The notes beneath the pieces were generated by a model that was not told where the DNA came from, made no database searches, and saw nothing but the letters and a program-made list of their open reading frames with translations. From Patescibacteria group bacterium (GTDB lineage: Bacteria > Patescibacteriota > Microgenomatia > Daviesbacterales > UBA10151), in assembly GCA_023379125.1 (NCBI GenBank), contig JAMCSY010000027.1, positions 1 to 36,895 on the forward strand: 36,895 bases of DNA, read 5' to 3'. The position numbers were made by a program, and so were the translations under genes. Every line of letters begins with the position of its first letter. Positions within the stretch are counted from its first letter, which is position 1. Below, in pieces: positions 1-36,895 of this stretch.

Positions 1-364
1 TTTCTGGATCAATGCTGCCAATAATTTCTGATTCATCATGTCCTTCTAAAAATCTTTGAGGTAAAGGTAACTGCACCATAATTCCATCCACACCATTATC
101 TTGGTTTAAATTTTCTATTTCCATGGCTACTTCTACCAAATCAGCATCTTCAGGAAAAGAAATCCACTCAAATAACACTCCCACCTCTTTAGCTTTTTTC
201 TGCTTAATCTGGGAATATAGAACAGAAGCAGGATCATCTCCTACTAAAATACTAACAATTTTGGGCTTTCTGGAAAGTTTAATTAATTCAATTTTTAATT
301 CTTCTTCCAGTTTTCTGGCCCATCTTTTCCCATCAATCAACTTAGCATCTTCCATAATCAGCAT
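1..364 (-). CDS. folD: FolD, methylenetetrahydrofolate dehydrogenase/cyclohydrolase, N-terminal part (cut by window edge)
   Basis: The minus strand is open from an ATG at 364 to the window edge, giving about 121 codons. The N-terminal half matches FolD: SVLYSQIKQKKAKEVGV carries the family's Y-x3-K signature with the catalytic lysine, and DGIMVQLPLP is the conserved substrate-loop motif. The frame leaves the window at IGSIDPE, where the family continues into its KDVDG segment. FolD interconverts methylene-, methenyl- and formyl-tetrahydrofolate in the cytoplasm. It would connect GlyA, ThyX and Fmt, all encoded in this window. A second in-frame ATG lies at 355. The divergent orphan at 443 separates it from glyA. 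The identity is firm; the C-terminal Rossmann domain is outside the window. Confidence 0.93.
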   Translation of the reverse strand, partial: MLIMEDAKLIDGKRWARKLEEELKIELIKLSRKPKIVSILVGDDPASVLYSQIKQKKAKEVGVLFEWISFPEDADLVEVAMEIENLNQDNGVDGIMVQLPLPQRFLEGHDESEIIGSIDPE

Positions 365-392
365 TTTAACACAACACTGAGCAACAAATCTC

Positions 393-420
393 TTGACAAG
401 AATGAATAATAAGATACAAT
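393..420 (+). promoter_or_regulatory. Sigma-70-type promoter for the orphan at 443
   Basis: TTGACA (393-398), a 16-base spacer and TACAAT (415-420) match the vegetative consensus at 11 of 12 positions. The predicted transcript starts near 427, leaving a leader of about 16 bases before the ATG at 443. The -35 box lies inside the short palindrome CTTGACAAG. No clear Shine-Dalgarno follows. Confidence 0.6.
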
Positions 421-442
421 CAACCCATAATACAGATAGGCA

Positions 443-769
443 ATGGCAGAAAGACCTGATTATTTTGATCCTAACGAAGAAATAGACGTAGCTTGGAAAT
501 TCAAAGATTTCCTAGTCCTTAAGGTCGCTATGCAACGAGGAGATATTACCCCAGTAGATGCTGTAAGGGCACCTCAACTTACCATTCGTTCTATTACTAG
601 AAAACAGATAGCCGAATTTTGTAGTAATTGCGATTTTTACCGAGGCAGTTTACCGTGTCGGTTGGTAGGACTAGACGACCAAACAAGATATGTGGCCAGA
701 CAGTGGTGTGGTTGGGCAAGTAGCCAAGGTCAAAGTGGCCAAATGAGTTCTGAAGGTTTTAAATCCTAG
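443..769 (+). CDS. Small cysteine-containing protein of unknown function
   Basis: This is a 108-residue protein I do not recognise. It has four cysteines in the order C-x2-C-x8-C-x14-C (FCSNC, LPC, QWC), a layout that could hold a zinc ion or an iron-sulfur cluster; that is inference. The N-terminus is acidic and there is no signal peptide or membrane segment. It stands alone on the plus strand between two minus-strand genes and has a near-consensus promoter at 393-420, which supports it as a real gene. It ends with TAG, 20 bases from the convergent end of glyA. No Shine-Dalgarno is visible before the ATG. Confidence 0.65.
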   Translation: MAERPDYFDPNEEIDVAWKFKDFLVLKVAMQRGDITPVDAVRAPQLTIRSITRKQIAEFCSNCDFYRGSLPCRLVGLDDQTRYVARQWCGWASSQGQSGQMSSEGFKS

Positions 770-789
770 AAAAACCCGTCTTTTTGCAA

Positions 790-2085
790 TTATTCATCAG
801 TAACTCCTGGTAAAGGAAACTGAGCAGCAAATTGTTCTACCTCTTTTTTTATCTCTTTTAATCTTAAATTTTCCTTCATCTGACTTCTAAATTCTTTAAT
901 AAAATCTTTTCTCTCTGGCTGGTTTTGTGGTAAATCAAAGCCCTTGAGCATCTCTAACACTTCTTTAATCCAAGAGGCAATTTTAACCATTTCTTCTTCT
1001 TTCATTCCTCTGCTAGTCAAAGCAGGTGTGCCCAATCTAATACCAGAAGGATAATAAGCAGAGGCTGGATCATGTGGGATAGTATTTCTATTAACTGTAA
1101 TCCCAGCTAACTCTAAAGCAATTTGGGCTTGATATCCCAACCCAAAACCATACATGGAAAGGTCTAAAAGCAACAGATGGTTTTCCGTTTTAGTCTCCAA
1201 CTGTTTAGCCAAAACCTGAGCATTTTTTAAAATCTGCTCAGCATACTCTTTAAACTGAGGTTGGCTAGCTTCTTGCAGGGCAATTGCAATAGCTGCAGTG
1301 ACATTATCATGAGGTCCACCCTGTAGCCCAGGAAAAACCCCCTTTTCTAACTTTTCCACAATTTGTGGATCCTTATCTAAACCTTTTTGGGTAATTAAAA
1401 TCATCGCTCCTCTAGGCCCTCGCAGGGTCTTGTGGGTGGTAGTAGTTATTACATCAACATATTGTACAGGGGAAGGTAATACTTTGGCTGCTACCAATCC
1501 AGAGATATGGGAAATATCAGCAACCAGATAAGCTCCAACACTCTGAGCAATTTTAGCAAATCCAGCAAAATCCAATGTATAAGGATAAGCTGTTAATCCC
1601 ACCCAAATTAATTTTGGCTGATGCTGCTGGGCTAATTTGGTTACTTCCTCCAAATTTATTTTGCCATCTTCACCTACTTCATACTGAATGGCCTGAAAAA
1701 TTTTACTAGTAAAACTTGCCTTCGCCCCATGTGTTAGATGTCCACCTGAGGATAAACTGAGTCCCATAATCACCCCACCTGGTTCAACTAATCCCAAATC
1801 TACTGCTAAGTTGGCAGGTGAACCAGAATAAGGTTGGACAATTGCACTCTTTACTCCAAACAACTGGCAAGCTAGCCTTTGCGCTTCGGTTTCTATTTGA
1901 TCAATAATCTCATTACCACCATAATGTCTGGCACCAGGATACCCTTCAGAATATTTATCAGTTAAAATTGAACCTAATGCTTTTAAGACATTTTTGGAAA
2001 CATAGTTTTCCGAAGGAATCATTTCCAAACCAACTTTTTGCCTTTGTTCTTCCTGTTTAATTAATTCGAAAATTTTGTCTGACAT
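790..2085 (-). CDS. glyA: Serine hydroxymethyltransferase
   Basis: This 431-residue protein converts serine and tetrahydrofolate to glycine and 5,10-methylene-tetrahydrofolate, using pyridoxal phosphate. It has the family's N-terminal IPSENYVS and the segment Y-S-E-G-Y-P-G-A-R-H-Y-G-G. D190 and H193 sit in the cofactor pocket (VADISHISG), and K219 in TTTTHKTLRGPRG is the Schiff-base lysine. Length is normal for the bacterial enzyme. Its ATG shares one base with the dnaX stop (TAATG at 2083-2087), so the two are probably translationally coupled. It is the last gene of the long minus-strand cluster. With folD nearby, it would provide the one-carbon unit used by ThyX. Confidence 0.97.
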   Translation of the reverse strand: MSDKIFELIKQEEQRQKVGLEMIPSENYVSKNVLKALGSILTDKYSEGYPGARHYGGNEIIDQIETEAQRLACQLFGVKSAIVQPYSGSPANLAVDLGLVEPGGVIMGLSLSSGGHLTHGAKASFTSKIFQAIQYEVGEDGKINLEEVTKLAQQHQPKLIWVGLTAYPYTLDFAGFAKIAQSVGAYLVADISHISGLVAAKVLPSPVQYVDVITTTTHKTLRGPRGAMILITQKGLDKDPQIVEKLEKGVFPGLQGGPHDNVTAAIAIALQEASQPQFKEYAEQILKNAQVLAKQLETKTENHLLLLDLSMYGFGLGYQAQIALELAGITVNRNTIPHDPASAYYPSGIRLGTPALTSRGMKEEEMVKIASWIKEVLEMLKGFDLPQNQPERKDFIKEFRSQMKENLRLKEIKKEVEQFAAQFPLPGVTDE

Positions 2086-3674
2086 TAGTTAACCCCATCA
2101 TTGTTAAAAATTTCAGCCGCAATCCTAACAATCTCATCATCAGCAGCAATTTCCACATTTGCCAATTCTTCTCTTTTAACCTGCCTTTTACCCAGCTCAG
2201 TGGCCACCTTAACTTTTCTGCCTAGAATATCCCCAAAAACAGATTCCAATAACTCCCTAGATTTAGGAGCTTCAATAATCCTTTGATGAAAAGAATAAGG
2301 CACTTCAATCACCACATTTTTCTCATTACATTCAGATAGTTGTGAGGTCCTAAGTAGTGCCTCCAGGGAAAAATTATACTGCCTGACTGTTTCTAAAATA
2401 TAAGCCCACTTATCTTGAATTTTCTTAATATCATCACTAGCAACCTTATCTTTTTGTACAGGAGTCTCCTCAGCTATTTCTACTGCCAAATCAGTTTTGT
2501 TCATACCATTTTGACTGACTGCTTCCAACTCATTTTCTGCTGTATCTACTTTATCAGTATCCTTGCTAACCTCCAACTTCTCAGTTTTGGGAATACTCTG
2601 CTCTACTTTAACCAAACAACTTTGCACAATAGCTACCTCCAAAGGCAAACTGGCAATTGTAGCAAATCTGGCTTGTTCCAAGCTGGTTTGAAAATTATTT
2701 AACACCTCTATCAACTGTTCTGTACTAAAGTCTGCAGCTAATTTGGTAAGTTGGGTAAATTCTTCCTCACTAACCTCTGATTTGACTAACTGAGTACCTA
2801 AATTCTGTTGTATGTAGAGCAAATAGCGTAAAGTGTCCAACAACGAAATATTAAACTCCTTAGGATTTAAACCTGACTCTAAAACCGAATTAAGTAGTTG
2901 CAAGGCTTGACTCGAGTCTTTAGTAGCAATTGAATTAAGCAATTTAATCCTAACTTCAGCAGAGCTACTGCCCAGTTGCTGTTCAACTATTGAGCTATCA
3001 ATTTTACCCAAGGCAGAAAGCTGATCAAGGTATTTAATACCATCACGAAAACTCCCTTGCGCTTTTTTAGCCAAGTCCAATAAAGCTGTCTCCTCAATGG
3101 TAATTTTTTCACCCTCCACAACTTTTCTTAAAGCCGAAATAACCTCATCTGTTGAGGCTGGTTTAAAATCCAATCTTTGGATTCTAGACATAATAGTTGC
3201 TGGGATTTTTTGTACCTCAGTGGTTGCTAAAATAAACAAAACATGTTCTGGAGGTTCTTCTAAGGTTTTGAGCAAGGCATTAAAAGCATCACCAGTTAAC
3301 ATATGCACCTCATCTATAATGTAAACTTTCTTCTTAGCATTGCTGGGTGCTAGTTTGATGTTTTCTCGCAGAGATCTGATATCTTCAATCCCACGATTAG
3401 AAGCAGCATCCATCTCTACTACATCCAAACTAGTCCCTGCTGTAATGGCTAAGCAGCTCTCACACTGGCCACAAGGAGGATTACTAGCCTGACAGTTAAC
3501 AATTTTAGCTAAAATTCTCGCAGTTGAGGTTTTGCCAGTACCTTTAGGCCCACAGAATAAATAGGCATGAGCTAGTTTTCCTGCTTTTATCGCTGAGGAT
3601 AAAGCAATCTTAACTGCTGTTTGACCAGTTAACTCTTCCAGATTTTGTGGGCGATATTTACGGTAAAGGACCAT
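2085..3674 (-). CDS. dnaX: DNA polymerase III subunit tau/gamma (clamp loader ATPase)
   Basis: This 529-residue AAA+ protein is the motor subunit of the clamp loader. Visible motifs are Walker A GPKGTGKTS (42-50), the four-cysteine zinc module at C61, C68, C71 and C74, Walker B with DEVH (121-124), sensor 1 LATTE and the arginine-finger region IMSRIQRLDF. The collar helices follow. A polar, acidic linker of roughly 60 residues (about 360-420) leads to a C-terminal domain of tau type, presumably contacting the polymerase. The gene starts 66 bases after ybeY ends and overlaps glyA by one base. I found no frameshift signal in the right phase for making a separate gamma form. Confidence 0.96.
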   Translation of the reverse strand: MVLYRKYRPQNLEELTGQTAVKIALSSAIKAGKLAHAYLFCGPKGTGKTSTARILAKIVNCQASNPPCGQCESCLAITAGTSLDVVEMDAASNRGIEDIRSLRENIKLAPSNAKKKVYIIDEVHMLTGDAFNALLKTLEEPPEHVLFILATTEVQKIPATIMSRIQRLDFKPASTDEVISALRKVVEGEKITIEETALLDLAKKAQGSFRDGIKYLDQLSALGKIDSSIVEQQLGSSSAEVRIKLLNSIATKDSSQALQLLNSVLESGLNPKEFNISLLDTLRYLLYIQQNLGTQLVKSEVSEEEFTQLTKLAADFSTEQLIEVLNNFQTSLEQARFATIASLPLEVAIVQSCLVKVEQSIPKTEKLEVSKDTDKVDTAENELEAVSQNGMNKTDLAVEIAEETPVQKDKVASDDIKKIQDKWAYILETVRQYNFSLEALLRTSQLSECNEKNVVIEVPYSFHQRIIEAPKSRELLESVFGDILGRKVKVATELGKRQVKREELANVEIAADDEIVRIAAEIFNNDGVN

Positions 3675-3692
3675 CAGTCTTTAAATTGCTAA

Positions 3693-3708
3693 AACTAGTT
3701 TACTAGTT
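3693..3708. repeat. Perfect 7-bp inverted repeat between ybeY and dnaX
   Basis: AACTAGT and ACTAGTT are separated by two bases. On the minus strand the second arm runs into TTTTAGC, so it could act as a weak terminator or processing hairpin, but a two-base loop would force the stem to open. It is 19 bases upstream of the dnaX ATG and could instead be an operator. Confidence 0.3.
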
Positions 3709-3740
3709 GTTGGGAAAAATACAACTATCTGTCCAACCAA

Positions 3741-4154
3741 TTAGTCATGGTGAATACCCAGAAGATGGGTTGTACCATGTTCAACCAGGAAACTTATCTC
3801 ATCTTCAACTGGTTTATTATCTGAAGCCGCATCTTCTAATGCTTGTGGATAGGAAATCAAGATGCAACCAAGCCTTAAGACATTATCTGGAGCTGCCACA
3901 AAACCAACTCGCGGAATATGTTGCAGAGTAGGTGTACTAGGATCTTCAAAAGGAAACGATAAAACATCAGTTGTTTGATCAATCCCTCGGTATTGACGAT
4001 TTATCTCATGCATCTTTCGATCTCCTACAATATTAACCTCCACTTCAACATTACCTGCTACTCCATGCTGTTGTAAAACAGTCATGACAGACGTTTGGAC
4101 TAAGCCACGGTTAATTTGATAGCGAGGGTCTGAAGAAACAATTACATTGATCAT
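3741..4154 (-). CDS. ybeY: YbeY, rRNA maturation endoribonuclease
   Basis: This 137-residue metal-dependent RNase is of the type that acts in 16S rRNA 3' end processing and ribosome quality control. The zinc signature HGTTHLLGIHHD forms the extreme C-terminus (126-137) and supplies the three expected histidines. TTDVLSFPF in the middle is the other family hallmark. The protein ends right after the zinc motif, so it is shorter than the E. coli enzyme (155 residues) and lacks its tail. It lies between yqeY and dnaX in the minus-strand cluster. No Shine-Dalgarno is visible before the ATG. Confidence 0.95.
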   Translation of the reverse strand: MINVIVSSDPRYQINRGLVQTSVMTVLQQHGVAGNVEVEVNIVGDRKMHEINRQYRGIDQTTDVLSFPFEDPSTPTLQHIPRVGFVAAPDNVLRLGCILISYPQALEDAASDNKPVEDEISFLVEHGTTHLLGIHHD

Positions 4155-4208
4155 AATATGTCTTTTTTCACAAGCAAGAAGCTCTGCTTCATTTCATAGA
4201 GAAAGAAG

Positions 4209-4664
4209 TTACACTTCATTTACTCCACTTAACTTCTGTTTTATCATCTCACTAACTCTTTGTGAACTAGCAGTTTGACCCACCTGAGACATTACTTGTC
4301 CCATTACTTTACCAAAATCTTGCATTGATGATGCTCCAGTTGTCTCCATAGACAGACCAATAATCCCAGCTAATCGATCATCAGAAATCTGCTCAGGTAA
4401 GTAATCTTCCAGAATTTTTGCTTCTTGTTCTTCTTTCTCAGCCTGCTGCTCTCTTTGTCCAGAGCGAAAGGCACTAGCGGATTCTTTTCTTTTTTTAATC
4501 TCCCGTTGTACCAAGCTTATAATATCCTGATCTGTTAAATCTGAACCTTTAGAAATTTTGGCATAATTTATCTCTGAGATCAGTAACCGCAACGTCGAAA
4601 CTTTTAGTTCGTCACGACCCAGTTGTGCTTGTTTAAGATCATCCTGTATTATTTCCAATAGCAT
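4209..4664 (-). CDS. yqeY: YqeY/GatB-related protein
   Basis: This 151-residue helical protein belongs to the YqeY family, whose fold matches the tail domain of the GatB amidotransferase subunit. Diagnostic stretches are the N-terminal LKVSTLRLLISEI, the middle VQREIKKRKESASAF and the C-terminal DFGKVMGQVM. The exact role is not settled; the link to tRNA-dependent amidation is by homology only. It follows rpsU by 11 bases and so probably shares its transcript, a pairing (rpsU-yqeY) seen in many bacteria. Length is normal. No Shine-Dalgarno is visible. Confidence 0.92.
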   Translation of the reverse strand: MLLEIIQDDLKQAQLGRDELKVSTLRLLISEINYAKISKGSDLTDQDIISLVQREIKKRKESASAFRSGQREQQAEKEEQEAKILEDYLPEQISDDRLAGIIGLSMETTGASSMQDFGKVMGQVMSQVGQTASSQRVSEMIKQKLSGVNEV

Positions 4665-4675
4665 AAAGGTTAGAT

Positions 4676-4873
4676 TTAAGAATTGTGATTACGATAACGC
4701 ATAATCTTTCTTTGTTTTTCTGCTCGCTTCTCTTGACGTTTTTCTGAGGCAGTTTTGTGATATTCTAGATCTCTATATTCTTGAATAACATTTTCTGAGA
4801 TAATCCTTTTCTGGAATTTTCTGATCACAGAATCATTGGTGTCGTTGACACCCCGCTTGACGATAATTGACAT
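4676..4873 (-). CDS. rpsU: Ribosomal protein bS21
   Basis: This 65-residue, very basic protein of the small subunit sits near the 3' end of 16S rRNA. The start MSIIVKRGVNDTND and the C-terminal lysine/arginine-rich helix fit bS21. It stands out because its ATG is preceded by GAGGAGGTG (4885-4893), much the best Shine-Dalgarno in the window, while most neighbours have none. Known work in Bacteroidota links a strong Shine-Dalgarno on rpsU to feedback through occlusion of the anti-Shine-Dalgarno; applying that here is inference. It follows tig by 93 bases and precedes yqeY by 11. Confidence 0.95.
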   Translation of the reverse strand: MSIIVKRGVNDTNDSVIRKFQKRIISENVIQEYRDLEYHKTASEKRQEKRAEKQRKIMRYRNHNS

Positions 4874-4884
4874 GTAGTAAAAAA

Positions 4885-4893
4885 CACCTCCTC
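4885..4893 (-). promoter_or_regulatory. Extended Shine-Dalgarno of rpsU
   Basis: On the minus strand this reads GAGGAGGTG, pairing over about eight bases with a standard 16S rRNA 3' tail (CACCUCCU). Eleven bases separate it from the ATG, somewhat more than the usual 5-9. Confidence 0.75.
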
Positions 4894-4966
4894 AAGTTTA
4901 TAACTATTAGAAAGTATTTTACCTTTTTGTAAACTAAAAGGAAAGTCCGCAGTTTCTGAAGAGTAG

Positions 4967-6079
4967 TTAAGCTGTGTGAATTAATTTCTTCAAAGTATCC
5001 AAAGTCTTTACTTGGCGCATGCTATGGCGTAAATGAAGTCTGGGCTCTTGTGCTTCGAATTGAGCTTTAAGCCTGGCATCTTGAATCTTATCAATTTCTG
5101 CCTGCAATTCTTCATCAGAAACATCGATCTCTTCCATTCTCCCTATTTCCGCCAACCCCAACTCCATCCTGACATTTTTCTCAGCTTGTGGCCTCCATTC
5201 AGTCTTAATTCCTTCTAAAGTTTTTCCCTGACCCTTTAAGTAATCCTCTAACAAAAGTCCCATATCAGCCACTCTTCTTTGCAGTGAAACTAACATTCTA
5301 TTTAACTCGTCTTCTACCAAGACTTCTGGAATTTCTGTCTCAGTAAGACTTTCAACTTTTTGTAAAATCGCTTCTTCAAAATCTAATTCATTGTTGTACT
5401 TTGCTTCATTCTCCAAGTCGGTACGAACTTTGGTTTTTAGATCAGGCAGGCTTTGCGCACCAATTGCTCGAGCAAAATTATCATCTGGTTGGTCAGTAGA
5501 AGTCGAGATGGGTTGACCTGAGGCATTTACTAACCCACCAGCCTGAGTTTGTCCATTAAAAGACATTGAGCCTGAAGTCCCACTGACTGGCTGGTTTGAA
5601 TTATTTGTTTGAGCAGGTTGCCTGACTTTCCAACGTCTAAATAAGTCCGCAATAACCTGATCCACTTGTTCATCAGCAACAGCTTTAACTGCTGGTCGCT
5701 GCACCTTCAGGGTTTTGTAATCACCCACTTTAACTGCTGGTCTTTCTGTCAAAATGGCTTTAAAAGTGATAGTTTGACCTTTGACAAAAGATATAAGCTG
5801 GTATTTAGGATAATCAATAGGCACAACATTGCTACCTTGCAAAGCTTGGACTAAACTTTCAGGAAAAATAATCTTAAAAAACTCATCAGTTAATTTTTGC
5901 CCCAGAGATTGCTCAACCATTGGCAGAGGGGCTTGGCCTTTTCTAAAACCTGGCAACTCCACATCTTGGGCCATTCGTTGCAAAGTTTGATCCCATTTAG
6001 CAGCCACATCTGTCCAAGGTACTGTAATTTGCACCTCAGTAACTGCTTTTGGCTGTTTGGTAATTGTTTTTGTGACCAT
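4967..6079 (-). CDS. tig: Trigger factor lacking the PPIase domain
   Basis: This ribosome-bound chaperone for nascent chains has 370 residues instead of the usual 430 or so. The N-terminal ribosome-binding domain is present, with the docking signature GFRKGQAP at 44-51. After about residue 150 the expected FKBP-type prolyl isomerase domain is missing. In its place is a linker of about 45 residues (155-200) rich in N, Q, S, G and T. The helical C-terminal arm domain follows (from about 203). The frame is clean, so this is a natural domain loss or replacement and not a broken gene. It lies between proS and rpsU. Chaperone activity is expected; isomerase activity is not. Confidence 0.9.
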   Translation of the reverse strand: MVTKTITKQPKAVTEVQITVPWTDVAAKWDQTLQRMAQDVELPGFRKGQAPLPMVEQSLGQKLTDEFFKIIFPESLVQALQGSNVVPIDYPKYQLISFVKGQTITFKAILTERPAVKVGDYKTLKVQRPAVKAVADEQVDQVIADLFRRWKVRQPAQTNNSNQPVSGTSGSMSFNGQTQAGGLVNASGQPISTSTDQPDDNFARAIGAQSLPDLKTKVRTDLENEAKYNNELDFEEAILQKVESLTETEIPEVLVEDELNRMLVSLQRRVADMGLLLEDYLKGQGKTLEGIKTEWRPQAEKNVRMELGLAEIGRMEEIDVSDEELQAEIDKIQDARLKAQFEAQEPRLHLRHSMRQVKTLDTLKKLIHTA

Positions 6080-6126
6080 TAGTCTGTAAAGGTTAACAGA
6101 AAATTATCTGAAAATCAATTCTAAAA

Positions 6127-7353
6127 TTACTTTAATTGAGATTTTAATTCTGCCAAGCTAACAAGCTGAGTAGTTTTTTCACCTCTTTTTTTTAGCTCCA
6201 AGTTACTTTCACTTTTTTTAGATATTACTACCCGGTAAGGAATTCCTAACAAATCAGCATCAGTAAACTTCTCTCCAGCCGACACACTTTTGCGATCATC
6301 AAACAAAACTTCAATTCCCTCGGCTTGTAAATTTTGATAAATATTTTCTGCCTTGTCCCAGATATCTTTACTCTCTAGGTCCAAGCCAACTATATAGACT
6401 TGAAAGGGAGCTACTTTTTCTGGCCAAATAATACCTTTTTCATCATGAAAAACTTCCACAATTGCCCCCATGACGCGCGAAATTCCCAAACCATAACAAC
6501 CAACTGAAACTAATTTTTTTTCACCTTTTTCAGAAGTAAAGTAAAGACCAAATGCTTTGGCATAAGACTGCTTTAAAGGGAAAATATTTCCTACCTCAAT
6601 TGATTTTTCTTTTTTAAATTCACCACCACACTGTTGGCAAGTTTCCTCATCAAAAACTTCTTGATTAACTGCCCGTTGGCAACTTTGACAAACAAAAATT
6701 GTATCCTCTCCAGATGGAGTTAAAGATTGGAACTCATCAGACAAATCAGAGAAAGTACCTCCTGCTGCTTTGGTCACCAGTACTGGCAAACCAATCTGAG
6801 CAAAAATTTTTAAATAGGATTTTTTAACTTTTTCATAATACTGATCACGATCTTGCTCACTAGCATGAAAGCTATAAAGATCTTTCATCAAAAATTCCCT
6901 GCCTCGCAGCAATCCTGCCTTGGCCCTTAATTCGTTTCTAAACTTAGTTTGGATTTGATATAAAGCAATCGGTAAATCTTTATAAGAGGTGACATACTCA
7001 GTCAGCAGTGGGTAGATAATTTCTTCATGTGTTGGACCTAAAACTACATCTGCTCCAGAAGCTCCTTTAAATTTAAATAACACATCAAAAGTTTCAAACC
7101 TGCCAGTTTTTTTCCAATTTTCCCCTGGATGCAAAGCCGGCATTAGTACCTCTTGTCCACCAATTCGATCCATCTCTTCTCTAATAATCTGAGAAAGCTT
7201 AGTTAAAACTTTTAAGCCCAAGGGCAAATAAGTATAAACTCCTGCCATTTCCTGATGAATAAAACCAGCTCTAATTAAAAGTTGCTGATTCAAAGATTCT
7301 GCCCCAGCGGGAGCAGTTTTAGAAGTTTGTGGAAAAAGTTGAGAAACTAACAT
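6127..7353 (-). CDS. proS: Prolyl-tRNA synthetase, bacterial type without the editing insertion
   Basis: This class II synthetase charges tRNA-Pro. GPTHEEI near residue 107 binds proline, FRNELRAKAGLLRGREFLMKD is motif 2, and GCYGLGISR is motif 3. The anticodon-binding domain fills the last 100 residues or so (from APFQVYIVG). At 408 residues it is about 160 shorter than the E. coli enzyme, because the INS domain that clears Ala-tRNA-Pro is absent. A C-x2-C ... C-x2-C zinc-knuckle-like segment (CQSC, CQQC) stands between motifs 2 and 3. INS-less ProRS is known from alphaproteobacteria and mitochondria. The window shows no separate trans-editing protein. Confidence 0.95.
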   Translation of the reverse strand: MLVSQLFPQTSKTAPAGAESLNQQLLIRAGFIHQEMAGVYTYLPLGLKVLTKLSQIIREEMDRIGGQEVLMPALHPGENWKKTGRFETFDVLFKFKGASGADVVLGPTHEEIIYPLLTEYVTSYKDLPIALYQIQTKFRNELRAKAGLLRGREFLMKDLYSFHASEQDRDQYYEKVKKSYLKIFAQIGLPVLVTKAAGGTFSDLSDEFQSLTPSGEDTIFVCQSCQRAVNQEVFDEETCQQCGGEFKKEKSIEVGNIFPLKQSYAKAFGLYFTSEKGEKKLVSVGCYGLGISRVMGAIVEVFHDEKGIIWPEKVAPFQVYIVGLDLESKDIWDKAENIYQNLQAEGIEVLFDDRKSVSAGEKFTDADLLGIPYRVVISKKSESNLELKKRGEKTTQLVSLAELKSQLK

Positions 7354-7385
7354 GACTTAATTCTACAACAGGTATACCAAGTCTA

Positions 7386-7661
7386 CTAGTGCTGCTCAGA
7401 TGGAGGTTTAGGCTCGGGCTTGGACACATGAAGCAAAGCAATATCTTCTTCTCCCAGATCTTCTAAATAATCTTTGGCAAAAAATAGAGCTTCACCCAAA
7501 GTTGTTGGTTTTTCTCTTAAGGGTATAGCAGCCGCCTCTTTAGACAAACTAGACATGACATTGTTGATTTCTTCTCTTAACTTAAGAATTGTCCTTATCG
7601 TAGATGGTTGCTTATCTATAAATTTCTCTAATGTTTGCTTATCGCTTGAGTCTTCAGACAT
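7386..7661 (-). CDS. Small acidic protein of unknown function
   Basis: This is a 91-residue protein I do not recognise, counted from the ATG at 7661; a TTG two codons upstream is possible but weaker. It is acidic and mostly helical in appearance, with a charged N-terminus, a segment EALFFAKDYLEDLGEEDI near the end and a proline-rich tail. No cysteines, signal peptide or membrane segment are visible. It lies 14 bases after rseP and 32 before proS, so it is probably co-transcribed with them. TATAAT is found eight bases before the ATG, but the region is AT-rich and no -35 box fits. Confidence 0.6.
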   Translation of the reverse strand: MSEDSSDKQTLEKFIDKQPSTIRTILKLREEINNVMSSLSKEAAAIPLREKPTTLGEALFFAKDYLEDLGEEDIALLHVSKPEPKPPSEQH

Positions 7662-7675
7662 ATACAAAGATTATA

Positions 7676-8806
7676 TTACATAAAGAATTTACTGATATCG
7701 GAGAAGGTGATCAATAAAATCAGCAATAGTAATATAGCCATTCCCACCGTATGTACCCATTTTTCGATCTCAGCTTTGACCTTTTTTCTAAAAATACCTT
7801 CAATACCCAAAAAGACTAATCTTCCTCCATCCAAAGCTGGAAAAGGAATGATATTAATAATTGCTAAATTTAAAGAAAGTAGTCCAAGAAAATTAAGGTA
7901 TGGCAAAAGGGGATTTTGGGTATGGACAATTGTGCCAGTAATTGAAGTTAATCCCACTGGCCCAGCAACTGAATCTGAAACTGGAGTGATATTTTTTGTT
8001 TGAAAAGCAGTAGAAATCATGCCCCCTAAGACTTGCAGTGAGTAAGCTGTTAAATTATAACTCCGGGAAAAAGCTGAAAAAATCTTTTGAGTGGGAGTAT
8101 CATAGCTTAACTTAGCCATTTCCACACTACCTAATTCTAAACCTAAAGCCCCCTGACCTTGCGGAGGATTTTCGCGCGGAGTAAGTGTTACAGTCCTCGT
8201 ATTTTCTTCTGGATTAACTAAAGTTAGTTGTACTGACTGACCTAGATGCTGTTTAGTCAAATCAACTAATTGTTTACTATCTTGTAAAGATTGTCCATCT
8301 AAAGCAATCACTCGATCACCAGCTTTAATTCCAGCTGCTTCCGCTGGGGAACCTGGAGCCACTAAGCCAATCAGAACCTCATTCACGTTAGTTTGATTAA
8401 CCCCCTGAAAAGTAAAATCAGTAAGTAAAGGTATCTCTTCTTTAAAACCTTGGGCAATTAGAATAATATAAAACAAAATTATCGCCAGTAACAAATTCAT
8501 GGTTACTCCTGCTGTAACTACCGCTATTCTTTGCCAGACTGGTTGATTAGGAAAAGATCTTTTATCATCTAAGATTTTTTTATCAACTTCATCCTCACCC
8601 AAAAGTCTAACAAAGCCTCCAATTGGTAACCAATTCAGTGAATAAATTGTCTCGCCAATTTTTTTACCCCAAGCCCGTGGTGGCAAACCAAAACCAAATT
8701 CCAAAACTTTAATTCCACATTTTTTAGCCACAAAAAAATGCCCAAACTCATGAGATAAAATGAGGATTAATAGAGTTAGTAAAAAAACAATTGCTGTTAA
8801 AATCAT
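7676..8806 (-). CDS. rseP: RseP-type site-2 intramembrane metalloprotease
   Basis: This 376-residue membrane protease cuts transmembrane segments of regulatory proteins, such as anti-sigma factors, within the bilayer. The zinc motif HEFGH is at residues 19-23 in the first membrane helix. A PDZ domain lies around 140-215 (GLVAPGSPAEAAGIKAGDRV). The second catalytic motif NIIPFPALDGG, with its aspartate, is in the third membrane helix, and a last hydrophobic helix ends the protein. The architecture is complete. It follows frr by 11 bases. The gene order frr-rseP-proS resembles that in many bacteria, where dxr or cdsA may also intervene; neither is here. The natural substrate is unknown. Confidence 0.94.
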   Translation of the reverse strand: MILTAIVFLLTLLILILSHEFGHFFVAKKCGIKVLEFGFGLPPRAWGKKIGETIYSLNWLPIGGFVRLLGEDEVDKKILDDKRSFPNQPVWQRIAVVTAGVTMNLLLAIILFYIILIAQGFKEEIPLLTDFTFQGVNQTNVNEVLIGLVAPGSPAEAAGIKAGDRVIALDGQSLQDSKQLVDLTKQHLGQSVQLTLVNPEENTRTVTLTPRENPPQGQGALGLELGSVEMAKLSYDTPTQKIFSAFSRSYNLTAYSLQVLGGMISTAFQTKNITPVSDSVAGPVGLTSITGTIVHTQNPLLPYLNFLGLLSLNLAIINIIPFPALDGGRLVFLGIEGIFRKKVKAEIEKWVHTVGMAILLLLILLITFSDISKFFM

Positions 8807-8817
8807 TAAGCAAAAAT

Positions 8818-9372
8818 TTAAACCTGCGATAACTCTTCTTCTTTTTGCTTGGTTAATTGTTCAATCATATCAACAGCGCGCTCGATTTGATCTTGTAATA
8901 ATTTAGCTCGTCTATCAAACTCATCCTCTCCAAAATCACCTGAGTCTTGTTGCCTTTCCCAATCTTCTCGAATTTCTTGTCTAACTTGCCTAACTTCAAT
9001 TTTGACCTGTTCCATTTTTTGATGGGCTAACTTGATATATTCTTCCCTTCTCTCAGCTGTTAAAGGAGGAATCGGTAACCTCACGGTTTGTCCTTCAAAT
9101 GAGGGATTTAAACCCAAATTAGATTCTTGAATTGACTTGACTACATCTTGTACCACCGAAGCATCCCATACTTGCACTGTAATCAACTGTGGTTGGGGAG
9201 CAGAAATCGTTCCCACTTCAACCAATTTCATCTTGCCACCATAAACATTAACAGGTACATCTTCCACTAAGTTAGGACTCGCTCGCCCGGCACGGATTGC
9301 GGAAAGTTCCCTTTTGAGGTGTTCAATTGCATTCTGGATTCTGGTGTTTGCCTCTGTTAAAACTGGATCCAT
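8818..9372 (-). CDS. frr: Ribosome recycling factor
   Basis: This 184-residue protein works with EF-G to split the post-termination ribosome. The length is normal (E. coli 185). Recognisable segments are the N-terminal helix with LSAIRAGRASPNLVEDV, then VQVWDASVV and LTAERREEYIKLA, followed by long charged helices of domain I. It is transcribed after tsf, but a 104-base structured gap with no pyrH separates them. No Shine-Dalgarno lies before the ATG. Expression may depend on read-through from rpsB-tsf or on a promoter in the gap; I could not place a convincing one. Confidence 0.97.
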   Translation of the reverse strand: MDPVLTEANTRIQNAIEHLKRELSAIRAGRASPNLVEDVPVNVYGGKMKLVEVGTISAPQPQLITVQVWDASVVQDVVKSIQESNLGLNPSFEGQTVRLPIPPLTAERREEYIKLAHQKMEQVKIEVRQVRQEIREDWERQQDSGDFGEDEFDRRAKLLQDQIERAVDMIEQLTKQKEEELSQV

Positions 9373-9382
9373 AATCTATTAT

Positions 9383-9440
9383 CAGACAAATTCGGACTTA
9401 TCTTATACCGTTCAAACAGTTTCAACTACCGAATTGTCTG
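9383..9440. repeat. Long-armed inverted repeat between tsf and frr
   Basis: CAGACAAATTCGG (9383-9395) faces CCGAATTGTCTG (9429-9440). The arms pair over 12 bases with one bulged A and enclose 33 bases. The frr ATG is only 10 bases beyond the repeat, so the structure would sit just upstream of frr translation. It may be an mRNA hairpin or a two-site operator. Confidence 0.55.
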
Positions 9441-9442
9441 TT

Positions 9443-9467
9443 ACTAAAGAACTAGTGTTCGTTTAGT
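9443..9467. repeat. Hairpin immediately downstream of tsf
   Basis: ACTAAAGAAC (9443-9452), a TAGT loop, then GTTC-G-TTTAGT (9457-9467) give a 10-bp stem with one bulge. It starts 9 bases after the tsf stop. No T-run follows on the minus strand, so it is not a standard intrinsic terminator. It may protect the rpsB-tsf mRNA 3' end or attenuate read-through into frr. Confidence 0.55.
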
Positions 9468-9476
9468 CTTTATTAA

Positions 9477-9929
9477 CTAATCCTTGCCAAGTTCAATTCT
9501 ACTAAATTTACCAACTTGGATATTCTCACCAAGTTTACCAACTACAACCTTAATCAGCTGTTCAATAGTCTGTGAGTTATCTCGAATATACTCTTGTTTT
9601 AATAAATCCTCCACTGACTCTGGATTCATCGAGGCAATTTGCAGGGATATCTCATGAGCTAAAGTTTTAAAATCTTCAGTTCTGGCCACAAAATCTGTCT
9701 CACAACCCAGCTCAACTAAAACCCCAATTTTACCTCCATGAGAGTAAGTTTCTACCAGTCCTGCTTTAATTTCCCGCTCTGATTTTTTACCAGCCTTATC
9801 AATACCTTTTTGTTTAAGAATTTCTCTAGCCTCATCTATAGAACCTGCTTCTTCTAAGGCCATCCTTACATCAGCAATTCCTGCCCCTGTTTCTTCTCTT
9901 AAGAGCTTAATGTCTTCAATTTTAACCAT
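9477..9929 (-). CDS. tsf: Elongation factor Ts, short form
   Basis: This nucleotide exchange factor for EF-Tu has 150 residues. I chose the ATG at 9929 because MVKIEDIKLLREETGAGI is the standard N-terminal UBA-like start; an in-frame start at 10001 would overlap rpsB and add a lysine-rich stretch. The catalytic CETDFVART lies around residue 75, and the protein ends with KLGENIQVGKFSRIEL, the usual close of the core subdomain. It is much shorter than E. coli EF-Ts (283) and also shorter than the Thermus form (196), lacking the second core half and the coiled coil. It starts 7 bases after rpsB ends. Confidence 0.95.
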   Translation of the reverse strand: MVKIEDIKLLREETGAGIADVRMALEEAGSIDEAREILKQKGIDKAGKKSEREIKAGLVETYSHGGKIGVLVELGCETDFVARTEDFKTLAHEISLQIASMNPESVEDLLKQEYIRDNSQTIEQLIKVVVGKLGENIQVGKFSRIELGKD

Positions 9930-9936
9930 CAACTTA

Positions 9937-10770
9937 TCATTCCACTCTTTCTGAGTCTTTGACTTCTTCTTTTTCCACTTCTTCTTCTGCAGCTTGAACA
10001 TCTGCTACCAAGTCTTGACTTTCTGTTACCTCATCTTTCTTGTTAGCTTCTTTCTTTTCAGCATTGTCTGATTTTACCTTATCAGCCTTTTTTAATCCTT
10101 CAGCAAAGGCATCAATTATCGCTTCGGTCAGTACTTTAATTGATTTGGCAGCATCATCATTACCTGGAATAGGATAATCAATTAAGCTAGGGTTGGAATT
10201 AGTATCCGCAATGGCAATAATCGGAATATGCATCCGATTAGCCTCAGCCACAGCAATTTTTTCATTGACACAATCAATAATATAAAGTGCGTCAGGTAGT
10301 TGATCTAAGTCAGTCACCCCACCCAACTGTTTGTTAAATTTCTCCACTTTTCTACTTAGTAATAATTGTTCTCTTTTGGTATAACGGTTTAATTCCCCTT
10401 TGGCTTGCTTTTCTTTTAGTTCATTAAGTTTTTTGATATTTTTTCTTACTTCTTCAAAATTAGTCAAAAATCCTCCCAACCACTTCACATCAATATAGGG
10501 CATCTTAACTTTTTGAGCTGCTTGTTTAATAATAGGTTGAGCTTGTTTTTTAGTTCCCACTAAAAGTAAGGTCTTGCCTTCTTCTCCCAACTCATAAGCT
10601 GCCCTCACTGCTTCTTTTAATCTTTTCTCAGATTGTTCTAAATCAATAATATGGACTCCATCTCTCACACCATAGATAAATTGCAGCATATGGGGATGGC
10701 CACGACGTACCTGATGCCCAAAATGAACACCAGCTTCTAATAATTGTTGCATCGAAGGGGTATCAATCAT
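9937..10770 (-). CDS. rpsB: Ribosomal protein uS2
   Basis: This 277-residue small-subunit protein begins with LLEAGVHFGHQVRRGHPHM, the uS2 signature. Further matches are FIYGVRDGVHIIDL, GTKKQAQPIIKQAA, WLGGFLTNF and IADTNSNPSLIDYPIPGNDDA. The last 45 residues or so are an acidic/lysine-rich tail (EKKEANKKDEV and EEEVEKEEV) beyond the conserved fold. It opens the long minus-strand cluster and has a good promoter 77 bases upstream with a 5' hairpin in the leader. AGGA lies 9 bases before the ATG as a weak Shine-Dalgarno. It ends with TGA directly followed by TAA, and tsf starts 7 bases later. Confidence 0.97.
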   Translation of the reverse strand: MIDTPSMQQLLEAGVHFGHQVRRGHPHMLQFIYGVRDGVHIIDLEQSEKRLKEAVRAAYELGEEGKTLLLVGTKKQAQPIIKQAAQKVKMPYIDVKWLGGFLTNFEEVRKNIKKLNELKEKQAKGELNRYTKREQLLLSRKVEKFNKQLGGVTDLDQLPDALYIIDCVNEKIAVAEANRMHIPIIAIADTNSNPSLIDYPIPGNDDAAKSIKVLTEAIIDAFAEGLKKADKVKSDNAEKKEANKKDEVTESQDLVADVQAAEEEVEKEEVKDSERVE

Positions 10771-10818
10771 GTTTAGTTTTCCTTCAACTTCTCTGTTGCC
10801 TTTGCAGTTTCAGGAAAA

Positions 10819-10841
10819 CATCAAGCAACAGATGTTTGATG
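10819..10841 (-). promoter_or_regulatory. 5' hairpin in the rpsB leader
   Basis: CATCAA (10819-10824) and TTGATG (10836-10841) form a 6-bp stem with an 11-base loop. An alternative ACATC/GATGT pairing overlaps it. The stem coincides with the predicted 5' end of the rpsB mRNA. It may stabilise the message or take part in uS2 autoregulation, which is known in other bacteria. Confidence 0.45.
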
Positions 10842-10846
10842 AAGCT

Positions 10847-10875
10847 ATTTTATCAGAGAAATCGCTAAAATTCAA
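10847..10875 (-). promoter_or_regulatory. rpsB-tsf promoter
   Basis: On the minus strand, TTGAAT (10875-10870), a 17-base spacer and TAAAAT (10852-10847). The predicted start near 10840 gives a leader of about 70 bases before rpsB. Confidence 0.6.
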
Positions 10876-10882
10876 TCCTAAA

Positions 10883-12226
10883 CTAAAGCAACTCTAATAA
10901 ACCATTCTGTACTAAACTTGCCCCGACAGTTTTTCTTAGCTGCCGGTAGACTGTTTGTTCGTCGTGATATAAAGCAACTTGTGCTAGATAAGTATCCATC
11001 AGATAATCAAATAAACCTGGTAATCGGCGAGAAGAGACTAATCGTCTCATACAAGCAACACTCACCACCATCTCGGTAAAATCCTGTGATAGTAGCTGCA
11101 ACAAGTTATCCTCAAAAGGCTTCATTGTATCCAAATCTAAAACAACTCCTGCATAAGTTACATTCCTGCTAACAAGGGAGCCGCCAACATTCATTTTTAG
11201 GGAAAAGGCATAACCATGAGTGTGACCTAATGCTGCAACTTCAGTGATATTGTCAGTGAAGCGATGCAAAACATTTATGGCAACTCCACTCTCTACCAAA
11301 CCATCTTTGATACCTTCTAAATCCTGAGTCTGGCTTGCTAAATCGATAGTTCTTTGCGGAAGATAAGCTGAAGAATCAAAACGATAATATCTGCCTAGTT
11401 CTTGATAGATAGCTCTAATTAGGTTATCAGTAGCAATATTAGCATTGATCAACATATCTCCGTAGTTGTCTAAACCGTTTGTGATATAAGCAAGGTCATC
11501 CTGAAGGCTATTTTTATTCCAGCTATTTATTAAAAGATTGGGCATCTCGTTAATTCGGACATCGAGTTCTGGGCAAAGATACCAATATTCTACCGCTCGA
11601 GAAGCAGGATTTTCTCCAGCAAAATAGGCCCCTAGTAGTTCACTTTGGGGCATCCAGTATTTTCTCAAGACTCCGTTTTCAGGTTTGGGGTAAAATCGAG
11701 AATTAATAAAACGATCAATTGGCAATGGATCTTCATCGGGAATAGGCACACTGTCAACGCTTTTTACAAAGAGAGGAAGCGCAGTATGCGTCGGTCGTCT
11801 ATTCTTTTGCCATGAAAGACTTTGTAATAATAATGCGTTATCAAACTCTAAACCGACTTCAGAGAAAATTGCGCCACCAGGTAAGTCTCCAAATTCATAA
11901 ACACTTTCATGTTTAGAAACTGAATCTCTGTTTATTAAATCACCGCCTTTAATGTTAAGAGTGTATTTTCTTAATTGGTCACCCATAGGGCAACCAAAAG
12001 TACGATCATGATATATTCCTCGTCTAAACAATAATGGGCTAGGAATTAGTGAATGCGCACTTTGTCTCGGGGTAAACAGCACCTTACCATAATTAGATTC
12101 TAAAATAGCAGGGTCAACAACTGTTTCAATATATTCTGAGAGTTGACTAGAAACCTTATAACTTTTTAATTCCGTACCAATGCCTATTTGACACTGACCC
12201 GGCCATGTCTCCAGCTGATCTATCAT
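10883..12226 (-). CDS. Unknown 447-residue protein with a kinase-like motif near its C-terminus
   Basis: I do not recognise this family with certainty. Near the C-terminus the order HTHG (335-338), SRNVT (353-357), LDLD (363-366) recalls the catalytic loop and metal-binding aspartate of kinase-fold proteins such as SelO or aminoglycoside kinases, but the spacing is not a clear match and no glycine-rich loop was found. There is no signal peptide or membrane helix. The gene stands alone, with TATAAT (12238-12233) six bases before the ATG, which predicts a leaderless mRNA. It lies 112 bases from the start of rpsB, transcribed in the same direction. It is a real gene by length and open frame; the function is unknown. 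Confidence 0.75.
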   Translation of the reverse strand: MIDQLETWPGQCQIGIGTELKSYKVSSQLSEYIETVVDPAILESNYGKVLFTPRQSAHSLIPSPLLFRRGIYHDRTFGCPMGDQLRKYTLNIKGGDLINRDSVSKHESVYEFGDLPGGAIFSEVGLEFDNALLLQSLSWQKNRRPTHTALPLFVKSVDSVPIPDEDPLPIDRFINSRFYPKPENGVLRKYWMPQSELLGAYFAGENPASRAVEYWYLCPELDVRINEMPNLLINSWNKNSLQDDLAYITNGLDNYGDMLINANIATDNLIRAIYQELGRYYRFDSSAYLPQRTIDLASQTQDLEGIKDGLVESGVAINVLHRFTDNITEVAALGHTHGYAFSLKMNVGGSLVSRNVTYAGVVLDLDTMKPFEDNLLQLLSQDFTEMVVSVACMRRLVSSRRLPGLFDYLMDTYLAQVALYHDEQTVYRQLRKTVGASLVQNGLLELL

Positions 12227-12232
12227 ATTTGT

Positions 12233-12238
12233 ATTATA
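12233..12238 (-). promoter_or_regulatory. -10 box of a probable leaderless promoter
   Basis: A consensus TATAAT on the minus strand ends six bases before the ATG at 12226, placing the expected start on the A of that ATG. No good -35 box is visible at 16-19 bases, so recognition may rest on the -10 region. Confidence 0.5.
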
Positions 12239-12384
12239 CTATAAGATATACTCTTTTACATCCAGTATTCAGCCTTAGATATCTGCAATTTGATTAATTG
12301 CTCTAGAATAGTTTTCTGCGGCAAACTTAACTAAGGAATTATCTTGTAGCGAAAGTTTCCTAAATCGGACTCACATAAACCTTT

Positions 12385-12885
12385 TTAGACATTCTTTAGT
12401 TTGCTGATAAAACTTTCTGCTACATCTGCTGATCTTAGGTAAGAATCTTTTAAATCTTGTGGCAATTCCCCATTTAGACCTCTGACCACCTCAATATAAG
12501 CAGTATTAACTCTAATCAGTTGGGCAATTTGGACACTACGGTATTTACCAGTGGTAATGGGATAAAAATCCTGCAAATAAAGTAATAGTTCATGGGGGTC
12601 GATATCCAAACCTGAAGATCTTGAACTTGTCAGGGCTTCGTGTTTACCTTTATCAACCTCTTCATGATGAGCTCGGCAAAATCTGAATTTGTTATCATGC
12701 AAACTAATTAACGGAACAAGCGGATGTCTTTTTGTCAGCGCTCCACCAAAAACTTGATAAGGATATCTAGCAAGCATTCGCGGGTAACAATGATCAGTAT
12801 CAATTAAGACAGCATCTGACTTTCCCTTGCCACAAACTAAGCAGGTCTCAATCTTTCCAACGTAAGTTATATCTTTTTCACCCAT
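12385..12885 (-). CDS. HNH-like zinc protein
   Basis: This 166-residue protein has the layout of an HNH (ββα-metal) nuclease: C-x2-C (CLVCG) near residue 15, then DTDHCYPR with the catalytic-type histidine, DNKFRFC with the asparagine, and CRAHHEEVDKGK with the last histidine pair. The C-terminal third is helical and of unknown role. I set the start at the ATG at 12885 because GGAGG (12898-12894) lies eight bases upstream, one of the few strong Shine-Dalgarno sequences here; a GTG at 12903 is less likely. There is no restriction methylase or group I intron beside it. DNA cleavage is inference from the motif. Confidence 0.75.
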   Translation of the reverse strand: MGEKDITYVGKIETCLVCGKGKSDAVLIDTDHCYPRMLARYPYQVFGGALTKRHPLVPLISLHDNKFRFCRAHHEEVDKGKHEALTSSRSSGLDIDPHELLLYLQDFYPITTGKYRSVQIAQLIRVNTAYIEVVRGLNGELPQDLKDSYLRSADVAESFISKLKNV

Positions 12886-12893
12886 TTTTCTAA

Positions 12894-12898
12894 CCTCC
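12894..12898 (-). promoter_or_regulatory. Shine-Dalgarno that fixes the start of the HNH-like gene
   Basis: GGAGG on the minus strand, eight bases before the ATG at 12885. It favours that ATG over the in-frame GTG at 12903, which lies upstream of the Shine-Dalgarno. Confidence 0.65.
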
Positions 12899-12981
12899 AA
12901 CACCAGGGTGTCATTTATTCATACTAAACTCATTATCCTTAAGTCAACCCTACAAAAAAAGGTTATAGGTGGCAGCACTCA

Positions 12982-13010
12982 TTGACTTTACTAAATATTT
13001 CCGATATCTT
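12982..13010 (+). promoter_or_regulatory. Promoter for the orphan at 13044
   Basis: TTGACT (12982-12987), a 17-base spacer and TATCTT (13005-13010). The expected start near 13017 lies between the possible GTG at 12969 and the ATG at 13044, so it supports the ATG. Confidence 0.45.
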
Positions 13011-13043
13011 TGCGCTAAGTCCTGTGTTTTTTACTATATATCA

Positions 13044-13841
13044 ATGCTTGAACATGACATCTTAACTTCTGATCGAAGTATAGTTTATGATCTTTATCCT
13101 ACTCAGTCAGTTAATGCTTTAATGGTTGGCATACCTACTGAGGTTGCAGAACAGTTAACTCAAAATCTAACCTCAGAAAAAGATGGTCGAATCAATCTAC
13201 TGATCAAAACTTTGAACTGGAAACTCTCGTCTTTTATTCCTCCATCTGAGGATGAATGGGGTTTTGGAAAAACCTTTGCTTGGGAAGATCCCCAAACCCT
13301 TGACCAAGTTTTATTAAGTTGCACTCTACCAGATATTTCTTCGCCCACACCAGAAAACTGGCAAAGAATGCACGACACTTCAGCTAGCCTAAATCTTTTA
13401 TTCAGATTTTTTAATTTAGCATCCAGAAAACAAGATGACTCACAAAAACAGTTGTTACACATTATGTTGGAACACGCCACTATTAACGCTGTTTTATCTA
13501 CTAGATTAATGCCATTTTTAGCCTCTTTTCCTCAAGACACGAAGCATCTCGAAATTGAACAGACAATGTACCAAGCATATCTACAAATGGCTAGGGCAGA
13601 GGATAAGAGGCATTACTTGAGATATTATTTTTCAGTGCAAACTAGACAATCTCCTCGTGGCTTATATCTAAAATGCCCGGGGATTTCTGATTGTAGCTTG
13701 AACGCAGGATATTATCGAAGCTCACAACCTGACATAGGCTACTTACTTGAACCTCATAATGTTGATAATTGCTTACAACAATTCACTTTTCTAGTGGGAC
13801 TTGCTAAACTCAACCAACAAGCCAAAGAGGTAGGATTTTAA
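13044..13841 (+). CDS. Unknown 265-residue protein
   Basis: I do not recognise this protein. From the ATG at 13044 it has 265 residues; a GTG at 12969 would add 25 residues but lies upstream of the likely promoter. It looks soluble and largely helical in the middle (from about residue 110), with a cysteine pair in LKCPGISDCSL near residue 215. There is no signal peptide or membrane segment. It stands alone on the plus strand between minus-strand genes. Its TAA and the TAA of thyX overlap tail to tail in one TTAA (13838-13841), so no terminator separates the two convergent genes. Confidence 0.7.
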   Translation: MLEHDILTSDRSIVYDLYPTQSVNALMVGIPTEVAEQLTQNLTSEKDGRINLLIKTLNWKLSSFIPPSEDEWGFGKTFAWEDPQTLDQVLLSCTLPDISSPTPENWQRMHDTSASLNLLFRFFNLASRKQDDSQKQLLHIMLEHATINAVLSTRLMPFLASFPQDTKHLEIEQTMYQAYLQMARAEDKRHYLRYYFSVQTRQSPRGLYLKCPGISDCSLNAGYYRSSQPDIGYLLEPHNVDNCLQQFTFLVGLAKLNQQAKEVGF

Positions 13842-14800
13842 GCTTCTTTCACAATACCTGCTTTAACAAATTTCTCAATCATCTCCGCTTTCTCTCTTCG
13901 ATTAGTTAGACCAATTCCATCTGCCAGGCGAATCACATCCTCTGCACTTACCTGCTTTTTGCCAGTAAACAACAACTTCAAAATTTCTAACTCAGGACCG
14001 GTGAACTTTTTGGCATTTAACTCATAATCCTCAAAAGCCTGCCAGGCAATGGGGAAACTGTCCTTGATGATCTTGCCCATGGCCTCAGCATAAACTCTAA
14101 TTTCATGTTGAGCGTGTGAATCCATTCGCAGCCTCAAAAAGTGCATTAAGTTATGCAAATCTATTTTCCAATACCATTGTGTATAGAAATTTAAGCTTAA
14201 ATTCATTCTGGCTAATTCTCTAGCCAACATTGGTTTATCAGGATTGAGCGGTTCTCCTTCTCCATTATCATTAAGCAAATCTGTGTAATGCCCATAAGCA
14301 GTCTGAGCGTCATGAATTAATAAATCTCTAACCTGGGCAGCATATTCTTTAGGCACTACTTCACCTCTGCCTTGTTTATTAGATTTGGACTGTGCTGCTA
14401 ATACCCCTGGTTCAGGTAAATAGAACTCTTCATCCAAAATAGAATACCTGGCGGAATACTCGTTAATGTTGGCAGTGCGGTGTCTGACCCACTGCCTAGC
14501 TACAAAAAGGGGCATCTTAGCATGGAATTTAACTTCAATCATTTCAAAAGGGGTGGTATGATCGTGTCTTCTCAAGTATCTAATCAAACCTGTAGTTTCA
14601 GAAACTTTTCTGGTCCCCCCGCCATAAGAAACCCTAGCTGCTTGTTCAATGGATGCATCATTGCCCATATAATCCACCAAATAAACAAAACCATGGTCCA
14701 AAACTTTAATGGGGACACCTAACCATTTCTCAGCTCCCTCACTTACTGGCCTTTTGGTCTGGACAATTGGATAATCAATCTCTGTTTTTTCTGCTGTCAT
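13838..14800 (-). CDS. thyX: Flavin-dependent thymidylate synthase
   Basis: This 320-residue enzyme methylates dUMP to dTMP with methylene-tetrahydrofolate, FAD and NADPH. The ThyX motif is at 106-119 as RHRTANINEYSARY, in the variant with N in place of the first serine that is common in alphaproteobacterial-type proteins. WYWKIDLHNLMHFL is the other hallmark. The N-terminal part (VLDHGFVYLVDYMG) and the C-terminal extension after AFEDYE make it longer than the compact Thermotoga form. It lies 8 bases after dcd. Together with dcd, tmk and dut upstream it completes the route from dCTP to dTDP. No thyA is in the window. Confidence 0.97.
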   Translation of the reverse strand: MTAEKTEIDYPIVQTKRPVSEGAEKWLGVPIKVLDHGFVYLVDYMGNDASIEQAARVSYGGGTRKVSETTGLIRYLRRHDHTTPFEMIEVKFHAKMPLFVARQWVRHRTANINEYSARYSILDEEFYLPEPGVLAAQSKSNKQGRGEVVPKEYAAQVRDLLIHDAQTAYGHYTDLLNDNGEGEPLNPDKPMLARELARMNLSLNFYTQWYWKIDLHNLMHFLRLRMDSHAQHEIRVYAEAMGKIIKDSFPIAWQAFEDYELNAKKFTGPELEILKLLFTGKKQVSAEDVIRLADGIGLTNRREKAEMIEKFVKAGIVKEA

Positions 14801-14808
14801 CTGTTTTC

Positions 14809-15516
14809 TTAGTGATTATACTCCTTTAGTAAAGAGTCCTCCCAATTTTCTGCCGGTGAGCTTTGTGATAGATCAATTAAATTATGGATCACCTGACCAC
14901 TTCTGGCTACATTAGAAGCTTCGGGAACAACTCCACCTTGAAAGCTGCGGTTGGCGATAGCTGCATAAGACCTATTCACAGAAGATGCTAATTTCTCAAA
15001 GCGAAAAGCACAGATTGGTCCACCTCGGTATAATAGAATCCTTTTATGTGGCAAGAGTGTGCCTATTTCCATCACTGGGAAACCAGTAAATCCTGGGTCA
15101 AAGCGACCGGCTGTTGAATGAACTAAAACACCTAGCCTAGCTAAACTGCTTTTGCCATCGAGTATACCCATAATCCTATCTGAGAGAGTTAGCTTCTCTA
15201 AGGTTGTAGCAATCACAAAATCACCCGCTTCTAAAACAAACGGCTGGTCCACCTCCAGATGATAAGGTGTCATCATCTCCTCAATTTTTTCTCGGGAAGT
15301 GAATCTGGTATCAATCGTATCAAAGCCATCCCGCTTAAAAACCTTCAGATTGGCCCCTAAATGAAAATCAATGGAAACTGGACCAACCAGGTCTGCCAAG
15401 GGGAGGGGCTCTTTTGACAAGAGGTCAATTATAATCTCTTCTTGTTTAATTGCCTCAATAATAGCCCAATCCGGCAAAATACCAACTAAATCTTCATACC
15501 TAGGTCTTTCAGTCAT
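14809..15516 (-). CDS. dcd: dCTP deaminase family protein
   Basis: This 235-residue enzyme of the Dcd/Dut superfamily is expected to convert dCTP to dUTP. Evidence is DGKSSLARLG at 120-129 (many members have R for K122, but K is also found), HSTAGRFDPGFTG, and VMEIG with the catalytic-type glutamate E150. It is about 40 residues longer than the E. coli enzyme, with extra sequence at both ends. A bifunctional deaminase/dUTPase is possible, but a separate dut is encoded 650 bases away. It lies 3 bases after tmk and 8 before thyX, a tight operon. Confidence 0.92.
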   Translation of the reverse strand: MTERPRYEDLVGILPDWAIIEAIKQEEIIIDLLSKEPLPLADLVGPVSIDFHLGANLKVFKRDGFDTIDTRFTSREKIEEMMTPYHLEVDQPFVLEAGDFVIATTLEKLTLSDRIMGILDGKSSLARLGVLVHSTAGRFDPGFTGFPVMEIGTLLPHKRILLYRGGPICAFRFEKLASSVNRSYAAIANRSFQGGVVPEASNVARSGQVIHNLIDLSQSSPAENWEDSLLKEYNH

Positions 15517-15519
15517 AAT

Positions 15520-16176
15520 TTAATTATTTGCACATTGCTTATCGTAAAGATCAATAATTTGTTGATGGATATCTTCTTTTGAACTCAAACCGTCAATTAA
15601 AAAAACACTGTCAGTTTTGCCTGAATTTCTTTGAACAAACTCAAGGTAGCCTGCTCGAAGTTTCTTCATAAATTTCAAGCCCTGCTGTTCAAATACTAAA
15701 TCCTGGCCAGTATTATCGTCATTTTTGAGCCTTTTAAAACTTTCCTCTGCAGGGATATCCAAAATTATATATAAATCAGGTTGGCAATGGGTAGCTGCTA
15801 CCGCCTCATGATGCAGCCCATCTATTAGCTTCAAATCTACACCCTGGGTGAAACCCTGGTAAACATAAGTAGAGGCTTCGAAACGGTCTGAGATCACAGT
15901 CACACCTTTATCAATATTTGGCCTAACTACATTGTTGAGGAATTCTTTTCTGGCAGCATAAAACAACAGGGTTTGGGTAACTGGATCAAGCATGGGTTCT
16001 CTGGATTTTAACAGTACCTGCCTTATCTCCTCCCCAGCCTCAGTACCTCCCGGTTCCCGAGATAGAAACACCTTTTTCTCCAACCTTTCCAGATATTTCT
16101 GAAGTAACTTAGCTTGGGTAGTCTTACCACAATTATCAATCCCCTCCAAAACAATGAATCTACCTTTTTCAGCCAT
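15520..16176 (-). CDS. tmk: Thymidylate kinase
   Basis: This 218-residue P-loop kinase phosphorylates dTMP to dTDP. The P-loop is EGIDNCGKTT (11-20), with N-C where most have G-x, then SREPGGTEAGEEIR, the dTMP-binding DRFEASTYVYQG, and a lid with RLKNDDNTGQD. Length is normal. Its ATG lies inside the end of dut, overlapping it by 8 bases, and dcd starts 3 bases after its stop, so the block is a single transcription unit with likely translational coupling. Confidence 0.96.
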   Translation of the reverse strand: MAEKGRFIVLEGIDNCGKTTQAKLLQKYLERLEKKVFLSREPGGTEAGEEIRQVLLKSREPMLDPVTQTLLFYAARKEFLNNVVRPNIDKGVTVISDRFEASTYVYQGFTQGVDLKLIDGLHHEAVAATHCQPDLYIILDIPAEESFKRLKNDDNTGQDLVFEQQGLKFMKKLRAGYLEFVQRNSGKTDSVFLIDGLSSKEDIHQQIIDLYDKQCANN

Positions 16177-16615
16177 CTTTACCCTTTATGTCAGTACTAC
16201 CAAAACCACCTCTACTGATTTGAGAAATTTCTGCTACTTCTTCCCAATCCTCCACCTCCACTTTGACAAAAATTCCCTGGGCCACTCTTTCTCCTTTTTT
16301 TACTGTTACCTCTTGATCTGTGTTATTAAAAACTTGAATTTTGATCTCATCCTCTGGTCCTGAGTAATCCTGATCAATAATCCCCACACTGTGTGGAAAA
16401 ACTAGACCAGTTTTTCTGGGCATACTACTTCTGGGTACCACAAACAGGGCAAACCCTTGAGGTACTTCAATAATATTATTAGAAGGGATTAAGGCAATTT
16501 GCTTGGGTGCAATCACAGTTTCTTCTCGAGCAACAAAATCAAAACCAACTGAACCAGTTGTAGAATATTGGGGTAAGGGTAGATCTTTATCGATTCTTTG
16601 AATCTTAATGCTCAT
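16169..16615 (-). CDS. dut: dUTP pyrophosphatase
   Basis: This 148-residue trimeric dUTPase splits dUTP to dUMP, which feeds ThyX and keeps uracil out of DNA. The five motifs are visible: STTGSVGFDF, PRSSMPRKTG (usually PRSGLA), GIIDQDYSGP with the catalytic aspartate, GERVAQGIF and the C-terminal RGGFGSTD. A small insertion (PED) follows the third motif. It ends in TGA, overlapping tmk by 8 bases. It is the first recognised gene of the dut-tmk-dcd-thyX block; the orphan at 16639 lies 23 bases upstream. Confidence 0.95.
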   Translation of the reverse strand: MSIKIQRIDKDLPLPQYSTTGSVGFDFVAREETVIAPKQIALIPSNNIIEVPQGFALFVVPRSSMPRKTGLVFPHSVGIIDQDYSGPEDEIKIQVFNNTDQEVTVKKGERVAQGIFVKVEVEDWEEVAEISQISRGGFGSTDIKGKDG

Positions 16616-16638
16616 AAAGATTAAGTTAAGACTTTTCT

Positions 16639-16914
16639 CTACACCACTTTACCCATTACTGCTTCTCTCGTCAATCTATCAATTAGTCTTGCTGGCATGA
16701 ATAACTTACCCATATTCTGGAGCGCTCTTTGCCAAGATCGATGAGAGGCTAAATAATTTATTCTTATCAAACATTCAGACATTGGTTCACCCTGATCATA
16801 GCTAATAGAAGATTTTCCATAAGTTTTAAACCACACGCCAGTCTCTGGGCCACCAGCTTCAGTATGGCAAGTTATGCCACGGTTTTTGCATATTTCACAC
16901 TTTAAACTTTCCAT
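16639..16914 (-). CDS. Small cysteine-motif protein of unknown function
   Basis: This 91-residue protein begins with KCEICKNRGITC, that is C-x2-C-x6-C, which looks like a zinc-binding knuckle; a fourth cysteine is at about residue 48. The rest is basic, with a helical C-terminal half. I do not recognise it. It lies 23 bases before dut and so may be the first gene of the thymidylate operon. Upstream is the hairpin cluster at 16956-17042. No Shine-Dalgarno is seen before the ATG. Confidence 0.6.
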   Translation of the reverse strand: MESLKCEICKNRGITCHTEAGGPETGVWFKTYGKSSISYDQGEPMSECLIRINYLASHRSWQRALQNMGKLFMPARLIDRLTREAVMGKVV

Positions 16915-16955
16915 AACTATTTAAAAAATTCTAAAACATTAATTCTGATGAAGCT

Positions 16956-17042
16956 CCACGGCCTAACGGCCGTGGTATTTTCTCAGATTCACAGCTAAAG
17001 CTGTGATAATTTAAGCGTTCATCCATGTTCCAACGAGCATGG
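16956..17042. repeat. Cluster of three hairpins, possibly mobile-element derived
   Basis: Three 8-bp inverted repeats lie within 87 bases. First: CCACGGCC, TAAC, GGCCGTGG (16956-16975). Second: TCACAGCT, AA, AGCTGTGA (16989-17006). Third: CCATGTTC, CAAC, GAGCATGG with one T-G wobble (17023-17042). The first and third have similar loops and are followed on the plus strand by TTTTCT (16978-16983 and 17043-17048). GCTAAAGC in the second recurs inverted as GCTTTAGC near 17050. Hairpins of this kind occur at the ends of IS200/IS605-type elements and in REP-like repeats; no transposase gene is present. They do not look like terminators for the minus-strand genes. Confidence 0.6.
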
Positions 17043-17113
17043 TTTTCTGCTTTAGCTGATAAAAATGACCAAACCTAGAGGATTAACCAACAACCTAAAA
17101 ATTGCTCAGAGTG

Positions 17114-17434
17114 TTATTTATCACCATTCATATCTCTTCTCATTTGTCCACTATGTACCCAATCTGAGTTCACTCGTGCCATCACACCATTAGCAACATT
17201 AAGTAATTCTTGTGCAAAGGCAGATAGCTGATAAGGGCGTATCACTTCACCGCTGTCGATTTGTCTGTTTACTTTCGACAGAGCACTCTCGAAGGCAACC
17301 ATCGATACCATAACAATCTCCTTCGGATCAACAAACTTAGATTCCTGACTCTTATCGTCCGCTTTACTCCCGGAAGATCCAGTGGTCTCACCTGTTCTAT
17401 ATTGCACAGATTCTACCGAGTCTGTTTCAACCAT
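17114..17434 (-). CDS. Small protein of unknown function
   Basis: This 106-residue protein is not recognised. The first 35 residues are rich in S, T, G and acidic residues and probably disordered. The second part (about 37-95, from PKEIVMVSMVAFESALSKV) looks like two or three helices. No cysteines or membrane segments are visible. It has its own promoter (17457-17487). Downstream on the same strand are the hairpin cluster and then the orphan at 16639. It is accepted as a gene because of the promoter and clean frame; the function is unknown. Confidence 0.55.
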   Translation of the reverse strand: MVETDSVESVQYRTGETTGSSGSKADDKSQESKFVDPKEIVMVSMVAFESALSKVNRQIDSGEVIRPYQLSAFAQELLNVANGVMARVNSDWVHSGQMRRDMNGDK

Positions 17435-17456
17435 AGCTATTGAAAATCCTAGGAGT

Positions 17457-17487
17457 ATTCTACATCGTGCCTGTGTAAGCTTGTCAA
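17457..17487 (-). promoter_or_regulatory. Promoter for the orphan at 17434
   Basis: On the minus strand, TTGACA (17487-17482), a 19-base spacer and TAGAAT (17462-17457); TGTAGA at a 17-base spacing is an alternative. The leader would be about 16 bases. Confidence 0.5.
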
Positions 17488-17498
17488 CCCAGCAAAAA

Positions 17499-19553
17499 TT
17501 AGTCTTTTTCCTCTATCTCAGATTTACCACCCACCACTTTGGGTTTAGTCCAAGAAGCATATTTACAAGTAGGCCAGTTAGAACATCCATAAAACGGGCG
17601 GCCTTTTTTGGTTTTCCTCAACACAATATCTCCACCACAATCTGGACATTTGGCATTAATTTTTTCCTCAAAGCTTTCAGTGTGCTTACAGTCTGGAAAA
17701 CCCGAACATGCTAAGAATTTACCAAACCTACCATATTTAACTACTAAATCTTTACCACACTCTGGACATTTTTTATCAACTTTTTCTACCTCCAGCTTGA
17801 CATGAGTTGCCTTTTGTTCAGTTTCATCTACTTTTTTCTCAAATGGCTGATAAAAATCACCAATGAGTTTACGCCATTGTCTTTGACCATTAGCTATCTC
17901 ATCTAGGCTATCTTCCATCTCCGCGGTAAAAGAATAATCCATTAAATCAGGAAAATATTTTAGCAAAAACTCAGTTACTGCTTTACCTAATTCAGTGGGA
18001 ATAAACCTTCTTTCTACTTTCTCCACATAAAACCTTTCCTGAATAGTAGACAAAGTGGGAGCATAAGTTGATGGACGTCCAATGCCTAGTTCTTCTAGTT
18101 TTTTAATTAGTGATGCTTCATTATAGCGAGGAGGTGGCTCAGTAAAATGTTGCAGTGGTAAAACCTCAATTAAATCAAGTTTTTCACCCTCAGCTAACTC
18201 AGGTAAAATTTGCTGTTTCTCATCATTACTGGCTTCTTTTTCATCAACCTCAGCAGTTTTCCCATAAAGCTTGAGCCAACCTTCGAACTTAATTAAGCTA
18301 CCATTGGCTTTTAAGCTTAACTGATCAGCACCTTGTTTGGCTGTCACCTTCACAGCAGTTTGATCCAAAATAGCCTCAGCCATTTGTGAAGCCATCATTC
18401 TTTTCCAAATCAACTCATAAAGATGTTGATGATCTCTGGTAAAACCAGAAACCGATTTGATTTGTTCAGCCACCGTAAAAACATCAGTAGGCCTAATCGC
18501 CTCATGAGCCTCCTGGGCGAGTTTAGATTTGGTTGCAAAAACTCGTGATTTTTCTGGCAAATAAGCTTTACCGATTTTATCGCTAATATATTTTCTGGCC
18601 GCACTTAAGGCTACTGGTGATAAATTGAAGGAGTCTGTTCTCATATAAGTAATCAAGCCATGCTCATATAAAGATTGAGCCACGGCCATAGTCTTTTTGG
18701 CACTCATTCCTAATCTTAGATTTGCCGCCTGTTGCAAGGTTGAAGTAGTAAATGGCGGTGAAGGATATCTCTTTGTCTCTTTCTTCTCTACATTTTCAAC
18801 CACAAAATCCGCAGTTTTTAGTGCTTTAATCAATTCCTCAGATTGTTTAGCATTTTTGATCTGTAATTTTTTACCATTCTTTTCAATCAGTAGCGCTAAG
18901 AATTGGCCCTTTTTATTTTGTTTTTCTAAGTTAGTCTCAATTGTCCAATATTCAACGGGCTTGAAGTCTGTAATTTCTTTTTCTCTTTCCACAATCAATC
19001 TTAAAGCCACTGATTGCACCCGACCTGCTGATAAGCCACTTTTAACTTTTTTCCATAGCAGCGGGGAAAGTCGATAACCCACTAGCCTATCTAAAACACG
19101 CCGTGCTTGCTGTGCATCAACTAGCTTGTCATCAATCTGTCGGGGAGATTCAAAGGCTTCCTTAACTGCCTGGGGTGTGATTTCATGAAAAACTACCCGG
19201 AAAATTTCGGGCATCTTGCCATTTCTAACAATTTTCTTCTTACTTGTTTTGGCTTGACCAGTCAAAAGTTGCTGCAGGTGCCAGGCAATTGCCTCACCTT
19301 CTCGATCAGGATCTGTTGCCAACCATAATTTTTTGGCTTGATGCGCTTCTTTGCTTAACTGATTAGTTAACTTAGTTTTATCTCTAGGGATAATATAATG
19401 AGGCTCAAAATTATGCTCCACATCAATACCTAAATCTGATTTCGGCAAATCCCGGACATGACCCATTGAGGCCTGAATTTCATATTTACTACCCAAAAAG
19501 CGAGACAAAGTTCTGGCTTTAGTTGGTGATTCAACAATAACTAAATTTTGCAT
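17499..19553 (-). CDS. topA: DNA topoisomerase I
   Basis: This 684-residue type IA topoisomerase relaxes negative supercoils. The TOPRIM domain has VESPTKA at 7-13 and DPDREGE at 81-87. The active-site tyrosine is Y303 in GLITYMRTDS. The segment PRYNEASLIKKLEELGIGRPSTYA completes the core. Two C-terminal four-cysteine zinc modules follow: KCPECG ... CSGFPDC and KCPDCG ... CSNWPTC. E. coli TopA has three or more and is longer. The gene is separated from the orphan at 19682 by 128 bases containing a long inverted repeat. No Shine-Dalgarno is visible. Confidence 0.97.
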   Translation of the reverse strand: MQNLVIVESPTKARTLSRFLGSKYEIQASMGHVRDLPKSDLGIDVEHNFEPHYIIPRDKTKLTNQLSKEAHQAKKLWLATDPDREGEAIAWHLQQLLTGQAKTSKKKIVRNGKMPEIFRVVFHEITPQAVKEAFESPRQIDDKLVDAQQARRVLDRLVGYRLSPLLWKKVKSGLSAGRVQSVALRLIVEREKEITDFKPVEYWTIETNLEKQNKKGQFLALLIEKNGKKLQIKNAKQSEELIKALKTADFVVENVEKKETKRYPSPPFTTSTLQQAANLRLGMSAKKTMAVAQSLYEHGLITYMRTDSFNLSPVALSAARKYISDKIGKAYLPEKSRVFATKSKLAQEAHEAIRPTDVFTVAEQIKSVSGFTRDHQHLYELIWKRMMASQMAEAILDQTAVKVTAKQGADQLSLKANGSLIKFEGWLKLYGKTAEVDEKEASNDEKQQILPELAEGEKLDLIEVLPLQHFTEPPPRYNEASLIKKLEELGIGRPSTYAPTLSTIQERFYVEKVERRFIPTELGKAVTEFLLKYFPDLMDYSFTAEMEDSLDEIANGQRQWRKLIGDFYQPFEKKVDETEQKATHVKLEVEKVDKKCPECGKDLVVKYGRFGKFLACSGFPDCKHTESFEEKINAKCPDCGGDIVLRKTKKGRPFYGCSNWPTCKYASWTKPKVVGGKSEIEEKD

Positions 19554-19626
19554 CTTAATATTTTAAACTGTAAATTAAACTAGTTTTTCCACAAGACAAA
19601 AGATATATTTAACTCTACCATATTTT

Positions 19627-19678
19627 CTTGACATAATACTGGGAAAATAGTTGCAGATATCTTAACAAATATGTCAAG
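19627..19678. repeat. Perfect 9-bp inverted repeat upstream of topA
   Basis: CTTGACATA (19627-19635) and TATGTCAAG (19670-19678) enclose 34 bases and lie about 75-125 bases before the topA ATG. Each arm contains TTGACA, so each could be a -35 box on opposite strands, but no good -10 box stands at the right distance. AGATATCT, itself a palindrome, lies between the arms. A paired operator controlling topA is one possibility. Confidence 0.4.
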
Positions 19679-19681
19679 CGA

Positions 19682-20110
19682 TTATTGACGGAAGGGGTAA
19701 TATTCTAATAATCCAGTGCGGGCACGTTGTTGTGAAGATATATAATAAAAATCACGAGTATTTCTGCGCATTTTATGTTTGGGCACATTTTTTATATACA
19801 TAAACCGCCACGCTCGTTCCGTTGCTTCTACTGAGAAACAATCCGTTTGCCTTTGCCCATTTTCGAAACAACTAATTAGGGCATCATGAAATCTGAACCA
19901 AGCTCCATATTCTTTGTCTGGTCTCTGCCATAACTTGCTCGCAACACCAGCAAAAGACATCTCTGCTAACAATAATTCATTCAGGGCTGATTTATAAACC
20001 GCTCTATAAGCATCTGTCTCAAAAAGTGGAGTTTCTTGAGGGAATAAAGTTTCCGCTACAGATAACTGTAGTCTTTGAGTTTCAGCTCTTGCAGGTAATA
20101 CCTCAACCAA
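19682..20110 (-). CDS. Unknown 142-residue protein
   Basis: This is not a recognised family. It is soluble and basic at the C-terminus, with many aromatic residues (KEYGAWFRFHDALISCFENG, ATERAWRFMYI, RDFYYISSQQ). It starts with TTG, supported by AAGGA seven bases upstream. It lies between dprA and topA on the same strand. The upstream gap to dprA is 55 bases; TTGACT is found there but a convincing -10 box is not. It may be read through from dprA. Confidence 0.55.
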   Translation of the reverse strand: MVEVLPARAETQRLQLSVAETLFPQETPLFETDAYRAVYKSALNELLLAEMSFAGVASKLWQRPDKEYGAWFRFHDALISCFENGQRQTDCFSVEATERAWRFMYIKNVPKHKMRRNTRDFYYISSQQRARTGLLEYYPFRQ

Positions 20111-20165
20111 TCTCTTATCCTTACCAACACATTAGTACCAATTTTTTCAGAATTCAACAGTCAAC

Positions 20166-21257
20166 TTAGTCTAGTTTAACAAAATTCCCTCCACCTAAAT
20201 TTTTCACTAGACCATATATTTCCATTTTTACCAAAGCTGCAGAGACTGTTGCTGAACTCAATTTTAGCTCTCTGACAATCTCATCAATGTGTTTTTCTCC
20301 CGTTGTTAAATTTTCTAAAATACTTTTTTCTACTACAGATAATTTTTCTTGACTTTGTTTTCTTAATTCCTGATTAGTGTTTCCCACTTCAATTCCCAGT
20401 TCTTCTAAAACTTCGGCTGGTTCACTAACTAATTTGGCGCCTTGTTTAATCAGCAGTAATGGGCCCTTGGATAAATCAGAGGTGATTGGACCAGGTACTG
20501 CATAGACATCTCTACCTTGTTCCAACGCATCTTTGGCAGTAATCAGTGATCCCGAATCTTCCGCTGCTTCCGTAACTAAAACTGCCCGGGATAGTCCGGA
20601 AATAACTCTATTTCTGGCAGGAAAATTACCTGGTAAAGATAACTCATCAGGAGCAAATTCTGATAAAACCACACCGCCTTGCTCCACAATTTCTCGAGCC
20701 AAAGTAGTATTTTCAGGAGGAAAAATTTTCTTTAAACCACCTCCTAAAACAGCAATGGTTAAGCCTTTAGCTTTGAGCGCTGACTGATGAGCCACTGTAT
20801 CCACACCACGAGCCAATCCAGAAACAATCACCAAACCTGCTTCAGCCAGACTCAAGCCAAATTTTTCAGTGACCAAACGGCCATATCCAGTCACCCTTCT
20901 GGTACCCACAATGGCAAGTGCTTTTTTATTTAAAATCTCCTGGCAACCCTGATAAAAAAGCACTGAAGGTGGATCATAAATTTCTTTGAGCAAAGCGGGG
21001 TAGTCTGACTCATCATAAATGAGCCATTTAATCTCTAACTTGATCAAACTCTCCTGATATTTTTCAGGATTCAAGGTTTTTCTGGTTTGCAACAAGGTGT
21101 AAGCAACTTTTTGGGGAACCCCTAATTTTATCAGTTCAGCTGGATTAGCCAACCAAGCTTGTCGTGGATCTTGATAAAAAGCTAAAATATTTTTTAGTCT
21201 AATTGGCCCTAAACCTGGAATACTGTGCAAAGCCAGTAGATAAGCAGAATTTATCAC
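20166..21257 (-). CDS. dprA: DprA (DNA processing protein A)
   Basis: This 363-residue protein protects incoming single-stranded DNA during natural transformation and loads RecA. It starts with an HhH-like region (HSIPGLGPIRLKNIL). The Rossmann-like DprA domain follows, with IVGTRRVTGYG, VSGLARGVDTVAHQSAL, GGGLKKIFPPEN, FPARNRVISGLS and AVLVTEAAEDSGSLITA. A C-terminal winged-helix domain is seen from about 300 (GEKHIDEIVRELKLSSATVSAAL). It begins with GTG. All three domains are intact, suggesting a working role in DNA uptake. No com genes are in the window. Confidence 0.95.
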   Translation of the reverse strand: MINSAYLLALHSIPGLGPIRLKNILAFYQDPRQAWLANPAELIKLGVPQKVAYTLLQTRKTLNPEKYQESLIKLEIKWLIYDESDYPALLKEIYDPPSVLFYQGCQEILNKKALAIVGTRRVTGYGRLVTEKFGLSLAEAGLVIVSGLARGVDTVAHQSALKAKGLTIAVLGGGLKKIFPPENTTLAREIVEQGGVVLSEFAPDELSLPGNFPARNRVISGLSRAVLVTEAAEDSGSLITAKDALEQGRDVYAVPGPITSDLSKGPLLLIKQGAKLVSEPAEVLEELGIEVGNTNQELRKQSQEKLSVVEKSILENLTTGEKHIDEIVRELKLSSATVSAALVKMEIYGLVKNLGGGNFVKLD

Positions 21258-21382
21258 TCATCAAAGATCACACAAAAACTGCCAAAAGGCAAGATATCTG
21301 GTGAAGTATTATTTATTTCTTAATCCCCCAACTCATATTTGAGTTATGAGCATAAACATATTATGAGCAGAATATGCGCCGT

Positions 21383-21991
21383 TTATGGTAGTTTTGGAGA
21401 ATATTGCAGTCTGAAAGCATTTTTCATAGAGGTAAGCAGGCCAAATACTTTATTAGCATCTTTATGGTCATCTATCCAAGCAGAACTTCCATCACTACTA
21501 GGTCCATGAATAATAAGTAAAGCATAACTTTCACCTTCAGGATAGCGTTGTTCTATTGTCATGCCTGTGTGTCTTACCGCATAATGATCTTGTGCTGCTT
21601 CTATCATCTCTCGAATTGAGTAAAAACAGCTGCCTCCACACTCATCTGCTAATTCTACTTCAGGAGTCTGTAAAAAATTGGCAGCAGTTAGCCCTTCCGG
21701 CAAATCCCACCAGAAAGAATTAGTCAACGCAAGGGCAAGAACATTTAACTTAGGTATTCCGAACCGGTCAGGAATTTCAACTGGGTCTTTCGTGCTCATT
21801 CCTCCACCTAGTATAGTTTTTATTTTAGGATGTGCCTGCGGCTCGCCGTATTTATTAAGTAGAATTTTTGCCTGTTCAAAAACTGCTTCTTCCATCCGTG
21901 ATACAATTTCCCACCTACTAATATCATCATCTTCAGGATGCTCTTGAGAGAACGACCTCCTAGCATAAACTTCTAATTCACTGATCGCCAT
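21383..21991 (-). CDS. Unknown 202-residue protein
   Basis: I do not recognise this protein. The N-terminal 50 residues are acidic and helical. The middle has ILGGGMSTKDPVEIP and IPKLNVLALALTNSFWWDLP. The sequence ECGGSCFY contributes two cysteines four apart, and a late segment reads SYALLIIHGPSSDGSSAW. There is no signal peptide. It stands alone with a near-perfect promoter (22000-22028) whose expected start is within two or three bases of the ATG, so the message is probably leaderless or nearly so. Confidence 0.65.
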   Translation of the reverse strand: MAISELEVYARRSFSQEHPEDDDISRWEIVSRMEEAVFEQAKILLNKYGEPQAHPKIKTILGGGMSTKDPVEIPDRFGIPKLNVLALALTNSFWWDLPEGLTAANFLQTPEVELADECGGSCFYSIREMIEAAQDHYAVRHTGMTIEQRYPEGESYALLIIHGPSSDGSSAWIDDHKDANKVFGLLTSMKNAFRLQYSPKLP

Positions 21992-21999
21992 AATTCATG

Positions 22000-22028
22000 T
22001 ATATAACGGATCATTTGCACTTTGTCAA
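22000..22028 (-). promoter_or_regulatory. Strong promoter with almost no leader
   Basis: On the minus strand, TTGACA (22028-22023), a 17-base spacer and TATATA (22005-22000). The ATG at 21991 is eight bases past the -10 box, so transcription should start at or one or two bases before it. No Shine-Dalgarno is present. Confidence 0.65.
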
Positions 22029-22055
22029 TCATTACAGTACAACCATAGCAACTAT

Positions 22056-23918
22056 CTATTCCCCCAACAATTTAGCTGAGGCTGTGGCGACTACTCCATT
22101 ATCTAAACTTTTGATATTGGTTTTATCCTTATTAAAATACCAAGTATAAATGTCCTTGGCCACTGGAGCTGCGACATTAGAACCTTCTCCACCGCCCTCT
22201 ACCAAAACTGTTAAAGCAATGTCTGGGTTATTTTCTGGAGCATAACTGGTATACCAAGCATGAGTTTTATTATCTTTGTTAGCATATTCAGCTGTGCCTG
22301 TTTTACCTGCTGTAGGAACAGAGAAGGTAAAGAAAGGCCAAGCTGTCCCACCTTGTTTAGGAACTAAACTAAGACCTTGTTGGACTAAACTAATTTCCTG
22401 GGGAGTAAAATCATTTTTAGAAATAGTGACTGGACTAAACAATTTACTCTGACCAGTAGTTGGATCATCAATATGAGTAACTAAATGTGGTTGTACTAGG
22501 CTACCGTTATTAGCAATATATGAAGTTTCTGCCAAGATCTGTAAAGGTGTTACTAAAACATAACCCTGACCTATGGACATATGTAAAGTATCCCCTGGAT
22601 ACCAAATAGTGCCAATATTTTGCTGTTTCCAAATATCAGTAGGAATCACTCCGGGTTCTTCACCAGGTAGATCAATTCCCAATTTTTTACCCATCCCCAA
22701 TTTCTTGGCAGCTTGCGCAATTGCTGCTTCACCCACTGTTTGGCCAACCTGATAAAAATAGATATCGTTTGAGCGCTGCAAAGCCTTGATAATATCCACG
22801 TTGCCTTCCGTTTTACCATAATCGTTAAAATACCAATTAGCAAAACTTTCCTTGCCAATATGTACAACTCCAGTGTCTTCAAACTGAGTTGTAGCAGTTA
22901 CTTTTCCTGAAGCAAGCCCGGCCAAAGCAGTGGCTATTTTAAAAGTGGAGCCTGGTGGATAGGTTCCACCAATCACACGGTCAAGTAAGGGTGAATTAGC
23001 ATTATTAAAGTAACTTGTTACCTCATCATTCCTTTTTGGGTCAGTAAAAGCATTACCATCAAAAGATGGTAGGGAAACTAAACTCAAAATTTCTCCAGTC
23101 TGAGGATTTTCTGCTACTAGTGCCCCGCAGCAAACCTTATTATCAGTGATCGCTTTTTGTAAAGAATTGTATGCCTCTTTTTGCATATCAATATCCAAGG
23201 ACAGATAAACATCCTGACCCGGAATTGGATCAACTTCCCGTATAGTTCTTAACTTATGGCCTTGAGCATCAATTTCCACGATCTCTGCTCCATCTTGACC
23301 ACGGAGCACATCCTCATACATCTGTTCTATCCCTGCACGACCAATCCGATCACCAATTTTATAACCAGCATACTGTGATTCTTTTAACTCATCGGCTGAG
23401 ATTTCTCCAACATAACCTAAAATATGTGCTGCTAAAGGACCTTCTGGATAAGACCGAATGGTGTCAATCTCTAAGTCATTAAATTTGGGATCATTTTTGG
23501 CTTCCATCGCCAATGCTTGATCGCGGGTAATAAATTTGCTATCTAGTCTAAAGCCCGGATCGTTTTCTGCAAGCACTTTACCGTTGCGATCATATATAAC
23601 CCCACGCGGAGCATGGATAATTCTAATTTGAATCCGGTTAGTATCGGCGAGTTCCCGGTTCATGCTACCCATCGCTACTTGCAAATGGAAAAGTCTTAAA
23701 AATAGACCAAAGAAGACTATTAAAAAAAGACAGAGCACTACTAAAATCCTCCAGGGTGATAATGTAGTGACTAAGTTATCAGCTTGATAGTTTGGTAAAA
23801 GATTATCTTCCCAAGACTGATCTTTAATTTTTTTGCCACTAAAGAGTCCTGAGGAGTTATCAACTTTTTTAAGTTCTTCTGGAAACGCTAAACCCAGCTT
23901 TCTTTTTTTTATTCTCAT
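22056..23918 (-). CDS. mrdA: Penicillin-binding protein 2 (elongation transpeptidase)
   Basis: This 620-residue class B PBP cross-links peptidoglycan during cell elongation. It has a cytoplasmic tail of about 55 residues and one membrane helix (about 57-77). The non-penicillin-binding domain contains RGVIYDRNGKVLA and RIGRAGIEQMYE. The transpeptidase domain has the catalytic S-x2-K as STFK (324-327), SND (383-385) and KTG (539-541). It follows mreD by 15 bases in the order mreC-mreD-mrdA, the classic elongasome operon. A rodA gene for the partner glycosyltransferase is not in the window. All active-site motifs are intact. Confidence 0.96.
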   Translation of the reverse strand: MRIKKRKLGLAFPEELKKVDNSSGLFSGKKIKDQSWEDNLLPNYQADNLVTTLSPWRILVVLCLFLIVFFGLFLRLFHLQVAMGSMNRELADTNRIQIRIIHAPRGVIYDRNGKVLAENDPGFRLDSKFITRDQALAMEAKNDPKFNDLEIDTIRSYPEGPLAAHILGYVGEISADELKESQYAGYKIGDRIGRAGIEQMYEDVLRGQDGAEIVEIDAQGHKLRTIREVDPIPGQDVYLSLDIDMQKEAYNSLQKAITDNKVCCGALVAENPQTGEILSLVSLPSFDGNAFTDPKRNDEVTSYFNNANSPLLDRVIGGTYPPGSTFKIATALAGLASGKVTATTQFEDTGVVHIGKESFANWYFNDYGKTEGNVDIIKALQRSNDIYFYQVGQTVGEAAIAQAAKKLGMGKKLGIDLPGEEPGVIPTDIWKQQNIGTIWYPGDTLHMSIGQGYVLVTPLQILAETSYIANNGSLVQPHLVTHIDDPTTGQSKLFSPVTISKNDFTPQEISLVQQGLSLVPKQGGTAWPFFTFSVPTAGKTGTAEYANKDNKTHAWYTSYAPENNPDIALTVLVEGGGEGSNVAAPVAKDIYTWYFNKDKTNIKSLDNGVVATASAKLLGE

Positions 23919-23933
23919 TGAGTCTAAAATCTT

Positions 23934-24377
23934 TTAGATTTTTAGCCTAACTTCTTTTTGGGGGTAAAACCTTTCTTCCCAAATTCTTAACAAAAAGTAC
24001 AAAGGCACACTGGCTATGGTCTGTAAGATGATTTGTATGAAATTAATACTGTAATGGAAAACTAAGCTTTGTAAGCCTTCAGCCAAGATAAGCATGACCA
24101 AACAGATAGGGACAACCATCCACCATTTTGAAGAAAAAGGTAATTTAGATAATAAATGGACAATTTTAACTATTATCAGGTAAATCAAGCTGAGAATCCC
24201 CAATGGTGTGGCTGTTAGCAAGGCAATAAGCAATCCAAAAGCAAAAGCTAAATAATAATTTGATTTACTATCGATAATAAAACTGCGGGCAATCAAGGCA
24301 ACCAACACCCAAGGTCCAGGTAAAATTGTAGCCTCTAAAAAACTTAATAAAATTAAAAATAAAACTATGGCGCTCAT
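23934..24377 (-). CDS. mreD: MreD, rod-shape membrane protein
   Basis: This 147-residue, very hydrophobic protein has four or five membrane helices, as expected for MreD, which connects MreC to the peptidoglycan synthases. Sequence similarity in this family is low. The call rests on the hydropathy, the length and the position three bases after mreC and just before mrdA. The N-terminal segment SAIVLFLILLSFLEATILPG and the basic C-terminus (ERFYPQKEVRLKI) fit. Confidence 0.85.
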   Translation of the reverse strand: MSAIVLFLILLSFLEATILPGPWVLVALIARSFIIDSKSNYYLAFAFGLLIALLTATPLGILSLIYLIIVKIVHLLSKLPFSSKWWMVVPICLVMLILAEGLQSLVFHYSINFIQIILQTIASVPLYFLLRIWEERFYPQKEVRLKI

Positions 24378-24380
24378 CTT

Positions 24381-25172
24381 TTATTGGCTTTTTATGACAT
24401 AAACTAAATCTAAATCCTGAGCTTCATAAACTTGCTCTACTTTGGCTTGTTTAAAAACTTCATTTTGTCTTTGCAACACCTCAGAAACTTTCCCCATCAC
24501 CAACCCTCGTGGCAAATTCCCCTCTGTTCCTTCCGAATAAACTAGATCACCGACAGCAATATTTTCTTGATGTAAGATTTTATCCATCAACAAATCTGAA
24601 CCAAACTGCCCTAGTAAAATACCTCGAGCCCTACCATTTTGATTTTGAGAAAAGACAGCGACTTTGGAATCTGGATCTACTTCCAACATCACCTGTGAAG
24701 ACTTAGGACTCACATTTTTAATTTGGCCAATATAATTATTTTTTAAAACCACCACCTGACCAACCTGCATACCTGCATCACTACCCTGATCAATGGTTAA
24801 GAATCTTCCTATATATAAGACCCTGGCTGGTAGTAAATCATAAGTTTGGGGACTTAAGTAATTTTGTTGATCGTTGATAATTTTTGCTTCACTGAGCTCT
24901 TTGCCCAACTGGGCATTGGCAGCAGTTAAATCTGCGAGCTGCTGTTTTAAAGCCAACACTTGTTGTCCATTAAATCTGGCTAAAGAGATAAATTCAAATT
25001 GTCTGCCCAAAGTTGTTTTAGAACTATAAAAACCATACTGAATTGGGACTGTTAGAGTTTGCAGAATAGATTTAGGAAATCTTAGCCAATTATTTAAATC
25101 CATTAGCAAGATCAGTAGTGATAAAAAGATCAAAAGCAGTAGTATTTTTAAATCTTTAATTAAAACATTCAT
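24381..25172 (-). CDS. mreC: MreC, rod-shape determining protein
   Basis: This 263-residue bitopic protein is counted from the ATG at 25172; a TTG at 25250 would add an unlikely 26-residue tail. It has a short cytoplasmic N-terminus, one membrane helix (about 8-24, ILLLLIFLSLLILLM), a coiled coil (about 60-100, VLALKQQLADLTAANAQL) and a β-rich periplasmic-type domain with the MreC hallmarks ARVLYIGR, DQGSDAGMQVGQVVV and YSEGTEGNLPRGL. It scaffolds the elongation complex. Its usual neighbour mreB lies 913 bases upstream, on the far side of an opposite-strand orphan. The 162 bases before this ATG presumably hold its promoter. Confidence 0.93.
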   Translation of the reverse strand: MNVLIKDLKILLLLIFLSLLILLMDLNNWLRFPKSILQTLTVPIQYGFYSSKTTLGRQFEFISLARFNGQQVLALKQQLADLTAANAQLGKELSEAKIINDQQNYLSPQTYDLLPARVLYIGRFLTIDQGSDAGMQVGQVVVLKNNYIGQIKNVSPKSSQVMLEVDPDSKVAVFSQNQNGRARGILLGQFGSDLLMDKILHQENIAVGDLVYSEGTEGNLPRGLVMGKVSEVLQRQNEVFKQAKVEQVYEAQDLDLVYVIKSQ

Positions 25173-25285
25173 GCTGGGAAAATTCGGGAAACCGTAAAGT
25201 GTTTCTCTGAGGCTAATATACCACAAATTTACCCTAAGGATACTTATCAAAAGAAAAACATCTTAGTATAGAGTCAAAATCTTAC

Positions 25286-25312
25286 TTGACAAACCATTAT
25301 AGTTTTTATTAT
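25286..25312 (+). promoter_or_regulatory. Possible promoter for the orphan at 25334
   Basis: TTGACA (25286-25291) and TATTAT (25307-25312) are close to consensus, but the spacer is only 15 bases; TTATGT at 17 bases is weaker. A second CTTGACAT (25326-25333) runs straight into the ATG and repeats the -35 motif 41 bases downstream. Confidence 0.4.
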
Positions 25313-25333
25313 GTTCAAAGCAGAACTTGACAT

Positions 25334-26038
25334 ATGCCTGAGCACGATCGATCAATATACTATCCACCTGAAGATGAAGCGACTGTTTATGGCGGGCTAA
25401 AACCCAAATCAGAGGTTCCAATCACTTCAGATCTATTGAAATTATCTTATGTAGAACTGCTTGATCTAGCTCATGGTAGCACCGATCGAACAAGCTTTTA
25501 TCTCATTGGTGGTTTTAAAGAACACTTTGATAATAGTCTGAATGATCCTTATCTACCTTTTTATGGATTTGGCGTGCAAAGCTTTGTGAGGACAAAAGAT
25601 TATTACGTTACTTTAATTGAAGGTGTGATGGCTGAGGCAACTACCTATGGCCCCTCGGTAATTATGGGACAAATATTTGGACCGCCAAGTTACTTGTATT
25701 TTGAAAAATATTATTTTGACCAAAACAGTTGTACACCTTTAAGAGGCCCAATTATTTACAAATTTAAGGCTGATGCAAATGTAGGATGGCGTGGTCATTA
25801 TGATTTTACTGGAACTGAGGGGCAACTGCGTCAGGGTGCAGCTTTTTGTGAATTACATAATGCGCCAGAAGAATTTCAAAAAGATCCTTCTTGGTATGGG
25901 CGGAATCGACCGTTCCGTAGACTTGCTATCCAGGCTACCTACAAACCAATAGAGAAAATAGTTGAAGAAGGCAGAAACAGATTTTGCGGAGGAATTGCTT
26001 ATAATCCCACCGAAGACCCATTTTTCAGAGAGACCTAA
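25334..26038 (+). CDS. Unknown protein inserted between mreB and mreC
   Basis: This 234-residue protein is not recognised. It is soluble and rich in aromatic residues, with repeated tyrosine/phenylalanine clusters (DPYLPFYGFGVQSFV, SYLYFEKYYFDQNSC) and glycine turns, giving the look of a compact β-rich domain. Three cysteines are scattered. There is no signal peptide. It is transcribed against the shape operon, has its own likely promoter, and ends at a composite hairpin shared with the end of mreB. Its placement suggests an insertion into an ancestral mreB-mreC-mreD operon. A link to cell shape cannot be claimed. Confidence 0.65.
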   Translation: MPEHDRSIYYPPEDEATVYGGLKPKSEVPITSDLLKLSYVELLDLAHGSTDRTSFYLIGGFKEHFDNSLNDPYLPFYGFGVQSFVRTKDYYVTLIEGVMAEATTYGPSVIMGQIFGPPSYLYFEKYYFDQNSCTPLRGPIIYKFKADANVGWRGHYDFTGTEGQLRQGAAFCELHNAPEEFQKDPSWYGRNRPFRRLAIQATYKPIEKIVEEGRNRFCGGIAYNPTEDPFFRET

Positions 26039-26042
26039 TCTG

Positions 26043-26092
26043 TAAAGTAGCAGATACACCTGAAGGGTGTCTCAGATAAGACACCTACTTTA
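26043..26092. terminator. Composite hairpin between convergent genes (overlaps the mreB stop)
   Basis: TAAAGTA (26043-26049) pairs with TACTTTA (26086-26092), and GGTGTCT (26066-26072) pairs with AGACACC (26079-26085) around a six-base loop. Without the 16 bases at 26050-26065 the arms would form one continuous 14-bp stem. CAGATA occurs on both sides (26051 and 26073), so the extra piece looks like a local duplication. ACACC at 26056 can compete for GGTGT. It probably terminates transcription from both sides, though T-runs are short. Confidence 0.55.
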
Positions 26093-27143
26093 ACCCACCA
26101 GTTACCCTGACTCTGGAAAGAAGATCTAAATCTTCTAAAACCACACCACAACCTCTAACTACTGTGGTTAAAGGATCCTCTGCTACTATGGCTGGCATTT
26201 TAGTTTCCTCAGCTACTTTGCGATCCATCCCTCTAATTAACGCTCCTCCACCTGTTAACAAGATACCTCTTTCCAAAAGATCTGATAAAAACTCTGGCGG
26301 CGTTTCCTCTAAGACTTCCCCCACTGCCCCTACAATTTGATTAATTGTTGGCATCATCGCTTCTCTGATATCTGCTGAAGAGACTCTGATTGATTTGGGT
26401 AAGCCTGATTGTAGATCTCTGCCTCTAACTACTGTTTCCTTTTCCTCTTTTAAAGGAATTGCTGAACCGACTTCGATCTTGAGATTTTCTGCAGTTTTGT
26501 CACCAATCACCATGCCATAACGCATCCGCATATAATTAACAATATCTTGATCCATTTCATCACCAGCAATCCTAATTGAACGATTAATCACCATACCACC
26601 CAAAGAAATCACCGCTATTTCTGTAGTACCACCACCAATATCTACCACCAAATTTCCTTCAGGTTCATCAATTTTTAAGCCAGCCCCCAACGCATCAGCC
26701 ATTGGCTCCTCAATTAAAAAAGCTTGTCTGGCCCCAGCCATTAGTGCCGCATCTTGAACTGCTCTTCTTTCCACCTCAGTTACCCCTGAGGGAATACCTA
26801 CCACCACTCTCGGTTTGGGAATCTTAGGTAATCTGACACCAGAACCTTCTGAGAGTTGATGAACCCTTTGGATAAAATGTCTAAGCATTGCTTCTGTGGT
26901 ATCAAAATCAGAAATTACACCATCTCGCAAAGGCCTAATTGCTTCAATTTGAATTGGAGTTCTGCCTAACATTCTTTTGGCTTCTGTGCCTATTGCCAAA
27001 ACTTGTTTGGTCTTTTTGTGGACTGTAACTACTGAGGGCTCACGAATAATAATCCCTTTACCACGCACCAAGACCAGTGTATTAACTGTACCTAAATCAA
27101 TCCCAATATCATGAGAGAAAAGTTGCCAAAATTTCCCAAGCAT
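26085..27143 (-). CDS. mreB: MreB, actin-like rod-shape protein
   Basis: This 352-residue bacterial actin polymerises under the membrane and guides wall synthesis. The phosphate-1 motif is DIGIDLGTVNTLV at the N-terminus, phosphate-2 is VVDIGGGTTEIAVI, and the adenosine motif is ILLTGGGALIRGM. IEEPMADALGAGL and PSGVTEVERRAV are also typical. Length is normal. It has its own promoter (27179-27208), flanked by an inverted repeat. mreCD and mrdA follow downstream on the same strand, but only after an opposite-strand orphan, so they are probably transcribed separately. Confidence 0.97.
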   Translation of the reverse strand: MLGKFWQLFSHDIGIDLGTVNTLVLVRGKGIIIREPSVVTVHKKTKQVLAIGTEAKRMLGRTPIQIEAIRPLRDGVISDFDTTEAMLRHFIQRVHQLSEGSGVRLPKIPKPRVVVGIPSGVTEVERRAVQDAALMAGARQAFLIEEPMADALGAGLKIDEPEGNLVVDIGGGTTEIAVISLGGMVINRSIRIAGDEMDQDIVNYMRMRYGMVIGDKTAENLKIEVGSAIPLKEEKETVVRGRDLQSGLPKSIRVSSADIREAMMPTINQIVGAVGEVLEETPPEFLSDLLERGILLTGGGALIRGMDRKVAEETKMPAIVAEDPLTTVVRGCGVVLEDLDLLSRVRVTGGLK

Positions 27144-27148
27144 AACTT

Positions 27149-27179
27149 TCTGGAGTGTAACATATAAAAAACCTCCAGA
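27149..27179. promoter_or_regulatory. Inverted repeat at the mreB transcription start
   Basis: TCTGGAG (27149-27155) and CTCCAGA (27173-27179) enclose 17 bases. The far arm lies between the -10 box and the expected start, and the near arm lies 5 bases before the mreB ATG. The placement suits a repressor operator, or a leader hairpin if transcription starts a little upstream. Confidence 0.4.
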
Positions 27180-27208
27180 GTATAGGGTAAAAGATGTACA
27201 AGCAGCAA
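27179..27208 (-). promoter_or_regulatory. mreB promoter
   Basis: On the minus strand, TTGCTG (27208-27203), an 18-base spacer and TATACT (27184-27179). Expected start is near 27172, with a leader of about 29 bases. Confidence 0.5.
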
Positions 27209-27297
27209 CAGATTTGCTAGGATTAACAGGAATATGCTCTAAATAATAAGCACTAAATCCTAAACAAATTCAAATCTCAGTTTTGCAAATTTATATT

Positions 27298-27326
27298 TTG
27301 AACATTTTAAATTGTTTAGATATTCA
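27298..27326 (+). promoter_or_regulatory. Promoter for the O-antigen ligase-like gene
   Basis: TTGAAC (27298-27303), a 17-base spacer and TATTCA (27321-27326) in a very AT-rich stretch. Expected start near 27333, leaving a leader of about 17 bases. It diverges from the mreB promoter. Confidence 0.4.
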
Positions 27327-27349
27327 ATATTAGAATTTAGACATTTTAT

Positions 27350-29509
27350 ATGATTACTCAGAAAATTATTACCTATTCTTTTTATCTACTTTTCCTGGCT
27401 ACTCCTTTAATCTGGTTGCCCTATACCTCTGAGCTTTTTGAATATAACAAGATGATGTTTATTTATCTGCTCACTATTGTGATTACTACTACTTGGTTAA
27501 TTAAAATGATTCAGCTCAAGAAAGTTAACTTTAAAAAAACGATTTTAGATCTTCCACTGTTACTTTTTCTACTAGCTAACATTTTATCAACTATTTTTTC
27601 CATTGATGTGCATACTTCCATTTGGGGCTATTATTCTCGTTCTAATGGCGGCTTACTTTCAATCCTAGCTTATCTACTTTTATATTGGGCTCTGGTCAGC
27701 AATACTTCTGCCAGCCAAGCTTTTAAATATATTAAGGCTTTAATCATTAGTGGCCTACTGGTAGCTTTGTGGGCTATTCCAGAACATTTTGGTGGTTCTC
27801 CATCTTGTTTGCTTTTAAGAGGAGAGCTTAATGCTAGTTGTTGGGTGCAAGATGTCCAAGCCAGAGTCTTTGCTACCTTGGGTCAACCAAACTGGCTGGC
27901 TGCCTATTTGGCAATGATTGCTTTTCCTATTTTTTATTTTTTACTTACCACCACTAACAAGTTAGCGAAAATCCTCTATGGGGTAAGTTTAGTTTTAGTT
28001 TATCTCGCTTTTACTTTTACTTATTCCAGAGGCGGTTTATTAGGTTTAGTTGCTGGATTAATAGTTTTACTGGCAGCTTTACTGTGGTCTAAAATCAAAC
28101 AGGTTAAAACTGGTAGTTTAAAATTATTAAAAATCATGGGAGTAATCTTGGGAGCTTTCATCTTAGTTAATTTATTATTTGGATCTGCTTTAACTGATTT
28201 TAAACTGATCACTCCTTATGCACCTCCTCCCAGACCTTCTTTAGCTACAGGCTCAACTCAACTAGAATCAGGTGGCGATGAAACTGGGCAAATTAGGTTA
28301 ATTGTCTGGCAGGGGGCACTTGATATCTTTAAAGCTTATCCAATTTTTGGTAGTGGAGTGGAAACTTTTGCTTATAGTTATTACCAGTTTAGACCAGTTG
28401 AACATAATCTCACTTCTGAATGGGATTTTCTCTATAACAAAGCTCATAATGAATACTTGAATTATTTATCCACAACTGGCATTGTGGGTTTTGCCACTTA
28501 CTTAGCAGTAATTCTTGTTTTTATAATTTGGTCTTTAAAGAAAATTTATCATCTTGAATATAAAAGTGATCAGATAGACTCTAATAACAACCAAAAAAAT
28601 TTGTTGTTACTAACAAGTTTTTTAGCTGCTGATGTTTCTTATTTAGTACAAAACTTTTTTAGTTTTTCTGTGGTAATTATTGCTCTTTATTTTTATATTT
28701 TTCCTGGTTTAGTTTTTACTGCCCTGGACCAAACCAAACAATTTAAAATACCAGCCAAACTAAATTTCTTGAGCCATATTTTAGCAGTCACTATCTATCG
28801 CAAAGATATTTTTACCAAATTAGTTTTGGCTACTTTGATTATCTTTGCTAGTTATCTAATCATCTCTTTGGAAAAATTTCACCAAGCTGATGAGCTTTAT
28901 GCTGCCTCACAAGTAGAAAATAACAGTGGTAATGCCGGCCAAGCTTATAACGATTTAGCTGATGCCGTAAGACTTAATTTTAATGAACCCATTTATCATA
29001 GTGAATTAGGTTATGCATCAGCCGAAGCAGCAGCTGCCCTTTATCAAGCTGACGCTACTCAATCTGCTCAGTTAAAAAACCAAGCAGTCTTAGAAGCTAC
29101 TTTTGCTACTTACCTTAGTCCACGTAATTTATCTATTTATCGCACTAATATTCGTACCTATTACTTACTTTCCACTATTGATTCAGCCTTTAATCAAACT
29201 ACTCTGGATACTCTCAACAAGGCTATCTCTTATGCTCCCACTGATGCTAAATTAGTTTATAACAAAGGCCTAATCCAGCTTTTCATGCATGATCAATTAG
29301 GTGCAGTTACTACCTTCAAACAGGCAATTTATCTCAAACCAAATTATAAAGAAGCAGTACTAGCCTTAGGTCAAATTTTAGATCAAGAAGGCCAAACTAT
29401 CAAAGCAAAACAAATTTATCAAAATTACCTCAACTATGTGCCAAATGATATTGATATCCTACAGCAGCTCGAAAGTTCTCAATCTGCCTCTAAGGCAGGC
29501 TCACCATGA
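27350..29509 (+). CDS. O-antigen ligase/polymerase-like membrane protein with C-terminal TPR repeats
   Basis: This 719-residue protein has about 10-12 membrane helices in the first 500 residues and TPR-like helical repeats in the last 200 (PTDAKLVYNKGLIQLFMHDQLGAV, then KPNYKEAVLALGQIL). The Wzy_C-type region is seen as FGSGVETFAYSYYQFRP followed by NKAHNEYLNYLSTTGIVG, containing the conserved histidine of O-antigen ligases (WaaL) and polymerases (Wzy). Such proteins transfer or polymerise lipid-linked glycans on the outer face of the membrane. In a cell probably without lipopolysaccharide, the target may be a surface glycan or glycoprotein; this is inference. It ends in TGA within an ATGA overlap with the next gene. 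Confidence 0.85.
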   Translation: MITQKIITYSFYLLFLATPLIWLPYTSELFEYNKMMFIYLLTIVITTTWLIKMIQLKKVNFKKTILDLPLLLFLLANILSTIFSIDVHTSIWGYYSRSNGGLLSILAYLLLYWALVSNTSASQAFKYIKALIISGLLVALWAIPEHFGGSPSCLLLRGELNASCWVQDVQARVFATLGQPNWLAAYLAMIAFPIFYFLLTTTNKLAKILYGVSLVLVYLAFTFTYSRGGLLGLVAGLIVLLAALLWSKIKQVKTGSLKLLKIMGVILGAFILVNLLFGSALTDFKLITPYAPPPRPSLATGSTQLESGGDETGQIRLIVWQGALDIFKAYPIFGSGVETFAYSYYQFRPVEHNLTSEWDFLYNKAHNEYLNYLSTTGIVGFATYLAVILVFIIWSLKKIYHLEYKSDQIDSNNNQKNLLLLTSFLAADVSYLVQNFFSFSVVIIALYFYIFPGLVFTALDQTKQFKIPAKLNFLSHILAVTIYRKDIFTKLVLATLIIFASYLIISLEKFHQADELYAASQVENNSGNAGQAYNDLADAVRLNFNEPIYHSELGYASAEAAAALYQADATQSAQLKNQAVLEATFATYLSPRNLSIYRTNIRTYYLLSTIDSAFNQTTLDTLNKAISYAPTDAKLVYNKGLIQLFMHDQLGAVTTFKQAIYLKPNYKEAVLALGQILDQEGQTIKAKQIYQNYLNYVPNDIDILQQLESSQSASKAGSP

Positions 29510-29787
29510 AACGAGTTGGTCAGATCATTTCAGAACAAAATCCGCAAAGGCCAAAAAATTTAAGTAAAGAATTTCAAGTTTATGGAGTCTTCCTGGCAGA
29601 GAGTCTAGGAGATACTAAGCATTATTCACTGTATATCAAACTAGCCAAACAACATGACAGAAAAGTTTTAGAAGAGGCTCTAAACTTTGCCAAAGATTAC
29701 CATTCAGCCAAATCCAAAGGTAAAGTGTTTATGTGGAAACTTACCACATTACTCAACAATCAAAAAGTTTCCAGAGAAGGTTCTTAA
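29506..29787 (+). CDS. Small basic protein coupled to the ligase-like gene
   Basis: This 93-residue basic protein starts inside the stop of the previous gene (ATGA overlap), so the two are translationally coupled. It contains YIKLAKQHDRKVLEEALNFAKDY followed by a lysine-rich stretch and FMWKL. It looks helical. I do not recognise a named family. The coupling suggests co-expression with the membrane protein but not a specific role. It ends 24 bases before the convergent end of the primary sigma factor gene. Confidence 0.65.
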   Translation: MKRVGQIISEQNPQRPKNLSKEFQVYGVFLAESLGDTKHYSLYIKLAKQHDRKVLEEALNFAKDYHSAKSKGKVFMWKLTTLLNNQKVSREGS

Positions 29788-29811
29788 GAAAAACTAAATT
29801 TTAGTCACTTC

Positions 29812-30873
29812 TTAATCATGCCACTCTCTTAATCTGCTCAAAATTTCTGCTCCTTTCAGTTTGCGTAAGCTTTTGGCTTCAATCTGTCTAACTCTTTCTC
29901 TGGTGATCCCTAATTCCCGACCAGCTTCCTCCAAAGTCCATTTTTTCCCATCCTCAAAGCCAAACCTTTTTGCTATCACTATTCTTTCCCGCTCAGTGAG
30001 TGTCTTGGCTAAAATATCCTGAATTGCTTCTGCCAGCAGTTTTTGCTCAACTATACTGGTAACATCAGCACTTTTATCTTCCTGCATATCGCCCAAAGTT
30101 GAACCATCATCTTCCTCGCCAACACTACTCTCTAAGCTAGCAGGCAAGAGCAAAGCCAGACGCAACTGTTCAAGTTGTTCGACGGTAATCCCCATCGCAC
30201 CTGCCAATTCCAAAAACGTTGGTTCTCGACCATAATCCGAAAAAAATTGCCGGGTTGTATTAGTCATCCTCGATGCTAGTTCACTAACCCAAACAGGTAT
30301 TCTAACCACCCTACCATCGTCAGCAAGCGATCGGGTAATTGCTTGCCTGATCCACCAGGTTGCATAAGTTGCAAACTTAAAACCTCTCCTCCAGTCATAC
30401 TTCTCCACTGCCCGTTCCAAACCAATCGCACCTTCTTGAAATAAATCCAAAAAATCCACAAAACCACCCCTTTGATATTTACTGGCAATCTTAAAAACCA
30501 ACCTATAATTGGATTCCTTCATCATTTGACTTGCTTCCCTGGCTACTTTGATATCTTCTAATAGCCTGTCTTTTTCAGCACCGCTGACCCCATTTTGTTG
30601 AAGTCTCAAAGCTGCCTCTGACCCTTTTTCGATTTGTTGACCCAACTTAATTTCTTCATCATGAGTCAGTAGTGGTCTTTCTCCGCTCAACACTCTTAAG
30701 CTAATTACCAAAGCTCTAATTGGATCAGCAACTGCTGTATCCATGATATTACCTGCTAAAACCCTTGGATTACGGTAAAAACGCTCTGATAACTGACCTG
30801 GAGATTCTAGGCGAACCTTAGTTTCATCAGCCAAATCGACTGTTGTATCAGTAAATTCTTTTTGTTCTCTCAT
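29812..30873 (-). CDS. rpoD: Primary sigma-70 factor
   Basis: This 353-residue sigma factor recognises vegetative promoters. Region 1.2 is around residues 65-85. Region 2 is NYRLVFKIASKYQRGGFVDF to YATWWIRQAITR and carries the -10 recognition helix and melting aromatic residues. Region 3 follows from VRIPVWVSELA. Region 4 has TERERIVIAKRFG and the -35 recognition helix in LEEAGRELGITRERVRQIEA. The acidic region 1.1 seen in E. coli is short or absent. It has a promoter (30885-30914) with an expected 5-base leader. A diverged, split paralogue lies 62 bases upstream on the same strand. Confidence 0.95.
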   Translation of the reverse strand: MREQKEFTDTTVDLADETKVRLESPGQLSERFYRNPRVLAGNIMDTAVADPIRALVISLRVLSGERPLLTHDEEIKLGQQIEKGSEAALRLQQNGVSGAEKDRLLEDIKVAREASQMMKESNYRLVFKIASKYQRGGFVDFLDLFQEGAIGLERAVEKYDWRRGFKFATYATWWIRQAITRSLADDGRVVRIPVWVSELASRMTNTTRQFFSDYGREPTFLELAGAMGITVEQLEQLRLALLLPASLESSVGEEDDGSTLGDMQEDKSADVTSIVEQKLLAEAIQDILAKTLTERERIVIAKRFGFEDGKKWTLEEAGRELGITRERVRQIEAKSLRKLKGAEILSRLREWHD

Positions 30874-30884
30874 CGCAGAAGTGA

Positions 30885-30914
30885 ATCATAACATAGCAAG
30901 TTTTCTTTGGTAAA
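30885..30914 (-). promoter_or_regulatory. rpoD promoter with a very short leader
   Basis: On the minus strand, TTTACC (30914-30909), an 18-base spacer and TATGAT (30890-30885). The expected start near 30878 is about five bases from the ATG at 30873. No Shine-Dalgarno is present. Confidence 0.45.
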
Positions 30915-30934
30915 GCCTAAAAGATAACAGTTAT

Positions 30935-31612
30935 TTAGTCAGCAAACCCAGTCAGCACCTCTTTAACTTGATTAGTTCGTAAGCGCATCCTCGAAGTAAG
31001 GTCTAATTTAGCAACCCGAGCCTTACTTATTTTCAGCTTCTTTATAATTTCACTGCATGTATATCCTTGAAGGTACTTCAAAACAAAGACCTGCCTTTGT
31101 CGCTCTGTTAACTTTGCCAGCGCACTAGAAAACTCCATTAAAACAATCTTAGAAACTGCTTGCTCATCTGCGGGAGTGTTGGAATTAGGAATACAATCTA
31201 TCAGACGCAATTGACTTTCATCACTTAACGTTTGATATAAACTCAATGGCACTTGATGAGCAGCTAACAGACCAGCTACTTTAGCTTGAGGTATATCTAA
31301 AGCTATTGCTACTTCTGCCGAAGTGAGAAAATGTCCAGCATCATTATCGAGATTGTCAATTTCCCTGTATAAACGAGCTAGTTGCTGTTCTCGATAACGT
31401 TTCACTGAGACAACATGGTTGTTCCTGGCAATATAATCCCTTATTTCATATGCAACCCACCAGGTCGCGTAAGTTGAAAATTTCACTCCTCGTCTCCAAT
31501 CAAACCTGTGAACAGCCTTGATCAAACCTTCACTACCAGCTCCCACCAGATCTGCTTTCTCAATACCTCCCACTTCTGCCTGATTATGGACTGCTTTAAG
31601 AACCAGCCTCAT
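30935..31612 (-). CDS. Second sigma-70-like factor, C-terminal part (regions 2-4)
   Basis: These 225 residues, counted from the ATG at 31612, hold region 2 (MRLVLKAV, then ADLVGAGSEGLIKAVHRFDW and YATWWVAYEIRDYI), a region-3-like middle and region 4 with LTERQRQVFVLKYLQGYTCSEIIKKLKISKARVAKL. Region 2 is close to the neighbouring primary factor; the region 4 helix-turn-helix is strongly diverged, so -35 preference should differ. The frame continues upstream through IEAN and one TGA (31625-31627) into the region 1.2 segment at 31625-31921. With the stop ignored, a single 328-residue sigma factor results. Either the gene is broken by a point mutation, or this part is expressed alone, or the stop is read through. 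Confidence 0.75.
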   Translation of the reverse strand: MRLVLKAVHNQAEVGGIEKADLVGAGSEGLIKAVHRFDWRRGVKFSTYATWWVAYEIRDYIARNNHVVSVKRYREQQLARLYREIDNLDNDAGHFLTSAEVAIALDIPQAKVAGLLAAHQVPLSLYQTLSDESQLRLIDCIPNSNTPADEQAVSKIVLMEFSSALAKLTERQRQVFVLKYLQGYTCSEIIKKLKISKARVAKLDLTSRMRLRTNQVKEVLTGFAD

Positions 31613-31624
31613 GTTAGCTTCTAT

Positions 31625-31921
31625 TCAATCTTTTCTGGCCTGCAATCCTGCCTGAAAATCTGCTTCCAGTCGTACTCTTTCTTGATCAGTCAAATCTTGG
31701 TTTTTCAGGGCTTTCTTGGCAACTTCTCCTGATTCATACTGCTGAAACAACCGTACTTCTTCTTCAGCCCCTGACAATGGGGGATGAGCCAAATTCATTT
31801 CAATACTCCGGAAACTATCAAAGAGATCATATAAATCTATGCTCGATGATTCAGTGTCTTCTAACTGAAGTAGACACAGTCCTGCAAAGGGAGAATCTGT
31901 TAACTTGCTTTCCACCACCAT
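31625..31921 (-). CDS. Second sigma-70-like factor, N-terminal part (region 1.2), ending at an in-frame TGA
   Basis: These 98 residues start at the ATG at 31921 (a TTG at 31939 is an alternative). The last 50 residues, HPPLSGAEEEVRLFQQYESGE and on to LQARKD, correspond to sigma region 1.2, where the family continues directly into region 2. Instead, TGA follows KD, and the same frame resumes with IEANMRLV. The primary factor has a methionine at the equivalent position and other sigma factors usually leucine, so one base change (for example TTA to TGA) explains the stop. No other disruption is present. On its own this fragment should not bind promoters. Confidence 0.65.
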   Translation of the reverse strand: MVVESKLTDSPFAGLCLLQLEDTESSSIDLYDLFDSFRSIEMNLAHPPLSGAEEEVRLFQQYESGEVAKKALKNQDLTDQERVRLEADFQAGLQARKD

Positions 31922-32038
31922 ACCTATTCCATACTCCAAACGATGCTACTTTAGCACTTACTCAGTCAAAAAGGCAATTAGTTGTTTTTAAGATATAGTT
32001 TCTGGAAAATTAGCCTCAGAAATGATAAACTGGAGAGC

Positions 32039-32557
32039 ATGGATATTGTTTTAGCACCTGACCCCAAACTCAGAGTCAAGACTAAACCGGTTAAAAAAAT
32101 CACCCCGGAAATTCTTAAAGTGGCCAAAGACATGATCAAACTGACCAAAGCCTATATTGATCCAGAGGGAATTGGTTTGGCTACTACTCAAGTCGGGCGA
32201 GATGAGAATTTTTTTATTGGTAAAATCGGTCAAAAGTTTGTCACCTTTTTCAATCCTCAAATTCTCTCTTACTCTAAAAAAACCAAAACTTTTTTTGAAG
32301 GCTGTTTATCTATTCCTAACTACTATGCTGAAATTGAAAGACCAGTCGCTGTAACTGTTGCTTATCAAGACGCTACCGGTAAACAGATCAAAACCCACCT
32401 GACAGGTATGTCTGCTTGGATTTTTCAACACGAGACTGACCACCTCAAGGGTAAATTGTTTATGGATCAAGTTGTAGCTCAAAAAGGTAAGATTTATAAA
32501 GTTGTAGGCAAAGATGAAGCAGGTTCAGATATTTTTGAAGAAATTAAATTAATGTAA
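32039..32557 (+). CDS. def: Peptide deformylase
   Basis: This 172-residue metallo-enzyme removes the formyl group from new proteins. The ATG at 32039 gives the usual N-terminus and follows GGAGAG directly; starting at 31982 would add 19 unrelated residues. Motif 1 is GIGLATTQ (44-51, usually GIGLAAxQ), motif 2 EGCLS (87-91) with the metal-binding cysteine, motif 3 HETDH (131-135) with two metal histidines and the catalytic glutamate. Its TAA is followed immediately by the fmt ATG, so the pair is coupled, as is common. Confidence 0.95.
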   Translation: MDIVLAPDPKLRVKTKPVKKITPEILKVAKDMIKLTKAYIDPEGIGLATTQVGRDENFFIGKIGQKFVTFFNPQILSYSKKTKTFFEGCLSIPNYYAEIERPVAVTVAYQDATGKQIKTHLTGMSAWIFQHETDHLKGKLFMDQVVAQKGKIYKVVGKDEAGSDIFEEIKLM

Positions 32558-33397
32558 ATGACTTTCCCAAAAATTAAAATTGTTTTCTTTGGCACCCCAG
32601 AGTATGTTATTCCCATCGCGCGTGTTCTTGACGACAACTTTGATTTAGTGGCTATCGTTACCACTCCTGATCAAAAAATAGGCAGAAAACAGATCTTGAC
32701 TCCAACTCCGGTCAAAACTTTTGCTCAAGCAAAGACCATTCCTGTCTTTGAATATACTAGTCCACAGTCTTTAGGAAAAATGTTAGCTAATTTCCAACCT
32801 GATCTTTTTGTTGTGGCTTCTTTTGGCAAAATTATTACCCCAGAAATATTAAAAATTCCCAAATTTGGCAGCCTAAATATCCATCCTTCTGTTCTGCCAA
32901 AATATCGTGGTGCCTCACCTATCCAACAAGCCATTTTAAATGGAGACCAAAGTTTAGGGCTTTCAATTATGCAAATGGATGAGAAAATGGACCATGGACC
33001 AATGATTTTTACCAGTGAATTTAGATTATCAGACACAGATAATTTCTCTAATTTGAGTAAAAAAGCTTTTCTAATGGCAGCAGACACTTTAAGCAGTTTA
33101 ATACCCCAATTTATTGCTGGAAAAATTAAATTAGTTGAGCAAGATCATCAACAAGCCACTTTCACTAAATTACTCAAAAAAGAGGATGGTTTTTTTGATA
33201 TTAATAATCCCCCTTCTTCAGAAATATTAGATAGAATGATCCGTGCCTATTTTCCTTGGCCAACTGCTTGGACACGCTGGCAGGGGAAAATTGTTAAATT
33301 TTATCCTGAACAAAGGATCCAGATGGAAGGTAAAAAAATAGTTTCCTGGGCAGAGTTTACAAGAGGTTTCCCTAATTTTCCGGTTATTTTAGGATAA
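32558..33397 (+). CDS. fmt: Methionyl-tRNA formyltransferase
   Basis: This 279-residue enzyme formylates initiator Met-tRNA with 10-formyl-tetrahydrofolate. The N-terminal Rossmann domain has FFGTPEYVIP. The catalytic triad lies in NIHPSVLPKYRGASPI (N107, H109) and MDHGPM (D145). The C-terminal OB-like domain is shortened, making the protein about 35 residues shorter than the E. coli enzyme. The gene directly abuts def with no spacer. Its formyl donor can be produced by FolD, encoded at the other end of the window. Confidence 0.95.
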   Translation: MTFPKIKIVFFGTPEYVIPIARVLDDNFDLVAIVTTPDQKIGRKQILTPTPVKTFAQAKTIPVFEYTSPQSLGKMLANFQPDLFVVASFGKIITPEILKIPKFGSLNIHPSVLPKYRGASPIQQAILNGDQSLGLSIMQMDEKMDHGPMIFTSEFRLSDTDNFSNLSKKAFLMAADTLSSLIPQFIAGKIKLVEQDHQQATFTKLLKKEDGFFDINNPPSSEILDRMIRAYFPWPTAWTRWQGKIVKFYPEQRIQMEGKKIVSWAEFTRGFPNFPVILG

Positions 33398-33398
33398 T

Positions 33399-33427
33399 TT
33401 TACACTTCAACAGCTTTGTGTTATTTT
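33399..33427 (+). promoter_or_regulatory. Promoter for the orphan at 33441
   Basis: TTTACA (33399-33404), a 17-base spacer and TATTTT (33422-33427). The expected start near 33434 is seven bases before the ATG. It begins right after the fmt stop. Confidence 0.45.
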
Positions 33428-33440
33428 AGCAAAACATCAG

Positions 33441-33779
33441 ATGCCTGACAGACAAGAAATATCCCAACATTTACAAAATCTGCCAACTATATCAGGTTAT
33501 CAATTGGATATCCAAGATGCCGAAATTTGGGAACAGAGCGAAGCAGGTGCACATTTTAAAGTCACTAAAGTCAGATACCCAGATCTACCCCAACACGATG
33601 ATCGCTATTTTTGTTTATCTTTGTCTGGATATAAAGAAGATCAAACTAAAGTGCTCAATGATTTTATCGCAGCACTCGGACCACCGACCTTACCACCTGA
33701 GTATATCAAACCCTTAGCTATTACCACTGTTATCTGGAACGTTCTTAGTGCCTACGCCCACATCAAACAGAATCGCTAA
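33441..33779 (+). CDS. Unknown 112-residue protein
   Basis: This protein is not recognised. It looks like a small α/β protein: an N-terminal helix, a β-rich middle (GAHFKVTKVRYPDLP, YFCLSLSGY) and a helical end (TTVIWNVLSAYAHIKQ). It has one cysteine and no signal peptide. It follows fmt by 43 bases, with its own likely promoter giving a very short leader. It ends 12 bases from the convergent end of the nuclease-primase gene. Confidence 0.6.
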   Translation: MPDRQEISQHLQNLPTISGYQLDIQDAEIWEQSEAGAHFKVTKVRYPDLPQHDDRYFCLSLSGYKEDQTKVLNDFIAALGPPTLPPEYIKPLAITTVIWNVLSAYAHIKQNR

Positions 33780-33791
33780 AAATTAAGCCAA

Positions 33792-36695
33792 TTAAACTTG
33801 TTGCAACTGCCGTAATAAATCATTGAGATCTTTCCACTCAGCTAAACCATGATTTTGCTCAACCAATTTTTCTGTTAAATCAACTATTGGTCCCGGATAT
33901 CCATAAATTCTTAGACCTTGTACTGATTTTTGACTAGCTTCTCTGCCTGGACCGTCTCGATCAAAAGCCAACCCCAACTCAACTCGCTGGTCTGAAACTT
34001 GGGCCGCGTGCTTTAAACCAGCCCAATTAGATGTCCCCACTAAGGCAACTGTCGGATAACCCATCTGTATGGCTGATAAAGCATCCAGTGGAGCCTCACA
34101 AATATTCACTCCTACTTTGGGATCAGCTTCTAAAATCTGCTCAAAACAAAGTCCATGTGTATACTCTCCCGATGATTTGACATGCGATAAAACCTGTTTA
34201 TTTTTGGCGTTAAAAGCCAGCCTACCATAAAAACTAACAACTGCATCTGGCCAAAAAGAGAGTGGAAAAGTTATATAACCCACACCTTCATTTTCAGCAA
34301 AATTTCCTGCACTAAAAGCAAAGACAGGCAAGCCGAACCCTTTACCCTTTTTTAAAGGTTGCTTTATCTCCTCATAAGTTAAGCCAAATTTTTTAAGGAA
34401 AGGTACCACTCCTTGCTCCTGATTTATCCTCTCGCTGAGTCTATAGAAACCTGTTTGCAGTAACTCATGATAAGTTTGCAAAGCTTCGTCATGGTCAGTT
34501 CTACCACCTGCTACTCTGTTAAAAATCTCATAAGCAAAACCGCGCTGAGATGCCAAACCAACCCCAAGTTGGGTAGCAAGTTCAACATCAATCGCCCGAC
34601 TTTGTAAATATTTATGGGCGACTTCCGCTCGATACCGATCAGATTCTGATCCCTGAGTAAGCCATCTTTCCTTAAGTAAATTCTGCGCGATCTGCATAAT
34701 TTCCAAATAACGCTCAGGAATTTCCTGACGATTGGGAATCTCCGCTTGGCTATGAGTCAGATAATTTCGCACCCTGCGCCCATCGATTTTAACCAGACCG
34801 TTGAGAGTCCGCTCATCAATCCTTCCCCCCGCTCCGCAGGAAAAACACTTCCAAGAACCTGTGTAAGGATTAACTAATAAGGAAGGATTGCGGTCAATTT
34901 GACCTGGATAATCAGGATTTTTAGGTTGGTGAGTTTTTAGAAAACAGCGCACCTTGAAAGCCCGATCACCATCTACAGATTCTCCTTCGACAGCACCTCC
35001 TCTGAGAGCCTGTACTAATCTCGTAAAATCCATCAAATACATAGGCGCACCACTCCTTTTTTTACCCAGCACGCTAATTATTCCTCCAGTTTTTTCTGAT
35101 TCACGATCTAGATACTCCTGCCTACTAGTGATCAACTCTTTAATTGCTTGATCATGAGAATTTAAGCCATCTGGATGATTATTGCCATTGTGATTACCAT
35201 TTTTGCGGCCGTCTATCATCACATAAGCTCGACGTTCATTTCCAAGTAAAGTAGCCAGCGCCAAACCAGTGAATAACTGATCAGTCACTCGTGCCTGTGC
35301 TCGACTGGTATATTGTAGATAGCGGCGGGCAAAACCATCTAGCCTACCTCTGACTTCTTGATCGGTTGGGGAAACCAACAAATGCTGTGGTGCTTCCCAG
35401 GAAGGTGCAACATAAACTAGTTGGGCACCGACGACTCGATCACTTAAAGGAGACTTTTCCGGATCTAGTTGGTCATGGACTAAATCTAAACCTAGTCTGC
35501 CCCAACCAATATAAGTACTTGCCTGCAATAAATGCCCTTTGGGAACCTCAGTTAAAGGTTTAACCGGATAGCGCTCGCTGGCCCAAGTTCTTAAGTTACC
35601 ATCAACAGTGCCCCCAACTAAGGTTTTAACCTCTTCGATCATCCACAACGGCCACCAGCCAAATTGGTGATGAATCTTCCAATCTGCTTCTACCAAGGAA
35701 CTAGGACGACTCGCGACCACCCGACACACTTCTGCCTGCTGTCTGCTTGTAAGTTGGCCATTATCTGTTCCAATCACCAAAGCACCATCAATTCTGCCTG
35801 TATTTATTAAGCGTGACTTAAAGGGAGGTGCTTCTGTCAACAAAACTTGTGGGCCTTTTTCTAAATATTGCCGATATCCAGAGGTTAAAATACCGCACCA
35901 AGTAGCTACTAAATCAGGCAAAAGTTCTTGAGCAGCATGGCGTGGCAGGCTTAGAAACTTTTCCAGTGATCTACCAACATAGGGATATAACAAAGGAACA
36001 GCTGCCAGTGACAAGCGACGCGCCTCCCAAACATCATTAGTTTCTAAAGCATGATTTAACTGACAATGATAATCTTGCAACTGTGCTGTCAAATCGAGGT
36101 CAAACGGACGAACGGAATGACCATTTTGCTTAAAAACAGGTAATAAATCATGATTGTTCCAACTACCAGGCACTGTTTCATCAGTAATATAGGAAAGCTG
36201 GGGGTTACCGAGTAAGAGGTTCTCAGTATTGGTATCAAATAGGCTTGATTGTAACTCGCATTCTATCTGTTGAGGTGTAAAAACTTCTCCAGTTAATGTC
36301 CCTAATAATATCTCATGGGTGACTGATCCACCCATAGCTACCTCCCAAAAAAACTCATCACTAGATTTACCTCCACGAATAATCCGTACTAACTGCGACC
36401 ACTGGGCAGTAGGTGGTTTATGAGTCACATCATAACGTGTTACCTTTGCTGAAAAACGCGGATTTTTGCCGACTAGCTCTTTGAGAAATTGTCCAAGTTT
36501 AGCTTCATCTTCAATCAGACCTGCACGCCTATATGCTTCAGCTAGGGCACGAAGATCAGCTCTTGGGGATAGATGAGTTGCCCAATTAATCAACTCTGTT
36601 GGCGGATCTTCAATGCTTGCTAAAACCTCAGCAACATCACTAGAATAAGATCCCATTTCTGGTAAATAATTCCTTTGAGCTTTTTTCTCAGCCAT
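33792..36695 (-). CDS. RecB-like nuclease fused to a DnaG-like primase core
   Basis: I use the ATG at 36695 (967 residues); a TTG 33 bases upstream is less likely. Residues 1-285 match nothing I know. A PD-(D/E)XK nuclease of RecB/Cas4 type fits 285-400: TEAPPF, GRIDGA with D303, EEVK with E355 and K357, and Q391 in LLQASTYIGW. A basic N/H/G-rich linker near 510 leads to a CHC2-like zinc finger (C584, H589, C617, C620; first pair unusually C-x4-H). A DnaG polymerase core follows (ITFPLSF, VVSFYGR, THGLCFEQIL), then TOPRIM with E867 and DRD at 912-914. There is no typical DnaB-binding tail. A replication or repair primase is likely; the canonical dnaG may lie elsewhere. Confidence 0.8.
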   Translation of the reverse strand: MAEKKAQRNYLPEMGSYSSDVAEVLASIEDPPTELINWATHLSPRADLRALAEAYRRAGLIEDEAKLGQFLKELVGKNPRFSAKVTRYDVTHKPPTAQWSQLVRIIRGGKSSDEFFWEVAMGGSVTHEILLGTLTGEVFTPQQIECELQSSLFDTNTENLLLGNPQLSYITDETVPGSWNNHDLLPVFKQNGHSVRPFDLDLTAQLQDYHCQLNHALETNDVWEARRLSLAAVPLLYPYVGRSLEKFLSLPRHAAQELLPDLVATWCGILTSGYRQYLEKGPQVLLTEAPPFKSRLINTGRIDGALVIGTDNGQLTSRQQAEVCRVVASRPSSLVEADWKIHHQFGWWPLWMIEEVKTLVGGTVDGNLRTWASERYPVKPLTEVPKGHLLQASTYIGWGRLGLDLVHDQLDPEKSPLSDRVVGAQLVYVAPSWEAPQHLLVSPTDQEVRGRLDGFARRYLQYTSRAQARVTDQLFTGLALATLLGNERRAYVMIDGRKNGNHNGNNHPDGLNSHDQAIKELITSRQEYLDRESEKTGGIISVLGKKRSGAPMYLMDFTRLVQALRGGAVEGESVDGDRAFKVRCFLKTHQPKNPDYPGQIDRNPSLLVNPYTGSWKCFSCGAGGRIDERTLNGLVKIDGRRVRNYLTHSQAEIPNRQEIPERYLEIMQIAQNLLKERWLTQGSESDRYRAEVAHKYLQSRAIDVELATQLGVGLASQRGFAYEIFNRVAGGRTDHDEALQTYHELLQTGFYRLSERINQEQGVVPFLKKFGLTYEEIKQPLKKGKGFGLPVFAFSAGNFAENEGVGYITFPLSFWPDAVVSFYGRLAFNAKNKQVLSHVKSSGEYTHGLCFEQILEADPKVGVNICEAPLDALSAIQMGYPTVALVGTSNWAGLKHAAQVSDQRVELGLAFDRDGPGREASQKSVQGLRIYGYPGPIVDLTEKLVEQNHGLAEWKDLNDLLRQLQQV

Positions 36696-36732
36696 GTTTT
36701 TAAAAATCTTGGGGCAGCTATGGGACAACTTT

Positions 36733-36761
36733 AAATTAGCTGGAATCTCTCAAATAATCAA
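36733..36761 (-). promoter_or_regulatory. Possible promoter of the nuclease-primase gene
   Basis: On the minus strand, TTGATT (36761-36756), a 17-base spacer and TAATTT (36738-36733). Transcription would start near 36726, downstream of the first base of the alternative TTG codon (36728), which supports the ATG at 36695. The remaining bases to 36895 hold a small TGAAGC/GCTTCA hairpin and no gene I can support. Confidence 0.35.
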
Positions 36762-36895
36762 GTGTGGGATTGATAAAATTATTATTTTTATAGAACAAAT
36801 CTCCTCTGTGCTTTAACCGCTTTGTCAAAACCCAGCTGCTCTAGTCCAGATGGTGAAGATGAAGCAAGGTTTCAAGCTTCAGGTAAAATGAGCAG

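Follow-up and report, generated by a model that had tools for sequence, protein, structure and literature searches.

The 36,895-nucleotide stretch of DNA analyzed here (hereafter the window) comes from a member of the Patescibacteria and carries on its minus strand a sigma-70 gene that is interrupted by a single in-frame TGA codon, probably because a dispensable accessory sigma factor has recently acquired a nonsense mutation, which may still be polymorphic. Several options for this stop had been put forward in the initial annotation, and the recent nonsense mutation is the best supported among them: the stop is the only lesion in the frame, the genome encodes RF2, no suppressor tRNA was found among its typed tRNAs, the residues conserved in primary sigma factors are eroded, and no orthologue was found in the genomes of the class. 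The split gene documents how spare sigma factors come and go in bacteria with small genomes, in which many accessory sigma factors are not expected.

A sigma-70 frame with one internal stop

The minus-strand frame 31939-30935 comprises 335 codons with TAA as the terminal codon, and contains the following features.

31628..31921, minus strand: coding part of ORF a; N-terminal segment resembling region 1.2, with the linker preceding region 2.1, as judged by alignment to other sigma factors
31625..31627, minus strand: in-frame TGA stop at a position that is Leu or Met in the family; residue 105 of the read-through protein
30935..31612, minus strand: ORF b, starting at ATG 31612; 225 amino acids covering sigma-70 regions 2 to 4; region 1.2 and only a few residues at the start of region 2.1 are missing

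ORF a begins at either TTG 31939 or ATG 31921, both of which are in frame, and ends at the TGA, which is the sole internal stop of the frame; the ATG of ORF b follows 12 nt after it. The 328 codons of the split gene contain no frameshift and no damage besides the TGA, and both halves have the composition of normal coding DNA when GC content is assessed by codon position. The earlier description of two otherwise intact halves (31921-31625 and 31612-30935) in one frame with only a TGA between them is thus confirmed. No other gene interrupted in this manner was found within the window, since the products of same-frame neighbouring ORFs elsewhere in it identify these ORFs as distinct genes.

ORF b is recognized as a member of the sigma-70 family by curated Pfam models for region 2 (PF04542; 45.5 bits against a cut-off of 24, E-value 6.5e-12) and region 4 (PF04545; 38.8 bits against a cut-off of 24.1, E-value 6.5e-10; two region-4 models score above their cut-offs), while the match to region 3 (2.4e-5) falls slightly under the cut-off. 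ORF a by itself matches nothing in Pfam or NCBIfam; when it is aligned with 18 other sigma factors, it is collinear with them across region 1.2, the linker and the stop. A comparison of the read-through product with solved structures yields a match to SigA/HrdB over residues 49-333 that extends across the stop, and its E-value of 1.4e-28 places the continuity of the homology far beyond chance. In the column of the stop, 17 of the 18 aligned sigma factors have Leu or Met and one has Ile; the residue is Met in the neighbouring sigma factor and Leu in the genome's own RpoD.

When the read-through protein is modelled with AlphaFold (mean pLDDT 64.7; mostly 75-90 in the sigma-2 and sigma-4 blocks), the stop falls within an uninterrupted helix (residues 85-108); the next helix begins at residue 110, the ATG of ORF b. 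The notion that the halves serve as two subunits of a split sigma factor, as in the Bacillus SigO-RsoA pair, is hardly conceivable in light of this model. Both halves are indeed open frames with normal coding statistics, but the cut falls within a single helix, and ORF a by itself has neither a core-binding nor a DNA-binding domain. Moreover, SigO and RsoA carry regions 4 and 2 on different proteins, whereas regions 2, 3 and 4 all reside on ORF b of the gene studied here.

Translation of ORF b from ATG 31612, by re-initiation or internal initiation, would yield a sigma factor consisting of regions 2 to 4 and resembling those of group 3, which lack region 1.2. We regard a functional protein of this kind as unlikely, even though ORF b keeps nearly all of Pfam region 2 together with regions 3 and 4, and the modelled helix start coincides with its initiation codon. 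Nor does the absence of a Shine-Dalgarno sequence at ORF b count against it, since most genes here have none: such a sequence, at least four bases long and no more than 25 nt from the start, was found for five of the 19 long genes checked (window 790-33395), and 14 of the 19 had none. Two of the five Shine-Dalgarno-like stretches are at an unlikely spacing, and initiation independent of this element seems to be common in the window. On the other side, the ATG lies inside the conserved IEANMRLV motif, so that the first residues of region 2.1 would be lost; residues for core binding and promoter recognition are eroded in ORF b; and no promoter-like site was found directly ahead of either ORF.

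Accessory sigma factors in the genome and its family

The genome contains three sigma-70 genes, two of which are adjacent in the window. The initial annotation took the gene next to the split one for the primary sigma factor. This is incorrect, and the analysis corrects which gene encodes the primary sigma factor of the source genome: the true rpoD, encoding a typical RpoD of 363 residues, is located on another contig, where it adjoins dnaG (G000:C4; L035:5020-6111). In a phylogenetic tree, this rpoD groups inside the clade formed by the RpoD proteins of relatives, while both genes of the window fall outside of it on long branches. The neighbouring gene and a site ahead of it can be described as follows.

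29812..30873, minus strand: intact neighbouring accessory sigma factor; 353 amino acids, 41% identity to the genome's RpoD, outside the RpoD clade
30885..30914, minus strand: promoter-like site (TTTACC, 18 nt, TATGAT preceded by TG, an extended -10), just ahead of the neighbour's ATG

Both sigma genes of the window are accessory paralogues. The split gene shares with group 2 and other accessory sigma-70 proteins the regions 1.2 to 4, which align in order and are homologous to RpoD throughout, and a separate, true rpoD is present in the same genome. It differs from them in being interrupted by a TGA, in retaining only 51 of 154 conserved positions and in the replacement of its -10, extended -10 and -35 determinants. 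The split gene is 27% identical to RpoD and 26% identical to its neighbour. The two window genes come together in the tree (support 99/62), yet their branches are long, and their mutual identity is no higher than that of the split gene to RpoD; direct tandem duplication is therefore not supported. Since the neighbour has its own promoter-like site before its ATG, it may be transcribed on its own, independently of the split gene; the number of promoter-like sites in the region does not exceed that in shuffled sequences, which makes this a weak indication from sequence.

A search of 374 genomes of the class, among which the source genome is the sole member of its genus, gave no orthologue of the split gene, and hence none sharing the TGA. 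The best matches in these genomes show 29-32% identity and are mostly RpoD-like; searches of GTDB contigs, viral contigs and phages returned distant sigma factors or nothing, and across all searches the distant matches range from about 24 to 33% identity. A literature search found no paper on accessory sigma factors of this bacterial group.

Within the family, accessory sigma factors are scattered, with about 21 in 45 genomes when long matches other than RpoD are counted. One genome of 0.7 Mb has four accessory sigma-70 genes in tandem, three of them in immediate succession (G002:C2; L041:2639-7475). The family's accessory sigma factors, this array included, resemble the window pair in their tandem arrangement and strong divergence; compared with the arrayed copies, which have open frames, the split gene is stopped and more eroded. 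Several of them also share with the split gene the linker that precedes region 2.1, which is absent from the RpoD proteins of the family. The linker, of roughly 24 residues, was considered as a mark of an accessory clade and rejected, because the actinobacterial HrdB/SigA has it as well.

Two of the accessory sigma factors contain one internal stop, namely the split gene and a gene of a second genome (G008:C34; L046:4496-5971). The latter is open over about 490 codons except for a lone in-frame TAG at a KFD-stop-RRGF site of region 2, in a column where the other aligned sigma factors have W, Y, F, P or L. Since the genes, the stop codons and their positions all differ, random loss of dispensable genes would fit these data better than a shared device, with only two cases to judge from. 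It is very unlikely that the lineage keeps accessory sigma factors in a stop-interrupted state, with a re-initiated sigma factor of regions 2 to 4 or rare read-through as the product and termination setting its level; if the stop of the split gene were conserved and bypassed, it would represent an unusual instance in which translation termination controls an alternative sigma factor.

No internal nonsense codon was found in the RpoD proteins of the family in that search. The only RpoD found in one further genome ends early (G014:C7; L050:3321-4325), with EEVGK followed directly by YLE and a stop; region 4.2 appears to have lost about 31 codons in frame, possibly through an artefact of the assembly.

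Decoding of UGA

The genome encodes RF2 (431.6 bits against a cut-off of 370), and UGA should therefore terminate translation. Of 22 genes in the window whose ends were checked, rpsB, dut, the wzy/ligase-like gene and ORF a itself stop at TGA, and the earlier statement that TGA is not a general sense codon here thus stands. Recoding of UGA to Trp or Gly has been described in Patescibacteriota (PMC13092985), and the split gene resembles these cases in having UGA in frame in a bacterium with a small genome. It differs from them in that RF2 is present, normal genes end at TGA, and a tRNA with a UCA anticodon is lacking: a genome search gave 38 tRNA genes, and among those typed there was no suppressor with a UCA (TCA) anticodon. 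A UGA-recoded genetic code was thus rejected, as RF2 has been kept and no UGA-reading tRNA was found among those typed. A tRNA-Trp with a 4-bp anticodon stem is a described route to the reading of UGA (PMC13092985), and this route is ruled out by the complete, normal 5-bp anticodon stem of the genome's tRNA-Trp(CCA). Selenocysteine decoding was likewise rejected, since the sole match to tRNA-Sec above the cut-off is a tRNA-Ser with the anticodon TGA.

These findings bear on the proposal that programmed read-through of the UGA acts as a regulatory switch that provides the full-length sigma factor under some condition. In its favour, reading frame, coding statistics and predicted fold all continue past the stop, and bacterial genes with in-frame stops and dN/dS values below 1 have been reported (PMC7918605). 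Against it stand RF2 and the tRNA complement just described; in addition, the RNA around the stop contains no stimulatory fold, as it folds no better than shuffled sequences (z -0.65), and no orthologue with a conserved stop was found. We consider the switch a very remote prospect, and we infer that full-length protein is produced in small amounts at most.

Erosion of the gene and age of the stop

When 154 positions conserved in the RpoD proteins of relatives are compared, the split gene keeps 51, the lowest number among 20 accessory sigma factors (63-116 in the others). Conservation amounts to 6/14 positions in region 1.2, 27/51 in region 2, 9/40 in region 3 and 8/39 in region 4. Determinants for the -10, extended -10 and -35 elements are replaced in regions 2.4, 3.0 and 4.2, among them positions which we take to be equivalent to Q437 and T440 (-10), H455 and E458 (extended -10), and R584, E585 and R588 (-35) of the E. 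coli sigma-70 protein. The strong alteration of region 4 noted in the initial annotation is evident from these counts; the distinct promoter preference that was read into it is not, for regions 1.2, 2 and 3 are eroded too, and relaxed constraint would explain the altered region 4 at least as well as a new preference. Because both halves are eroded, no footprint of the stop itself is visible.

Of the single substitutions possible in the split gene, about 4.7% give rise to a stop. The one stop observed over 328 codons translates into about 0.02 neutral substitutions per site (upper limit 0.12), and a single stop without any frameshift limits the neutral change since the end of constraint to at most about 0.12 substitutions per site. 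Judged from sequence, any constraint-free period would thus be short in comparison with the near-saturated divergence of the gene from every known sigma factor, and the TGA is presumably young.

If the TGA were due to an error in the sequencing or the consensus, or to a minor strain variant picked during assembly, the gene would be intact in the organism. The lack of further damage in the frame and the 27-contig assembly are compatible with an error, to which we nevertheless give only a small chance: a lone substitution error that hits a stop is rare in a short-read consensus, the gene is unusually eroded, and a second accessory sigma factor of the family has the same type of lesion. The TGA is presumably present in the living genome.

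Under the preferred reading of a recent nonsense mutation, an accessory sigma-70 paralogue would have diverged strongly from all known sigma factors while its frame stayed open, and would then have been interrupted by one nonsense codon where the region 1.2 linker meets region 2.1. Termination by RF2 at the TGA would leave an N-terminal fragment of 98-104 residues without a DNA-binding domain. The outcome is probably a null or strongly reduced allele of recent origin, whether fixed or still segregating in the population sampled, in a gene class that appears to be gained and lost freely among relatives. The stop is premature, and the paralogues are open. Two findings count against this reading, namely the normal coding statistics of both halves and the fairly confident sigma-2 and sigma-4 helices of the model; together, they indicate a frame that was in good order until a short time ago.

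Stops within the frame of bacterial genes are widespread, and most of them do not persist for long (Belinky et al. 2021, PMC7918605), which makes a lone stop in an accessory gene an expected kind of event. Many of the genes with in-frame stops kept dN/dS values below 1 in the same study (PMC7918605), so that a stop alone is no proof of inactivity. The split gene resembles these cases in that its coding frame is normal apart from a single stop; the published cases are common to orthologues, whereas no orthologue of the split gene was found in the 374 genomes of the class.

As a minor observation on the remainder of the window, positions 33792-36728 encode a large protein of 978 amino acids that has a CHC2-like zinc motif of the kind typical for primases; the genome also possesses an ordinary dnaG, the gene beside rpoD on contig C4 (L035:6216-7994).
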